From Demequinaceae bacterium (GTDB lineage: Bacteria; Actinomycetota; Actinomycetes; Actinomycetales; Demequinaceae), in NCBI GenBank assembly GCA_016933155.1, contig JAFGBM010000006.1, forward strand, positions 1 to 64,000: 64,000 nucleotides of DNA. Reading direction: 5' to 3'. Below are positions 1 to 64,000 of this stretch, piece after piece (positions within the stretch are counted from its first letter, which is position 1; every line of letters begins with the position of its first letter). The translations under genes and the position numbers were made by a program. The notes beneath the pieces were generated by a model. It was not told the origin of the DNA, did no database searches, and was given only the letters and a program-made list of their open reading frames with translations.

Positions 1-1
1 C

Positions 2-3775
<3,774 letters not shown>

Positions 3776-3791
3776 GGCGGACGCTTTCACA

Positions 3792-3820
3792 TTGACTGGC
3801 AGTGCGCAATCCGGTAGTGT
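3792..3820 (+). promoter_or_regulatory. Promoter of the rpsL-rpsG-fusA-tuf operon
   Basis: TTGACT at 3792-3797 and TAGTGT at 3815-3820 are separated by 17 bases, a near-consensus sigma-A/HrdB-type promoter. It lies directly after rpoC and about 130 bases before rpsL, leaving a leader long enough for RNA regulation. Confidence 0.7.
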
Positions 3821-3854
3821 CATACGCCGTGCCCGCGCTGCCGGGCTCATCAGA

Positions 3855-3910
3855 GTGTGCCTTGAGGCGCACTGCACCAAGGTGCGACACGCCCGGGCGC
3901 GGGGGTCGGA
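3855..3910 (+). promoter_or_regulatory. Structured rpsL leader with the motif shared with rpsJ
   Basis: Two small hairpins (3855-3861 with 3866-3872, UUGA loop; and 3874-3878 with 3881-3885) precede a 27-base element at 3884-3910. The element can itself fold: CGAC and CCC on the left pair with GGG and GTCG on the right. The same element, with one base different, lies before rpsJ at 8381-8407. Duplication in front of two ribosomal operons suggests a cis-regulatory RNA or protein-binding leader. The function is inferred. Confidence 0.55.
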
Positions 3911-3952
3911 CCCCGACCATACGCGTGAACCCTTTGAACAGACGGAGAAGTA

Positions 3953-4327
3953 GTGCCCACGATTCAGCAGTTGGTCAGAAAAGGCCGCCAGGCGAAGGTC
4001 TCCAAGACCAAGGCCCCGGCCCTCAAGGCGAACCCCCAGCGCCGAGGCGTCTGCACGCGTGTGTACACCACCACGCCCAAGAAGCCGAACTCCGCCCTCC
4101 GCAAGGTCGCCAGGGTTCGCCTGTCCAGCGGTATCGAGGTCACGGCCTACATTCCGGGTGAGGGACACAATCTTCAGGAGCACTCGATCGTCCTCGTCAG
4201 GGGCGGACGGGTCAAGGACCTTCCGGGGGTGCGGTACAAGATCGTGCGCGGCTCCCTCGACGCCCAGGGTGTCAAGAACCGCCAGCAGGCCCGCAGCCGA
4301 TACGGCGCGAAGAGGGAGAAGAAGTAA
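3953..4327 (+). CDS. rpsL: 30S ribosomal protein S12
   Basis: Decoding-site protein of the small subunit, 124 aa, full length. The GTG start at 3953 follows a GGAGAAG ribosome-binding site. The conserved loop KKPNSALRK is intact, and Lys43 and Lys88, whose changes give streptomycin resistance in actinobacteria, are both lysine, so this is the wild-type allele. It is the first gene of the str operon and shares one base (TAATG) with rpsG. Confidence 0.98.
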
Positions 4328-4797
4328 TGCCTCGCAAGGGACCGGCGCCCAAGCGGCCCGTACACAACGATCCGGTGCACTCCGTGCCTGTAGTGACGCA
4401 GCTGATCAACAAGGTGCTGAAGGATGGAAAGAAATCCGTCGCCGAGGCCATCGTCTATGGCGCCCTCGAGGGCGTCAAGGAGAAGTCCGGGCAGGAGCCC
4501 GTGGCCGTCCTCAAGCGGGCGCTCGACAATGTGCGGCCCGCGCTCGAGGTGCGGTCCCGTCGGGTCGGCGGGGCCACCTACCAGGTGCCCGTCGACGTCC
4601 GTCCCTCCCGGGCCAACGCCCTCGCCCTTCGCTGGCTGGTCGACTTCGCCCAGATCCGCCGCGAGCACACCATGACCGAGCGTCTCACCAATGAGATCCT
4701 CGACGCGTCCAACGGCCTAGGGGCCGCGGTCAAGCGTCGCGAAGACATCCACAAGATGGCCGAGGCCAACAAGGCCTTCGCCCACTACCGCTGGTAA
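4327..4797 (+). CDS. rpsG: 30S ribosomal protein S7
   Basis: Primary binding protein that nucleates assembly of the 30S head, 156 aa, the normal bacterial length. It starts [11 protein letters not shown] and ends AFAHYRW, as expected for the family. The ATG shares its A with the rpsL stop, so translation is probably coupled. fusA begins 32 bases later, in the usual str-operon order. Confidence 0.98.
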
Positions 4798-4829
4798 GCG
4801 GTAGCGAGAACACGTAAGGGGACAGTGCC

Positions 4830-6932
4830 GTGGCGCAGGAAGTGCTCACAGACCTGAGCAAGGTCCGAAACATCGGGATCATGGCTCATATCGACGCGGG
4901 CAAGACCACGGCGACCGAGCGAATCCTCTACTACACGGGGATGAACTACAAGATCGGCGAGGTCCACGACGGCGCCGCGACCACCGACTGGATGGAGCAG
5001 GAGCAGGAGCGGGGCATCACCATCACCTCCGCCGCGGTTACATGCTTCTGGAACAAGCACCAGGTCAACATCATCGACACCCCCGGCCACGTCGACTTCA
5101 CGGTCGAGGTCGAGCGGTCGCTGCGCGTTCTCGACGGAGCGGTCGCGGTGTTCGACGGCAAGGAGGGCGTCGAGCCCCAGTCGGAGACGGTGTGGCGCCA
5201 GGCGGACAAGTACAACGTCCCCCGCATCTGCTTCGTCAACAAGATGGACAAACTCGGGGCCGACTTCTACTACACCGTCCAGACCATCGTCGACAGGCTC
5301 AAGGCGAAGCCGCTCGTCATCCAGCTGCCGATCGGCGCGGAAAGCGACTTCGTCGGGGTCATCGACCTCGTCGAGATGCGGGCGCTGGTATGGCACGGAG
5401 AGACCGAGCTCGGGGCCAAGTACGACATCGAGGACATCCCGGCCGACATGCGGGCAAAGGCCGATGAGTATCGGGCGCAGCTGCTCGAGGCCGTCGCCGA
5501 GAGCGACGAGCACCTCCTCGAGAAGCACTTCAGCGACGAGGAACTGACGGTGGCGGAGATCAAGGCCGCCATCCGGAAGATCACGGTGACCGGTGAGGCC
5601 TACCCGGTCCTGTGCGGCTCGGCATTCAAGAACAAGGGGGTCCAGCCGATGCTGGACGCCGTCGTCGACTACCTTCCGTCCCCGCTCGACGTCCCGGCGA
5701 TCGTCGGCCACGTCCTGGGACACGATGACAAGCCGGCAGAACGTCACTCCGACGCGAAGGAGCCGTTCTCGGCGCTTGCCTTCAAGATCGTCGCCCACCC
5801 GTTCTTCGGCAAGCTCACCTACATCCGGGTGTACTCCGGGCATCTCGATTCCGGGTCCGAGATCCTCAACGCGACCAAGGACAAGAAGGAGCGCATCGGG
5901 AAGATCTTCCAGATGCACGCCAACAAGGAGAATCCCGTCGACAGCCTGACGGCCGGCCACATCTATGCGGTCATCGGCCTCAAGGACACGACGACGGGGG
6001 ACACCCTGTGCGACAAGGCCTCCGCCATCGTCCTCGAATCCATGACCTTCCCCGAGCCGGTCCTGCATGTGGCCGTCGAACCCAAGACCAAGGGCGACCA
6101 GGAGAAGCTCGGGACCGCGATCCAGCGGCTCGCCGATGAGGACCCGACGTTCCGGGTCAAGCAGGACCACGACACGGGGCAGACCATCCTGTCCGGGATG
6201 GGCGAACTCCACCTCGATATCCTCGTCGACCGCATGCGCCGCGAGTTCAAGGTCGAGGCGAACGTCGGCAAGCCCCAGGTGGCCTACCGAGAGACGATCA
6301 AGTCCACGGTCGAGAAGGTCGAGTACACCCACAAGAAGCAGACGGGTGGCTCGGGCCAGTTCGCCAAGGTCCAGATCACGCTCGAACCGCTGCCCATCGA
6401 AGGCGAGGTGCATTACGAATTCGTGAGCGCCGTGACCGGGGGGCGTATCCCGAGGGAGTTCATCGCGCCCGTCGACGCCGGAATCCAGTCCGCGATGGAG
6501 CTCGGCGTTCTCGCCGGGTACCCCATGGTCGGGATCAAGGCGACCCTGCTCGACGGCCAGTACCACGAGGTTGACTCGAGCGAAATGGCCTTCAAGATTG
6601 CAGGCTCGATGGTGTTCAAGGAGGCGGCCCGCAAGGCCAATCCCGTTCTCCTCGAGCCGATCATGGCCGTCGAGGTGCGCACGCCCGAGGAGTACATGGG
6701 CGACGTCATCGGCGACCTCAACTCGCGTCGCGGCCAGATCCGCCACATGGGGGAATCCCACGGCGTGAAAATCATCGACTCCCTCGTCCCGTTGTCTGAG
6801 ATGTTCGGGTACGTGGGCGACCTCAGGTCAAGGACCCAGGGTCGCGCCGTGTACTCCATGCAGTTCAGCAACTACGCCGAGGTGCCTCGGACCATCTCCG
6901 AGGAGATCATTGCCAAGACCCGGGGCGAGTAG
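4830..6932 (+). CDS. fusA: Elongation factor G
   Basis: GTPase that drives ribosomal translocation and, with ribosome recycling factor, subunit splitting; 700 aa, full length. The G-domain motifs are present: AHIDAGKTT (P-loop), DTPGHVDF (G3) and NKMD (G4). The GTG start at 4830 has an upstream AAGGGG. It sits between rpsG and tuf as in other str operons. No second fusA copy is seen in the window. Confidence 0.98.
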
Positions 6933-7029
6933 TCCCATAAGGTTGATACCAAACAAATGAACAACGACCAGTAGGGACCAAGACCCACGTCCACGTCGCT
7001 ACCCGAGTCTCTATCAGGAGGAAGACCCC

Positions 7030-8220
7030 ATGGCTAAGGCCAAGTTCGAGCGGACCAAGCCGCACGTGAACATCGGCACCATCGGCCACGTCGACCACGG
7101 CAAAACCACGCTGACGGCGGCGATCTCGAAGGTGCTCCACGACAAGTTCCCGGACATCAACCCCTACACGCCGTTCGACGAGATCGACAAGGCGCCGGAG
7201 GAGAAAGAGCGCGGTATCACCATCAACATCGCGCACATCGAGTACCAGACCGAGAAGCGGCACTACGCCCACGTCGATGCCCCTGGTCACGCTGACTACA
7301 TCAAGAACATGATCACCGGAGCCGCGCAGATGGATGGCGCGATCCTCGTGGTCGCGGCGACCGATGGCGCGATGGCGCAGACCCGTGAGCACGTCCTTCT
7401 CGCGAAGCAGGTGGGTGTCCCCTACCTCCTCGTCGCCCTCAACAAGGCCGACGCGGTCGACGACGAGGAGATCCTCGAGCTCGTCGAGGTCGAGGTTCGC
7501 GACCTTCTCAACGCCCAGGGCTTCGACGGCGACCACGCCCCCGTGGTCCGGGTGTCGGCGCTCAAGGCCCTCGACGGTGACGCCAAGTGGGTCGCCTCCA
7601 TCGAGGAGCTCCTTGCTGCCGTCGACGAGAACGTGCCGGAGCCGGTGCGCGACCTCGACAAGCCCTTCCTCATGCCCATTGAGGACGTCTTCACCATCAC
7701 CGGGCGCGGCACCGTCGTGACCGGTCGTGTGGAGCGTGGGAAGCTCAAGATCAACTCCGAGGTGGAGATCATCGGTATCCGCGCGCCGCAGAAGACGGTG
7801 TGCACCGGTATCGAGACCTTCCACAAGTCCATGGACGAGGCGCAGGCCGGCGACAACACCGGGCTCCTCCTCCGTGGCACTAAGCGCGAGGACGTCGAGC
7901 GTGGCCAGGTTGTCGTTCAGCCGGGCACGACCACCCCTCACACGCAGTTCGAGGCCAAGGTCTACATCCTCAACAAGGACGAGGGTGGCCGCCACAACCC
8001 CTTCTACTCGAACTACCGTCCGCAGTTCTATATCCGCACCACGGACGTCACCGGCGTCATCACGCTGCCCGAGGGCACCGAGATGGTCATGCCGGGCGAC
8101 ACTACCGAGATGACGGTCGAGCTGATTCAGCCCATCGCCCTCGAACAGGGCCAGGGTTTCGCGATCCGTGAAGGCGGCCGCACCGTCGGCTCCGGCACGG
8201 TCACCAAGATCATCAAGTAA
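7030..8220 (+). CDS. tuf: Elongation factor Tu
   Basis: GTPase that delivers aminoacyl-tRNA to the ribosome; 396 aa, typical for actinobacteria. Visible motifs are GHVDHGKTT near residue 18, DAPGHADY and NKAD. The start ATG at 7030 follows a strong CAGGAGG ribosome-binding site at 7016-7022. The 97-base gap after fusA could hold an extra promoter (TTGATA at 6944), but no good -10 is placed, so it is not called. A strong hairpin terminator follows the stop codon. Confidence 0.99.
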
Positions 8221-8227
8221 CGAGAGG

Positions 8228-8254
8228 CGGAGCCCGGCACACTGCCGGGCTCCG
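8228..8254 (+). terminator. Terminator of the str operon
   Basis: A perfect 12-bp stem (8228-8239 with 8243-8254) with a CAC loop begins seven bases after the tuf stop. There is no T-run, as is common for high-GC actinobacterial terminators. It separates tuf from the S10 operon. Confidence 0.8.
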
Positions 8255-8275
8255 CAACCTCGCGTCGACCCCGAG

Positions 8276-8305
8276 TTGGCGTTAGGCTCAGGAATCTGGC
8301 AAGAT
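8276..8305 (+). promoter_or_regulatory. Candidate promoter of the S10 operon
   Basis: TTGGCG (8276-8281) and CAAGAT (8300-8305) with an 18-base spacer lie just after the tuf terminator and about 140 bases before rpsJ. The -10 is weak, so the exact placement is uncertain, but some promoter is required here. Confidence 0.4.
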
Positions 8306-8358
8306 GTCGGGGTTGCCCTCAGGGCAGCCGATGTCGCCCCGATCCCAACCGACTATTC

Positions 8359-8407
8359 GGGCGCGGGTGTGTCACAAGAGGCGACACGCCCGAGCGCGGG
8401 GGTCGGA
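8359..8407 (+). promoter_or_regulatory. rpsJ leader element shared with rpsL
   Basis: The 27-base element at 8381-8407 matches 3884-3910 at 26 of 27 positions. In this copy an upstream segment (GGGCG at 8359-8363 and TGTGTC at 8368-8373) is complementary to the left half of the element (GACACGCCC), so two mutually exclusive foldings are possible. This arrangement suits attenuation or protein-responsive control of the ribosomal operon. The regulatory role is inferred. Confidence 0.55.
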
Positions 8408-8447
8408 CAGGCATCATATCGAGAAGAGTTTGGAGAGGCAGGAAGCC

Positions 8448-8756
8448 ATGGCGGGACAGAAGATCCGCATCAGGCTGAAGAGCTATGACCACGAGGTCAT
8501 CGACTCCTCGGCCCGCAAGATCGTTGAGACGGTCACGCGCGCCGGTGCCACGGTTGTCGGCCCCGTGCCGCTTCCGACGGAGAAAAACGTGTTCTGTGTG
8601 ATCCGCTCTCCTCACAAGTACAAGGACAGCCGCGAGCAGTTCGAGATGCGCACCCATAAGCGCCTGATCGACATCGTCGACCCGACCCCCAAGGCCGTCG
8701 ACTCCCTCATGCGCCTGGACCTTCCTGCAGACGTCAACATCGAGATCAAGCTCTAG
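8448..8756 (+). CDS. rpsJ: 30S ribosomal protein S10
   Basis: Small-subunit head protein, also a transcription antitermination factor (NusE) in well-studied bacteria; 102 aa. The ATG at 8448 ([11 protein letters not shown]) is chosen because it matches the family N-terminus and follows GAGAGGCAGGAAG; upstream in-frame starts would run through the structured leader. It opens the S10 operon, with rplC 20 bases downstream. Confidence 0.98.
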
Positions 8757-8776
8757 GCCCAAGAGGAATACTGACC

Positions 8777-9445
8777 ATGACTACTTCCACCGCCCAGCGA
8801 GACGTGACAGCGCTGCTCGGCATGAAGCTCGGCATGACCCAGGTATGGGATGACGCCGGGCGCGTCGTGCCCGTGACGGTCGTCCAGGTGGACACCAATG
8901 TCGTCACGCAGGTGAGGACGCCAGAGACGGACGGCTACTCGGCCGTCCAACTCGCCTTCGGGGCCATCGACCCGCGTCGGGTTTCCCAGCCCCTCAAGGG
9001 CCATTTCGAGAAGGCCGGAGTCACGCCGCGCCGTCACGTCGGCGAGATTCGCACGGCGAATGCCGGGACCTATTCCCCCGGCCAGGAACTCGCCGCCGAC
9101 ACCTTCACCGCAGGCCAGGTCGTCGACGTCACCGGAACGACCAAGGGCAAGGGATTCTCCGGCCTCATGAAGAGGCACGGTTTCCACGGGGTGAGCGCCT
9201 CGCACGGCTCCCACAGGAACCACCGCAAGGCGGGATCGATCGGATCCTCGTCGACCCCCTCCCGGGTCTTCAAGGGATTGAAGATGGCTGGCCGCATGGG
9301 TGGCGCCCGACAGACCGTCCTCAACCTCACCGTTCACGCCGTGGACACGGAGAAGGGGCTCGTCCTCATCAAAGGCGCGGTGCCGGGTCCCAAGGGCGGC
9401 ATCGTCGTCATCCGTTCGGCAGTAAAGGGGGCCTCCAATGGCTGA
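8777..9445 (+). CDS. rplC: 50S ribosomal protein L3
   Basis: Large-subunit assembly initiator near the peptidyl-transferase centre; 222 aa. The conserved core ([23 protein letters not shown], shown here in parts: [10 protein letters not shown] and VPVTVVQV) and the basic finger [14 protein letters not shown] are present. A short polar N-terminal extension ([10 protein letters not shown]) precedes the core. Its end overlaps rplD by 8 bases, indicating coupled translation. Confidence 0.98.
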
Positions 9446-10133
9446 CTCGATCACCGTCGACGTGCTCGACGCCACCGGCAAGAAGGCCGGTACGACCGAC
9501 CTTCCCGCCGAGGTATTCGGCGTCGATGTCAACATCCCCCTGATCCACCAGGTCGTCGTCGCCCAGCGCGCCGCGGCTCGGCAGGGGACCCACGCGACCA
9601 AGACCCGTGGCATGGTTGCAGGCGGAGGGAAGAAGCCCTACAAGCAGAAGGGCACCGGTCGCGCTCGCCAGGGCTCGACGCGTGCCCCTCAGTTCGCTGG
9701 CGGTGGGACCGTCCATGGCCCCCAGCCTCGTGACTACTCGCAGCGGACACCAAAGAAGATGAAGACCGCTGCCCTCCGTGGTGCGCTTTCGGATCGCGCG
9801 CGGGTCGGCCGGGTCCACGTGATCGAGCGCCTCATCGAGGGGGAACCCTCGACCAAGGCCGCTCTTCTGGCCATCCGGGTCGCCGTCGCCGAGAGGTCGG
9901 CCCTTGTCGTTCTTGAACGGTCCGACGAGTCCGCCTTCAAGTCTTTGAGGAACGTCATGGACCTTCACGTCCTCTCTGTCGATCAACTCAATACCTATGA
10001 TGTCCTCACCCATGACGACGTGGTCTTCACCAGGGGAGCCCTCGCGGCCTTCCTTGCCGGTCCTGCCAAGGGCGGATCGCAGAAGGCCGTTGCCACGGAG
10101 TCCGAGGCCAGGGACGCCGAGGAGACGAAGTGA
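9438..10133 (+). CDS. rplD: 50S ribosomal protein L4
   Basis: Early assembly protein lining the exit tunnel; in Escherichia coli it also represses the S10 operon, which is not established for actinobacteria. 231 aa. The tunnel loop ([20 protein letters not shown]) is intact. The start lies inside rplC (ATGGCTGA overlap) and the end overlaps rplW by four bases. A polar C-terminal tail of about 20 residues extends beyond the usual core. Confidence 0.98.
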
Positions 10134-10435
10134 CCACCCCTGAGAAGAATCCCCGCGACGTGCTCATCCGGCCGATCGTGTCCGAGAAGAGCTATGCGCT
10201 CATGGACGAGGGCAAGTACACCTTCGAGGTGGACCCCCGGTCGAACAAGACGGAGATCAAGATCGCCGTCGAGCAGATCTTTGGGGTCAAGGTGACCTCG
10301 GTCAACACCCTCAATCGTCAAGGCAAGACCCGCCGGACACGGCTGGGACTCGGAAAGCGCAAGGACACCAAGCGGGCGATCGTCACGCTTGCCGTCGGCC
10401 AGGCAATCGACGTCTTCAGCGGCCGGGTCGGATAG
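10130..10435 (+). CDS. rplW: 50S ribosomal protein L23
   Basis: Exit-tunnel rim protein that docks trigger factor and SRP; 101 aa. The GTG at 10130 sits in a GTGA overlap with the rplD stop. Typical features are [20 protein letters not shown] and the [16 protein letters not shown] loop. It lies between rplD and rplB as expected. Confidence 0.97.
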
Positions 10436-10450
10436 AAGGGCGGACGAGAC

Positions 10451-11287
<837 letters not shown>

Positions 11288-11296
11288 GAGCCCAGG

Positions 11297-11578
11297 ATGT
11301 CACGCAGTCTGAAGAAGGGCCCCTTCGTGGACGGCCACCTCCAGAAGAAGGTGGACGCCCAGAACGAGGCGGGCACGAAGAACGTCATCAAGACGTGGTC
11401 GCGCCGGAGCGTCGTCACACCGGACTTCCTCGGTCACACGTTTGCGGTGCACGACGGCCGCAAGCACGTCCCGGTGTTCGTCACCGAGTCGATGGTGGGG
11501 CACAAACTGGGCGAGTTCGCGCCCACACGGACATTCAGAGGACACATCAAGGACGACCGAAAGGCTCGCCGCGGCTAG
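11297..11578 (+). CDS. rpsS: 30S ribosomal protein S19
   Basis: Head protein that binds with S13 near the A site; 93 aa. It begins [15 protein letters not shown] and contains KTWSRRSVV and the [16 protein letters not shown] signature. It is preceded by an AGGAG site and followed by rplV 34 bases later. Confidence 0.98.
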
Positions 11579-11612
11579 CCCGCGGATTCGAGGCGAAGGA
11601 GGAATGACAACC

Positions 11613-11987
11613 ATGGAAGCCAAGGCACAGACGCGGTACCTCCGCGTCACCGCCCAGAAGGCTCGACGCGTGGTGGACCTCGTTCGCGGCCGCACGGCCG
11701 TCGAGGCGATCGCGATGCTGAAGTTCCAGCCTCAGGCCATCGCTCCGGACGTCCGGAAGCTGATCGAATCCGCCGTCGCAAACGCCCGGGTCCTCGCCGA
11801 GGCAGCTGGGGAGCGGTTCGTCGAGTCCGAACTCATCATCAAGGAGATCTACGTCGACGAGGCTCCGACCATGAAGCGCATCAGGCCGCGAGCCCAGGGC
11901 CGTGCGGCGCGGATCTTCAAGAGGACGAGTCATATCAGCGTGATCGTGGCGACCCCCGAGGCCGCCGTCAAGGAAGGGGCTATCTAG
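11613..11987 (+). CDS. rplV: 50S ribosomal protein L22
   Basis: Exit-tunnel protein, 124 aa from ATG 11613 ([20 protein letters not shown]). An ATG at 11604 is also in frame, but it begins one base after the AAGGAGG site at 11596-11602, whereas 11613 has a ten-base spacing and matches family N-termini. The beta-hairpin region with [12 protein letters not shown] is intact. It overlaps rpsC by one base. Confidence 0.96.
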
Positions 11988-12817
11988 TGGGACAGAAGGT
12001 CAACCCGCACGGCTATCGCCTCGGGATCACCACGGACCACCGGTCCCGATGGTTTGCCGACTCCACCAAGACAGGCGAGCGCTATCGCGACTATGTAGTC
12101 GAAGATGTGAAGATCCGCAATCTCATGTCCAAGGGCCTGGAGAGGGCCGGGGTTTCGAAGGTCGAGATCGAGCGGACGCGTGAGCGCGTCCGGGTCGACC
12201 TGTACACCGCACGCCCCGGAATCGTCATCGGCCGCAGGGGAGCCGAAGCGGACAAGCTTCGCATGAACCTCGAGAAGATGACGGGCAAGCAGGTCCAGCT
12301 CAACATCCTCGAGGTCAAGAATGCCGAGATGGACGCCCAGTTGGTCGCCCAGGGCATCGCCGAACAGTTGGCCTCCCGGGTGTCCTTCCGTCGCGCCATG
12401 CGCAAGGGCATGCAGTCGGCTCTCCGAGCGGGTGCCAAGGGGGTCCGGGTGCAGTGTTCGGGCCGCCTGGGAGGGGCCGAGATGTCGCGGTCGGAGTTCT
12501 ACAGGGAGGGTCGAGTGCCCTTGCACACCCTCCGCGCGAACATCGATTACGGCTTCTTCGAGGCCAAGACGACCTTCGGACAAATCGGCGTCAAGGTGTG
12601 GATCTACAAGGGCGACATGACGGAGAAGGAGTGGGCGGCCGAGCAGGCGAAGGCCCCTCGTTCCCAGCGTCCGGCTCGTGGTGACCGGGGAGACAGGGCC
12701 GAGCGTCCCAGGCGGGGCGACAGCGCCCCCAGGGAGGCCGCCCCCGCAGCCGAGGAACCCGCCGCTCCTGTCACGGAGCAGATCCCTGCCCCAGCCGAGA
12801 CGGGATCGGAGGCCTAG
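11987..12817 (+). CDS. rpsC: 30S ribosomal protein S3
   Basis: mRNA-entry protein with helicase function; 276 aa, GTG start sharing a base with the rplV stop. The KH domain is marked by [15 protein letters not shown] (about residues 75-90). After about residue 215 a low-complexity tail rich in Arg, Asp, Ala, Pro and Glu is added, common in actinobacterial S3 but of unknown function. rplP begins three bases after the stop. Confidence 0.98.
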
Positions 12818-12820
12818 GTC

Positions 12821-13240
12821 ATGCTCATCCCCCGACGAGTCAAGCACCGCAAGCAGCACCACCCCGGACGGAGTGGAGCCGCGACGGGCGGCACCAAGAT
12901 CGCCTTCGGCGACTTCGCCATCCAGGCGCTTGAGCCCGCGTATGTGACCAACCGTCAGATCGAGGCGGCCCGTATCGCCGTGACCCGCCACATCAAGCGT
13001 GGAGGGAAGGTCTGGATCACGATCTACCCGGACCGTCCCCTGACGAAGAAGCCGGCGGAAACCCGCATGGGTTCCGGCAAGGGTTCGCCCGAATGGTGGG
13101 TGGCCAATGTCAAGCCCGGCCGTGTCCTCTTCGAACTGGGAGGGGTCGACGAGGCACTCGCCCGAGAGGCCCTTCGACGCGCCCAGCACAAGTTGCCCAT
13201 GAAGACCCGTTTCATTTCCCGCGAGGGTGGTGAGTTCTGA
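12821..13240 (+). CDS. rplP: 50S ribosomal protein L16
   Basis: Large-subunit protein close to the A site; 139 aa, beginning [17 protein letters not shown]. The [19 protein letters not shown] signature near residue 75 is intact. Its stop shares a base with the start of rpmC (TGATG). Confidence 0.98.
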
Positions 13241-13479
13241 TGATCGGAAGCAAAGAACTGGCGCCGGATGAACTCGATGGGATGGAGAACGAACGCCTCA
13301 TCGAAGAACTGAAGAAGGCCAAGGAAGAGCTCTTCAACCTCCGTTTCCAATCGGCCACCGGCCAACTGGAGAATCACGGTCGCCTGAGAGCCGTCAAACG
13401 GGACATTGCCCGGATCTACACGATTTTGCGTGAGCGGGAACTGGGTATTCGGACCGCCCCGAACGTGAATGCCGAATAG
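13240..13479 (+). CDS. rpmC: 50S ribosomal protein L29
   Basis: Two-helix protein beside L23 at the tunnel exit; 79 aa. The motif [20 protein letters not shown] and the following [15 protein letters not shown] identify it. The start is coupled to rplP. A slightly long acidic N-terminus ([15 protein letters not shown]) precedes the core. Confidence 0.96.
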
Positions 13480-13489
13480 GAAACAGGAC

Positions 13490-13774
13490 ATGACGACCAA
13501 GATCTCAACCGCGGATGGCCTCGACCGAGCGCAACGCAAGGCGCGGCGCGGCTACGTGATATCCGACAAGATGGACAAGACCATCACCGTCGAGGTGAAG
13601 GACCGCGTCAAGCACCCCTTGTACGGCAAGGTCATGAGCCGGAGCAAGAAAATCAAGGCCCATGACGAGGCCAACACCGCCGGAATCGGCGATCTTGTCC
13701 TCATCATGGAAACCCGCCCGCTGTCGGCGACCAAACGCTGGCGTCTGGTGGAGATTCTCGAGAAGGCCAAGTAG
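13490..13774 (+). CDS. rpsQ: 30S ribosomal protein S17
   Basis: Primary 16S rRNA-binding protein of the 30S body; 94 aa. ATG 13490 is preferred to an in-frame ATG at 13469 inside rpmC, because AGGA at 13478-13481 lies eight bases upstream. The core [16 protein letters not shown] and HPLYGKV is typical. It is the last gene of the S10 operon proper. Confidence 0.96.
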
Positions 13775-13825
13775 AACGTTCGATCAGGCTCGCGTGAGCG
13801 AGAACCCCTCGACAGGAGCAGAGAC

Positions 13826-14197
13826 ATGATTCAGCAGGAGACGCGACTGAACGTCGCCGACAACACGGGAGCCAAAGAGCTCTTGTGTATCCGCGTGCTC
13901 GGTGGCTCGACGCGTCGCTACGCGTCCATCGGAGACACAATCGTCGCGACGGTCAAGGACGCCATCCCCGGGGGTGGCGTCAAGAAGGGCGAGGTCGTCA
14001 AGGCCGTCATCGTGCGGACCGTCAAGCCCCTGCGCCGCCCCGATGGCTCGTACATCCGCTTCGACGACAATGCGGCCGTCATCCTTCGGGGGAGTGAGAC
14101 GGAACCGAGGGGCACCCGCATCTTCGGCCCCGTCGGCCGAGAGCTCCGCGACAAGAAGTACATGAAAATCATTTCGCTCGCTCCGGAGGTCATCTGA
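13826..14197 (+). CDS. rplN: 50S ribosomal protein L14
   Basis: Intersubunit-bridge protein, 123 aa, starting [19 protein letters not shown]. The 51-base gap after rpsQ contains a small hairpin with a GTGA loop (13789-13802) and an AGGAGCAG ribosome-binding site. It opens the spc operon and shares a base with rplX. Confidence 0.98.
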
Positions 14198-14535
14198 TGT
14201 CGAAGATCAAGAAGGGCGACCTCGTCGTCGTCATCTCGGGAGGGGATCGCGGCCAGCAGGGGCGTGTCCTCGAGGTTCTGTCAGACGGCGATCGGGTGAT
14301 CATCGAGGGCGTTCACCGCGTGACGAAGCACATCAAACCGGGGACGAGCCAGCGCAACGTCGAGGGCGGCATCATCCAGATCGAGGCTCCCGTTCACGTA
14401 TCGAACGTCATGTTGGTCGACCCCGACACCAAGCGAGGGACCCGTGTGGGGTACCGCACCGACACCAAGGAGCGCAACGGGCGTCAGCGTACGGTTCGCG
14501 TCCGCGTGGCCAAGCGCTCGGGGAAGGACGTCTGA
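14197..14535 (+). CDS. rplX: 50S ribosomal protein L24
   Basis: Assembly-initiator protein with a KOW motif ([20 protein letters not shown] near residue 5); 112 aa. Both ends overlap neighbours by one base (TGATG), so rplN-rplX-rplE are translated as a coupled block. Confidence 0.98.
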
Positions 14536-15086
14536 TGGCCGGCACACCGCGTCTCAAGGAACGCTATCGGGCGGAGATCCTCAAGGGGCTTCGCGAGGAG
14601 TTCGCGCACGAGAACATCCATCAGGTACCCGGACTCACCAAGATCGTGGTCAACATGGGTGTCGGCGAGGCCGCACGGGACAGCAAGCTCATGGACGGAG
14701 CCATCGCCGATCTCACGATGATCACGGGACAGAAGCCCCAGGTCACCAAGGCCCGGAAGTCCGTTGCGCAATTCAAACTCCGCGAGGGCCAGCCCATCGG
14801 GGCCCACGTCACCCTTCGGGGGGACCGCATGTGGGAGTTCCTCGATCGGCTCCTGACCCTCGCCCTTCCCCGCATCAGGGACTTCCGTGGGCTCAGCACC
14901 AAGCAGTTCGACGGGCACGGGAACTACACCTTCGGGCTCACGGAGCAGTCGGTGTTCCACGAGATCAACCAGGACAAGATCGATCGGGTCCGCGGTATGG
15001 ACATCACGATCGTCACGAGCGCGACCAACGATGCGGAGGCCCGATCGCTTCTGAAGCGACTCGGCTTCCCGTTCAAGGAGAACTGA
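14535..15086 (+). CDS. rplE: 50S ribosomal protein L5
   Basis: 5S rRNA-binding protein of the central protuberance; 183 aa. The family motif [13 protein letters not shown] and the C-terminal [16 protein letters not shown] are present. It ends one base before the start of rpsZ. Confidence 0.98.
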
Positions 15087-15087
15087 C

Positions 15088-15273
15088 ATGGCCAAGACTT
15101 CACTGCGCAACAAGGCGGCCCGGAAGCCGAAGTTCTCCTCTCGGGCCTATACCCGGTGTCAGAAGTGCGGACGCCCCCATTCGGTGTACCGGAAGTTCGG
15201 CCTGTGCCGCATCTGCTTCAGGGAGATGGCGCACGCGGGCGAACTGCCCGGAATCAAGAAGAGCAGCTGGTAG
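15088..15273 (+). CDS. rpsZ: 30S ribosomal protein S14 type Z (zinc-binding)
   Basis: Short 61-aa S14 of the C+ form. Cys24, Cys27, Cys40 and Cys43 (CQKC...CRIC) form the zinc site. Many actinobacteria also carry a longer zinc-free S14 elsewhere under Zur control; none is seen here. The spc-operon position between rplE and rpsH is standard. Confidence 0.98.
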
Positions 15274-15336
15274 AAAGCGACGCCGCAGGTCCCGCTCATC
15301 CGGGCGCGAAACCACGGCGAGGAAGAGCAGCAACCC

Positions 15337-15735
15337 ATGACCATGACCGATCCAATCGCAGACATGCTGACCCGTCTGCGCAACGCGAATGCGGCGCACC
15401 ACGAAACCGTTTCGATGCCCCATTCGAAGCTCAAGGTGGGGATCGCCAAGATCCTCGAGGAGCAGGGGTACATCGAGGGCTCCGTCGTCACCGATGCAGA
15501 AGTGGGCAAGACGCTCACCATTCGCCTCAAGTACGGCCCGAACCGTGAGCGGTCCCTCGCGGGTGTTCGCCGGGTGTCCAAGCCTGGGCTGCGCGTGTAC
15601 GCGAAGTCGACGAACCTTCCCAAGGTCCTCGGCGGTCTAGGGGTTGCCATCCTGTCCACCTCCTCGGGGCTCTTGACGGACCGCGAGGCCGAGAAGAAGG
15701 GCGTGGGCGGGGAAGTCCTCGCCTTCGTCTGGTAG
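15337..15735 (+). CDS. rpsH: 30S ribosomal protein S8
   Basis: Central-domain assembly protein, 132 aa, starting [18 protein letters not shown]. In E. coli S8 autoregulates the spc operon, which is not shown here. The 63-base spacer before it ends with GAAGAG about nine bases upstream of the ATG. The C-terminal [12 protein letters not shown] motif is intact. Confidence 0.98.
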
Positions 15736-15747
15736 GGGAGGAGAGGA

Positions 15748-16287
15748 ATGTCTCGCATCGGCAAGATGCCCGTCATCATCCCCACCGGGGTGGATGTCGC
15801 TGTCAACGGCGCGACCGTGACGGTGAAGGGCCCCAAGGGCGTCCTTTCCCACGAAGTCGCCAGCCCCATCGTCGTCACCTCGAAGGACGGCGTCGTCGAG
15901 GTGACCCGGCCGGATGACGAGCGAGCCTCTCGTTCGCTTCACGGGCTGACGAGAACGCTGATCGCCAACATGGTGATCGGGGTGACCGAGGGCTACGAGA
16001 AACGCCTCGAGATCGTCGGAACGGGTTACCGCGTCGCCAAGAAGGGCGACGACCTGGAGTTCAACCTGGGCTTCTCCCACCCGGTGCTCGTCAAGGCGCC
16101 CAAGGGGATCACCTTCGTTTCGGAGAACCCGACGAAAGTGGCGGTTCAGGGCATCGACAAGCAGCAGGTTGGCGAGGTGGCGGCAAACATCCGCAAGGTG
16201 CGTCCCCCGGAGCCCTACAAGGGCAAGGGTGTGCGCTACGAGGGTGAGGCCGTCCGCCGCAAGGCCGGAAAGGCGGGGAAGAAGTAG
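15748..16287 (+). CDS. rplF: 50S ribosomal protein L6
   Basis: Protein next to the sarcin-ricin loop and GTPase centre; 179 aa, starting [12 protein letters not shown]. The signature [15 protein letters not shown] near residue 150 is complete. A GGAGAGG ribosome-binding site precedes the ATG, and rplR follows after three bases. Confidence 0.98.
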
Positions 16288-16290
16288 ACC

Positions 16291-16662
16291 ATGGGAATCT
16301 CCATTCTGGGCTCCGGTCGTTCCGTGCAGCGCAAGCGGCGGCATTTCAGGCTCCGCAAGCGGATCTCCGGCACACCCTCCCAACCCCGCTTGGTCGTCAC
16401 CCGCTCCTCCCGTCACATCGTGGCGCAGGTGGTGGACGACACCAAGGGCTGCACTCTCGCCTCCGCCTCATCGATCGAGGCGGATATCCGCGCCCTCAAG
16501 GGCGACAAGACCACGAAGGCCACGGCCGTCGGAAAGTTGGTCGCCGATCGGGCGAAGAAGGCCGGCGTGAGCCAGGTCGTCTTCGACCGGGGGGGCAATA
16601 AATACCACGGCCGAGTGGCCGCGGTGGCCGACGGCGCCAGGGAAAGCGGGCTGTCGCTATGA
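16291..16662 (+). CDS. rplR: 50S ribosomal protein L18
   Basis: 5S rRNA-binding protein, 123 aa. It has the basic N-terminus ([15 protein letters not shown]) and the C-terminal [21 protein letters not shown] typical in sequence for the family (given here as landmarks [11 protein letters not shown] and [10 protein letters not shown]). Its neighbours are rplF and rpsE. Confidence 0.97.
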
Positions 16663-16692
16663 CCGGGCCAACACTAAGCAAGGATGGATGCA

Positions 16693-17259
16693 ATGGCTGA
16701 GCAGACCAATGACCGCGGCGGTCGCCGCCGACCGACGGAGCCCGAGAACAAGTTCATCGAGCGCGTCGTCGCCATCAATCGCGTGTCCAAGGTCGTCAAG
16801 GGCGGTCGGCGGTTCAACTTCACCGCTCTCGTCGTCGTCGGCGACGGTGACGGTAATGTCGGTGTCGGGTACGGCAAGGCCAAGGAGGTCCCCATCGCGA
16901 TCTCCAAGGGGGTCGAGGAGGCCAAGCGCGCCTTCTTCCGCGTCCCTCGGATCCAGGGCACCATTCCCCACGTAGTCCAGGGCGAGGCTGCGGCCGGGGT
17001 CGTCTTCCTCCGCCCGGCGTCCCCGGGAACCGGGGTTATCGCCGGTGGTCCGGTTCGCGCGGTCCTGGAATGCGCGGGGATTCATGACGTGCTGTCCAAG
17101 TCGCTCGGCTCATCGAATGCGATCAACATCGTTCACGCGACCGTCGCGGCCCTCAAGCAGTTGGAGACGCCGGAAGCCGTCGCGGCTCGTCGGGGAAAGA
17201 CTGTCGAAGAGGTCGCCCCGTCGGCCATGCTGCGGGCTCAGGCGAGGGGGGGCAAGTGA
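16693..17259 (+). CDS. rpsE: 30S ribosomal protein S5
   Basis: Decoding-fidelity protein of the 30S body; 188 aa from ATG 16693 ([10 protein letters not shown]). An in-frame ATG at 16684 abuts the AAGGA at 16679-16683, so 16693 with a nine-base spacing is preferred. The [18 protein letters not shown] motif and [11 protein letters not shown] are present. The stop overlaps rpmD by one base. Confidence 0.96.
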
Positions 17260-17441
17260 TGGCTCGGCTAAAGATCACTCAGAAGAAGTCGGTCATCGGC
17301 ACTAAGCCGAATCACCGCGAGACCCTTCGCACCCTGGGTTTGAAACGCATCGGCGACATCGTCGTCAAGGAGGACCGCCCGGAGATCCGGGGAATGATTC
17401 GTACGGTGGCCTTCATGGTCTCCGTGGAGGAGGTTGAGTAA
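17259..17441 (+). CDS. rpmD: 50S ribosomal protein L30
   Basis: Small large-subunit protein, 60 aa, starting [14 protein letters not shown]. The ATG at 17259 overlaps the rpsE stop. The GTG three bases earlier is also in frame but less likely. Its stop shares a base with rplO (TAATG), which supports the long rplO start. Confidence 0.95.
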
Positions 17442-18124
17442 TGGCCGAGGCTAAGAAGCCGGCGACCAGCGCGTCGGCGAAGACGACCACGGCCAAGGCC
17501 GCGGCCTCGGGGAAACCTGCGGCGACGAAGCCCGCAGCCAAGCCGGCGACCGCGAAGCCCGCAGCCAAGCCGGCGACCGCGAAGCCCGCGGCCGTCAAGG
17601 CCACGACCGCCAAGGCCGCCGCTGGGAAGCCGAAGACCCCCAGCGCCAAGAAGCCGAAGGCGCCGGTGGTCAAGGTCGACACTCTCCGGATGCATCACCT
17701 GAGGCCGGCTGAGGGTGCCAATACCCCCAAGACCAGGGTCGGACGCGGCGAAGGGGGCAAGCGCGGGAAGACCGCGGGTCGGGGAACCAAGGGCACGGGT
17801 GCTCGCTACCAGGTCTCCCCGCGGTTCGAGGGCGGCCAGACCCCCATCCACATGCGGATCCCGAAGCTCCGGGGCTTCACGAGTCCCTTCAAGGTGACCT
17901 ATCAGGTGGTCAACCTTTCGTCGCTCGCGGGTTTGTATCCCAAGGGCGGAGAGGTGACCAAGGCCGATCTCGTGGCCAAGGGTGCCGTACGCAAGAATGA
18001 GCCGGTCAAGATCCTCGGAGACGGCGACATCGCGGTCAAGTTCACGATCGTCGACGCCGATCGGGTTTCACGGTCGGCGCGGTCGAAAATCGAGGCCGCT
18101 GGCGGTTCGGTCAATCAGGATTAG
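17441..18124 (+). CDS. rplO: 50S ribosomal protein L15 with long Lys/Ala-rich N-terminal extension
   Basis: Late-assembly protein of the large subunit. Residues 84-227 ([10 protein letters not shown] onward, with [18 protein letters not shown]) are a normal L15 of about 144 aa. Residues 1-83 are an added low-complexity segment of Lys, Ala, Pro and Thr with KPAAKPATA repeats, resembling the tails of histone H1-like bacterial proteins. At DNA level a 27-base unit is tandemly repeated exactly (17527-17553 and 17554-17580). The start at 17441 overlaps the rpmD stop, and no ribosome-binding site precedes the internal ATG at 17690, so the extension is probably translated. Confidence 0.93.
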
Positions 18125-18181
18125 AGTCGAGGGGGTCCCTTCCAGGGGCTCAACCGGCACAACGGACGAGGGAGAGGATCA

Positions 18182-19480
18182 ATGCTCGGCGGCTTCGTGA
18201 ACGCGCTTCGGACACCGGACCTCCGTCGGAAGATCTTCTTCACCCTCGGGATCCTCGCCCTCTACCGGTTCGGCTGCGCCATCCCCACCCCGGGCGTCGA
18301 CTACGGCAACCTCGAGGAGTGCCTGGCCTCCGGGGATCAGAGCGGGTTCTTCCAGATCATCAACCTCTTCACCGGGGGGGCGCTCACGCGCCTGTCCGTC
18401 TTCGCCCTGGGGGTCATGCCGTACATCACGGCGAGCATCATGATCCAGTTGCTCCGGACGCTCGTCCCGAGGTTCCAGGAGTTGCACAGCCAGGGCGCGG
18501 AGGGGCAGGCCAAACTGACCCAGTACACCCGCTACGTCACGATCGGTTTCTCGGCCCTTCAGGCGGCCTCGTACATCACCCTGGCGCGGAACGGCGGGCT
18601 GTACGGCGGGCCGTGCCCGAACCCGGTTATCCCCGACACCTCCTGGTCGAGGATCCTGATCATGATCCTGACCATGACGGCGGGCACCGTCCTCATCATG
18701 TGGCTCGGGGAGCGGATCACCGAGCGTGGCCTGGGCAACGGGATGTCCCTCCTGATTTTCGTCTCTATCGCCTCGGGCTTGCCCTCCACCGGCTATATCG
18801 TCGCCAAGTCCGACTCCTCCTACGCGTGGTTCTGGGTGCTCCTGACGATCGTCGGGGTCCTCGCCACCGTCGTCTACGTCGAGCAGTCCCAGCGACGGAT
18901 CCCGGTCCAATACGCCAAGCGGATGGTCGGACGGAAGATGCTCGGGGGGTCCTCCACCTACATTCCCATCCGCATCAACATGGCCGGCGTCATCCCCATC
19001 ATCTTCGCCGCGTCCCTCCTGAGCCTGCCCCAACTCATCGTGCAGTTCGCCGGGGACAACGCCGCAGCGTGGGTGAGATGGGTCAACATCCATGTCGCCC
19101 AAACGGGCGAGCCCCTCAACAACCTGTTCTACGTCCTCCTCATCCTCTTCTTCTGCTACTTCTACACCTCCATCACCTTCAACCCCGACGAGGTCGCCGA
19201 GAACATGAAGAAGTACGGCGGCTTCATCCCCGGCATCCGCCCGGGCAAGCCGACGGCCGAGTACCTCGATTACGTCCTCTCCCGCATCACCTTCGCGGGT
19301 TCGCTCTACCTGGCGACGGTCGCCCTCGCCCCGGTCCTGGTCTTCAAGTGGCTCGGGTTGGGTACGCAAGTGGGGCTGGGCGGTTCGTCCCTCATCATCA
19401 TCGTCGGCGTCGGGCTCGACACCGTCCGGCGCATCCAGTCCCAGTTGGAGCGCCGTCACTACGAAGGGTTCCTCAAATGA
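18182..19480 (+). CDS. secY: Protein translocase subunit SecY
   Basis: Channel subunit of the SecYEG translocon in the cytoplasmic membrane; 432 aa with about ten hydrophobic segments, from FFTLGILALYRFG near residue 20 onward. Conserved landmarks are GIMPYI-like GVMPYITASIM near residue 78 and the cytoplasmic loop NPDEVAENMKKYGGFIPGIR near 335-355. The ATG at 18182 follows GGGAGAGG. It overlaps adk by four bases. Confidence 0.98.
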   Translation: MLGGFVNALRTPDLRRKIFFTLGILALYRFGCAIPTPGVDYGNLEECLASGDQSGFFQIINLFTGGALTRLSVFALGVMPYITASIMIQLLRTLVPRFQELHSQGAEGQAKLTQYTRYVTIGFSALQAASYITLARNGGLYGGPCPNPVIPDTSWSRILIMILTMTAGTVLIMWLGERITERGLGNGMSLLIFVSIASGLPSTGYIVAKSDSSYAWFWVLLTIVGVLATVVYVEQSQRRIPVQYAKRMVGRKMLGGSSTYIPIRINMAGVIPIIFAASLLSLPQLIVQFAGDNAAAWVRWVNIHVAQTGEPLNNLFYVLLILFFCYFYTSITFNPDEVAENMKKYGGFIPGIRPGKPTAEYLDYVLSRITFAGSLYLATVALAPVLVFKWLGLGTQVGLGGSSLIIIVGVGLDTVRRIQSQLERRHYEGFLK

Positions 19481-20052
19481 TGCGCACGGTTCTTTTCGGT
19501 CCCCCCGGAGCGGGCAAGGGCACGCAGGCCGCAAGGCTCGCCGAGCGATTCGGGATCCCGGCGATCTCCACGGGCGACATCTTCCGCGCCAATGTGGGCC
19601 AGGGGACCGCGTTGGGGCTCGAGGCCAAGGAATACATGGATGCGGGGCTCCTGGTGCCGGATTCGGTGACGAATGCCATGGTTCGCGACCGGCTGACGTG
19701 GGCCGACGCCGCCGAGGGTTTCCTCCTCGACGGGTACCCCAGAAACCCCGACCAGGCGAGGGAGCTCGAATCGATGCTCGACGACGCCGGCGTATCCCTG
19801 GATGTCGTACTCGAGATCACGGCCGATGTCGACGAGGTGACCCGGAGGCTTCTTAGCCGTGCCGAGATCGAAGGACGTGCGGACGATACCGAGCCCGTGA
19901 TCCGGCGCAGGCTCGAGGTGTATGCCGAGAGCACGGCCCCCTTGGCGGACTTCTATCGGGAACGGGGCCTCCTCGTACAGGTTGACGGAATCGGGGAGAT
20001 CGACGAGGTCACTTCGCGCCTGGTCGAGGCGATCAGCGACTCCTCTGCTTGA
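19477..20052 (+). CDS. adk: Adenylate kinase (short-LID form)
   Basis: Interconverts AMP + ATP and 2 ADP. 191 aa, with the P-loop GPPGAGKGT at residues 8-16, the NMP-binding ISTGDIFRANV and the LLDGYPRN motif. The LID region is short, without zinc cysteines, as in other actinobacterial enzymes of this size. Two adjacent ATGs (19477, 19480) are possible; 19477 gives an ATGA overlap with secY. The usual neighbour map (methionine aminopeptidase) does not follow. Confidence 0.97.
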   Translation: MMRTVLFGPPGAGKGTQAARLAERFGIPAISTGDIFRANVGQGTALGLEAKEYMDAGLLVPDSVTNAMVRDRLTWADAAEGFLLDGYPRNPDQARELESMLDDAGVSLDVVLEITADVDEVTRRLLSRAEIEGRADDTEPVIRRRLEVYAESTAPLADFYRERGLLVQVDGIGEIDEVTSRLVEAISDSSA

Positions 20053-20124
20053 GGCCCGGGAGCCGGAACGGTTGTGCGGTTCGGCCCGTTGGTTCGACAT
20101 GGGTCGAGAAGGGCATGACGCGCA

Positions 20125-20140
20125 TGTGATGATCATCACA
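20125..20140. promoter_or_regulatory. Perfect CRP/GlxR-type palindrome
   Basis: TGTGATGATCATCACA is a perfect 16-base palindrome matching the CRP-family consensus TGTGA-N6-TCACA. It lies in the 186-base gap between adk and the LRV-repeat gene, centred about 75 bases before the start site implied by TACGAT at 20196-20201. This suits activation of the downstream gene by a CRP/GlxR homologue. The regulator itself is not in the window. Confidence 0.55.
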
Positions 20141-20238
20141 AGTCCAATCTGTCGCGTACATCACAAACATGTATGAGACGTCCGGCAAACCCTCCTACGA
20201 TGAGGGGAGACGGAAGTGGATGGAAGGTGAATCACACT

Positions 20239-20553
20239 ATGGCTCTGGGAATGTCTCCAGCGAAGCGGACGACAGATGACGTAGCGCGCGCCCTCGACCC
20301 TGCTGTGACGGGCGTCGAACTCCTACCACTCGCGGTTCACCGCGATCCAGCCGTGCGTGTGGCCGTTGCCTCGCGCACCGACTGCCCCATGGGAGCCCTC
20401 CTGGCCCTGGGGCACGACCGGAGTCCCGAGGTTCTCTCGGCGTTGATCCGCAACGCCCGGGCCCCCGAGACCCTTATCCGACAACTGGCCGAGCACAAGA
20501 AGGCTGAGATTCGTGACGCGGCCCTGATGAGACTGAAGACGACCTTCCGCTGA
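20239..20553 (+). CDS. Small LRV/HEAT-like helical repeat protein
   Basis: 104 aa from ATG 20239, with GGAAGG at 20222-20227; a GTG at 20227 is also possible. The middle and C-terminal parts consist of short alpha-helical repeats of the leucine-rich-variant type: LAVHRDPAVRVAVASRTDCP, then LIRNARAPETLIRQLAEHKK, then AEIRDAALMRLK. No catalytic motif, signal peptide or membrane segment is seen, so it is probably a small scaffold or interaction protein. It sits alone between the spc and alpha ribosomal operons, with its own promoter region, a CRP-like site upstream and a terminator behind it. The function is unknown. Confidence 0.8.
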   Translation: MALGMSPAKRTTDDVARALDPAVTGVELLPLAVHRDPAVRVAVASRTDCPMGALLALGHDRSPEVLSALIRNARAPETLIRQLAEHKKAEIRDAALMRLKTTFR

Positions 20554-20575
20554 ACTCACTCCTCCTTTGACTCAG

Positions 20576-20603
20576 CTGCGCACCGATCATCATCGGTGCG
20601 CAG
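20576..20603 (+). terminator. Terminator after the LRV-repeat gene
   Basis: A perfect 12-bp stem (20576-20587 with 20592-20603) with a CATC loop starts 22 bases after the stop codon. It is followed immediately by the infA promoter, so it insulates the alpha operon. Confidence 0.75.
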
Positions 20604-20665
20604 TTGAATTCTGGGCCCGGAGTCCCCTATAGTTGTGGGTCGGGCGTTTTTTCGTGCCCGAACCC
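20604..20665 (+). promoter_or_regulatory. infA promoter and 5'-terminal leader hairpin
   Basis: TTGAAT (20604-20609) and TATAGT (20628-20633) with an 18-base spacer form a near-consensus promoter with a start expected near 20640. The transcript would begin within a hairpin: GGGT and CGGGC at 20637-20645 pair with GCCCG and AACCC at 20656-20665 with one bulged A, around a loop with six Ts. Confidence 0.65.
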
Positions 20666-20688
20666 TGTTCACCAACGTTAGTGGAGTC

Positions 20689-20910
20689 ATGGCCAAGAAG
20701 GACGGCGTCATCGAGATTGAAGGCACCGTGGTCGAGTCATTGCCAAACGCGTCGTTCCGCGTGGAACTCACGAATGGCCATCTCGTCCTCGCCCATATCT
20801 CGGGGAAGATGCGCCAGCACTACATCCGGATCCTTCCAGAGGACCGCGTAGTGGTGGAGTTGACCCCCTATGACCTGTCCCGAGGCCGCATCGTCTACCG
20901 CTACAAGTAG
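20689..20910 (+). CDS. infA: Translation initiation factor IF-1
   Basis: S1/OB-fold factor that occupies the 30S A site during initiation; 73 aa, the standard length. [20 protein letters not shown] and the [15 protein letters not shown] region are typical. ATG 20689 is chosen over upstream in-frame starts because it matches the family start and follows GTGGAG. It heads the alpha operon. Confidence 0.98.
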
Positions 20911-20959
20911 AGCCGTCGGTGACGCAACCGCGTCACGCCGTCGGCGGCAAGGAATGAGA

Positions 20960-21073
20960 ATGAAGGTCAAGCCCAGCGTCAAGCCGATTTGCGACAAGTG
21001 CAAGGTGATCCGTCGCGGCGGACGCGTTATGGTCATCTGCGAGAACCAGCGTCATAAGCAGCGCCAGGGCTAG
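20960..21073 (+). CDS. rpmJ: 50S ribosomal protein L36 (zinc-binding)
   Basis: 37-aa C+ form starting [20 protein letters not shown]. Cys11, Cys14, Cys27 and His32 form the zinc ribbon. The ATG at 20960 follows AAGGAATGAGA. The 103 bases before rpsM contain a GC hairpin (about 21099-21119) that may be a leader or weak terminator. Confidence 0.97.
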
Positions 21074-21176
21074 GAAAGCGACCCGTCACAGCTTGATACC
21101 CCCGGCTCGGAGGCCGGGGCCCTTCCAAGGGGACGACGGGACGGAAGACCTCCGATGAGTAGTGGAGCGAAACAGA

Positions 21177-21548
21177 ATGGCTCGAATCGTCGGCGTCGAT
21201 CTCCCGCGCGAGAAGCGCGTTGAGGTGGCGCTCACCTACATCTTCGGCATTGGCCGAACCAGGGCGAATCAGATCCTCAAAGCCACGGGAGTCGATCCTG
21301 AGGCGAGGGTCAAGGACCTCCCCGAGGATGCCCTCGTCAGCATCCGTGACTACATCGAGGCCAACTTTCGCGTGGAGGGCGATCTCCGTCGCGAGGTTCA
21401 GGCCGACATTCGCCGCAAGGTGGAGATCGGCTCGTATCAGGGGATACGGCACCGGAGGGGCATGACCGTCCGGGGTCAACGCACCAAGACCAACGCCCGC
21501 ACCCGCAAGGGTCCCAAGAAGACCGTCGCCGGAAAGAAGAAGGCATAA
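21177..21548 (+). CDS. rpsM: 30S ribosomal protein S13
   Basis: Head protein contacting the large subunit and P-site tRNA; 123 aa. ATG 21177 ([21 protein letters not shown], beginning of the family consensus) has GGAG at 21164-21167; an in-frame ATG at 21162 would lack a site. The [16 protein letters not shown] tail is typical. It overlaps rpsK by one base. Confidence 0.96.
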
Positions 21549-21937
21549 TGGCCGCCCCAACACGCAAGCCTCGCAAGAAGATCAAGAAGACCGTGGAGCA
21601 CGGTCAGGCGCACATCAAGTCCACCTTCAACAACACCATCATCTCGATCACCGATCCCTCGGGGGCCGTGGTGTCCTGGTCCTCGTCCGGTCAGGTCGGG
21701 TACAAGGGCTCACGCAAGTCGACGCCGTTCGCGGCGCAGCTTGCCGCCGAGGCTGCGGCCCGCAAGGCCCGCGATGCCGGTATGACGAAGGTCGATGTGT
21801 TCGTCAAGGGACCCGGCTCCGGTCGGGATACCGCCATCCGTTCCCTCACCGCGGCTGGACTCGACGTCACCTCCATCCGGGACGTGACCCCCCAAGCCCA
21901 CAACGGCTGCCGCCCACCCAAGCGTCGTCGCAACTAG
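21548..21937 (+). CDS. rpsK: 30S ribosomal protein S11
   Basis: Platform protein forming part of the mRNA exit channel; 129 aa. [20 protein letters not shown] and the C-terminal [17 protein letters not shown] identify it. The next gene is rpoA: rpsD, which follows rpsK in most actinobacteria, is absent here. Confidence 0.98.
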
Positions 21938-22029
21938 TCCTTCCATCTCCAAACTCCATACGCCCCCGGCGGATGTGCGCGGGGGGCACCGCGAGCATCA
22001 AATAGCGGGTGCTCGGAAAGGAAACCACC

Positions 22030-23022
22030 GTGCTCATTGCACAGCGCCCCACCCTCACCGAGAAGGTCATCTCGGAGAACCGGTCGCAGTTCTCCCTGAA
22101 GCCCCTTGAGCCGGGCTTCGGCTATACCCTGGGAAACTCTCTCCGGCGGACGCTTCTGTCCTCCATCCCCGGCGCGGCGGTCACCTCCGTCCGCTTCGAG
22201 GGGGTCCTGCACGAGTTCACGACCATCGAGGGGGTGAAGGAGGACGTCACTGAGATCCTCCTGAACCTCAAAGGCCTCGTCGTCTCCTCGACGAGCGAGG
22301 AACCGGTCATCATGTACCTCCGCAAGAGCGGCGCCGGTGCCGTGACGGCGGCGGACATCGCGCCGCCCGCGGGTGTCGAGATTCACAATCCCGACCTGCA
22401 CATCGCCACGCTCAACGCCAAGGCCAAGTTCGAGGTGGAGTTGACGGTCGAGCGGGGCCGGGGATACGTTCCGGCCACCCTCAACAAGCAGTACGACGCC
22501 GAGATCGGCCAGATTCCCGTCGACTCGATCTACTCTCCGGTCCTCAAGGTCACATATCGGGTCGAGGCGACCCGTGTCGCCCAGCGGACGGACTTCGATG
22601 AGCTCATCCTCGACGTGGAGACCAAGTCCTCCATGACGGCCAGGGATGCGCTCGCTTCGGCGGGGGCGACCCTCGTCGAGTTGTTCTCGCTCGTCCGTGG
22701 GCTCAACGAAGAGGCCGAGGGCATCGAGATCGGCCCGCCGGAGTCCGACGCATCGCTCGAGGAGGACTACAACCTCCCCGTCGAGGAACTCAACCTCACC
22801 CAGCGGTCCTACAACTGCCTCAAGCGCGAGGGAATCCACACCGTCGGTGAGTTGACCGCTCGGAGCGAGGCCGACCTCATGGACATCAGAAACTTCGGCC
22901 AGAAGTCCATCTCCGAGGTCAAGGAGAGGCTGGTTGACCTTGGGCTCTCGCTCAAGGATTCCGCTGTGGAATACGACCCGTCGGCGACGGGTGTGTACTT
23001 CTCGGGTAACGACGAGATCTAG
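22030..23022 (+). CDS. rpoA: RNA polymerase alpha subunit
   Basis: Assembly scaffold of RNA polymerase and target of activators; 330 aa. The GTG at 22030 ([13 protein letters not shown]) fits the family and follows AAGGAA. The N-terminal dimerisation domain carries [20 protein letters not shown]. The C-terminal domain (about 250-310) carries [19 protein letters not shown]. rplQ starts seven bases after the stop. Confidence 0.98.
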
Positions 23023-23029
23023 GAGAACC

Positions 23030-23530
23030 ATGCCCACACCCACCAAGGGTGCCCGCCTGGGCGGCGGGCCCGCGCACGAACGGCTCATCATCGCGAACCT
23101 CGCCCAAAGCCTGTTCCAGCATGGCCGGGTGACGACGACGCTTGCCAAGGCACGTCGTATCCGTCCGTACGCGGAGAGGCTTGTCACCCTCGCCAAGCGA
23201 GGCGACCTCGCCTCTCGTCGGAAGGTCATGGGTGTCATCAGCGACAAGGGCGTCGTCCACGTCCTGTTCACCCAGATCGCGCCCGCCTTCGCCGAAAGGC
23301 AGGGGGGCTACACCCGTATCGTCAAAGTCGGGGTCAGGAAGGGCGACAACGCCCCGATGGCGGTGATCGAACTCGTCGACGGCGCGGAGAGCCTCAAGCA
23401 GGCCGTCGTCTCCGAGGCCGCCCGCGCTGCAGCCCAGGGGTCCGAGGCCCCGGCGAAGGCCGAGAAAAAGGCCCCTACCAAGAAGGCCCCGGCCAAGAAG
23501 GCCGTCAGCGCTGAGAAGGACGCCGAGTAG
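23030..23530 (+). CDS. rplQ: 50S ribosomal protein L17
   Basis: Tunnel-exit protein, 166 aa. The core ([40 protein letters not shown]) fills about residues 1-120. The tail after about 130 is Lys/Ala-rich ([20 protein letters not shown]), a smaller version of the rplO extension. ATG 23030 follows AGGAGAACC. Confidence 0.97.
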
Positions 23531-23545
23531 GAGCGGAGGCGGATC

Positions 23546-24409
23546 GTGACGACCGGTACTCCCGACGTCAGGGTCCGCCTCGACCTTTCCTACGACGGCA
23601 CGGACTTCTCCGGATGGGCCGTTCAGCCCAGACTGCGCACGGTTCAGGGGGTCGTGGAGGAGGGGCTTGCCCGCATCGTCAGGGGCCACCGTCCCCGCCT
23701 GACCGTGGCGGGCCGAACCGATGCCGGGGTCCACGCCAGTGGCCAGGTGGCCCACCTCGACCTTACCGCCTCGGCCTGGGCGGCCCTGCCCGGCCGGTCC
23801 GTCCGAACCCCTGAAGCTGCGTTCGTCGATCGGCTGGGAGGGGTCCTTCCGGGAGACGTCCTGGTCCGACGCGCGTCCCTTGCCCCCGAGGGATTCGATG
23901 CTCGATTCTCGGCGGTCGAGAGGCGATACTCCTACCGGGTGAGCGACCGTCCGGAGACCAGGGATCCCCTCACCCGGAGGACGGTCCTGTGGGCCAAGAA
24001 TCCGCTCGACCTCGCGCTCCTCACCGAGGCCTCCGACGCCCTCACCGGTCTGCGAGACTTCGCGGCTTTCTGCCGATCGAGAGAGGGCTCGACGACCATT
24101 CGAACCCTCCTGGAGTTCTCCTGGAGGAGGGAGGATCGGGGGCCCGACGCCGGATTGGTCGTCGCGACCGTTCGCGCGGATGCCTTCTGCCATTCCATGG
24201 TGAGGTCGCTCGTCGGTGCCGTCCTCGCCGTCGGCGAGGGGAGAAGGGACCTGTGTTGGCTGATGGAGGTCGCCGAGTCGCCCAGGAGGACTCCGCGCAT
24301 TTCGGTGGCGGCCCCCCATGGCCTTACCCTCGAGGAAGTGGTGTATCCACCGGACAATGAGGTGGCCTCGCGGGCGGAGTCGACGAGGGCCCGTCGGGCC
24401 CTGGATTGA
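23546..24409 (+). CDS. truA: tRNA pseudouridine(38-40) synthase TruA
   Basis: Isomerises uridines 38-40 in the anticodon stem-loop of many tRNAs. 287 aa from GTG 23546. The catalytic aspartate is Asp59 in [34 protein letters not shown] near residue 11 and FRAFCR-like [17 protein letters not shown] are further landmarks. It is placed at the end of the alpha operon as in many actinobacteria. Its stop codon lies within the -35 of the rplM promoter. Confidence 0.96.
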
Positions 24410-24435
24410 CCCGCCCGGTTCTCCAACGGTATGCT
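24406..24435 (+). promoter_or_regulatory. Promoter of rplM-rpsI
   Basis: TTGACC (24406-24411) and TATGCT (24430-24435) are separated by 18 bases. The -35 overlaps the truA stop codon. A start near 24442 leaves a leader of about 105 bases before rplM. Confidence 0.7.
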
Positions 24436-24441
24436 GTGGGG

Positions 24442-24546
24442 TCGTTGTGCGTGCGACCGTGGAGGCCCTGGGCCTCGGCAGGAGCCGCCCATAGAACACC
24501 GCGTTGGTTCGCCAACGCCTACCACACGAACGATAAGAAGGCTCCT
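24442..24546 (+). promoter_or_regulatory. Structured rplM leader
   Basis: Two hairpins are visible: GAGGC and GCCTC at 24462-24476, and a perfect 7-bp stem with a UUCG tetraloop at 24501-24518. UUCG-capped stems are unusually stable in RNA. L13-binding leaders control rplM-rpsI in some other bacteria, so an autoregulatory role is plausible here but not shown. Confidence 0.5.
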
Positions 24547-24990
24547 GTGCGCACCTACTCCCCGAAGTCGGCGGATGTTGTCGAGAACTGGCACGTCGTC
24601 GACGCGACCGATGTCGTCCTTGGCCGCCTCGCCTCCCAAGTGGCGACCCTCATCCGCGGCAAGCACAAGCCGACCTTCGCCCCCCACCTCGACTGCGGGG
24701 ATTACGTCATCGTCATCAACGCCGCTGACGTCGCCCTGACCGGAGCCAAGACCACGGGCAAGATCAAGTACCGGCACTCGGGATTCATCGGGGGTCTTCG
24801 GGGTGTCCCGATTGGCGAACTCCTGGAGAAGGACCCCCGGCGGGTCGTGGAGGGCGCCGTTCGCGGCATGTTGCCCCACACCAAACTCGGACGGGCTCAG
24901 ATGTCGAAGCTCAAGGTGTACGCGGGGGCCGAGCACCCGCACGCCGCACAGAAGCCCAAGCCGTTTACCATCTCCCAGGTCGCGCAGTAG
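24547..24990 (+). CDS. rplM: 50S ribosomal protein L13
   Basis: Early assembly protein of the large subunit; 147 aa from GTG 24547 ([20 protein letters not shown]), with AGAAGG five bases upstream. The [17 protein letters not shown] motif and [16 protein letters not shown] are typical. It is co-transcribed with rpsI, the usual partner. Confidence 0.97.
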
Positions 24991-25017
24991 GCCTGGGACC
25001 TGACGAAGGACACGACA

Positions 25018-25515
25018 GTGACGGACGAGATCACGACGGACCTTGAGGATGAGTTCCCTGAGGACGAGGTCCCGGAGGAGTACCACACCGAATCCGCGGT
25101 CATCCGCGGCGTGGGCGCATCGGCCGTCGCGCCCGGAGCGGGACTGGGCCGCCGCAAGGAGGCGATCGCCCGGGTGCGACTCGTCCCCGGGGTGGGGAAG
25201 TGGACCATCAACGGCCGCGACCTCGAGGATTACTTCCCGAACAAGGTCCACCAGCAGGTGGTCAACAGCCCGTTTGCCATTCTCGACATCGAAGGCAAAT
25301 TCGATGTCCATGCCCGGATCACTGGAGGAGGGACGTCCGGCCAGGCCGGCGCCCTTCGCCTCGGCGTCGCCCGTGCGCTGAATGCCATCGACGAGGAGCA
25401 CAACCGGTCTACGCTCAAGAAGGCGGGATTCCTGACCAGGGATGCCCGCGTCGTCGAGCGGAAGAAGGCCGGACTCAAGAAGGCTCGTCGCGCCCCGCAG
25501 TACACCAAGCGGTAG
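25018..25515 (+). CDS. rpsI: 30S ribosomal protein S9
   Basis: Protein whose C-terminal tail reaches the P-site tRNA; 165 aa, GTG start. The core begins near residue 40 ([15 protein letters not shown]) and ends [12 protein letters not shown] with the conserved C-terminal Lys-Arg. The first 25 residues form an acidic extension ([20 protein letters not shown]), longer than in most S9 proteins. Confidence 0.97.
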
Positions 25516-25525
25516 CATTTCGCGC

Positions 25526-26890
25526 ATGGCGCGACTCTTCGGCACGGATGGCGTCCGAGGGATCGCCAACGTCGATGTCACCCCCGAACTCGCCCTCGAT
25601 CTCGCGATAGCCGCGACGGGTGTGCTCGTAGAAGCCTCCCAGTCCGAAGGTCGCCATCGGGTCGTCATCGGGCGCGATACCCGCATCTCGGGACAGTTCC
25701 TCTCCCATGCCATGGCCGCGGGCCTGGCTGGCGCGGGCGCCGACGTCCTCGACGTCGGGGTCATCCCGACCCCCGGTGTTGCCCACATCGTCGCGGCGAC
25801 GGATTCGGATTTCGGGGTGGTGATCTCCGCCTCGCACAATCCCATGCCCGACAACGGGATCAAGTTCTTCGCCAAGGGCGGGCACAAGGTCGACGACGCC
25901 GTCGAGGAGGAGATCGAGGAGAGGCTCGGAAAGGTCGGGGAACGGCCGACGGGTGAGGACGTGGGGACGATTACGCCTCGTCCCGACCTTGTTCAGGCGT
26001 ACATCACCCATGTTGTCGACGCGGTCAAGACCTTCTCCGGGTCGGCATCGCCGCTTGCGGGGCTCAAGATTGTGGCCGATTGCGCCCATGGGTCCGCGTC
26101 GACCGTGGCGGAGGGGGCCCTGCGGGAGGCAGGGGCCGATGTGGTCGTCATCAACGCGGCGCCAACGGGCCTCAACATCAACGACGGGGTCGGGTCCACC
26201 CACATCGAGGGATTGGCGTCGGCGGTCATCAAGAACGGAGCGGACCTCGGGGTTGCCTTCGACGGGGATGCGGACAGGTGTCTCGCGGTCGATCACCTGG
26301 GGGCCCTGGTCGACGGCGACCAGCTCATGGGTCTGATCGCGCTCAAGATGAAGGCGGAGAACGCGCTCTACCGAGACACCATCGTCGCGACCGTCATGAG
26401 CAACCTCGGGCTCCACCGGGCCATGCGTCAGGCCGGAATAGACATCGTCGAAACGGCCGTCGGCGACCGCTATGTGCTCGAGGCGATGCGAGAGGCCGGA
26501 TACTCCCTCGGTGGGGAGCAGTCGGGGCACATCATCCTGTCCGAGTACACGACGACGGGGGACGGTCTCCTCACCGCCGTCATCGCCGGTTCGATCGTCG
26601 TGGCCTCGGGAAACAACCTGCGTGATGAGGTTGCCTCGATCGAGCGATTACCCCAGGTCCTCGTCAATGTCCCGAACGTCGACAAGTCGAGGGTCTTCAC
26701 GGATGCCGTGCTCGAGGGGGCGCTTGCCGACATCCGGGCCTCCCTCGGCTCCGGGGGGAGGGTGCTCCTTCGGCCCTCGGGGACAGAGCCCCTCGTCCGG
26801 GTCATGGTCGAAGCGGCGACGAAGGATCGAGCCGAGGAAGTCGCCGGAGCACTTGCCGCCCTGGTCGCCTCCAGGCTGGCTCTCGCATGA
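25526..26890 (+). CDS. glmM: Phosphoglucosamine mutase
   Basis: Converts glucosamine-6-phosphate to glucosamine-1-phosphate for UDP-GlcNAc and peptidoglycan synthesis, the step after GlmS (encoded at 28603). 454 aa. The phosphoserine is Ser103 in ISASHNP, the metal loop is FDGDADR, and the phosphate-binding RPSGTEP is near residue 415. ATG 25526 lacks a ribosome-binding site, but TAGCAT (25513-25518) lies seven bases upstream, so a leaderless transcript is possible in addition to read-through from rpsI. It overlaps the next gene by four bases. Confidence 0.97.
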   Translation: MARLFGTDGVRGIANVDVTPELALDLAIAATGVLVEASQSEGRHRVVIGRDTRISGQFLSHAMAAGLAGAGADVLDVGVIPTPGVAHIVAATDSDFGVVISASHNPMPDNGIKFFAKGGHKVDDAVEEEIEERLGKVGERPTGEDVGTITPRPDLVQAYITHVVDAVKTFSGSASPLAGLKIVADCAHGSASTVAEGALREAGADVVVINAAPTGLNINDGVGSTHIEGLASAVIKNGADLGVAFDGDADRCLAVDHLGALVDGDQLMGLIALKMKAENALYRDTIVATVMSNLGLHRAMRQAGIDIVETAVGDRYVLEAMREAGYSLGGEQSGHIILSEYTTTGDGLLTAVIAGSIVVASGNNLRDEVASIERLPQVLVNVPNVDKSRVFTDAVLEGALADIRASLGSGGRVLLRPSGTEPLVRVMVEAATKDRAEEVAGALAALVASRLALA

Positions 26891-27615
26891 TCCCATCCGG
26901 ATGGAGGGAATCCCTCGGTGATGCCCTGGGTGATGCCTGGTCCTGGTTCACGGGGCTTGGTGTCGAGATCGAGCGTCTTGTCCTCGATCTCACAACCTCG
27001 GTGTGGATCTACCTCGCCGTCTGGGCCGTGGCCGTCATTGATGGGATCTTTCCCCCGGTCCCGTCGGAGTCGATCGTCATCGCGGCGGCGACGACCTGGA
27101 GGATCGAACACACGCCAGTCATCTGGGGGGTGTGGCTCGCGGCGGCGGTGGGAGCCTGGTGCGGGGACCAGATTGCCTTCAGCATCGGGCGGGCCGTGCA
27201 TCCCAACCGCGTCCCCTTCCTTCGAGGCCCCAAGGGGAGATCTGTCCTCGCCTGGGCCGAGCACGCTCTCGAGCACCGGGGGACGGCGTTCATCCTGGCC
27301 GCCCGATTCATCCCGATCGGACGGGTCGCGGTCAACCTCACCGCCGGGGCCCTCCGCTTCCCTCGGCGGCGGTTCATGATCATCGACGCGGTCGCGGCCT
27401 GCCTGTGGGCGACGTACGGCTGCGTGCTCGGAGTCTTCGCCGGAAGCCTGGTGAACGACAGCCTGCTCCTGGCAATCGCCATCGGGGTGGTCGGGGGGAT
27501 CCTCCTGGGATACCTCGTCGATCGGCTTCTCTCCCGCCTCGGGCTCGAGCCCACCCAGTTGCCCTCCCTGGAGGAGATGGAGCGATCCGAGGCAGACGAG
27601 GCGGCGGACGCCTAG
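26887..27615 (+). CDS. DedA-family (SNARE-associated/VTT domain) membrane protein
   Basis: 242-aa inner-membrane protein. The family landmarks are IFPPVPSESIVIAAA near residue 54, GAWCGDQIAFSIGRA and the FIPIGRVAVNLTAG motif near 142-155 with its conserved arginine. Several hydrophobic segments follow, ending with a charged tail. Members are linked to lipid (undecaprenyl-phosphate or phospholipid) flipping and membrane homeostasis; the substrate cannot be read here. It overlaps glmM by ATGA, consistent with a role in envelope synthesis. It is convergent with coaA, overlapping by four bases. Confidence 0.9.
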   Translation: MIPSGWRESLGDALGDAWSWFTGLGVEIERLVLDLTTSVWIYLAVWAVAVIDGIFPPVPSESIVIAAATTWRIEHTPVIWGVWLAAAVGAWCGDQIAFSIGRAVHPNRVPFLRGPKGRSVLAWAEHALEHRGTAFILAARFIPIGRVAVNLTAGALRFPRRRFMIIDAVAACLWATYGCVLGVFAGSLVNDSLLLAIAIGVVGGILLGYLVDRLLSRLGLEPTQLPSLEEMERSEADEAADA

Positions 27616-28562
27616 AGTTTGCGGAGGCTGACGGTTTCGACCGCGTGATCGGGGCCCTTCCGAAGGATGATCGTCGCCCGGTCCCGCGTCGGCGCGATGT
27701 TGTGCTCCAGGTTGGGCGCATTGATGGCATCCCAGATCTCCTCGGCTCGGAGCCGGGCCTCGTCATCGCTTAGCCGGGCATAGGAGTGGAAATAGGAATC
27801 CGGCTGCGAGAAGGCCGTCTCGCGGAGGGAGAGGAAACGATCGACGTACCATCCCCGGATGTCGGAGGACTCGGCGTCGACGTAGATGGACACATCGAAG
27901 TAGTCGCTGACGGCCGGGGCAATTCCCGATGCCAGGGGGAGGGGCTGCTGAAGGACGTTCAGGCCCTCGACGATGAGGATGTCCGGTTGGTCGATCGTGG
28001 TCGCCTCGCCCGGCACGATGTCATAGAGGAGATGGGAGTACACCGGGGCTGAGACCGACGGGACTCCCGACTTGACGTCGACGACGAAGCGGTGCAGGGC
28101 GTCGCTGTCGTACGACTCCGGAAAGCCTTTGCGATAGAGGAGCCCCCTGTCCTGAAGCTCGGCGTTCGGCAGGAGGAAACTGTCGGTGGTCACCAGGGAG
28201 ACATCGGGGCTCCGGGGCCACCGGGCCATCAGTTCCCTGAGGAGCCGCGCCGTCGTGGACTTCCCGACCGCGACCGAGCCCGCGACGGCGATGACGAAGG
28301 GGGTCCTGGATGCGCGTTCCCCCAGGAACTCGGCCGTCGCCCCGTGCAGGGCTCCCACCGCCGTCGAGTATAGGTCGAGAAGCCGAGAGAGGGGCCGGTA
28401 GACCGTATCGACCTCATCGAGGCTCACGGGATCGCCTAAGCCCCGGACCCGAGTGATGTCTTCCTCCGTCAGGGGAAGGGGGGTCTTCCCGGCGAGGGCG
28501 GACCACTCCGACCTGCTGAGGGTGACGTACGGGCCGCCGGAGCGGGGACCTGCCTCGTTCAC
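27612..28562 (-). CDS. coaA: Type I pantothenate kinase
   Basis: Phosphorylates pantothenate, the first step of coenzyme A synthesis. 316 aa from GTG 28562 (MNEAGPRSGG). The P-loop is AGSVAVGKST, followed by the family motifs TTDSFLLPNAELQ, GFPESYD and EGLNVLQ. An upstream in-frame ATG at 28604 would overlap glmS. GTG 28562 has GACAAT (minus strand, 28569-28574) six bases upstream and a GGAGG 11 bases away. It is divergent from glmS with a gap of 40 bases. Confidence 0.94.
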   Translation of the reverse strand: MNEAGPRSGGPYVTLSRSEWSALAGKTPLPLTEEDITRVRGLGDPVSLDEVDTVYRPLSRLLDLYSTAVGALHGATAEFLGERASRTPFVIAVAGSVAVGKSTTARLLRELMARWPRSPDVSLVTTDSFLLPNAELQDRGLLYRKGFPESYDSDALHRFVVDVKSGVPSVSAPVYSHLLYDIVPGEATTIDQPDILIVEGLNVLQQPLPLASGIAPAVSDYFDVSIYVDAESSDIRGWYVDRFLSLRETAFSQPDSYFHSYARLSDDEARLRAEEIWDAINAPNLEHNIAPTRDRATIILRKGPDHAVETVSLRKL

Positions 28563-28602
28563 GGTCCCATTGTCCTCCAAGGCGACAACTAGACTCGACA
28601 CC

Positions 28603-30468
28603 ATGTGCGGAATTGTCGGATACGTCGGTTCGGGGGCGCCGAGCTTCAGGCCTCAGGAAGTGGTCATGGCGGGGCTGGCTCGTCTCGAGTATCGCGGCTA
28701 TGACTCGGCGGGGATCGCGGTCGTCACGGAGGATCAGAATTCCCTGGCGAGGGCGAAGAAGGCCGGGAAACTCGCCGTCCTCGCGGCGGAACTCAAGGAG
28801 CATCCCCTAGCGCCCGGGACCGTCGCGATCGGGCACACCCGATGGGCGACCCATGGGGCGCCAACGGATGAGAACGCCCACCCCCACCTCGCGGCCGATG
28901 GGCGTATCGCCATCATCCACAACGGCATTATCGAGAATCATGCCGCCCTCCGCAGTGAGCTCAAGGCAGGCGGGGTGACGTTCGCCTCCGACACCGACAC
29001 CGAGACGGCGGGGCACCTCCTCGCGGCCGAGATCGATTCGGGCTTGTCCCTGGCCGAGGCGATGCGTGCGGTGACGAGGCGCCTGGAGGGAGCCTTCACC
29101 CTCCTCGCCGTCGACGCCCGGGAGCCCCACACTGTGGTCGGGGCGCGCCGGAACTCCCCCCTCGTCGTCGGGCTCGGGGAGAACGAGAACTTCCTGGGCT
29201 CCGACGTCATCGCCTTCATCGAGCACACGAGGACGGCTCTCGAACTCGGGCAAGACGAGGTGGTGGTCATCACACCGGACGCGGTGATCGTGACCGACGC
29301 CGACGGCGACGAGGTCCAGAGGGAGCCATACTCCATCGACTGGGACACGACGGCCGCCCAGAAGGGGGGGTTCCCCACCTTCATGGACAAGGAGATCCAC
29401 GATCAGCCGGCCGCGGTCGCGGACACCCTTCGAGGACGGATGGACGACAACGGACGGCTCATGCTCGACGCCGGGATCATCGATGAGGGTGTCCTCAACG
29501 CCATCGACAAGATCGTCGTCATCGCCTGTGGAACGGCGGCGTATGCGGGGATGGTGGCGAAATACGCCATCGAGCACTGGTGCCGGATCCCCGTCGAGGT
29601 CGAACTTGCACACGAGTTCAGGTATCGGGATCCCGTCGTGTCGGTCAAGACGCTTGTCGTGGCGATCTCCCAGTCGGGGGAGACGATGGACACGATCATG
29701 GCCGTCCGCCACGCCCAACAGCAGGGGGCGAGCGTCATCGGGATCGTCAACGTCCAGGGATCGACCATCGCCCGGGAAGCGGACGCCGTCCTGTACACGC
29801 GAGCGGGGCCCGAGATCGCCGTGGCTTCCACCAAGGCGTTCCTCGCCCAGATCACGGCCGCGTTCCTCCTCGGCCTGTTCCTCTCCGAACTCCGGGGGAA
29901 TAAATACTCGGACGAGATTGCGGAGATTCTCGAGGAATTGGACGCCATGCCCGCCAAGATCCAGTGGGTCCTCGACACCTCGGAACCCATTCGCGAGATC
30001 GCCCGGTCGATGGCGGGGGAGCGCACGGTCCTCTTTCTCGGGCGGCATGTGGGCTTTCCGGTCGCCCTCGAGGGAGCCCTCAAGCTCAAGGAGCTCGCCT
30101 ACATCCATGCCGAGGGTTTTGCGGCGGGGGAGCTCAAGCACGGGCCGATCGCCCTCATCGAGAAGGACCTGCCGGTCTTCATCGTCTTGCCCTCCCCGCG
30201 GGGGAGGGAGTCTCTTCACGCCAAGGTCCTGTCGAGCATCGAGGAGGTCAAGGCGCGGGGGGCCCGGATCCTCGTTCTCGCCGAGGAGGGCGATGACGAG
30301 GCCCCGCTGTATGCCGATCACGTCTTCTACGTCCCGGAGGCGCCGGTGCTACTCGCCCCATTGCTGAACGTGGTCCCCCTGCAGATTTTCGCCTGCTCGC
30401 TCGCTGGGGCGAAGGGGTACGACGTCGACCAGCCCCGCAATCTCGCGAAGTCCGTGACGGTGGAGTAG
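28603..30468 (+). CDS. glmS: Glutamine--fructose-6-phosphate aminotransferase
   Basis: Makes glucosamine-6-phosphate from fructose-6-phosphate and glutamine, the entry to amino-sugar synthesis. 621 aa. The N-terminal glutaminase nucleophile is Cys2 (MCGIVGYVG). Two SIS sugar-isomerase domains follow from about residue 295, and the C-terminus is [13 protein letters not shown] as in the family. There is no ribosome-binding site; TAGACT at 28590-28595 lies seven bases before the ATG, so a leaderless mRNA is likely. No glmS ribozyme can fit upstream. acpS follows after two bases. Confidence 0.97.
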
Positions 30469-30470
30469 CC

Positions 30471-30827
30471 GTGCTCGTCGGGCTCGGGATCGATGTCGTC
30501 GCCATCGAGCGTTTCGAAGAGGCGCTCGATCGAAGCCCCGGCTTCTTGGAGCGGGTCTTCACGCCCGAGGAGCGCGGCCTGGGGCATGCAAGCCTCGCCG
30601 CTCGGTGGGCGGCCAAGGAGGCCCTCGCGAAGGCGCTACGGGCCCCTGGAGGCCTCTCGTGGCAGGATGCGGAGGTGGGTCGGGCGGACGACGGCGCCCC
30701 GGTGCTCTCGGTCAAGGGATCGGTGGCGGCGCGGGCGGCCGAACTCGGCATCACCCGGTTCCACCTGTCGATGTCCCACGATGCGGGTATCGCGTCAGCG
30801 GTCGTGGTTGCGGAAGGAGAGGGATGA
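30471..30827 (+). CDS. acpS: Holo-[acyl-carrier-protein] synthase
   Basis: Transfers 4'-phosphopantetheine from CoA to acyl carrier protein. 118 aa from GTG 30471. The conserved metal-binding aspartate is in [12 protein letters not shown] (Asp8), and the second motif is [12 protein letters not shown]. The position glmS-acpS-alr is typical of actinobacteria. It overlaps alr by four bases. Confidence 0.96.
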
Positions 30828-31936
30828 CGGGACTCGAGGTGTGCGTCGACTACGACGCCATCGCCCACAACGTCGGTGTGCTGGCCGAGCGGGCGGCGGG
30901 CGCCCAAGTCATGGCCGTGGTGAAGGGCGATGGTTACGGGCATGGGCTCATCGAGACCGCGAGGGCCGCACGAAGAGGGGGGGCATCCTGGTTGGGGGTC
31001 GCCCAGCCGGGTGAGGCCCTGACGCTTCGGGCGGCCGATGACGCGGGTCCCCTCCTGACTTGGCTGTATGGGCCGGAGGTACCTGCGGCGGCCCTCATCC
31101 GCCACGGGATCGACGTGTCGGTCGGCTCCCTTCCCGTCCTCGAGGCGATCATGAGGGGGGCCGACGAGGCTGGTCAGCCAGCGAGGCTTCATGTCTGTGT
31201 CGACACCGGCCTCGGCCGTGAGGGGGCGACCCTTGAAGACCTGCCCGGGGTGTTGGACGCCGTCGCTCACGGGCGCGCGGAGGGGCGAGTCGAGCCGGTG
31301 GGCCTGTGGTCGCACCTGGCCTGGGCCGACGCTCCGGGCCATCCGATCATCGACGAGCAGGCTCGGGCTTTCGAGCGCGCCATCGCGATGGCCGACGAGA
31401 TGGGGGTGTCGTTCGAGGTACGCCACCTCGCCAACTCCGCGGCCGTCCTCACCCGCCCCGACCTTCGATACGATCTCGTCCGCCCGGGGATCGCCGTGTA
31501 TGGGCTCCCCCCCGTGCCCGATCCCGAGGGGCGCGATTTCGGCCTGATTCCCGCGATGAGGGTGACGACGACCCTGGCCCTCGTCAAGAGGGTCGGACGC
31601 GGCCAGGGGGTCAGTTACGGCCACGAGTACGTGACTGACCGCGAGACCGTCCTCGGTCTCGTCTCGGTGGGGTACGCCGACGGGGTCTTCCGGTCCGCGG
31701 GGAACCGGGCCGGGGTCTCCATAGGAGGGAAGCGGTACCGGATCGTCGGCCGGGTGTGCATGGATCAGTTCGTCGTCGACCTGGGCCCCGAGCCGGGTGC
31801 GCGGGAAGGGGACGAGGTCGTCCTCATCGGTCCGGGCGGGCCGACGGCGAGGGAATGGGCTGAGGCTGCTGGCACGATCGACTATGAGGTGGTGTGCCGA
31901 TTCGGGGGATTACGGGCGAAGAGCGGGGACGTGTGA
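30824..31936 (+). CDS. alr: Alanine racemase
   Basis: PLP enzyme producing D-alanine for peptidoglycan. 370 aa. The PLP lysine is Lys34 in [11 protein letters not shown], and the catalytic tyrosine lies in [22 protein letters not shown] near the C-terminus is the family's conserved strand. ATG 30824 follows AAGGAGAGGG and overlaps the acpS stop (ATGA). Confidence 0.97.
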
Positions 31937-32433
31937 TGGTCCTTCTTCCGGATGCCGACGCCACGAGGGCGCTGGGGCGGCGGTTGGCGGGATTCCTGCG
32001 GGCAGGTGATCTCGTCCTTGTCGTCGGGGAGTTGGGGGCGGGCAAGACGACCTTCGCCCAGGGCGTCGGAGAGGGGCTCGGGGTCGAGGGGACCATCGCA
32101 AGCCCGACCTTCATCATCGCGCGTGTTCATCGAGCACCTGCCGGGCGTCCCTCCCTGGTCCACGTCGACGCCTATCGGCTGACGTCGCTGGCCGAACTCG
32201 ATGACCTGGACCTGGACGAATCCATCGGGGATGCCGTCACGGTGGTCGAATGGGGCGAAGGGCTGGCCGAGGTCCTCGCGGATTCCTGCCTGACGGTGAC
32301 CCTTGACCGAGGACGCGGCGCGGATCTCGGGCCGGAGGCGGACGCCCGTCGCGGCACCGTCAGGGGGAGGGGCCCCAGGTGGGACGGGGTGGACCTCGCC
32401 CCCCTGCTCCAATCCGTTGACGCGGACTCGTAG
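31936..32433 (+). CDS. tsaE: tRNA t6A biosynthesis ATPase TsaE
   Basis: P-loop ATPase required with TsaB, TsaC and TsaD for threonylcarbamoyl-adenosine-37 of ANN-decoding tRNAs. 165 aa. The Walker A is GELGAGKTTF (31-40), with SPTFIIARVH and HVDAYRL as family motifs. VEWGEG near residue 107 completes the fold. It shares a base with alr and is followed by tsaB after nine bases. The C-terminal 35 residues are Arg/Asp-rich and variable. Confidence 0.95.
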   Translation: MVLLPDADATRALGRRLAGFLRAGDLVLVVGELGAGKTTFAQGVGEGLGVEGTIASPTFIIARVHRAPAGRPSLVHVDAYRLTSLAELDDLDLDESIGDAVTVVEWGEGLAEVLADSCLTVTLDRGRGADLGPEADARRGTVRGRGPRWDGVDLAPLLQSVDADS

Positions 32434-32442
32434 GCTGACTCC

Positions 32443-33057
32443 GTGGAACTGGCCCTCGATACCTCGGCATCTATATCCGTCGCCATCGTCGACGGGGACA
32501 GGCTGATCGCCTCGGCCTCGGAATACGCCCCCCGTTCCCATGCCGAGATCCTCGCCCCCATGATCCGCGGCGTCATGGGGGAGGCCGATGCCACCGGGGC
32601 CGATGTCACCAGGATCATCGTCGGGACGGGTCCGGCGCCTTTCACGGGGCTTCGGGTCGGATTGGTCACGGCTCAGACCCTCGGGCGTTCCTGGGGAATC
32701 CCGGTTGCGGGGGTGTGCTCGCTTGACGCCCTTGGGGCGGAGCATGGGGGGCGGGTCACGGTGGTGGCGGACGCCCGCCGACGCGAGGTCTACTGGGCCC
32801 ACTACGAGGATGGGGTGAGGGTCGATGGGCCCTTCGTCAGCGTCCCGGAAGAAGTCCGGGTCGCGGGGGACGTCATCGGCCGGGGGGCCGCCCTTTACAC
32901 CGAGGTGTTCGGAGGTCGGCCGGAGGCACGCCACGATCCCGATCCGGCGTGGCTCGCCCGGTTGGTCCGACGGGCGACGGCTTGCGGTCAAACCGACTTC
33001 CCTACCCGGCCCCTGTATCTCAGGCGTCCGGACGTCCATGGAGGACCTCGCGCGTGA
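32443..33057 (+). CDS. tsaB: tRNA t6A biosynthesis protein TsaB
   Basis: Scaffold partner of TsaD in the t6A threonylcarbamoyl-transferase complex; also known as YeaZ. 204 aa from GTG 32443. MELALDTSASISVAIVDG and GTGPAPFTGLRVGL are typical of this ASKHA-fold family. TAGGCT at 32431-32436 lies six bases upstream and no ribosome-binding site is present, suggesting a leaderless start within the operon. It overlaps rimI by four bases. Confidence 0.95.
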   Translation: MELALDTSASISVAIVDGDRLIASASEYAPRSHAEILAPMIRGVMGEADATGADVTRIIVGTGPAPFTGLRVGLVTAQTLGRSWGIPVAGVCSLDALGAEHGGRVTVVADARRREVYWAHYEDGVRVDGPFVSVPEEVRVAGDVIGRGAALYTEVFGGRPEARHDPDPAWLARLVRRATACGQTDFPTRPLYLRRPDVHGGPRA

Positions 33058-33512
33058 GGGCGGACAGGTCCATCCGCGATCTCGGAGAGGCCGACCTCGA
33101 TTGGCTGGCCGAGAAGGAGGCAGAGATCTTCGGGGCGGCCGCCTGGTCACCGGCTCAGATCGATCAGGATTTCCACTCCGGCCTCAGAAGGTATCGGGGG
33201 ATCGAGGAGTCCGGTGTTCTCCTCGGGTACTCTGTTTGCGGATTCGACGGGGACTCCTTCCATCTTCTCAACCTCGCCGTCGTCCCAGGGGCGAGGCGAA
33301 GGGGATGCGCGCGAAAGCTTGTGGACGACTTCCTCGACGAAGCGCGGCGTCTCGGCGTCCGCGAGGTGTCCCTTGAGGTGGCCGTTACCAATGCGGCGGC
33401 CATCGCCCTATATCGGGGCTATGGCTTCGCCGTCGTCCGCACCCGTCCGCGGTACTACCAGCCGGAGGACGTCGACGGACTCGTCATGGGGTTGGCCCTG
33501 GTCGGGCATTAG
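33054..33512 (+). CDS. rimI: Ribosomal-protein-alanine N-acetyltransferase (RimI-like)
   Basis: GNAT-family acetyltransferase. 152 aa from GTG 33054, in a GTGA overlap with tsaB. The acetyl-CoA-binding motif A is VVPGARRRGCARKLVDDF, and motif B contains NAAAIALYRGYGF. Its place between tsaB and tsaD is the usual position of rimI; the substrate (S18 in E. coli) is inferred from that. Confidence 0.9.
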   Translation: MRADRSIRDLGEADLDWLAEKEAEIFGAAAWSPAQIDQDFHSGLRRYRGIEESGVLLGYSVCGFDGDSFHLLNLAVVPGARRRGCARKLVDDFLDEARRLGVREVSLEVAVTNAAAIALYRGYGFAVVRTRPRYYQPEDVDGLVMGLALVGH

Positions 33513-33521
33513 GGTGGACCC

Positions 33522-34562
33522 GTGGATCCACTTGTCCTGGGCATCGAGAGCACGTGCGACGAGACCGGGGTCGCCCTTGTCCGCGGGCGCGACCTACTCG
33601 GAGAGTCGGTGGCGAGTTCGATGGACGAGCACGCCCGATTCGGGGGGATCGTGCCGGAGGTCGCCTCCCGGGCCCACCTGGAGGAGATGCTCCCCACCCT
33701 CGATGCTGCGCTCGCATCCGCGGGCGTCTCGCTCGCCGACGTCGACGCGATCGCGGTCGCATCCGGCCCGGGGCTCGTCGGCTCCCTGACCGTCGGTGTG
33801 GCCGCGGCCAAGGCCCTCGCGGTCGCCCTCGGCCGTCCCCTCTACGGCGTCAACCACGTCGTCGGGCACATCGCTGTTGACGAACTCATCCACGGACCCT
33901 TCCCGGATCGGTTCCTTGCACTCGTCGTGTCCGGCGGCCACTCGTCGCTCCTCATGGTCGAGGACATTGCCGCCTCCGTCGTCGAACTGGGTCAGACCCT
34001 GGATGATGCGGCAGGCGAGGCCTTCGACAAGGTGGGCCGCTTGCTCGGGCTGCCCTACCCGGGTGGCCCTCACGTCGACCGGCTCGCTCGGGGCGGGAAC
34101 CCGGAGGCCATCGCCTTTCCTCGCGGGCTCAGCACCCCCAAGGATTTGGTGAGGCACCCCTACGACTTCTCCTTCAGTGGGCTCAAGACGGCCGTCGCCC
34201 GATACGTCGAGGCCTGCGAGGACGGGGGACGCGACGTGCCTCGGGAGGACGTCGCGGCGTCGTTCGCGGCAGCGGTCGCGGACGTCCTCATGACCAAGAC
34301 GATCCGAGCGTGCCGGGAGCTCGGCATCCAGACCCTGGTCATCGGGGGAGGGTTCAGCGCCAACTCTCAGCTCAGGGAGCTGGCGGCGTCGCGGTGCGCG
34401 GAGGAGGGAATCGATGTGCGCATCCCCCCGATTCGCTATTGCACGGACAACGGCGCGATGATCGCCGCCCTGGGGAGCGCCGCCCTCCGGGCGGGCCTTC
34501 CCCGTTCCGATCTGGGGTTTGGGGTCGATTCCGCCCTGCCCCTCGACAGGGCGGTGGCCTAG
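33522..34562 (+). CDS. tsaD: tRNA N6-adenosine threonylcarbamoyltransferase TsaD
   Basis: Catalytic subunit that attaches the threonylcarbamoyl group to A37 of tRNA. 346 aa from GTG 33522. Family signatures are [26 protein letters not shown] and the metal-binding [12 protein letters not shown] histidines. TAGGGT at 33510-33515 sits six bases before the GTG, again a leaderless-type start. The last gene of the glmS-to-tsaD run; the GH3 gene follows directly. Confidence 0.97.
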
Positions 34563-36278
34563 GTGGCCCGGCATACGAAGAAGGCCGTCGCTGGAGGCGA
34601 GGTCGGTCTTCGCTCGCATCGACGTCGCCTTGGGGTGCCAGGAATCGCAGCCGTGACGATTCTTGCCCTCCTGGGGGTTGCGATACCCACGGTGGTGATT
34701 GTGAGATCCGATGACGGGCCCGCCCCTATCGTCTCCGCGACCTTCCACTCCCCGTCTCCGTCCCCTTCGATGCCGTTTCCCACGGATTCGTTGGATCCCG
34801 ATGAGGTCTTTCTGCCCTGGGGGCCCAGCCAAGGGGACGTCGATCGGGCTCTGGAGGATGTCCGGGCCATGCCGCTCGAGGAGGTCGCGGGCCTGGTCAT
34901 CGTCGCCCGGTTCAAGGGGACCAGTGCCGCGGATCTCACGGCCTTGATCGAGACCTACCACGTGGGGGGAGTCAGCCTGCCCCCCAGCAGCACTCTGTCG
35001 ACGAGCCAGGTGGAATCCCTCATCGCCGCCGCGCAGGCTGCACAGGATGCTGAGGGGCGCGACTGGCCTTTCATCGTGGCAGCCGATCAGGAGGGCGGCA
35101 CGGTGGCCCACCTTGGAGATCTCCTTCCCGACATGCCGTCGTTCATGGCGGCTGGGGCCGCGAAAGACAAATCCGCCGTCGAGTATGCATTTGCGGGGGT
35201 GGGTCGGGACATGGCGGCCCTCGGCTTCACCTGGAATTTCGCACCCGTTGCGGACATGACCATCGGCTTGGCCGATCCGGTCATCCGAACGAGGTCGCCG
35301 GGAAGCGATCCCCAGGAGGCAGGAGAGGCCGCCATCGCCGCAGCTGACGGGCTACTTGATGCCGGGATCATTCCCGCCGTCAAGCACTTTCCCGGGCACG
35401 GGGGTGTGACGGTCGACTCCCACAAAGGAACCCCGCTGACGAATGAATCGATCGCCTCCCTTGAGCGGACTGACCTCGTCCCCTTCCAGATGGCGATCGA
35501 TGCCGGGGCGCCCGTCATCATGATGGCCCACGTCGTCGTGTCGGACTGGGGCGACCTTCCTGCCACGATCAACCCAGAGGCCTATGCCTATCTCCGTGAT
35601 GAGATGGGGTTCACCGGGATCGCTATAACGGATTCGATGGGCATGGGGGCCCTCAATTCCTATGGTTGGTCCGGGACGCTCGTCGCCAAGGCCGTCGCGG
35701 CGGGAGCCGACCTCGTCCTCATGCCGGTCTCGAACAGCGACGCCCACTATTCGATCGTCCATGCCGTCGAGGCAGGATGGCTGCCAAGGGAGCGGTTGGA
35801 TGAGGCGGCCTCCCGCGTGGTCGCCCTCATGAGATATCAGGCTGGCCTCGATCCGGCGGTGGAAGTGGAGGGCGACTACGTCCGAGTCATGAGCCGGGCT
35901 TCCGCGACCGTCGTCACGCCCTTGTGCGGGACACGCCTCGTCGGATCCGAGGTGACGATCTCGGGGGGGTGGGCCTATCAACGGACGGCCCTCGCGGCGG
36001 CTCTCCAGGCGCACGGAGTGAGAGTCGGAACCGGGGGCCAGTCGATCCTCCTCCTCACCGGCGACGATTCAGCGGGCACGGCGGACATCGTCGTGTCCCT
36101 TGGGGGCCCGTGGGGGCTGAGCAGGTCTCACGCCAGCACCTACATCGCGATGTATGGGGGCGGATCCTCGACCCTTGCAGCCTTGGCTGACATCCTGGTC
36201 AACTCGGTTGATGCCAACGCCCAGTGGCCGGTTCCTGTCCCCGGTCTTCCGTATGGCCCCTGCCCCTCGCCGCGGTAA
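34563..36278 (+). CDS. Glycoside hydrolase family 3, NagZ-like, membrane-anchored
   Basis: Predicted exported beta-N-acetylhexosaminidase acting on cell-wall muropeptides or similar sugars. 571 aa from GTG 34563. A basic N-terminus and one membrane segment (about 25-47) are followed by a Ser/Pro linker (HSPSPSPSMPFP). The GH3 domain spans about 80-420 with ADQEGG, VKHFPGHGGV, the His-containing DSHKGTP loop and the nucleophile motif ITDSMGMGAL. A C-terminal domain of about 130 residues has no clear match. It may be exported as a signal-anchor protein; no lipobox Cys is seen. The stop is three bases from the convergent methyltransferase gene. Confidence 0.88.
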   Translation: MARHTKKAVAGGEVGLRSHRRRLGVPGIAAVTILALLGVAIPTVVIVRSDDGPAPIVSATFHSPSPSPSMPFPTDSLDPDEVFLPWGPSQGDVDRALEDVRAMPLEEVAGLVIVARFKGTSAADLTALIETYHVGGVSLPPSSTLSTSQVESLIAAAQAAQDAEGRDWPFIVAADQEGGTVAHLGDLLPDMPSFMAAGAAKDKSAVEYAFAGVGRDMAALGFTWNFAPVADMTIGLADPVIRTRSPGSDPQEAGEAAIAAADGLLDAGIIPAVKHFPGHGGVTVDSHKGTPLTNESIASLERTDLVPFQMAIDAGAPVIMMAHVVVSDWGDLPATINPEAYAYLRDEMGFTGIAITDSMGMGALNSYGWSGTLVAKAVAAGADLVLMPVSNSDAHYSIVHAVEAGWLPRERLDEAASRVVALMRYQAGLDPAVEVEGDYVRVMSRASATVVTPLCGTRLVGSEVTISGGWAYQRTALAAALQAHGVRVGTGGQSILLLTGDDSAGTADIVVSLGGPWGLSRSHASTYIAMYGGGSSTLAALADILVNSVDANAQWPVPVPGLPYGPCPSPR

Positions 36279-36281
36279 GGC

Positions 36282-37454
36282 CTAAACGGGCTCGACCACG
36301 AGGATCCTCTGCTCCCCCGAGACCCTGGTGAGCACGATGGTGGCCTCCTCGTCCCCCTTGAGCCGGAGTTCAGAACGCAGACCCTCGGGGGTGACGGCCG
36401 TGCCCCGCTTCTTGATAGTGACCCTGCCGATTCCCCGCTCGCGGAGGTACGAACGCAGGTTTTTGACGCCGAACGGCAGATTGTCCACGATCCGGTAGGC
36501 GGTCGCGAAGGGGGTCGAGACGAGGCGGGGACCCGTGACGAAAGCGATCGTGCGATCGATGAGGCGGCCGTCGACGGCTTGGGCGACCTCCGCGACCAGA
36601 CCCGCCCGGATGACGGCTCCGTCCGGCTCGAAGAGGTAGTGGTCCACTGGGCCGACTCCGGCGGTGGCCGAGGTGTCGGACAGTCGGTGGAAGCCGTCGG
36701 AACACAGGACGAGCGAGCCCCGGCCGAGGCGGCGGGCGAGCGGACCGCACCAGAGTCCGACCTCGACCACCTGGCCGGCGTCGCTCACCCACTCGGCTTC
36801 GGCATCCGAAGGGAGGGAGGAGTGCGGGATTCCAGGCCCGAGTTTGAGCCCGAGGGCGGGATATCGGTCGCGAAGTCCGAGGAGGTCCGCGAGGGCGGGT
36901 TCATAGTCGGCGAGACGGTGGCTTCGGCCCTTTGCCTTGGTCCGCCTCGCGGGATCGGCGAAGACGCCGTCGACGTCCGCCTCCCGTATGACGGAGAGGG
37001 AGTCGGCGTGAACCACGACCGAATCGGGCCAGTGGCGAAGGTTGTGGTCGGCGACGAGGGCGGTCGACTCATCCCGCTCGAAGGCCATGACAGCGATGCC
37101 GAGGGCGGACATGGCCATGGCATCCGCTCCGATCCCGGCGGTAAGGTCCGCCACCCGCTCGATTCCTGCCTCGATGAAGCGTCTGGCATGGAGGGCCGCC
37201 ACCCGGAGCCGGGTGGCCTGCTCCAGCCCGTCCGGGGTGAAGAGCATTCCGTCCGCGAAGTCCCCGAACTTGTTCCGAGCCTTGTCCCGGAGTCGCGCCT
37301 GGGTCATGACGGCCGATACAACGTCCGCCGGGTAGCCCTGCCCTCGGAGCCGATCGCCCTGGTTCAAAGCGTCGGAAGGCCTATATGCCGGCAGGGTCCG
37401 GAGCAGGGCTCGGCCTTCAGCACTCAAGGCGGCCCTGACCTCGCCGATCTCCAT
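36282..37454 (-). CDS. Class I SAM-dependent methyltransferase with THUMP-like C-terminal domain
   Basis: 390 aa. Motif I of a Rossmann methyltransferase (VADLTAGIGADAMAMSAL) is near residue 100, followed by MAFERDESTALVADHNL and a VFADPARR catalytic-type loop. The C-terminal part (about 330-390, LRSYLRERGIGRVTIKKRG) matches the THUMP-like domain found with this methyltransferase in actinobacteria. An RNA substrate is likely but unproven. The ATG at 37454 is preceded by AAGGAT with a six-base gap, which could be a -10 hexamer or a ribosome-binding site. Confidence 0.82.
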   Translation of the reverse strand: MEIGEVRAALSAEGRALLRTLPAYRPSDALNQGDRLRGQGYPADVVSAVMTQARLRDKARNKFGDFADGMLFTPDGLEQATRLRVAALHARRFIEAGIERVADLTAGIGADAMAMSALGIAVMAFERDESTALVADHNLRHWPDSVVVHADSLSVIREADVDGVFADPARRTKAKGRSHRLADYEPALADLLGLRDRYPALGLKLGPGIPHSSLPSDAEAEWVSDAGQVVEVGLWCGPLARRLGRGSLVLCSDGFHRLSDTSATAGVGPVDHYLFEPDGAVIRAGLVAEVAQAVDGRLIDRTIAFVTGPRLVSTPFATAYRIVDNLPFGVKNLRSYLRERGIGRVTIKKRGTAVTPEGLRSELRLKGDEEATIVLTRVSGEQRILVVEPV

Positions 37455-37517
37455 GATCCGATCCTTGCACGGGGCGAGGGGCCGGGTCGTCCCCGTCGGA
37501 ATTCACTCCGGAAACGA

Positions 37518-37547
37518 TTAGCACTCACCCGACCAGAGTGCTAAGTT
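37518..37547 (+). promoter_or_regulatory. CIRCE operator and groES promoter
   Basis: TTAGCACTC-N9-GAGTGCTAA at 37518-37544 is a perfect CIRCE inverted repeat, the binding site of the HrcA heat-shock repressor. A promoter appears embedded in it (TTAGCA at 37518-37523, TAAGTT at 37542-37547, spacer 18), so HrcA would block RNA polymerase directly. A short hairpin with a TTGA loop (37554-37567) follows in the leader. Confidence 0.93.
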
Positions 37548-37653
37548 TGTACTGCTCTTTGAAGAGCGCCCGCGACTTGGGGACCCAGGCATCAACCCCG
37601 GCGTTCCGAGCCGCGGCAACGTATCAATCGTGAAGTGGAAGGTGAGGTCCGCA

Positions 37654-37947
37654 GTGTCGGTCTCTATCAAGCCCCTTGAGGACAAGGTCGTGGTCAAGGC
37701 CGCGGCCGCCGAGCAGACCACAGCATCCGGTCTGGTCATCCCGGACACCGCCAAGGAAAAGCCCCAGGAGGGCGAGGTCGTGGCGGTTGGACCCGGTCGA
37801 ATCGATGACAAAGGCAACCGTGTGCCGATCGACGTCAAGGTAGGGGACAGGGTTCTCTACAGCAAGTACGGAGGCACCGAGATCAAGATCGGCGGCGAGG
37901 AGTACCTCGTCGTCTCCGTGCGCGATCTTCTCGCGGTTCTCGCCTAG
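37654..37947 (+). CDS. groES: Co-chaperonin GroES
   Basis: 10-kDa lid of the GroEL chaperonin. 97 aa from GTG 37654 ([15 protein letters not shown]), with AAGGTGAGG upstream; an in-frame GTG at 37630 lies on the far side of that site. The mobile loop ([20 protein letters not shown]) and [12 protein letters not shown] are present. No groEL follows: the next gene is the convergent whiB, so the partner chaperonin gene must be elsewhere. Confidence 0.97.
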
Positions 37948-37965
37948 GGATCGAAGGTGAGCATA

Positions 37966-37995
37966 CTAGGGCCCCGGGTTTCCCCGGGGCCCTAG
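37966..37995. terminator. Bidirectional terminator between groES and whiB
   Basis: A perfect 13-bp GC-rich stem (37966-37978 with 37983-37995) with a TTTC loop lies between two convergent genes and can serve both. Confidence 0.85.
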
Positions 37996-38017
37996 ACCTA
38001 TCTGGGGGGCTACTCCC

Positions 38018-38311
38018 CTATCGACGTCTGAGGATCCTCCCCTCAAGGATCGCGTTGCGCTCGTCCTCGCTCAAGCCACCCCACACCCCGAAGGGCTCTC
38101 GGACGGAGAGGGCGTGCTGCCGACAGTGCTCACGGACGGGGCATCTCGCGCAGTACCTCTTGGCAGCTTCAGCCCGGCGTTGCCGGGCGAAACCGCGTTC
38201 GTTTTCCGGGTGGAAGAAAAGGTTGGGATCAGCCTGACGGCACAGGCCGGAGTATTGCCACTCCCACTCTTCGAGCGCAGGCCTGCGCTCCTTGACTATC
38301 GAATCCGTCAC
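38018..38311 (-). CDS. whiB2: WhiB-family iron-sulfur transcription regulator (WhiB2-like)
   Basis: Actinobacteria-specific [4Fe-4S] regulator. 97 aa from GTG 38311. Four conserved cysteines (Cys24, Cys54, Cys57, Cys63) bind the cluster, and GVWGG (75-79) plus the basic end GRILRRR form the sigma/DNA-contacting part. WEWQYSGLCRQADPNLFFHP matches the WhiB2/WhmD group, which controls septation genes in streptomycetes and mycobacteria. The whiB-guaB neighbourhood is conserved in many actinobacteria. The subgroup assignment is by recognition only. Confidence 0.9.
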   Translation of the reverse strand: MTDSIVKERRPALEEWEWQYSGLCRQADPNLFFHPENERGFARQRRAEAAKRYCARCPVREHCRQHALSVREPFGVWGGLSEDERNAILEGRILRRR

Positions 38312-38401
38312 GGTCTCGCTCCAGGGAACGTTCTGCCGCCATCGGCAGGCTCACAATGCCGGCGACCCGCCGCGCCCCGGTTGCCTGATAGGCTCCCCCA
38401 T

Positions 38402-40787
<2,386 letters not shown>

Positions 40788-40836
40788 GTCCCCCACTCTG
40801 TCACCGAACACCGACACCCCGCCACAGGCGTGCCGC

Positions 40837-40842
40837 TAGGCT
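40837..40842 (+). promoter_or_regulatory. -10 element of leaderless guaB3
   Basis: TAGGCT, then six bases, then GTG 40849. The same hexamer and spacing occur before tsaB (32431). No ribosome-binding site is visible. Confidence 0.55.
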
Positions 40843-40848
40843 GGGTCC

Positions 40849-41973
40849 GTGAGCACTGAGATCGAGATTGGGCGCGGCAAGCGTGGCCGCCGTGCATACA
40901 CGTTCGACGACATCGCCGTAGTCCCGTCGCGTCGGACCCGAGACCCGGAGTCGGTCAGCCTCAAATGGCAGATCGACGCCTTCGTCTTCGACACCCCCCT
41001 CATCGCTGCGCCGATGGACTCGGTCATGTCGCCCATGACCGCGATCACCCTCGGCAAGCTCGGCGGATTGGGGGTTCTCGACCTCGAGGGAGTGTGGACC
41101 CGCTACGAGGATCCCACCCCCCTCTTGGAGGAGATGGCCAGCCTCGATCCCGATCGAGTGGTCCAGCGCATGCAGGAGGTCTACTCCGTCCCCATCGATC
41201 CGGAGCTCATCAAGCAGAGGCTCGGGGAGATCCGGGCGGCTGGCGTGACCGTCGCAGGGGCGCTCACCCCTCATCGCACCCAGGAGTATTCCTCGACCGT
41301 CCTGGAAGCCGGGGTGGACATCTTCGTCATCCGCGGGACGACCGTATCGGCCGAGCACGTCTCGGATGGCGCCAAGCCCCTCGACCTCAGGGAGTTCATC
41401 TACCAACTCGACGTCCCAGTCATCGTGGGGGGTGCCTCGACCTATCAGGCGGCCCTCCACCTCATGCGCACGGGGGCCGCCGGCGTCCTCGTCGGATTCG
41501 GGGGAGGCGCAGCCCATACCACCCGGGTTTCGATGGGCATCCACGCCCCCATGGCGACGGCCGTTGCCGACGTCGCGGCCGCCAGAAGGGACTACCTGGA
41601 CGAATCCGGGGGCAGGTACGTCCATGTCATCGCCGATGGGGGGCTCGGCAGGAGCGGCGACATGGTCAAGGCCATCGCCTGCGGATCGGATGCGATCATG
41701 GTCGGGGCGGCGTTCGCCCGCGCCGCAGAGGCGCCGGGACGGGGATACCACTGGGGCCCGGAGGCCCACCACCCGGAGTTGCCCCGGGGAGAGAGGGTGT
41801 CCGTCGGGACGGTGGGGACGTTGCAGGAGATCGTCTTCGGGCCGGGGACCAGGGCGGACGGGACCACGAACGTCATGGGAGCCCTCCGGCGGTCGATGGC
41901 GACGACGGGCTACTCGGATCTCAAGGAGTTCCAGCGGGTCGACGTCGTGGTGTCCCCCTACAGGCCGCGGTGA
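40849..41973 (+). CDS. guaB3: GuaB3-family IMP dehydrogenase-related protein
   Basis: 374-aa TIM-barrel protein of the IMPDH/GMPR superfamily, without CBS domains. YTFDDIAVVPSRRTRDPESV and LIAAPMDSVMS resemble IMPDH. Where IMPDH has GPGSICTTR, this protein has GFGGGAAHTTR, so the catalytic cysteine is missing. The family is common in actinobacteria next to guaB; a different purine-interconverting activity has been suggested for some members, but the reaction here cannot be read from sequence. Confidence 0.9.
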   Translation: MSTEIEIGRGKRGRRAYTFDDIAVVPSRRTRDPESVSLKWQIDAFVFDTPLIAAPMDSVMSPMTAITLGKLGGLGVLDLEGVWTRYEDPTPLLEEMASLDPDRVVQRMQEVYSVPIDPELIKQRLGEIRAAGVTVAGALTPHRTQEYSSTVLEAGVDIFVIRGTTVSAEHVSDGAKPLDLREFIYQLDVPVIVGGASTYQAALHLMRTGAAGVLVGFGGGAAHTTRVSMGIHAPMATAVADVAAARRDYLDESGGRYVHVIADGGLGRSGDMVKAIACGSDAIMVGAAFARAAEAPGRGYHWGPEAHHPELPRGERVSVGTVGTLQEIVFGPGTRADGTTNVMGALRRSMATTGYSDLKEFQRVDVVVSPYRPR

Positions 41974-41999
41974 CCGGTGCTCCTCGGTAGCATCGGAGG

Positions 42000-42686
42000 G
42001 TGAAAGCGGTCGTCTTCCGCCATGTGGCGCACGAGGATCTGGGGGTGTGGGCCTCCCTCATGCGCGAGAGGGGGCATGAGGTCTCCTACGTCGATGCGGG
42101 CGAGGACCTTTCCAGGGGGGAGGAGGCGGACCTTCTCGTCGTCCTGGGAGGCCCCATCGGACTCGGCGATCGCTCCGACTATCCCTACCTCGACGACGAG
42201 GTGGCCCTGGTGCGCGACCGCCTGGAGAGGGACGTCCCCACACTGGGGGTGTGCCTGGGGGCGCAGATCATGGCGGGGGCGCTCGGGGCCGGGGTGTACC
42301 CCGGGATAGAGAGGGAGATCGGGTGGGGCTTCCTGACGCTCGTCGGCGAGACTCCCTCCAGCCTGACGATGCTGAAGGATGCCCCCGTCCTGCATTGGCA
42401 CCGGGACACCTTCGATCTTCCCGACGGGGCGACGCGTCTCGCTTCGACGACCCTGACCCCGAACCAGGCGTTTTCACACGGACGGTCGCTCGCCCTGCAG
42501 TTCCACTGCGAGGTCAACGGCGGCCTCATTGAGCGGTGGCTGGTGGCGAACTCGGAGGCGTTGCGTGAGGAGGGGGTTTCCCCGGCCTCTCTCCGAGAAG
42601 CCAGCCGTCGCCATGCGTTGCCAGCCGCCCGCGCGGGCCGGGAGTTTCTCGACGCCTACCTCGGCGCGGTCATCGAGGAGCCCTAG
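42000..42686 (+). CDS. Class I glutamine amidotransferase-like protein
   Basis: 228 aa from GTG 42000, with TAGCAT (41988-41993) six bases upstream. The catalytic triad is present: Cys85 (LGVCLGAQ), His169 and Glu171 (QFHCEV; most relatives have QFHPE, so Cys170 replaces Pro). No synthetase domain is fused. It resembles the stand-alone GMP-synthase-like amidotransferases whose partners and substrates are usually unknown. Convergent with ackA, overlapping by four bases. Confidence 0.88.
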   Translation: MKAVVFRHVAHEDLGVWASLMRERGHEVSYVDAGEDLSRGEEADLLVVLGGPIGLGDRSDYPYLDDEVALVRDRLERDVPTLGVCLGAQIMAGALGAGVYPGIEREIGWGFLTLVGETPSSLTMLKDAPVLHWHRDTFDLPDGATRLASTTLTPNQAFSHGRSLALQFHCEVNGGLIERWLVANSEALREEGVSPASLREASRRHALPAARAGREFLDAYLGAVIEEP

Positions 42687-43819
42687 GAGACGGCCGCGAT
42701 GGCCTGCAAAGCGATCTCGCGCTCCTCGTTCGTCGGGATGACCCATACTTCGACCTTGGATTCGTCCGAGGACACCAGGGTGGGTTCCCGCTTCTTGCCG
42801 ACGTTGCGCTCCGGATCCAGAATGACGCCCAGTTCCTCGAGCCCCGCAAGTGACATCGCCCGGACGACGTCCGAGTTCTCACCCACACCCGCAGTGAAGG
42901 TGATGGCGTCGAGCGACCCGAGCTGAGCCCAATACTGACCGATGTATCCGCGGATGCGGCGGGTATAGACCTCAAGGGCCAAGCGGGCGTCGTGGTCGCC
43001 TCCTTCGGCGGCGTGCTCAACGTCACGCATGTCGGAGTGCCCACACAGTCCGAGCATCCCTCCCCGCTTGTTGAGCTCGTCATCGATCTCGCTGATCTCC
43101 ATGCCAGCCGTCCGGGCCAGGTGGAAGACGACGGCTGGGTCGATGTCACCCGAGCGGGTGCCCATGACGAGCCCCTCGAGCGGGGTGAGGCCCATGGAGG
43201 TGTCGATCGATCGCCCGCCCTTCACGGCGCAGGCCGAGGCCCCGTTCCCGAGGTGGAGCACGATGATGGCGAGGTCGCGCGCGTCCCGACCCATGGCCTC
43301 CGCCGTCCGCGCGGAGACGAAGGCGTGCGAGGTTCCGTGGAAGCCGTACCTCCGCACACTGTGGGCCTCCGCGACCCTGCGGTCGATCGCATAGGTGTAA
43401 GCCGCCTCGGGAAGGGTCTGGTGGAACGCCGTGTCGAAGACGGCGACATGGGGGAGATGGGGAAAGGCGACACGGGCGGCCGCGATTCCGGCGGCGTTCG
43501 GGGGCGTGTGCAGGGGAGCGAGGGTGGCGAGAAGGCCGATCTTCCGTTCGACCTCGTCGTCGACGATCGTGGGCGCGGTGAACTCGGCCCCTCCCTGCAC
43601 GACCCGGTGGCCGACAACCATGAGATCGTCGAGGTTGACGCCGCTATCGGGCTTGGCCAGGGATTCGATGAGTTCATCGATCGCCTCGGTGAAGTCGAAG
43701 ACCCTTTCGATGAGTCCGTTCACCAAGGGCTTGGGCTGGCCGGTGTCCACCACTTGATACTTGACCGAACTCGAGCCGCAATTGAGGACGAGGGCGATCC
43801 CCTCCCGAACCGACGTCAT
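42683..43819 (-). CDS. ackA: Acetate kinase
   Basis: Converts acetyl phosphate + ADP to acetate + ATP. 378 aa. ASKHA-fold motifs are VLNCGSSSVKYQV, VGHRVVQGG, the catalytic FDTAFHQTLP, RRYGFHGTSH, and FTAGVGENS. It overlaps pta by four bases, the usual operon that generates ATP from acetyl-CoA and fits a fermentative or overflow metabolism. Confidence 0.97.
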   Translation of the reverse strand: MTSVREGIALVLNCGSSSVKYQVVDTGQPKPLVNGLIERVFDFTEAIDELIESLAKPDSGVNLDDLMVVGHRVVQGGAEFTAPTIVDDEVERKIGLLATLAPLHTPPNAAGIAAARVAFPHLPHVAVFDTAFHQTLPEAAYTYAIDRRVAEAHSVRRYGFHGTSHAFVSARTAEAMGRDARDLAIIVLHLGNGASACAVKGGRSIDTSMGLTPLEGLVMGTRSGDIDPAVVFHLARTAGMEISEIDDELNKRGGMLGLCGHSDMRDVEHAAEGGDHDARLALEVYTRRIRGYIGQYWAQLGSLDAITFTAGVGENSDVVRAMSLAGLEELGVILDPERNVGKKREPTLVSSDESKVEVWVIPTNEEREIALQAIAAVS

Positions 43820-45918
43820 CGTTTTCCCTTCGCGGGTGGAGCCTCGGCTGGTGGGGTGGCGTCGACCTGCTGTGCCTGGATCGCCGTGATGGCAACGGTG
43901 TTGATGATGTCGTTCACGGTGGCGCCCCTCGATAGGTCGTTGACGGGCTTTTTCAGCCCCTGGAGCACCGGGCCGATCGCGACCGCCCCGGCCGATCGCT
44001 GCACCGCCTTGTACGTGTTGTTGCCCGTGTTGAGGTCCGGGAAGATGAAAACGGTAGCACGCCCGGCGACCTTGGAGTCGGGCATCTTGGTCTTGGCCAC
44101 CGACGGCTCGATGGCGGCGTCGTATTGGATCGGGCCTTCCACGGCGAGATCGGATCGGCGCTTCCTAACGATCTTCGTGGCGGAGCGGACCTTGTCGACG
44201 TCGGAGCCGGTGCCCGACTCTCCGGTCGAGTAACTCAGCATGGCGACTCGAGGTTCGATCCGGAATTGTGCCGCGGTCGCGGCCGAGGAGATGGCGATGT
44301 CCGCAAGTTGCTCAGCCGTCGGGTCGGGATTGATGGCGCAGTCCCCGTAGACGAGGACCCGATCCCCCAGGCACATGAGGAACACGGAGGAGACGATTCC
44401 GACCCCAGGAGGAGTCTTGATCACCTGGAGGGCTGGGGTGATGGTGTGCGCCGTGGTGTGGGCCGCTCCAGAGACCATGCCGTCGGCCAGCCCGGCCTCC
44501 ACCATCATCGTCCCGAAATAGGAGACGTCCTTGACGAGCTCGCTGGCGATGTCGAGGGTGACGCCCTTGTGGGCGCGGAGCTCATGGAATCGCTTGGCGA
44601 ACTTCTTCACCAGACGCGGGTCGGTGGGAGACACGATCTTGGCCCCGGCGATGTTGACTCCGAGTTCGGCGGCCCGTGCTCGGATGGAGGCCTCGTCACC
44701 GAGGAGGGTCAGGTCGACGACATCACGGGTGAGAAGGCTCGAGGCGGCTCGGAGAATCCGGTCGTCCTCGCCCTCGGGAAGGACGATGTGACGCTTGTCC
44801 GCCCGCGCGCGGTCGAGGAGATCGTATTCGAACATGAGGGGGGTGATGGCGGTCGTCTCGGCCACGCTGATGAGCTGGCGCAGCGCGGCGGTATCGATAT
44901 GCCGCTCGAAGAGGGCGAGAGCCGTGTCCAACTTGCGGGAGGACTCGTGTGTCAAACGCCCGCGGGTGTTGTAGCACCGGGTGGCGGTCTCGAAGGTCCA
45001 CAGGCTGGTCGTGATGATGGGCAGGTTGGAGTCGAGGCCGGACAACAGCCGGTTCATCGATTCGGACGGCAGGAATCCCCCGTTGAGGATGACCCCGGCG
45101 ATTGTGGGGAATCCCGCCGCGGCGTGTGCGCTCAGGACCGCGAGGAGCGAATCGGCGCGGTCTCCCGGGGTGATGACAACCCTGCCCTCCCGCAGGCGAT
45201 CTAAAAGATGGTCGACCGACATCGCGCCGATGGTGACTCCCAGAACCTCCCGGGTGAGGAGATCGGGGTCGCCCGCATACAGCTCGCCCCCGACCGACTC
45301 CATGAGGTCGCGGAGCAGGGGCGCGGCGAGGAGGGGGTCCTCGGGGATGGCGCCCCCCGCCATGCCCGAGGGCAAGGCCTTCCTGATGGCTTCGAGGTTG
45401 TCGGGGTCGCATCGGTTGGCGAAGACCGCGACGAGGTGGGCGTGGCCGTTGTCGAGTTCGAGGGTCGCGGAATCGACGATTTGGGTGATCTCGGCGGGGG
45501 TCCGGTCGCGTCCGTTGACGACGAGGGCGACGGGGGCCCCGAGGTTCGCAGCGATTCTCGCGTTGAACTCGAATTCCGCCGGACCCGCGACATCCGTGTG
45601 GTCGGTGCCGACGATGACGACGACGTCGCACTGCTTCTGGATGACGTGGTACCGGGAGATGATCGTGGTGAGTGCGGCCTCGGGGTCCTGGTGGATGGCC
45701 TCGTATGTGACTCCCACACAGTCGTCGTAGTCGAGGTCCGCCTCCGTGCGGGAGAGGAGAAGACGGAGGACATGGTCCGTCCCGTCGAGTGCGCGGATGA
45801 CCGGACGGAACACCCCGACCTTGCCGACGGATCGGCCGAGGGTGTCGACGATCCCGAGGGCGATGGCCGACTTCCCGGTCTCCCCCTCGGTCGATGCGAT
45901 GTAGATGCTCCTGCTCAC
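43816..45918 (-). CDS. pta: Phosphate acetyltransferase, long form with DRTGG domain
   Basis: Interconverts acetyl-CoA and acetyl phosphate. 700 aa from GTG 45918 (MSRSIYIASTEGETGKS). The N-terminal P-loop/BioD-like domain and the DRTGG regulatory region occupy about residues 1-360. The catalytic PTA domain follows from about 375 with RADKRHIVLPEGEDDRIL and GMVSGAAHTTAHT. An upstream in-frame start at 45990 lacks a site. GTG 45918 has GATGCT six bases upstream on its strand, suggesting a leaderless mRNA. Confidence 0.96.
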   Translation of the reverse strand: MSRSIYIASTEGETGKSAIALGIVDTLGRSVGKVGVFRPVIRALDGTDHVLRLLLSRTEADLDYDDCVGVTYEAIHQDPEAALTTIISRYHVIQKQCDVVVIVGTDHTDVAGPAEFEFNARIAANLGAPVALVVNGRDRTPAEITQIVDSATLELDNGHAHLVAVFANRCDPDNLEAIRKALPSGMAGGAIPEDPLLAAPLLRDLMESVGGELYAGDPDLLTREVLGVTIGAMSVDHLLDRLREGRVVITPGDRADSLLAVLSAHAAAGFPTIAGVILNGGFLPSESMNRLLSGLDSNLPIITTSLWTFETATRCYNTRGRLTHESSRKLDTALALFERHIDTAALRQLISVAETTAITPLMFEYDLLDRARADKRHIVLPEGEDDRILRAASSLLTRDVVDLTLLGDEASIRARAAELGVNIAGAKIVSPTDPRLVKKFAKRFHELRAHKGVTLDIASELVKDVSYFGTMMVEAGLADGMVSGAAHTTAHTITPALQVIKTPPGVGIVSSVFLMCLGDRVLVYGDCAINPDPTAEQLADIAISSAATAAQFRIEPRVAMLSYSTGESGTGSDVDKVRSATKIVRKRRSDLAVEGPIQYDAAIEPSVAKTKMPDSKVAGRATVFIFPDLNTGNNTYKAVQRSAGAVAIGPVLQGLKKPVNDLSRGATVNDIINTVAITAIQAQQVDATPPAEAPPAKGKR

Positions 45919-46138
45919 GGGTCTAGCATCCCACCCAAGGGCACCCGGTTTCGAATCCTGAGCCCGTGCCTGTCGTGGAGGGGTGCGCAATTCGGACCAA
46001 TTTACCTTTGGGGGCGGTCATTTGTCCCGTCTTGGCGCCAATCCCTTCCCGTGTCGATCAAGCCGAGTAGACTCCAAGCACCCAGGCGGACAGGCTCTCC
46101 TGGGGCTGCTATTCGTGAGACCGTCTGAGGGCGGTGAG

Positions 46139-47269
46139 ATGACGGGAAGACGCATGCGACAATGGCTGTCGCGAAGGTGGCGGATCTTGGGCCACGCGGG
46201 GGTTCGTCCGTTCTATCGGGGAGACCCCCGCCCCATCGTCGCCACCAACCAGTTTTCGATGCTGACGAGTATCGTCATCCTCCCCTATGCGCTCATCCTG
46301 ATGGCCGTCCTGTGGCCGGATCTCGTCTCGCCTGCGCTCGTCCTTCTCGGTCTCGTCGGGGGGTGGATGGTCTGCATCTTCCTCAACAGCAAGGGCCTCT
46401 ATCTCGTGGCGTCGAGCATCGCCCTCCTGCTTCCCATCCTCGTTCTGATGCACATGACCCAGTACTTTACGACGGAGTCCGGCTTTCATTACATGCTCTT
46501 CGCGGGGGGCGGCCTGAGCTTCGCCCTTTTCAAGGGCGACCAGTGGCTCCTCCGTGTGGCCTTCATCGTCATCTCCGTTTCCGCGCTGGTGTTCTGCGAG
46601 GCGATGTTCCCGATCTCGTTCCTCCACTACCCGGTGTCCACGACCGTCATCGATGGGCTTCGGGCGATCAACATCGCCCTGACGGTTCTGCTGCTCTATA
46701 CCGTCGGCCGATTCGACCTTCACTACTACGAGCGGGAACGAAGGAAGAACGTCTCCCTGCTCGAGTCCGCCCAGGTAGCCGCGCAAACCGACGCCTTGAC
46801 CGAGGTGTACAACCGCAGGGGGATCGCCCCGATTCTGTCCTCCATCGCCCGCAGGGGGGAATACGCGCTGGCCCTGGTCGACCTCGACCGGTTCAAGCTC
46901 ATCAACGACCGCCTGGGGCATGGGGCCGGAGACGTCGTCCTCGCGAACGCCGCCCGCACCCTGGTCAGGTCGGTCGGGGACTACGGGACGGTGGCCAGGT
47001 GGGGCGGGGAGGAATTCCTTGTCGTCCTGCCCGGGATGTCCCTCGTGGAGGCCGACGCCCTGATGGAGCGCGTGCGGGAGGACATGGAGGCGGAGCACGG
47101 GGCGCCCGATTCCGTCGCCAGGGTGACGGTCTCGATCGGGCTTGCCCATGCTCCGAGGTACGCGGGGAAGGAAGAGGTTCTCCGTCTGGCCGACTCCAAC
47201 CTCTACGAGGCCAAATCCTCGGGCCGGAACGTCGTCGTGAGCGCCCGGCTCACGCCCCAGGAGGTCTAG
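46139..47269 (+). CDS. Membrane diguanylate cyclase (GGDEF) without I-site
   Basis: 376 aa from ATG 46139 (MTGRRMRQW); ATG 46154 is possible. About six membrane segments (residues about 35-195) precede a short linker and a GGDEF domain. The active-site loop is RWGGEEF, and the metal/substrate motif is DLDRFKLINDRLGH. The RxxD inhibitory site expected five residues before GGEEF is replaced (GDYG), so product inhibition may be absent. It probably makes cyclic di-GMP in response to an unknown membrane or lipid signal. A paralogue follows 55 bases downstream. Confidence 0.88.
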   Translation: MTGRRMRQWLSRRWRILGHAGVRPFYRGDPRPIVATNQFSMLTSIVILPYALILMAVLWPDLVSPALVLLGLVGGWMVCIFLNSKGLYLVASSIALLLPILVLMHMTQYFTTESGFHYMLFAGGGLSFALFKGDQWLLRVAFIVISVSALVFCEAMFPISFLHYPVSTTVIDGLRAINIALTVLLLYTVGRFDLHYYERERRKNVSLLESAQVAAQTDALTEVYNRRGIAPILSSIARRGEYALALVDLDRFKLINDRLGHGAGDVVLANAARTLVRSVGDYGTVARWGGEEFLVVLPGMSLVEADALMERVREDMEAEHGAPDSVARVTVSIGLAHAPRYAGKEEVLRLADSNLYEAKSSGRNVVVSARLTPQEV

Positions 47270-47324
47270 GGAGGGTCGCCGCGTTGCCCGCCATCTGGCG
47301 TGAGCGTACAGTCGAACTAGGCCG

Positions 47325-48596
47325 ATGAGAATGGGGACGGTCCCCTTCAGAGAGGTTCCCGCTAAGCGGGTGCCGGCCAGGGCGGACGTGTACGAGGACC
47401 TGAACGAGGAGCCGCAACCGAGCGGCCGGCGGGGTGTGTGGTCGCGGTGGAAGCGGGCGGCCATCGCCGTCCACCGGGATGATGCCGTCCAGGCGTCGAA
47501 GACCCTTCAGGTGTTCCTTGTCTTCTGCATCTTGGCCAACAGCGCCTACACCGTCTTCTACCTCGCCCATGACCCGACGACCCTGTCGCACGTCCTCAGC
47601 GTGAACGCGACGGCGACCTTCTGCTTCATTCTGGCGATCCTGTTGGCGAGGACGGGGCGTCAACTCGCCGCCGCCCTCATCGCACTCTCGGCGGCGGGGA
47701 TCGAGATCCTTGTATGCACGAACTACCTGGGATGGTCGGTCGGATTCCATCTGTTCCTTCTGGCTGCGGGACAGCTGGTGTTCATGGTGCTCACGGACCG
47801 CCAAGGGGTCTTCCGGTGGCTCTTCCTGGTCGTGGCGGCCGGGGTATTCGCCTTCTGCCAGTTCTCGATCGAATATGAGATCGGTCCCAGCACCTTCTCG
47901 TCCCACACCCGGTCGGTCATGTTCTCCCTCAACGTCGTCGGGACGGGGCTTGTCCTGTACTTCCTTGCCGCCATCGCCAACCTTCGGGGCCGGGAGGCTC
48001 AGGCGGAGGCCCGGGCCGCGACGGCGCGGGCGGAGTATCTCGCGAATACCGATGCCCTGACGGGGCTCATGAATCGGCGGCCCATCATGATGGAGTTCGA
48101 CCGGCTGGACAACCTGGAATCCGGGCAGTTCTGCGTCGGGATCGCCGACCTCGACGGTTTCAAGGCCCTCAACGACACCTTCGGGCATGGATGCGGCGAC
48201 CGGGTTCTCGCCGCCGTGGGCCGGATCCTGCGCACCAACGTCAGGGCGACGGACATCGTCGGGCGATGGGGGGGCGAGGAGTTCATCTTCGTCCTCGGCG
48301 AGACCCCGCTCGCCGATGCCGTCACGCTGATGGAACGACTGCGCACGAAGGTCGCGGCACTGACGGTGGTGTGCGGCGACCACGAACACTCGACCACGGC
48401 ATCGTTCGGGGTGGCGGACGGGGAGGGAGGATCCCCCTCCTTCCGGGTGGTCAAGCGGGCCGACGACGCCATGTACGACGCCAAGGCCGCCGGGAGGAAC
48501 GCGGTCCGGTCACGCCCCGTCGAGGCCGATGAGAACCCTGCCTCGGGAAGGCAGGCCTCCCCCCGTTCCCTTCGGGTCAGGGGCGAGAAGAAGTAG
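47325..48596 (+). CDS. Membrane diguanylate cyclase (GGDEF) with I-site
   Basis: 423 aa from ATG 47325; ATG 47331 is an alternative, and neither has a clear ribosome-binding site. A polar N-terminus of about 55 residues precedes roughly six membrane segments, then a GGDEF domain with RWGGEEF and [19 protein letters not shown] lies exactly five residues upstream of GGEEF, so the c-di-GMP feedback site is intact. A basic tail ([10 protein letters not shown]) ends the protein. Same topology as the preceding gene, so the pair probably arose by duplication. Confidence 0.86.
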
Positions 48597-48661
48597 GTCC
48601 TTGTCGTCGTCGTTCGGCGGATGCGCCAGAATGGACGCAACCGAGCGACGAAGGAGCGATT

Positions 48662-50221
<1,560 letters not shown>

Positions 50222-50443
50222 TCAGTCGTCGTTGCTGGTGATCATCGCCACGATCGCGGCTCCTAGGATCCAGATCCCCAGGATGGCGAAGGCGACGATG
50301 CCGGCGAGTTCCAGGTCGAAGTCGTACCCCATGAGCCAGGCGATGACCCCGATCCCGAAGGCGACGACGGCGGTTCCCCACAGCATCGTCGTGATCCGTT
50401 CGGTGGCGTTTCGGTAGACGACTGGTCGCTTGTTGGTGCTCAT
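50222..50443 (-). CDS. Small two-helix membrane protein
   Basis: 73 aa with two hydrophobic segments (about 21-40 and 46-68) joined by a short acidic turn (YDFDLEL). ATG 50443 has GAGGAG nine bases upstream, within the end of the preceding gene; the two genes are one base apart. It is co-transcribed with the PspC/LiaF-like gene, so a role in the same envelope response is likely. No specific family is recognised. Confidence 0.75.
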   Translation of the reverse strand: MSTNKRPVVYRNATERITTMLWGTAVVAFGIGVIAWLMGYDFDLELAGIVAFAILGIWILGAAIVAMITSNDD

Positions 50444-50444
50444 G

Positions 50445-51890
50445 TCAGCGCTCCTCAATGACGATGTTGGCGTGCCCCACGTTGACGGTGACCTCGACCT
50501 TCGGGCTGTTCGATCCCCAGGTGTGGTAACGGGTCGAGGTCCCCTCGATGTCGCAGGTCGCGAACTCGGTCCAGTGTCCGTCGGAGAGCCGGGTATACGA
50601 CACCGTGGCCACGAGGGGTCCGTATCCCGACTCAAGAGTGACCGAAGCCCCGTCGGGGACGACGATTGTCGTGTTCGGGTCGGTCACCTTGACGGAGTAG
50701 CCGTCCTCGCCCGGCACGACGATCCGGGTGGTCGCCAGATCGGCGAGGGCATCATCGAAACTGCGGCAGTCGACGGTGCCGTCCTCGACGGAGATGTTGC
50801 GCGGCGGATCGGCCAGGAAGAACTCGTGCGAATCGATCCACTTGTCGAAGTCGGGGCCGACGACGATGCGGATGCTCCAGCCGATGATGAGGACGGCAGC
50901 CCAGAAGCCGAAGGCCCCGATCCGGCGTCCGGCCGCGCCCGCCATGATGATCGCGACACCGACGACGACGATCATGGCCGCGAGCCAGGCCTCGATCGGG
51001 TTGACGGAGAGCATGTCCTCCCTGTCGAGCCACCAGAGGGCGGCACCGACCAGGAACGCGGCCCCGAGGGCGAGAAGGCGGATGGCCTTCCCGGGACCGG
51101 GGATGCGCGGCCGTAGGTAGTGAGGGGGAGATGGGGGAACGGGAGGGGTCGGCGGGGTGGGGGCCATGGGCTCCTGAGGGCTGGGCTCGGTCACCGCTTT
51201 GACGGATACGGCGTCGCGGATCTCCGCGGCGGCGGTCTTCGCCCTCCGGGCGGTGGCGCGGCCTTCCTCGGCGATCTTCTTTCCCGCGTCCTTGGCCTGG
51301 TCGCGGATGACCCGGGCGGACTCGCGGGCGGAATCCCTGACCTCGCGGGCACCCTTGCGGGCCTCGCTGGCGGCTTCCTGCGCTTTGGCCTTGGCGGCGT
51401 CGGCGCCCCTGAACTCGACGATGAGCCTGGACTGCCCGTTCTCGTCCTTCGTGATGTTCCATGCGATGAGGGCGATGATTCCCACGACGATGGCCAAACC
51501 GACGATCATGGCGATCATCGCCCCGAGCCAACCCCAGCCGAGGGGGCCCGTCCACCTCACACCGAACAGGCCGATGAGCGTGAGGATGGATATCCCGATG
51601 AGGGCCGGCACATTGGGGGTGCCGCGCCCGAAGTCTTGGACGATGATGCGTCCCGACGAGTCCGGGAGGATCGCCCAGGCCGCGGCGTAAGCCACGACGA
51701 TGAGCCCGCTCGTGATGGGGATGAGGAGGAGGGCCAGTAGCCTCGCGGGCACACGGGCGAGGCCGATGCGCTCGCCCACTCCCTCGACGACGCCTCCCAT
51801 GACGCCGTTCTCGCCCCGGGTGATGCCCCAGTTGCGGACGGAGGTGAAGAACTGCGCCTCGTACTGAGGCTGGTTGGGAGTCGCGCTCAC
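50445..51890 (-). CDS. PspC-domain, LiaF-like membrane protein
   Basis: 481 aa from GTG 51890, with AAGGAGG five bases upstream. Residues about 16-78 form a PspC domain (NGVMGGVVEGVGERIGLAR then a membrane segment). Two more membrane segments follow, then an Ala/Lys/Glu-rich helical stretch (about 155-225) and a proline linker (PTPPTPPVPPSPP). Three further membrane segments lead to a C-terminal beta-rich part resembling LiaF (TTIVVPDGASVTLESGYG). It is divergent from a NarL-type kinase-regulator pair, the layout of LiaFSR-like envelope-stress systems. It probably inhibits or senses for the kinase; this is inference. Confidence 0.82.
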   Translation of the reverse strand: MSATPNQPQYEAQFFTSVRNWGITRGENGVMGGVVEGVGERIGLARVPARLLALLLIPITSGLIVVAYAAAWAILPDSSGRIIVQDFGRGTPNVPALIGISILTLIGLFGVRWTGPLGWGWLGAMIAMIVGLAIVVGIIALIAWNITKDENGQSRLIVEFRGADAAKAKAQEAASEARKGAREVRDSARESARVIRDQAKDAGKKIAEEGRATARRAKTAAAEIRDAVSVKAVTEPSPQEPMAPTPPTPPVPPSPPHYLRPRIPGPGKAIRLLALGAAFLVGAALWWLDREDMLSVNPIEAWLAAMIVVVGVAIIMAGAAGRRIGAFGFWAAVLIIGWSIRIVVGPDFDKWIDSHEFFLADPPRNISVEDGTVDCRSFDDALADLATTRIVVPGEDGYSVKVTDPNTTIVVPDGASVTLESGYGPLVATVSYTRLSDGHWTEFATCDIEGTSTRYHTWGSNSPKVEVTVNVGHANIVIEER

Positions 51891-51904
51891 GACTGCCTCC
51901 TTCT

Positions 51905-51917
51905 TGTAGTCACTACA
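51905..51917. promoter_or_regulatory. Inverted repeat before the PspC gene
   Basis: TGTAG-N3-CTACA lies 15 bases upstream of the PspC-gene start, overlapping its probable promoter, in the gap shared with the divergent kinase gene. It could be the binding site of the LuxR-type regulator encoded at 53089. Confidence 0.35.
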
Positions 51918-52042
51918 CCTATCGTCGGGGTTGCCCGAGGGGATCGCCATGAGGTACCACCCTGATTCCACCCCTGATCTTCGGCTGAGGGGACCCTGAA
52001 TTGTCCCGCAAACCCGCCTCAAGCCGTCGGCGGTGTGTGACG

Positions 52043-53092
52043 ATGGTGATCGTGAGGACGGATTCGGTTGACAGGATCGCTCGACCCCTGGAGAGGCGTC
52101 GACGAGCCTCGGCCTGGCCGCGTCTGGTTCTCGGCGCCGCCATGATCACCGCCGCGCTCGGCGTCGCGGCCGAGCGATACCACTGGGAGTTGGTCGGCCC
52201 CTGGGTCATCCCGTCGATCGCCTTCATCACCGGCCTCGCCCTCGTCTGGAGCCCCCTCGATGCGGCCTCGAGCCGGGAGGCCCGGCGACCGGACCTGGTC
52301 GTGGGGATGTTCTCCCGCGAGAACGGCGGACGGGTCGCCGTCGGGCTCGTCCTCGCCGCGTTCACCATGGTCTGGTTCTCCAAGTGGGAGTTCACCGACC
52401 AGCCCGTCCTCAGAATGGTGATCGTCTGGCCGGGAATCCTCCTCGGCGTGGCCCTGCTCTTCGCCCCGTGGTGGATGCGCCTCATCCGGCAGGTGAGCGT
52501 GGAGAGGCTGGAGCGGGTCCGGGAGTTCGAGCGGGCGGAGATCGCCGCCCATCTGCATGACTCCGTGCTCCAGACCCTCACCTTGATCCGGAAGAGTGCC
52601 GACGACCCCAAGGCGGTCGCGACGCTGGCCCGGGCCCAGGAGCGCGACCTTCGCTCCTACCTGTATCAGGGTCGCCGGAGCGAGGCCCAGTCCGTCGCGA
52701 CTGCCCTTGGGGCCGCCGTCGCCCAGGTCGAGGATGCCCAGGGCATCGCCATCGAGGTCGTCTCCGTCGGGGACGCGCCCACCACCAAGCGGCTCAAGGC
52801 GGCCGTGGCCGCCGCGAAGGAGGCGACCCTCAACGCCGCCAAGCACGGGACCGAACCCATCTCGGTCTACGCGGAGCTCACGGCTGCCACCTACGAGGTG
52901 TTCATCAGAGATTCGGGCCCCGGCTTCAATCCCAAGCGCGTCCCGGCCGGGAGGCTCGGAATCAAAGAGTCGATCGTGGGCCGGGTCGCACGCCACGGGG
53001 GCACCGCCACGGTAACGTCGAAGGTGGGAAGCCCCACCGAGGTTCACCTATCGATGCCGCTCCGCGGCTCCGGCGGGAAGGAGGAGTCATGA
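52043..53092 (+). CDS. Sensor histidine kinase, NarL/LiaS type
   Basis: 349 aa from ATG 52043; TTG 52001 in the same frame would add 14 residues and neither has a clear ribosome-binding site. Four hydrophobic segments (about 27-43, 50-70, 97-112, 124-142) form the membrane part. The HisKA_3 box ERAEIAAHLHDSVLQTL follows, with the phospho-acceptor in HLHD. The ATPase region has KEATLNAAKHG (N box) and IRDSGPGFNP (G1). There is no extracellular sensor domain, typical of intramembrane-sensing kinases that respond to cell-wall damage. It overlaps the response regulator by four bases. Confidence 0.88.
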   Translation: MVIVRTDSVDRIARPLERRRRASAWPRLVLGAAMITAALGVAAERYHWELVGPWVIPSIAFITGLALVWSPLDAASSREARRPDLVVGMFSRENGGRVAVGLVLAAFTMVWFSKWEFTDQPVLRMVIVWPGILLGVALLFAPWWMRLIRQVSVERLERVREFERAEIAAHLHDSVLQTLTLIRKSADDPKAVATLARAQERDLRSYLYQGRRSEAQSVATALGAAVAQVEDAQGIAIEVVSVGDAPTTKRLKAAVAAAKEATLNAAKHGTEPISVYAELTAATYEVFIRDSGPGFNPKRVPAGRLGIKESIVGRVARHGGTATVTSKVGSPTEVHLSMPLRGSGGKEES

Positions 53093-53745
53093 ACGAGGCC
53101 ATCCGTGTGGTCATCGTCGACGACCACGACGTCATCCGGGTCGGGGTCAAGCAGTCGCTGGGCGAGGGTGTCGAGGTCGTGGGGGAGGGGCGGGACGTCG
53201 AAAGCGCCATCGCCGCCATTGCCGAGTCGAAGCCCGAGGTCGTCATCCTCGACGTCCACCTGCCGGGGGGCATGGGTGGAGGGGCGCTGGATGTGCTGGA
53301 CGCCTGCCTCAAGAAGCCCGACCCTCCGACGTTCCTCGCCCTGTCGGTGTCCGACGCGGCGGAGGACGTGGTCGCGGTCGTGCGGGCGGGCGCGCGCGGG
53401 TACGTTACCAAGTCGATTTCCGGGCCCGAGCTGACCGACGCGGTCAAACGGGTGGCGCTCGGGGACGCGGTCTTCTCGCCGAGGCTCGCGGGGTTCGTGC
53501 TCGACGCGTTCGGGGCGGCGGCCGGGGACATCGCCGTGGCCGACGAGGACCTCGACAAGCTGACGGGCCGGGAGCAGGAGGTCATGCGGTTGATCGCTCG
53601 GGGCTATTCGTATCGGGAGGTCGCGGAGAAGCTCTTCATTTCGATCAAGACGGTCGAGACGCACGTGAGCGCTGTCTTGCGGAAACTTCAGCTCTCGAGC
53701 CGGCACGAACTGGCCCACTGGGCGGCGCAGCGCCGGATCGTCTAG
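53089..53745 (+). CDS. Response regulator, NarL/LuxR family
   Basis: 218 aa. The receiver domain has the acidic pair in VDDHDVIRVG, the phosphorylation site Asp55 (VVILDVHLPG) and the conserved Lys in GYVTKSIS. The LuxR-type helix-turn-helix follows (LTGREQEVMRLIARG then SIKTVETHVSAVLRKL). It is coupled to the kinase by an ATGA overlap. The likely target is the divergent PspC/LiaF-like operon, by analogy with LiaR. Confidence 0.93.
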   Translation: MNEAIRVVIVDDHDVIRVGVKQSLGEGVEVVGEGRDVESAIAAIAESKPEVVILDVHLPGGMGGGALDVLDACLKKPDPPTFLALSVSDAAEDVVAVVRAGARGYVTKSISGPELTDAVKRVALGDAVFSPRLAGFVLDAFGAAAGDIAVADEDLDKLTGREQEVMRLIARGYSYREVAEKLFISIKTVETHVSAVLRKLQLSSRHELAHWAAQRRIV

Positions 53746-53852
53746 GCAACATCGACAACACAGGTTGTTCTGCGATGGGATGATGATCACGTGCGATCAC
53801 TCAGTCGGCGTCTGAGCCTTTCTGCGTTGGGTTGTCGGAGGGAGGTTGGTTG

Positions 53853-54986
53853 GTGCTCCAAATCACCCACCTCACATTGAGGAACTGGAAAAACTTCGGC
53901 AAGGTAGATGTTGATTTGCAGCCACGAACGTTTCTTGTTGGTCCGAATGCGGTAGGTAAGTCGAACTTCCTGGACTCGATTCGCTTTCTTCACGATCTTG
54001 CGAGTGTCGGAGGCGGTCTTCAGGCAGCAGTCGCGGCAAGAGGAAGCGTCGGCCGGTTGCGAAGTCTTGTTGCGCGGAAATACCCCGACGTTGTGATTGA
54101 AGTCAGCATCGAGGATAGAGAACCCGGAAGATCCTGGCGCTATCGCCTTGCTTTCGCTGGATCGGAAACCGCGAGGATCAAAGAGGAGGAAGTCTGGGAA
54201 GGAAATCGAAAAGTCCTTTCGAGACCGGATAACAAGGACGCTCAAGATCCTGAGCGTCTCGCGCAGACTGCACTTGAGCAGGTTACGTTCAACAGAGAGT
54301 TCAGAGAAATCGCTGAGTTTCTTGCCTCGGTGAGCTATCTACATTTGGTACCTCAACTCATCCGTGAGCCAGATCGTAGTATTGCTCACCGGAACGATCC
54401 CTATGGAGGAGACTTCCTGGATCGAGTTGCGCGAGTGAACAAGAGGACTCGAGAAGCAAGGCTCCGAAGAATAGAAAAGGCGCTCAGAGCTGCGGTCCCC
54501 CAGTTGTCAGAGCTTCGACTTGAGCAAGACACAAGGGGGGCTTTCCATCTCGAGGGCAGATACCAGAACTGGAGGCCGTACGGAGCGAGGCAGGACGAGA
54601 CTGTCTTCAGTGATGGGACGCTTAGATTGATTGGGTTGCTGTGGGCTATTGCTGATGGAGAGGCTCCGCTCCTCCTGGAGGAACCCGAGTTATCTCTTCA
54701 TCCAGATGTTGTCCGCCAGATCCCGTTGATGTTGACACGAGTCACAAGAAGTCCAGCGGGTCAGCGCCAGGTGATTTTGAGTACGCATTCGATGGATTTG
54801 ATCGATGATGAGGGAATTGGTCTTGATGAAGTGCTCTTGCTGCAACCCGAAGATGGGGGGACATCCGTCAAACCGATGTCCCAGGATTCTGAGGCTGGGT
54901 GGCTGTTACAAGGGGGTTCTAGAGTGTCCGAAGTCGTTCGGCCTCGGACTCGTCCTGACTCACCTGAGCAGATTGCACTTTTCTAG
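53853..54986 (+). CDS. ABC/AAA-type ATPase of a putative defence system
   Basis: 377 aa from GTG 53853, seven bases after GGAGGGAGG; the in-frame TTG 53832 lies before that site. It is an OLD/RecF-like ATPase (AAA_21/AAA_15 group): N-terminal ITHLTLRNWKNFGKVDVDLQ, Walker A GPNAVGKSN (30-38), ABC signature-like FSDGTLRLIGLLW (252-264), Walker B with D-loop PLLLEEPELSLHP (272-284) and switch histidine in ILSTHS (318-323). The TOPRIM domain of OLD proteins is absent but encoded by the next gene. GC content is visibly lower (45% over 54301-54360, against 70% over 52501-52560), suggesting acquisition. Proposed role: sensor and motor of an anti-phage pair. Confidence 0.88.
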   Translation: MLQITHLTLRNWKNFGKVDVDLQPRTFLVGPNAVGKSNFLDSIRFLHDLASVGGGLQAAVAARGSVGRLRSLVARKYPDVVIEVSIEDREPGRSWRYRLAFAGSETARIKEEEVWEGNRKVLSRPDNKDAQDPERLAQTALEQVTFNREFREIAEFLASVSYLHLVPQLIREPDRSIAHRNDPYGGDFLDRVARVNKRTREARLRRIEKALRAAVPQLSELRLEQDTRGAFHLEGRYQNWRPYGARQDETVFSDGTLRLIGLLWAIADGEAPLLLEEPELSLHPDVVRQIPLMLTRVTRSPAGQRQVILSTHSMDLIDDEGIGLDEVLLLQPEDGGTSVKPMSQDSEAGWLLQGGSRVSEVVRPRTRPDSPEQIALF

Positions 54987-54989
54987 ACA

Positions 54990-55604
54990 ATGGATGCCAA
55001 CGGTGTCACCGTCGCTTTTGAGGGGGAAAGCGATCGGGGCATGGTGAGCCGACTTGTCCAAGAGTTGGGTATCAAGGTGGGTATCTCCTATTGCTGTGAT
55101 GGGCAGCCGAATCTATTCAGGAGGCTTCCAGGATTCAACTGCGCTGCGAGCAGATCAGTTTGGTTTGTATTCACGGATCTGGATGCAGAGTCATGTGCGC
55201 CCGATTTGGTATCCAGAGTGCTGCCGAGTCCATCAAACGGGATGGCCCTGCGTGTGGCTGTAAGAGCCACCGAGGCCTGGCTTCTTGCTGACAGGGAGAA
55301 GATGGCGGAGTGGCTAGGTGTTCGTCTCGGGTTGGTGCCAAGAGAACCGGACAGTCTAGACAACCCGAAACTTAGACTCGTCGATCTCGCCAGACAATCC
55401 CGACACCGATCACTTCAAAGTCAGCTTGTGCCATCGAGGAACAGCGGTCGCCCTGTTGGACCTGGGTACACGACGGAAATCAACCTATTTGCCCAAAAGC
55501 GCTGGAGACCCAACGTGGCCGCTCTCGTTTCTCCAAGCTTGGATCGGGCAATACGGAGCATGCGTAAGAAACTTGAGGACAGCGGAACGGAACTGTCGAA
55601 CTAG
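54990..55604 (+). CDS. TOPRIM/DUF4276-like protein, probable effector
   Basis: 204 aa, starting three bases after the ATPase gene. TOPRIM-type motifs are visible: the acidic FEGESD (residues 10-15) after the first strand and FTDLDAES (61-68) after the third. The block ATEAWLLADREKMAEWLGV (93 onward) resembles the E-x-W-L-L-A-D motif of DUF4276 proteins. No signal peptide or membrane segment is present. In related two-gene systems (OLD-like, PARIS, Abi-type) the TOPRIM partner is a nuclease released or activated by the ATPase. That activity is inferred here. Low GC like its partner. Confidence 0.85.
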   Translation: MDANGVTVAFEGESDRGMVSRLVQELGIKVGISYCCDGQPNLFRRLPGFNCAASRSVWFVFTDLDAESCAPDLVSRVLPSPSNGMALRVAVRATEAWLLADREKMAEWLGVRLGLVPREPDSLDNPKLRLVDLARQSRHRSLQSQLVPSRNSGRPVGPGYTTEINLFAQKRWRPNVAALVSPSLDRAIRSMRKKLEDSGTELSN

Positions 55605-55629
55605 CGTAGTCGACTTGTAGTCGAAGGCT

Positions 55630-55658
55630 CCTTGAAAAGACCCCTAATCCCTTCAAGG
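55630..55658 (+). terminator. Possible terminator after the ATPase-TOPRIM pair
   Basis: CCTTGAA (55630-55636) can pair with TTCAAGG (55652-55658) around a 15-base loop, 26 bases after the stop codon. There is no T-run and the stem is AT-rich, so it is tentative. Confidence 0.35.
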
Positions 55659-55729
55659 GCGAGACGTGCCCTGAGACTTGGCGATGAGCCAAGTGATTCA
55701 AATGTGGCTCTTCGCAGTCGAGAGTGTAT

Positions 55730-55993
55730 CTAGGGTGAGCGTGGCGTTGGCTGGGTAGGGGTTGAGGTCTTCCGACCTGACTCGTGCTCGGCGATCATGA
55801 CGTGTGTCTTGAACACGTCGATGCGGCCCTGGCGGCCCGTCGACGCCCGTGTCGGCCACTGCTCGAACGTCGCGACTTGGAGTGGCTCGACCCCGAAGAT
55901 GTCGAAGAAGTCGTTCAACCACGACTGCGCTGCAGCGTTCTCCCGCTCCTCGCCTTACCAATCAGAGACGAGATTGCGGGCGCGTGACCGCAT
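55730..55993 (-). pseudogene. 5' remnant of a type IIG (MmeI-like) methyltransferase gene
   Basis: From ATG 55993 the minus frame reads MRSRARNLVSDW, then a TAA stop, then continues in frame with GEERENAAAQSWLNDFFDIF, VEPLQVATFEQWPTR and GRQGRIDVFKTHVMIAEHES. This matches the N-terminal domain of MmeI-type fused methyltransferase/endonucleases, whose normal size is above 800 residues. Similarity stops near 55790. The internal stop and the loss of everything after about 70 residues mark a dead fragment. It lies directly beyond the ATPase-TOPRIM pair, tail to tail with it, pointing to a defence hot spot. Confidence 0.7.
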
Positions 55994-56006
55994 CTCAGTG
56001 AGGCTC

Positions 56007-56064
56007 GGGGGCTTGAAGCCGGGGTCGGCTGAGGCGCGAGATTCCTCGCGGGTTGTCTGGATTC
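56007..56064. repeat. Degenerate direct repeat, copy A
   Basis: GGGGCTT-n-AAGCC...CTGGATTC. It aligns with 57581-57649 at about 48 of 60 positions plus a ten-base gap, in the same orientation. It lies just upstream of the methyltransferase remnant and left of the DLH-WYL gene pair. The rest of this 163-base gap (55994-56156) shows nothing else I can name. Confidence 0.6.
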
Positions 56065-56156
56065 ACAGTTGCAGAAGGCGCCGACTTGTGTCGGGAGGAG
56101 TGTCGCAATGTCATCGGCGGAGGCACGGGTCGCGCGGGCTCTGGTCGATTGATCGC

Positions 56157-56732
56157 CTACGCGAGCCCCGCCACGAACTCACGAACGCGCTGTGTCATCA
56201 GTGCTGCGGAATCCGCGTCGTAGTCCTCATACCCGTCGAACCCGAACAGGTGCGCGCTGCCCGGATACGTGAATCGCTCACACGCCCCCGCCGGAGCGAG
56301 GTTGGCGAGCGCGTCGACCGCGGTTGCATCCACCCACGAGTCAGCCTCGGCCCAGTGGATCTGCGCCCTGAGGGCGCCCGGCCAGGCCTCGATGCCGAGC
56401 ATCGCCGGCGGCAGGCACGCGTGCATCAGCACCGCCCCGAGCGCCCCCGGACGCATGAAGGCGAGCGCCTGCGCCGACGCCGCCCCCAGCGAGAACCCCA
56501 GGTAGACCACGTCGAGCGGCAGGTTCTCGACGGCAGCCGCTCCGCGGCGGGACAGCTCGGGGATGCCGACGGCGTCGCGCTTGGCAATGCCGTCCGCGAG
56601 GATGGAGAACACCTCGCCGTCGTAGAGATCGGGCGTGGTGACGTCGTGGCCGTCGGCGCGGAGCACGTCGGCGAAGTCGAGGACCTGCTGCGTGAGGCCG
56701 AGTCCCGAGTGGAAGAGAACACAGTGAGTCAT
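56157..56732 (-). CDS. Dienelactone-hydrolase-family alpha/beta hydrolase
   Basis: 191 aa. The nucleophile elbow is GFSLG (79-83), with serine where classical dienelactone hydrolase has cysteine. Further landmarks are the N-terminal VLFHSGLGLTQQVLDFADVL and the C-terminal FTYPGSAHLFGFDGYEDY carrying the catalytic histidine. The substrate is unknown. It is divergent from a WYL regulator with an 82-base gap and is probably its target. GGAAAGG precedes the ATG. Confidence 0.88.
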   Translation of the reverse strand: MTHCVLFHSGLGLTQQVLDFADVLRADGHDVTTPDLYDGEVFSILADGIAKRDAVGIPELSRRGAAAVENLPLDVVYLGFSLGAASAQALAFMRPGALGAVLMHACLPPAMLGIEAWPGALRAQIHWAEADSWVDATAVDALANLAPAGACERFTYPGSAHLFGFDGYEDYDADSAALMTQRVREFVAGLA

Positions 56733-56778
56733 GATGGACCTTTCCGGTGAGTTGGTAGCCTCACGCTAGGGCACCCAG

Positions 56779-56814
56779 TTGACACCGTATTGACACCGTT
56801 TATAGACTCCTCCA
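56779..56814 (+). promoter_or_regulatory. Consensus promoter and direct-repeat operator of the WYL gene
   Basis: TTGACA (56779-56784) and TAGACT (56803-56808) have an 18-base spacer, and ATG 56815 follows after six bases, so the mRNA should be leaderless. TTGACACCGT is repeated exactly at 56779-56788 and 56790-56799, an 11-base period (one helical turn) overlapping the -35 and spacer: a likely operator for the WYL protein, controlling both divergent genes. Confidence 0.7.
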
Positions 56815-57522
56815 ATGAACCGAAGCGAGCGCCTGTTCGCGATCGCCGAGGACCTGCGCCACGCCCACGGACGCCAGCGCACCACGTCGCAGCTGGCCGA
56901 GGCGTTCGAAGTGTCGCAGCGCACGATCAAGCGCGACATGGCCGCGCTGTACGCGTCGGGAGTGCCGCTCGTGGCGGTCGAGGGCCGCGGCGGCGGATAC
57001 CAGATGCTTAGGGAGACGCACCTCTCCCCCGTGCCGCTGACGGCGGGCGAAGCCGCGGCCGTGGTGATCGCGCTCGCGTCCCAGCCGCAGATGCCGTACA
57101 ACACCGAGGGGCGGTCGGCTCTTGCCAAGATGTATGCCGCCATGTCGCCCGACCAGCGCGCCATGGCCGACGACGCCGCGAGCCGCGTATGGATGCGCAC
57201 CGACGCGTCGTCCAAACGCCCTCCCAACGCCGCCGTGCTCGACGACGCGCTGCGACGCAAGGTCGCGGTCACAATCGCCTACGCCGACGCGGACGGCAAC
57301 GAGTCCCGCAGGCTCATCGAACCCATGGCGTTCGCGCGCACGGGAGGCCACTGGTATTGCCTCGCGTGGTGTCACCTGCGTGGCGACGGCCGATGGTTCC
57401 GCCTGGACCGCGTGCGCCGGGCTTGGCCCACCACCACCCCTTGCGCGCCGCGGGATCTCACCGAGGTTTTCGGCGAGCCGCCACCCGACGCGATGCCGGC
57501 CACGCGCGTGCTGAGCACCTGA
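56815..57522 (+). CDS. WYL-domain transcriptional regulator (YafY-type)
   Basis: 235 aa. An N-terminal HTH (TTSQLAEAFEVSQRTIKRDM, about 24-43) is followed by GRGGGYQM and a WYL domain (about 135-215) in which the namesake residues read HWYCLAWCHLRGDGRWFRLDR. WYL domains sense small molecules or nucleotides; here the divergent hydrolase suggests regulation of a detoxifying or catabolic step. WYL regulators also occur with defence genes, but the distance and separate repeats make that link uncertain. Confidence 0.9.
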   Translation: MNRSERLFAIAEDLRHAHGRQRTTSQLAEAFEVSQRTIKRDMAALYASGVPLVAVEGRGGGYQMLRETHLSPVPLTAGEAAAVVIALASQPQMPYNTEGRSALAKMYAAMSPDQRAMADDAASRVWMRTDASSKRPPNAAVLDDALRRKVAVTIAYADADGNESRRLIEPMAFARTGGHWYCLAWCHLRGDGRWFRLDRVRRAWPTTTPCAPRDLTEVFGEPPPDAMPATRVLST

Positions 57523-57580
57523 GTCGGTCTCGGGGCGGGCCCCACTTGAGCGGCGCAAACCTTAGCGTCCTAAGCGTCGC

Positions 57581-57649
57581 GGGGCTTCAAGCCCGGGATC
57601 GCCTGGGGTATGGGACTCCTCTTGGGGTGATCGCGGGTTGCCTGGATTC
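57581..57649. repeat. Degenerate direct repeat, copy B
   Basis: Matches copy A (56007-56064), with a ten-base insertion (57621-57630). Together the copies bracket the hydrolase and WYL genes. A small inverted repeat (CTTAG-N4-CTAAG, 57561-57574) lies next to it. The remaining 57650-57729 stretch holds no feature I can name. Confidence 0.6.
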
Positions 57650-57729
57650 GCCGTAGCGGATGGGGGAGACGGGGGAAGGTTCCTCTTTCCACAGGGCCCT
57701 ACGGGTGTCCGACATCACTGGTAGACAAG

Positions 57730-57759
57730 TTGACATGAGCGGAGGAGCCTCGGTACGGT
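57730..57759 (+). promoter_or_regulatory. Promoter upstream of the NYN gene
   Basis: TTGACA (57730-57735) and TACGGT (57754-57759) with an 18-base spacer; start expected near 57766. Confidence 0.65.
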
Positions 57760-57771
57760 CGTCTCATAACT

Positions 57772-57805
57772 CCCTGCCGTCCTCCGGGACTGGCAGGGCT
57801 TTTTT
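57772..57805 (+). terminator. Intrinsic terminator/attenuator in front of the NYN gene
   Basis: CCCTGCC and GTCC (57772-57782) pair with GGAC and GGCAGGG (57787-57798, one bulged T) around a TCCG loop, followed by six Ts. It is the only classical T-run terminator in the window. It lies between the promoter and the start codon, 12 bases before the gene, so a transcript from the promoter would be about 40 nt unless the terminator is read through. Confidence 0.75.
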
Positions 57806-57817
57806 CCCGGACATGTG

Positions 57818-58414
57818 ATGGCCGGCAAGACGCGCAAGGTTGCGCTTGTCGTCGACTACCAGAACATCCACCTGGTGGGTCACGGGCTGTTCTACGGTGA
57901 CGGTCGGCCCAAACACGAGACGCTCATTGAACCGGGGCGCTTCGCGGATCGAGTCCTGGAACGGCGGGCTGCCGACTGGCGCGAAGATCCGCCGCCCGAT
58001 GACGTGCTGCACAGCGTGTACGTCTACCGCGGCCAGCCAAGCAACCGGGTCGATCCCGTCGCCTACGCGCGCAACCAGGCACAGGCGGCACAGTGGACGC
58101 GTGACAACCGCGTAATCGTCCAGCATCGTCCCCTGACCTATCGGGACGATGTGGTGCACGAGAAGGGCATCGACGTGCTCGTGGCCCTCAAGTTCGTGGA
58201 GCTCGCGATGAGCTCGGTCTACGACGTGGTGATCCTATGCAGCCACGACAGCGACCTGGACCCCGCCGTCGAGCACGCCATCCGTCGAGGAAGCTGCAAG
58301 ATCGAGACTGCAGGCTGGATGGGGGCATATGTGCCCAAAGGCGGAAAGAGCCTGTGGCACACGGGCTTGGACGCTGATGACTTCGACGCCTGTCGGGATC
58401 CGCGCCAGTACTAG
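57818..58414 (+). CDS. NYN-domain (PIN-like) putative RNase
   Basis: 198 aa from ATG 57818; a GTG at 57815 is directly before it and no ribosome-binding site is seen. The acidic residues of the NYN/LabA-like fold are visible: Asp13 in LVVDYQNIH, Asp119 in EKGIDVLVAL, and Asp144/146/148 in CSHDSDLDPAV. Such proteins are metal-dependent nucleases or RNA-binding factors. A terminator sits in the leader, suggesting conditional expression. The gene stands alone. Confidence 0.87.
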   Translation: MAGKTRKVALVVDYQNIHLVGHGLFYGDGRPKHETLIEPGRFADRVLERRAADWREDPPPDDVLHSVYVYRGQPSNRVDPVAYARNQAQAAQWTRDNRVIVQHRPLTYRDDVVHEKGIDVLVALKFVELAMSSVYDVVILCSHDSDLDPAVEHAIRRGSCKIETAGWMGAYVPKGGKSLWHTGLDADDFDACRDPRQY

Positions 58415-58441
58415 TCTTCTGGTACCGGGGTTGGTTCGAAT

Positions 58442-59113
58442 GTGGCAAGGTGGGGAACCGTGGATATCGGCGTGCTGACCGTCGTCGCAGCCAGTCTTGT
58501 TGCGATGTCTGTGGTCGCCTGGTACCGGGTGATCGCCCGTCACGACGAGACCGAGGGGCGCGGCTTTCGCGTCGGGGTCGCGGGTATGCTTTCCGTCCTG
58601 GCGTTCATCGCCGGGTATTTCGAGGTCTCTCACCATCTCCGCCAGCAGCTCGCCACCGAGGCGCTCGGAGTCCTGTCCGACGTCGACGGGATCAGCGCCG
58701 ACTGCGAGCGACTCACCGAGGGCCTTCTCAACCTCAGCCAGTACCAGGGCTACGTCTACTTCGATGGAACCAACGTCGCCCACCTCAGACGGCAGGTCTG
58801 CCACAACCTGTGGGACTACGCCCACGGTGGCCAGGCGAACCCCACCGAGGATCAGATCCTCGCGGTGCACGTCGTGGGGCACGAGGCCATGCACATCAAC
58901 GGCATCCGCACGGAGTCGGTCGCCGAGTGCACGGCCGTGCAACTCAACCACCTCATCGCCGAGGAGCTCGGGGCGACACCGGAGGAGGCCCGGGAATTGC
59001 AGCGGCGATACTTCGAGGATCTCTACCCGCGCCAGCGCAGCAACTACATCTCGAGCGAGTGCCGCGAGGGGGGCGACCTCGACATCTTTCCCGACCGGAC
59101 CGAGTTCCCCTAG
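58442..59113 (+). CDS. Membrane-anchored protein with HExxH metalloprotease-like motif
   Basis: 223 aa from GTG 58442; GTG 58460 (MDIGVLTVV) with AAGGTGGGG upstream is an alternative. Two membrane segments (about 8-30 and 43-60) precede a soluble domain. HEAMHINGIRTE (147-158) contains HExxH, followed by ESVAECTAVQ, so His147, Glu148, His151 and an acidic residue could form a zinc site. The pattern resembles the metzincin core HExxHxxGxxH with Thr in the third-histidine position. No known family is assigned; catalytic activity is unproven. Confidence 0.78.
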   Translation: MARWGTVDIGVLTVVAASLVAMSVVAWYRVIARHDETEGRGFRVGVAGMLSVLAFIAGYFEVSHHLRQQLATEALGVLSDVDGISADCERLTEGLLNLSQYQGYVYFDGTNVAHLRRQVCHNLWDYAHGGQANPTEDQILAVHVVGHEAMHINGIRTESVAECTAVQLNHLIAEELGATPEEARELQRRYFEDLYPRQRSNYISSECREGGDLDIFPDRTEFP

Positions 59114-59115
59114 CG

Positions 59116-59142
59116 CTGGGGCCGGATACGACAAGGCCCCGG
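59116..59142 (+). terminator. Terminator after the HExxH gene
   Basis: CTGGGGCC (59116-59123) pairs with GGCCCCGG (59135-59142) around an 11-base loop, three bases after the stop. No T-run. The remaining gap to 59310 is GT-rich, with two DnaA-box-like sequences (59222-59230 and 59250-59258, each 8 of 9 to consensus). Confidence 0.55.
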
Positions 59143-59310
59143 GGCCCGTGGCCGCGGTGGGGCTGACGGATTGGGTGTGAGGCGGGGGTTCAGGGGGGTG
59201 GGGGGTTGTGGTGTCGGGCTGATGTCCACAGGTTGGGGTGGTCGCACGCCTATCCACAAATACGGACATTCTGGATATTCATGTCAGGGGGTTGTGGTTG
59301 GGTGGGTGGT

Positions 59311-60639
59311 ATGAACCTCAGTACTCGATCGTTGCGCTTGGCCGCTGTGGCCGTGTGTGCGCGGGAGGGTATCGACGTTGCGGGGCTTCCGGCCCCGGAG
59401 TTGCTTGACCTGTCGGCTGATGTGGCTCGGCTGAGGCGGGATGCCGATGTGCTGATGGCGCAGGTCGCCGCTGAGATCGATCGCCGTTCTGCAGGGGTTG
59501 GTGTGGGGGCGGGGTTGGCGTCTCGTCAGGGGTTCCGTACTGCTGGGGAGTTGGTGGCTCAGGCGACGGGGGGCACGATGGCGGAGGCGAAGAGGCTCAT
59601 GGCCACCGGGGGGCTTCTCGTTGAGGTTGACGACGACGCTGCAAGGGAGGCGGCCCTCCCCGAGCCTTCTCCATTGGCGCGGTTCCGTGTCGGTCTTGCG
59701 GCTGCGGTGCGGGAGGGGCAGATCGGAATTGACGCTGCGGCCCTGTTCACGTCGGCTTTGGCGGTTGTTCCCGATAGCGAGCGGACGGGTCGGTTGTTTT
59801 CGAAGGCGTTGGCCCAAGCCCCGGGGTTGCCGTTGGTGAAGGTTCGCCGGTTGGTGTGGCAGGCGCAGGCGTTTGCTGACCCCGTGGCGTGGGGGGATCG
59901 GGAGGAACGCCAGCATGAGGCTCGTTCTCTCATTGTTCGGGACGACACGGATGGCATGGTGACGGTGACGGCTCGGCTTGCCCCGTTGGCGGCCGCTCCG
60001 GTGAAGGCGGTTCTGGATGCTGGCCTCAGGTGGGCCTTGAAGGCCCGTCGGGATGATCCGAGTTTCGATACGAGAACACCGTGGCAGATCAAGGCCGATA
60101 TCCTCACCGACCTGTGTCGGCATGCCCTGGATTGCACGCAAGTGACCAGTGGGGTGAAGACCACGGTTGTGGTGCGGATGACCCTAGCGGATCTCGAATC
60201 CGGGTGTGGAGTGGGGGAGATCGACGGTATGGCCCAACCGGTGACGGTCGGGGCACTCCGTCAGGCTGCAGCCGATGCTGAAATCATTCCAGTTGTCCTC
60301 GGCGGCAAGTCCGAGGTCCTCGACTGGGGCAGAGCCCGCCGATTGTTCACCCCGGTCCAGCGATTAGCCCTGGTTGAACGCGACGGCGGATGCGCCTGGT
60401 GCAATGCCCCCCCATCCTGGTGCGAAGCGCACCATATCCGTTGGTGGGAACGAGACACCGGACCGACCGACCTCGACAACGGAGTGTTGATGTGTGCCCG
60501 ATGCCACCACCGGATCCACCGAGACGGATGGGACATCGACATCAAGGACCACGACATACGGTTCATCCCACCTGCATCCATCGACCCGAATCGCACCCCC
60601 CGCATCGGCGGCCGACAACACTACAACCTCGCAGCCTGA
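59311..60639 (+). CDS. HNH endonuclease of the DUF222/13E12 repeat family
   Basis: 442 aa from ATG 59311 (MNLSTRSLRLAAVAV); an upstream in-frame ATG at 59281 is possible. The DUF222 region fills about residues 20-330 (ARLRRDADVLMAQVAAEIDR; TVTARLAPLAAAPVKAVLDA). The C-terminal HNH nuclease is complete: CAWCNAPPSWCEAHHIRWW, then DLDNGVLMCARCHHRIHRDGW with zinc-cysteine pairs. The family is multicopy in many actinobacteria; its role (recombination, mobile element or defence) is unsettled. No mobile-element ends were found around it. Confidence 0.88.
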   Translation: MNLSTRSLRLAAVAVCAREGIDVAGLPAPELLDLSADVARLRRDADVLMAQVAAEIDRRSAGVGVGAGLASRQGFRTAGELVAQATGGTMAEAKRLMATGGLLVEVDDDAAREAALPEPSPLARFRVGLAAAVREGQIGIDAAALFTSALAVVPDSERTGRLFSKALAQAPGLPLVKVRRLVWQAQAFADPVAWGDREERQHEARSLIVRDDTDGMVTVTARLAPLAAAPVKAVLDAGLRWALKARRDDPSFDTRTPWQIKADILTDLCRHALDCTQVTSGVKTTVVVRMTLADLESGCGVGEIDGMAQPVTVGALRQAAADAEIIPVVLGGKSEVLDWGRARRLFTPVQRLALVERDGGCAWCNAPPSWCEAHHIRWWERDTGPTDLDNGVLMCARCHHRIHRDGWDIDIKDHDIRFIPPASIDPNRTPRIGGRQHYNLAA

Positions 60640-60654
60640 ACACCACCCAGCGGC

Positions 60655-61743
60655 TTAGGCAGCTTTGGGTCCGCTCACGTGGTTCCGCCCGGCACTCTTC
60701 GAGCGGTAGAGGGCTTCGTCGGCCCTCCGCAGAAGGTCCCCGGGCGTGACCTTGCTGTCTTCCGTGGAGGCGACCCCGACGCTGATCGTGAGTGGTTTAT
60801 TCGACCAGGACGCCCTCTGGATCGTCCGCCGAAACCTTTCCCCCATGACCATCGCCCCCCTCAGGCTGGTTCCAGGGAGGACGATGACGAACTCCTCCCC
60901 GCCGTAGCGGGCGAGAAAGTCCTGAGCACGGAGGTCGGACACCAGGAGGGACGCCACAGAGATGAGGGCATTGTCTCCCTCGATGTGACCGAACCGATCG
61001 TTGTATTCCTTGAAATGGTCCAGGTCGACCATGGCGATCGAGAACCCGCCCGGATTCCTCTGGGCCCGAGCGAACTCGGCTTCAAGACGCTCCTCGAGGG
61101 CTCGCCGATTCCCCACGCCGGTCAAGGGATCCGTCCGCGACTGAGCCTTGAGATCCAGTTCGCTCTCCTTGAGGACCCTTTGGGCCTCCTCCAGGGCCTC
61201 CATCCGGGCGTCCTGGTCGAGGATCATCCGCTCCAACTCGGTCACACCGCGCCGGAGCTCCATGTGGTCGACGATCTGACGCGAAAGGATCCTGAGCGCC
61301 TCAAGCTGGTCGGGGGTGACGTCTCTCGGCTGCCGGTCGAGGACGCAGACGGTTCCCACGGCATCCCCCGCCGGTGTCACTAGAGGGGCCCCGGCGTAGA
61401 AGCGGATGCTGGGATCCGATGTCACGAGGGGATTGTCCCGGAAGCGCGGGTCGAGCGTGGCATCACGGACGACCATGACCTCCTCGGGCTTGACGATGGC
61501 GTGGGCGCAGAAGGCGATATCGCGGGGGGTTTCATCCTGCTCGATCCCGATCTTGGCCTTGAACCATTGGCGATCCTCGTCCACGAGGCTCAACTGGGCG
61601 ACGGGGCAGCCGAAGATGGCCGAGGCGACGGCCAGGAAGTCGTCGTAGACCTGCTCGGGGAGGGTGTCCAGGATCCCGTAGTCGCGGAGCGCCTGAAGAC
61701 GACGCGTCTCATTCGCGGGGAGGGGAAAAGAGGAACTGCCCAT
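60655..61743 (-). CDS. GAF-GGDEF diguanylate cyclase (soluble)
   Basis: 362 aa from ATG 61743 (MGSSSFPLPANETRR); an upstream in-frame ATG at 61800 is possible. A GAF domain (about 10-165; LSLVDEDRQWFKAKIG, FCAHAIVKPEEV, YAGAPLVTPAGDAVGTVCVL) is joined by a coiled linker to a GGDEF domain with RYGGEEF and DLDHFKEYNDRFGH. RAQD five residues before GGEEF is an intact inhibitory site. No membrane segments. The GAF sequence resembles the N-terminal type that binds small ligands. It is divergent from pcrA. Confidence 0.88.
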   Translation of the reverse strand: MGSSSFPLPANETRRLQALRDYGILDTLPEQVYDDFLAVASAIFGCPVAQLSLVDEDRQWFKAKIGIEQDETPRDIAFCAHAIVKPEEVMVVRDATLDPRFRDNPLVTSDPSIRFYAGAPLVTPAGDAVGTVCVLDRQPRDVTPDQLEALRILSRQIVDHMELRRGVTELERMILDQDARMEALEEAQRVLKESELDLKAQSRTDPLTGVGNRRALEERLEAEFARAQRNPGGFSIAMVDLDHFKEYNDRFGHIEGDNALISVASLLVSDLRAQDFLARYGGEEFVIVLPGTSLRGAMVMGERFRRTIQRASWSNKPLTISVGVASTEDSKVTPGDLLRRADEALYRSKSAGRNHVSGPKAA

Positions 61744-61891
61744 GCCTCCACCCAACGGCGGGAGGGGCGCGGCCGTCAAGGAGCCGCGACGGGAAACCAT
61801 CCCGCACACCTCGTCAACCACGAGGGGTGCGGCATTATTCCGAAACCCATGGACGTCGGGGTGCTCCACGTCGTTTGGCGGGGGTTCAGCC

Positions 61892-61897
61892 TAGACT
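61892..61897 (+). promoter_or_regulatory. -10 element of the helicase gene
   Basis: TAGACT lies nine bases before ATG 61907, leaving a leader of only about two or three bases. No clear -35 or ribosome-binding site is seen. Confidence 0.45.
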
Positions 61898-61906
61898 CAC
61901 AGGGTC

Positions 61907-64000
61907 ATGGACACGCGATTCGTCGAGGGGCTCAACCCCCAGCAGGCCGAGGCCGTCACTCACGAGGGCCCCGCGCTCCTCATCATCGCGGGTGCCGGGT
62001 CGGGCAAGACCCGCGTCCTCACCCATCGGATCGCCCACCTGCTGGCGAGCGGCCGGGCCCGACCCCACGAGATCCTCGCCATCACCTTCACGAACAAGGC
62101 CGCCAGCGAGATGCGCGGCCGGGTCGAGGCCTTGGTCGGCCCGGAGGCGCGCTCGATGTGGGTCTCGACCTTCCATGCGGCTTGCATGCGGATCCTCCGC
62201 CGGGAGCATGACGCCGTCGGCCTGACCTCCACCTTCTCCATTTACGACACCGCCGACTCCGTCAACCTCATGCGGCTCGTCGCCAAGGACCTCAACCTCG
62301 ACCCCAAGCAGTTCTCCCCCAAGGCTCTCGCGGCGCGGGTCGGCCGCTTCAAGGACGAATTGATCGGCCCGGAGGAAGCCGTGCGACTAACGGAATCCGC
62401 GTCCAGGTTCACCCTCGAACACGTGGCCGGGCAGGCCTACGGCCCCTACCAGGCGCGACTCGAGGCGGCGAACGCGGTCGACTTCGACGACATCATCCTC
62501 AAGTCCGTCCGACTCTTCGAGGAGCACCCGGATATCGCCGTCAAGTACCGGGAGCAGTTCCGTCACATCCTCGTCGACGAGTATCAGGACACCAACCACG
62601 CCCAGTACGTGCTCGTCAGGGAGTTCGTTGGGATGGGGGGCGCCGGAACCGGGACAGCCACAGCGAGCCTGACCGTAGTCGGGGACGCCGACCAGTCGAT
62701 CTACGCCTTCCGCGGCGCCAACATCCGCAATATCCTCGAATTCGAGCAGGACTTCCCGGACGCCCACATCATCCGTCTCGAGCAGAACTACCGCTCCACC
62801 CAGACCATCCTGAGCGCCGCCAACGCTGTCATCGCCAACAACACCGAGCGCCGTCCGAAGAACCTCTGGACGGACGCCGGGGCGGGGGAGCGCATCGTGG
62901 GCTATGCCGCCGACACCGAGCAGGACGAGGCGCGTTTCATCGCCGAGGAGATCACCCGCCTGATGGGCGAGGACAACCGGGCGCCCTCCGAGGTCGCGGT
63001 CATGTATCGGGCCAACGCCCAGTCGAGGGCCATCGAGGAGCGGTTCATCCGGGCGGAGATCCCCTACACCGTCGTCGGGGGCACAAGGTTCTACGAGCGC
63101 ACCGAAATCAAGGACATGCTCGCCTACCTCGCAGCCGTCGCCAACGAGAACGACGACGTCGCTGTTCGACGCATCGTTAACACCCCGAGACGAGGCATCG
63201 GCGACGCGGCCGTCGAGGGGATCGAGGCGGCGGCGCGGGCCGCGGGGGTTTCTTTCGGGGCGGCCCTTCGACGGCTTGACGAGGCCTCAAGGATGACGGC
63301 ACGGGCGAGGGCGGCCGTGGAGGGCTTCGTCGCCCTCCTCGACGACCTCCGGGCCCTGGCGGCGGACAACGGGCCCGCGGCGCTCATCGACGCGGTCGCG
63401 GACCGCACGGGCTATCTTGCCGCCTTGCGGGCGAGCGACGATCCCCAGGACGCCAGTCGTATCGAGAACGTCATGGAACTGGTCGCCGTCGGACGGGAGT
63501 ACGGCGAGGAGAACCCTGACGGCACCCTGACGGGCTTCCTCGAGAAGGTGGCGCTCGTGGCCGACGCCGACCAGGTGCCGGACGCCGACGGCGGGGGCGG
63601 GGTCGTCACCCTCATGACCCTCCACACCGCCAAGGGCCTCGAATACCCCGTCGTCTTCCTGACCGGCCTCGAGGAGGGAACCTTCCCCCATGCGAGGTCC
63701 ATGGAGACCCCAGGGGAGCTGGAGGAGGAGCGTCGGCTCGCCTACGTCGGCCTGACGAGGGCCAAGGAACGCCTCTACCTGAGCCGGGCCGAGGTGCGCT
63801 CGAGCTGGGGCGCCCCCCAGTACTTCCCGGCCTCACGTTTTGTCGAGGAGGTTCCGGGGGATCTCGTCGACTGGCGGCGATCCGAGGGCCTGGACGAACT
63901 CGAAAGGGCCAGGGCGGAGCGGCTTTCCCGGAGGGGCGAATCCTGGTCCGGAATCTATGGGACTAAGGGGGTGGACCGTGCCACCGGAACCCTCGACGAC
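61907..64000 (+). CDS. pcrA: UvrD/PcrA-type superfamily 1A DNA helicase (3' end beyond the window)
   Basis: 3'-5' helicase for repair and removal of proteins from DNA. 698 codons are open from ATG 61907 to the window end. Motifs in order: NPQQAEAV (Q motif), AGAGSGKTR (Walker A, about 28-36), TFTNKAASEMRGRV (Ia), LVDEYQDTN (II), GDADQSIYAFRGA (III), LEQNYRST (IV), TLHTAKGLEYPVVFL (V) and RRLAYVGLTRAKERLYL (VI). Full-length relatives have about 750-850 residues, so roughly the last 100 are missing. A small Gly/Thr insertion (GMGGAGTGTATASL) precedes motif III. It is a housekeeping type, not obviously part of the defence pair at 53.9 kb. Confidence 0.95.
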   Translation, partial: MDTRFVEGLNPQQAEAVTHEGPALLIIAGAGSGKTRVLTHRIAHLLASGRARPHEILAITFTNKAASEMRGRVEALVGPEARSMWVSTFHAACMRILRREHDAVGLTSTFSIYDTADSVNLMRLVAKDLNLDPKQFSPKALAARVGRFKDELIGPEEAVRLTESASRFTLEHVAGQAYGPYQARLEAANAVDFDDIILKSVRLFEEHPDIAVKYREQFRHILVDEYQDTNHAQYVLVREFVGMGGAGTGTATASLTVVGDADQSIYAFRGANIRNILEFEQDFPDAHIIRLEQNYRSTQTILSAANAVIANNTERRPKNLWTDAGAGERIVGYAADTEQDEARFIAEEITRLMGEDNRAPSEVAVMYRANAQSRAIEERFIRAEIPYTVVGGTRFYERTEIKDMLAYLAAVANENDDVAVRRIVNTPRRGIGDAAVEGIEAAARAAGVSFGAALRRLDEASRMTARARAAVEGFVALLDDLRALAADNGPAALIDAVADRTGYLAALRASDDPQDASRIENVMELVAVGREYGEENPDGTLTGFLEKVALVADADQVPDADGGGGVVTLMTLHTAKGLEYPVVFLTGLEEGTFPHARSMETPGELEEERRLAYVGLTRAKERLYLSRAEVRSSWGAPQYFPASRFVEEVPGDLVDWRRSEGLDELERARAERLSRRGESWSGIYGTKGVDRATGTLDD

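Follow-up and report, generated by a model that had tools for sequence, protein, structure and literature searches.

A truncated, stop-interrupted MmeI-type restriction-methylation gene adjoining a HEC-01 candidate defence pair in a Demequinaceae genome

Introduction

The nuclease domain of MmeI accounts for ~155 of the 919 residues of the enzyme, and its catalytic residues are D70, E80 and K82, a change of any one of which abolishes cleavage (PMC4833311). HEC-01 is the Hma-embedded candidate defence system 1 of PADLOC; candidates of the Hma-embedded kind were identified in a "guilt-by-embedding" screen, and the paper, which names HEC-06, describes tested antiviral activity for several of them (PMC12988326). 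The 64-kb stretch of a Demequinaceae contig analysed here (the window) carries what is left of an MmeI-like gene immediately beside a HEC-01 gene pair. We describe the remnant, the pair and the inserted block that holds them both, and we weigh how the gene came to be truncated.

Results

The remnant overlaps a short minus-strand frame, and the two are delimited as follows.

55760-56011, minus strand: MmeI-type (IIG/IIL) restriction-methylation gene remnant, identified by Pfam, PADLOC and tblastn with intact homologues; the sole MmeI match in the genome
55733-55993, minus strand: frame of the first-pass annotation, with ATG at 55993, TAA after 12 residues and TAG at 55730-55732

Read from its ATG, the minus frame encodes MRSRARNLVSDW (12 residues), is halted by TAA and resumes as GEERENAAAQSW...AEHES... 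until the TAG; the part lying 3' of the in-frame TAA, which closes at 55730, is GEERENAAAQSWLNDFFDIFGVEPLQVATFEQWPTRASTGRQGRIDVFKTHVMIAEHESGRK. The MmeI homology starts at 56011, six codons upstream of the ATG, and ends at ~55760-55775, so that ~82-84 N-terminal residues of the PD-(D/E)XK nuclease domain are represented and the final ~10-14 codons of the 55733-55993 frame are without MmeI similarity. Judged by eye, the homology may possibly extend past 55760 through a frameshift, in the frame 'RVRSEDLNPY...'.

The first-pass annotation, made from the DNA letters and their open reading frames, had read the minus frame from 55993 as a truncated MmeI-type N-terminal domain with a stop after residue 12, to be checked by a translated search for MmeI-family similarity, and both the domain and its truncation are borne out. 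With X placed at the stop, the translation matches the Pfam MmeI_N profile (PF20464, positions 3-72 of 181) at 31.2 bits and E 3.2e-7, above the curated cut-off of 27, which places the remnant in the MmeI family by its N-terminal nuclease profile; the PADLOC REase_MTase_IIG model (5.9e-11) and the solved MmeI chain 5hr4 (6e-5) match it as well. In tblastn, residues 2-84 of an intact, 909-aa homologue from a Pseudomonas alcaligenes plasmid align with 56011-55760 at 42% identity (E 4e-12), the only significant place for this protein in the whole window, and the remnant is colinear with it from residue 2 to residue 84 and nothing beyond. A Frondihabitans plasmid homologue matches the local region at E 2e-14, E values of the intact homologues against the remnant range from 4e-13 to 2e-14, and the DNA of the Frondihabitans MmeI-type locus matches the remnant at 72% over 124 bp. 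This closest plasmid homologue, from Frondihabitans sucicola (L084 5938-8741), may itself be frameshifted: its 926-aa open frame terminates in one reading frame, and the annotated MmeI-type C-terminal CDS (8076-8741) lies in another. No close relatives of the remnant were found in GTDB contigs, searched with short back-translated peptides, or in phages.

The remnant retains the catalytic D and E, and in the alignment the lysine position is occupied by glutamate, leaving the D...EXK nuclease motif incomplete. It agrees at 16 (64%) of the 25 positions conserved among 11 intact homologues, a measure on which the intact members match one another at 73-100%. The frame is broken by the TAA, and no further piece supplies, within a single open frame, the helical spacer, gamma-class N6-adenine methyltransferase, target-recognition and C-terminal domains. 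With intact homologues as queries the missing 3' part was found neither in the window nor in the whole 99.8%-complete genome, and genome-wide searches with the MmeI_N profile and with a full-length homologue detected no other MmeI piece. Given that the nuclease domain makes up only ~155/919 residues, ~90% of the protein is missing. The in-frame stop, the replaced lysine, the end of the homology at the motif and the lack of another MmeI piece in the genome together indicate that the gene is dead. The remnant is real and is an ordinary pseudogene fragment; on the evidence of its sequence it is neither a phase-variable gene nor a split enzyme, and it is predicted to make no restriction or methylation enzyme.

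Immediately to the left of the remnant lie two genes that form the pair described in the first-pass annotation as ATPase-TOPRIM.

53832-54986, plus strand: HEC-01A ATPase gene, intact (PADLOC PDLC04180, 1.3e-148, profile 1-379 of 382; Pfam AAA_21, 2.4e-34)
54990-55604, plus strand: HEC-01B gene, intact, partner of HEC-01A (PADLOC PDLC04194, 3.1e-56, profile 1-196 of 204)

The assignment to HEC-01 follows from the adjacency of an A and a B gene that cover most of both PADLOC models. The PDLC04180 match begins at residue 9 of the 53832 frame, and the GTG at 53853 is probably the true start of HEC-01A. HEC-01B has no Pfam match, and its fold prediction, with a pLDDT of 34, did not give a usable model; neither supports the TOPRIM label that the first-pass annotation had given to this protein. 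The pair at 53832-55604 is the only one among 47 family genomes at the cut-off used (E 1e-25 in the HEC-01A search of 46 family genomes). Close relatives of HEC-01A were sought in order to define the edge of a HEC-01 cassette. At strict cut-offs neither viral contigs nor plasmids nor ~394 genomes from the class yielded any, and the single match obtained elsewhere, weak and partial, came from a Cyclobacteriaceae MAG.

Both the remnant and the pair belong to a larger block.

53746-60654, no strand assigned: inserted block between the response-regulator and GGDEF genes, whose stop codons are 36 bp apart in the sister genome G001

G001, the only same-genus genome available, shares the flanking order GuaA, PspC-like, histidine kinase, response regulator, GGDEF and UvrD, and its convergent regulator and GGDEF genes, with so short an interval between them, constitute an empty site. 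The block is therefore an insertion at this position, assuming no coincident loss. Besides HEC-01AB and the MmeI remnant it contains, to the right of the latter, a dienelactone-hydrolase-like gene, a WYL regulator, an NYN protein, an unknown protein and a DUF222-HNH gene. The right-hand boundary of the block is occupied by the DUF222-HNH gene (59206-60639), of which the genome has several other paralogues and fragments, 72-81% identical, one copy beginning at a contig end. No tRNA was found near the insertion site and, among the repeats reported for 53600-60800, no clean direct repeats flank the 6.9-kb block, so there is no pointer to a specific mobility mechanism. Imperfect direct repeats of ~75 bp (56004-56078 and 57577-57663) flank the hydrolase and WYL genes with a score of 38, compared with at most 35 in 500 shuffles, and were judged too weak to build on.

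The interval was also retrieved from 16 further family genomes. After the regulator come GGDEF, DEAD-box helicase or housekeeping-type genes in these relatives, and nine of those interval proteins, scanned with PADLOC, gave generic helicase matches only. HEC-01 or a close MmeI was found in 0 of 46 family genomes. Four other family genomes carry more distant MmeI-type N-termini, detected with MmeI_N, at other loci; two of these four matches look broken, one being a 258-aa frame in G042 and the other showing a frame change at 5732-5768 in G043. At first pass the locus had looked like a place of defence-gene exchange, with an intact gene to be looked for at the same position in related genomes. 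No genome found has an intact MmeI gene there, the site is empty in G001, the 16 relatives have neither HEC-01 nor MmeI in the interval, and different defence genes do not recur at this position in several relatives; these genome comparisons lend no support to recurrent exchange here.

The HEC-01 genes have a GC of 0.53-0.55 and a GC3 of 0.53-0.57, and the remnant has a GC of 0.64 and a GC3 of 0.82. Like the remnant, the genes that follow it, at GC3 0.70-0.89, lie near the range of the host, in which GuaA has a GC3 of 0.89. GC climbs from ~0.52-0.57 to ~0.66 at 55660-55780, where the MmeI homology ends. The lower GC3 of HEC-01 and the shift in composition at the end of the homology fit a later arrival of HEC-01 that truncated the MmeI gene.

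Discussion

We consider it very probable that the remnant is the 5' portion of what was once an MmeI-like gene in an acquired block, truncated most likely by HEC-01 and subsequently decayed; counted against this explanation are that an intact ancestor was not seen at this position and that the remnant is short (~80 codons). We infer HEC-01 to be the truncating agent, and the order of events likewise. An MmeI-like single-chain gene, pointing left from the hydrolase gene, would have arrived in the acquired block, and the low-GC HEC-01 pair would then, by the most likely route, have inserted at or replaced it, with ~90% of the gene lost from its 3' side. The surviving stub would thereafter have gained the in-frame stop and missense changes. 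The first-pass view that one gene was lost as another was gained is thus plausible from the junction and the composition, and its implied order of events stays conditional.

Chance similarity in high-GC non-coding DNA might be considered, the match comprising only ~80 residues with one in-frame stop, but significant matches were obtained independently with three libraries and with two intact homologues, in colinear order from the start-codon region onwards; these make it exceedingly improbable, and it was rejected. Nor do we give much credence to the 62-aa frame after the stop (TTG at 55918) as a functional small protein derived from the N-terminus of the nuclease domain. This frame is indeed open from 55918 to 55730, yet it would be missing half of the 155-residue nuclease domain, with neither the catalytic lysine nor any of the methyltransferase, no similar stand-alone protein was seen, and such a role is very unlikely.

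Less certain is that HEC-01 directly took the place of the MmeI-like gene. The stub and HEC-01 may have come in on a single mobile fragment that already carried them joined, in which case defence genes were not exchanged at this site. Both lie inside the one 6.9-kb block that is absent from G001 and no relative has the block without HEC-01, and we regard joint import as a serious possibility, if short of a probable one; it sits poorly with how sharply HEC-01 differs in composition from the remainder of the block, the change falling at the end of the MmeI homology. It is itself a tentative reading, to which we give somewhat less than an even chance, that the remnant records how, inside one acquired island, HEC-01 directly replaced a restriction-modification gene. 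Were direct replacement correct, the remnant would be a fossil record of defence turnover, resolved to the single gene.

Loss and gain of restriction-modification and defence genes are widely described, and this locus provides one well-resolved case of the decay of a restriction-modification gene beside a candidate defence system. Its main value lies in correct annotation: the genome is without an MmeI-type enzyme and has a HEC-01 pair that is absent from the other family genomes searched.

Compared with the MmeI family, the remnant possesses the N-terminal ~82 residues of the PD-(D/E)XK domain, including the catalytic D and E, and is 42-45% identical to intact homologues, but it is interrupted by a stop, its catalytic K is replaced and the methyltransferase, target-recognition and C-terminal domains are missing. 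The 53832-55604 pair, in turn, shows no striking difference from the candidate defence system HEC-01 and resembles it in having the A and B genes adjacent, on one strand and with near-full coverage of the models.

Follow-up and report, generated by a model that had tools for sequence, protein, structure and literature searches.

The window, that is, the whole stretch of 64,000 nucleotides of a Demequinaceae genome analysed here, contains a gene for a NYN-domain nuclease that is directly preceded by a promoter and a bulged terminator hairpin. Sequence comparison indicates that this layout is conserved, that the hairpin stem covaries and is inherited together with the NYN gene, and that the unit has a scattered, mobile distribution. 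We consider it somewhat probable that hairpin RNA and nuclease form a two-part unit resembling a minimal type III toxin–antitoxin (TA) system, in which the RNA inhibits the NYN protein and phages copy the hairpin. The elements concerned are the following.

57730..57735, + strand: -35 element TTGACA, recognized from the sequence.
57754..57759, + strand: -10 element TACGGT, located at -18 from the stem and a weak match when taken alone.
57766..57805, + strand: predicted RNA of ~40 nt, composed of AUAACU, the bulged hairpin, C and U6, based on a covariance model and conserved leader bases.
57772..57798, + strand: terminator hairpin with a 7-bp lower and a 4-bp upper stem, a UCCG loop and a bulged U57791, based on fold and covariation.
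57800..57805, + strand: terminator U-run, from the sequence; a U-rich tail is also present in the aligned leaders.
57815..58414, + strand: NYN-domain nuclease gene (Pfam NYN), starting with GTG 57815 or ATG 57818.

A preliminary description of the locus had reported TTGACA-N18-TACGGT with a start near 57766, followed by a hairpin and T6 that end at 57805, 12 bases before the start codon. These coordinates proved right for the promoter, whose TANNNT at -18 and A at -6 recur in other leaders, and also for the terminator, the codon being ATG 57818. The two promoter elements are separated by an 18-nt spacer, and the predicted start, A57766, lies 6 nt before the stem. The 11 bp of the stem are formed by 57772-57782 and 57787-57798 around the UCCG loop at 57783-57786 (CCCTGCC-GTCC-TCCG-GGAC-T-GGCAGGG, followed by C57799). 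The folding energy of the hairpin is -21.8 kcal/mol (z -5.2), none of 200 shuffled sequences being equally stable, and covariance model R1 scores the stretch 57764-57808 with 64.1 bits.

A consensus scanner applied to the window sequence reported neither the NYN promoter nor the terminator. This is because TACGGT matches TATAAT at only three of six positions and because the terminator rule of the scanner does not permit a bulge; elsewhere the scanner found one promoter-like site, against 1.4 expected. By itself the window promoter is near chance, and the case that can be made from this single site, which proves little, is moderate; it is the comparison with other loci that makes the promoter strong. 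Searching with the single sequence revealed no close relatives. A riboswitch or another known RNA was rejected as a candidate because no relevant Rfam covariance model matched the window stretch or four of its relatives.

The surroundings of the unit are described here for completeness. An AAA ATPase gene (53832-54986) and its partner (54990-55604) are strong matches to PADLOC HEC-01A and HEC-01B (1e-148 and 3e-56), and this candidate defence pair precedes the NYN unit by 2.2 kb. The protein encoded at 58442-59113 has no Pfam match; it contains an HEAMH stretch resembling the HExxH metalloprotease motif and is 71% identical to its counterpart in a sister genome.

Terminator and NYN gene start were matched in other families (G042, G054) when related genomes were searched with DNA. 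A protein alignment of six NYN sequences (A1) then yielded 80 loci in genome records and four in viral contigs. Together with the window and three paralogues, 83 of these 84 loci (L077 begins inside the gene) provide 87 NYN genes, and a hairpin lies upstream of 83 of the 87, mostly in actinobacteria, near-copies being included in this count (L064/L065, L102/L105, L049/L110, L074/L076). The scan accounted for 82 of the hairpins; that of L098, whose NYN gene contains a run of N, was added by the covariance model. Planctomycetota (L082), Chloroflexi (L094, L103) and Acidobacteria (L106) are represented among the loci as well, in part by metagenome bins. Two tandem hairpins in front of one NYN gene were seen at L061 (2727-2771 and 2859-2903), the only such case among the NYN loci read.

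After removal of duplicates from the 82 leaders, 79 distinct ones remained for comparison of the promoters. Measured from the stem, TANNNT is positioned exactly at -18 in 38 of them and at -19 in 14 more, compared with a single-position maximum of 7 in 500 shuffles. TTG is found at -42/-41 in 39 of the 79, position -6 is A in 45 and position -7 is C or T in 70; the window's own elements are located at -42, -18 and -6. A promoter so regularly spaced relative to the stem leads one to expect a transcript that starts 6 nt before the stem and ends ~40 nt later. The distance between hairpin and start codon is mostly 20–28 nt, often including a Shine-Dalgarno stretch, and is so short that it offers no place for a second promoter. 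This arrangement would yield the ~40-nt RNA as its predominant product, with the nuclease translated from read-through transcripts.

Both had been anticipated, the lack of room for another promoter as well as expression solely by read-through, and they gain support from the conserved promoter and from plasmid loci L166, L167 and L168, where the upstream gene is on the opposite strand. The orientation of these three genes also disfavours transcription from the upstream WYL gene, which had been named as a finding that would speak against the model; inspection of the sequence led us to reject it as the normal route, given that the WYL gene of the window ends at 57522 and that the NYN gene has a conserved promoter of its own. 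We also rejected a riboswitch or attenuator working with an antiterminator. The predicted start precedes the stem by only 6 nt, too few for an antiterminator to form, and classical attenuation of this kind does not stand.

On eight plasmid stretches, only one of 70 other annotated gene starts has a terminator-like hairpin within 60 nt upstream, as opposed to five of the eight NYN starts, which were tested in the same way. In a wider set of 80 NYN genes 73 were positive, with three start offsets allowed instead of the single one used for the controls. Based on this control, on the fold z value and on the covariation described below, a chance hairpin was rejected.

The shape of the hairpin was compared in alignment A3, which comprises 48 leaders of equal length without gaps, of which 47 distinct rows were used for pairing. 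All 11 pairs are kept in these 47 sequences (517 of 517 cells are standard pairs) and in eight of the 11 both partners have changed. No shuffle out of 500 reached the observed value, and slid controls paired to at most 62%. The bulged position is U in all 48 rows. The loops include UCCG, UACG, UUCG, GCAA and GAAA, which are UNCG and GNRA tetraloops. Two size classes exist, which follow the protein phylogeny: hairpins of 31–55 nt are found in all 13 hairpin-bearing rows of one NYN protein clade, and hairpins of 25–29 nt in 65 of the 69 rows outside it. Even the long-stem variants retain GU...AC-U next to the lower stem. Conservation of the terminator together with a bulge and flanks for which termination has no need argues for a discrete RNA that is recognized by something; judged from these patterns, the NYN protein encoded in cis is the partner pointed to. 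Such recognition is expected under autoregulation and under antitoxin action alike. The earlier suggestion that the short transcript may itself matter is strengthened by the covarying stem, the invariant bulge and the conserved 5' nucleotides. Mimicry of a host RNA was rejected, as the core CCGTCCTCCGGGACTGG (up to 3 mismatches) occurred 20 and 21 times on the two strands of its own genome, compared with 14 and 19 times for the reversed control.

The window gene product, a protein of 200 residues, appears from its sequence to be a NYN (PIN-like) nuclease. It matches Pfam NYN above the cutoff (8e-10), and D13, N16, D119, D144 and D146 are invariant in 50 relatives. An AlphaFold model of the protein (pLDDT 95.9) has VPA0982, the MARF1 NYN domain and KHNYN as its closest solved folds, and Regnase was also matched. 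On the basis of modelled fold and catalytic residues the protein is predicted to be an endoribonuclease. NYN proteins that share only 30–48% identity with that of the window are still accompanied by the same hairpin core. Seven relatives have no hairpin and nevertheless possess intact catalytic residues (L043, L059, L083, L085, L170, L171, L173), from which it follows that the nuclease can exist without the hairpin.

Several of these features would suit an autoregulatory leader, a function that the preliminary description had proposed. In such a scheme the NYN protein would bind or cleave the hairpin on its own transcript, thereby increase termination or destroy the mRNA and keep its own level low, and the 40-nt RNA would otherwise have no task. 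The position of the hairpin in cis before 83 of 87 NYN genes, a conservation of bulge and stem that exceeds what termination needs, and the way in which the hairpin class tracks the protein clade all agree with it. In addition, several RNases control themselves via their own leaders. What speaks for an inhibitory RNA rather than for such a leader is the occurrence of the hairpin where the gene is missing, both in bacteria and in phages.

Among 396 genomes of the order, 17 possess NYN genes of this kind, the source genome being one of them, as do 26 of 394 genomes of the class; at E up to 1e-15 none was found in a further 36 genomes from the source genome's family (G001-G036). The hairpin was detected in 32 of the 396 genomes of the order (E up to 0.01), several of the weak matches resembling ordinary terminators or a CRISPR repeat. 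NYN also occurs in 12 plasmid records and four viral contigs, and the covariance model located the hairpin at five of eight plasmid NYN loci read. Three further NYN genes are arranged in tandem on another contig of the source genome (L028 2753-5202, G000:C1), each preceded by a separate promoter and long-stem hairpin. By this pattern of occurrence, the NYN–hairpin unit is scattered and mobile between bacteria.

Comparison of bacterial loci also revealed hairpins that apparently remained after loss of the gene. A class-level draw contained 41 strong hairpins, 20 of which adjoin an NYN match and 21 of which do not, and most of the latter belong to one family (f36) of Frankia-type genomes. An NYN HMM run on 27 class-level loci found NYN or a fragment thereof at 21 and none at six. 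At nine Frankia-type loci, which include the near-copies L188 and L190, promoter and hairpin are kept and most or all of NYN is gone. Breakpoints are located after the first codons (L188, L190, L200) or within the gene (L198; L090, position 7693); in L195 the deletion extends from upstream of the start codon through to the C-terminus. Seven of the nine hairpins are identical to a 27-nt consensus, one differs at one position and one at four. Early stops in NYN next to good hairpins were noted at L060, L063, L064, L081, L090 and L091, where errors in draft sequence are possible. That the gene is often lost while the RNA survives would fit a costly toxin and its antidote. Alternatively, solitary hairpins may be remnants of recent loss that are free of selection and still undecayed. 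At L146 (G154) a solitary hairpin is followed by a pair of genes whose products, judged by eye, look like a regulator of the excisionase type and a PIN-like protein.

Phage sequences likewise contain the hairpin, by all appearances without the NYN gene. BLASTN with two leaders retrieved 14 and 7 INPHARED records, 16 in total, and every host is actinobacterial. Microbacterium phage Footloose, Gordonia phage Holliday and Mycobacterium phage Krypton555 are examples of phages with the hairpin. By contrast, tblastn with three NYN queries against the 50,697 INPHARED entries gave no match, and a control hairpin with swapped stem pairs and the same loop, bulge and U-run matched no INPHARED phage. The eight INPHARED loci that were read score 31–57 bits under the covariance model and retain the bulged U without exception; paired changes are seen in Gordonia phages (GUCA/UGAC) and in Krypton555 (GCCGACC/GGUCGGC). 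A pattern scan of IMG/VR returned 86 stretches, of which 80 were scored and all 80, representing 40 distinct sequences, match the model. Because the bulge T and the majority of stem positions were prescribed by the pattern, these sequences are uninformative with respect to the bulge; informative are the free R/Y positions at columns 13/31, whose agreement is broken in none of 45. Only one of the 80 hairpin-bearing viral stretches (L271) has an NYN HMM match; the stretches are parts of contigs, which may carry NYN elsewhere.

Many viral hairpins sit between structural genes, where they could serve as terminators, and the hairpin of Clavibacter phage CN1A is annotated as such. By inspection, the 5' UAGCU flank is retained at many of these structural-gene sites, and a promoter of the NYN type was not seen there. 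Others are found near phage tRNA genes (L323, L324, L329, L238, L288, L248, L246, L237) and may function as terminator of a tRNA operon or in counter-defence. A short-stem and a long-stem hairpin are close together in viral L309 (1306-1377) and L312 (3173-3542); searching phages with the long-stem class gave weak matches only (E 0.08), within terminase genes. Gordonia phages L325, L326 and L330 have in common a second non-coding stretch, starting from CCCGCTACCGGGAT, downstream of the hairpin.

We infer from these data how an RNA-inhibited nuclease might operate, including transcription and termination, nuclease activity, RNA–protein binding, inhibition, trigger and decoy role. RNA polymerase would start at A57766 and mostly stop at 57805, releasing an RNA of ~40 nt in which single-stranded AUAACU at the 5' end is followed by the hairpin, with its fixed bulged U, and by a U-tail. 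The smaller share of transcripts that reads through would be translated into the NYN nuclease, leaving the RNA in excess of the protein. The RNA would bind the nuclease and, acting as antitoxin, keep it inactive; it may additionally damp its own read-through. Once the short-lived RNA is lost, for instance when a phage shuts off host transcription, the nuclease would be freed and attack RNA. The hairpin copies of phages that infect the same hosts would act as decoys.

An antitoxin is favoured over autoregulation because the hairpins survive gene loss and occur in phages. A leader that serves only its own gene leaves unexplained why promoter–hairpin units outlast deletion of NYN, and why phages that have no NYN carry the hairpin. 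We therefore regard autoregulation as plausible in itself, yet rather unlikely as the full account, an RNA inhibitor being the better explanation for these two groups of hairpins. The observation on which the preliminary description was built is confirmed, and its interpretation is partly supported.

A plain attenuator, that is a strong terminator which silences a costly nuclease gene, with the likeness among leaders due to descent and to selection for termination, is improbable. The U-run and the GC-rich stem found everywhere are what it predicts, and the scattered gene looks as if it had spread horizontally together with its leader. However, termination should suffer from a bulge of one nucleotide, and still this position is U in 48 of 48 rows; the 5' flank and the GU...AC beside the bulge are conserved; the hairpin core is common to loci whose proteins are 30–48% identical to that of the window; double changes affect eight of 11 pairs; and no phage relative was found for the control hairpin in which the stem pairs are swapped and loop, bulge and U-run are unchanged. 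Very improbable is a recognition element, whereby the nuclease would target or sense this hairpin in RNA of phages, its own leader serving as a mock target that occupies the enzyme until phage RNA competes: the hairpin does occur in phage transcripts between structural genes and next to tRNA genes, but phages should lose a target and instead have kept it with paired changes (Gordonia phages, Krypton555).

The preferred model of an inhibitory RNA has precedents in ToxIN, AbiF and AvcID (PMC5086642, PMC12373285, PMC10511110). Type III TA loci (ToxIN, CptIN, TenpIN) are described as having one promoter, an RNA, a Rho-independent terminator and a promoterless ribonuclease gene (PMC5086642), and the NYN locus, as read from its sequence, likewise presents promoter, RNA, terminator and a gene without its own promoter. 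The RNA unit of the ToxIN family is given as 34–36 nt, compared with about 40 nt at the NYN locus, and type III systems are reported to be similarly scattered and also plasmid-borne (PMC5086642). Phage TE provides a known case of an RNA that mimics ToxI (PMC3475682). In contrast to the tandem repeats of classical type III RNAs, that of the NYN locus is a single bulged hairpin: one unit precedes the window gene, and pairs were found only at L061 and in viral L309 and L312. No pseudoknot of the classical type III kind is predicted for it, and the RNA, which is its own terminator, would not need processing, unlike type III TA RNAs. The protein adopts a NYN/PIN fold and not that of ToxN, judging from the fold matches of the model. 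Because tandem repeats and the ToxN fold are absent, we consider the NYN unit type-III-like and do not assign it as a member.

AbiF/RCd22 of Clostridioides difficile shows the same order of promoter, small RNA, terminator, ribosome-binding site and promoterless gene, and RCd22 was shown by its authors to be an RNA antitoxin that inhibits the AbiF protein directly (PMC12373285). According to the same report RCd22 is about 88-132 nt long, with two motifs and a separate terminator, as compared with ~40 nt for the NYN-locus RNA, and AbiF is tied to Cas13 ancestors rather than to NYN (PMC12373285). The authors of AvcID class it as type III, and the term 'repeat' is absent from the part of their text that was searched; its toxin is a deaminase and, unlike at the NYN locus, the authors predict that no terminator separates the RNA from the gene (PMC10511110). 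A CRISPR-associated ribonuclease of Bacteroides fragilis belongs to the same NYN family, stands in a defence context and was demonstrated to cleave ssRNA in a Mn-dependent manner (PMC11346440). It acts with type III CRISPR, and the portions of the paper at hand describe no leader hairpin (PMC11346440). PADLOC HEC-09 shares a weak local match of low score with NYN proteins (1e-6 to 1e-8, about 43-74 residues), which is partial (model positions about 97-168 of 203) and comes from a library of protein models only that is silent on RNA. A literature search of titles and beginnings of abstracts found no NYN protein paired as toxin with an RNA antitoxin.

With more reserve than for the two-part unit itself, it is tempting to speculate that these loci represent a family of NYN nucleases, hitherto undescribed, that are inhibited by RNA, with the terminator serving as antitoxin at the same time, and that actinobacterial phages counter them with RNA decoys, either single or as pairs of the two specificity classes (L309, L312). 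If true, a PIN-like nuclease class would be added to the RNA-inhibited toxins, together with a very small RNA design that consists of start, hairpin and stop and is devoid of repeats and processing. It would further predict an anti-phage system of actinobacteria, and it would extend RNA mimicry beyond laboratory escape mutants to many natural phages.
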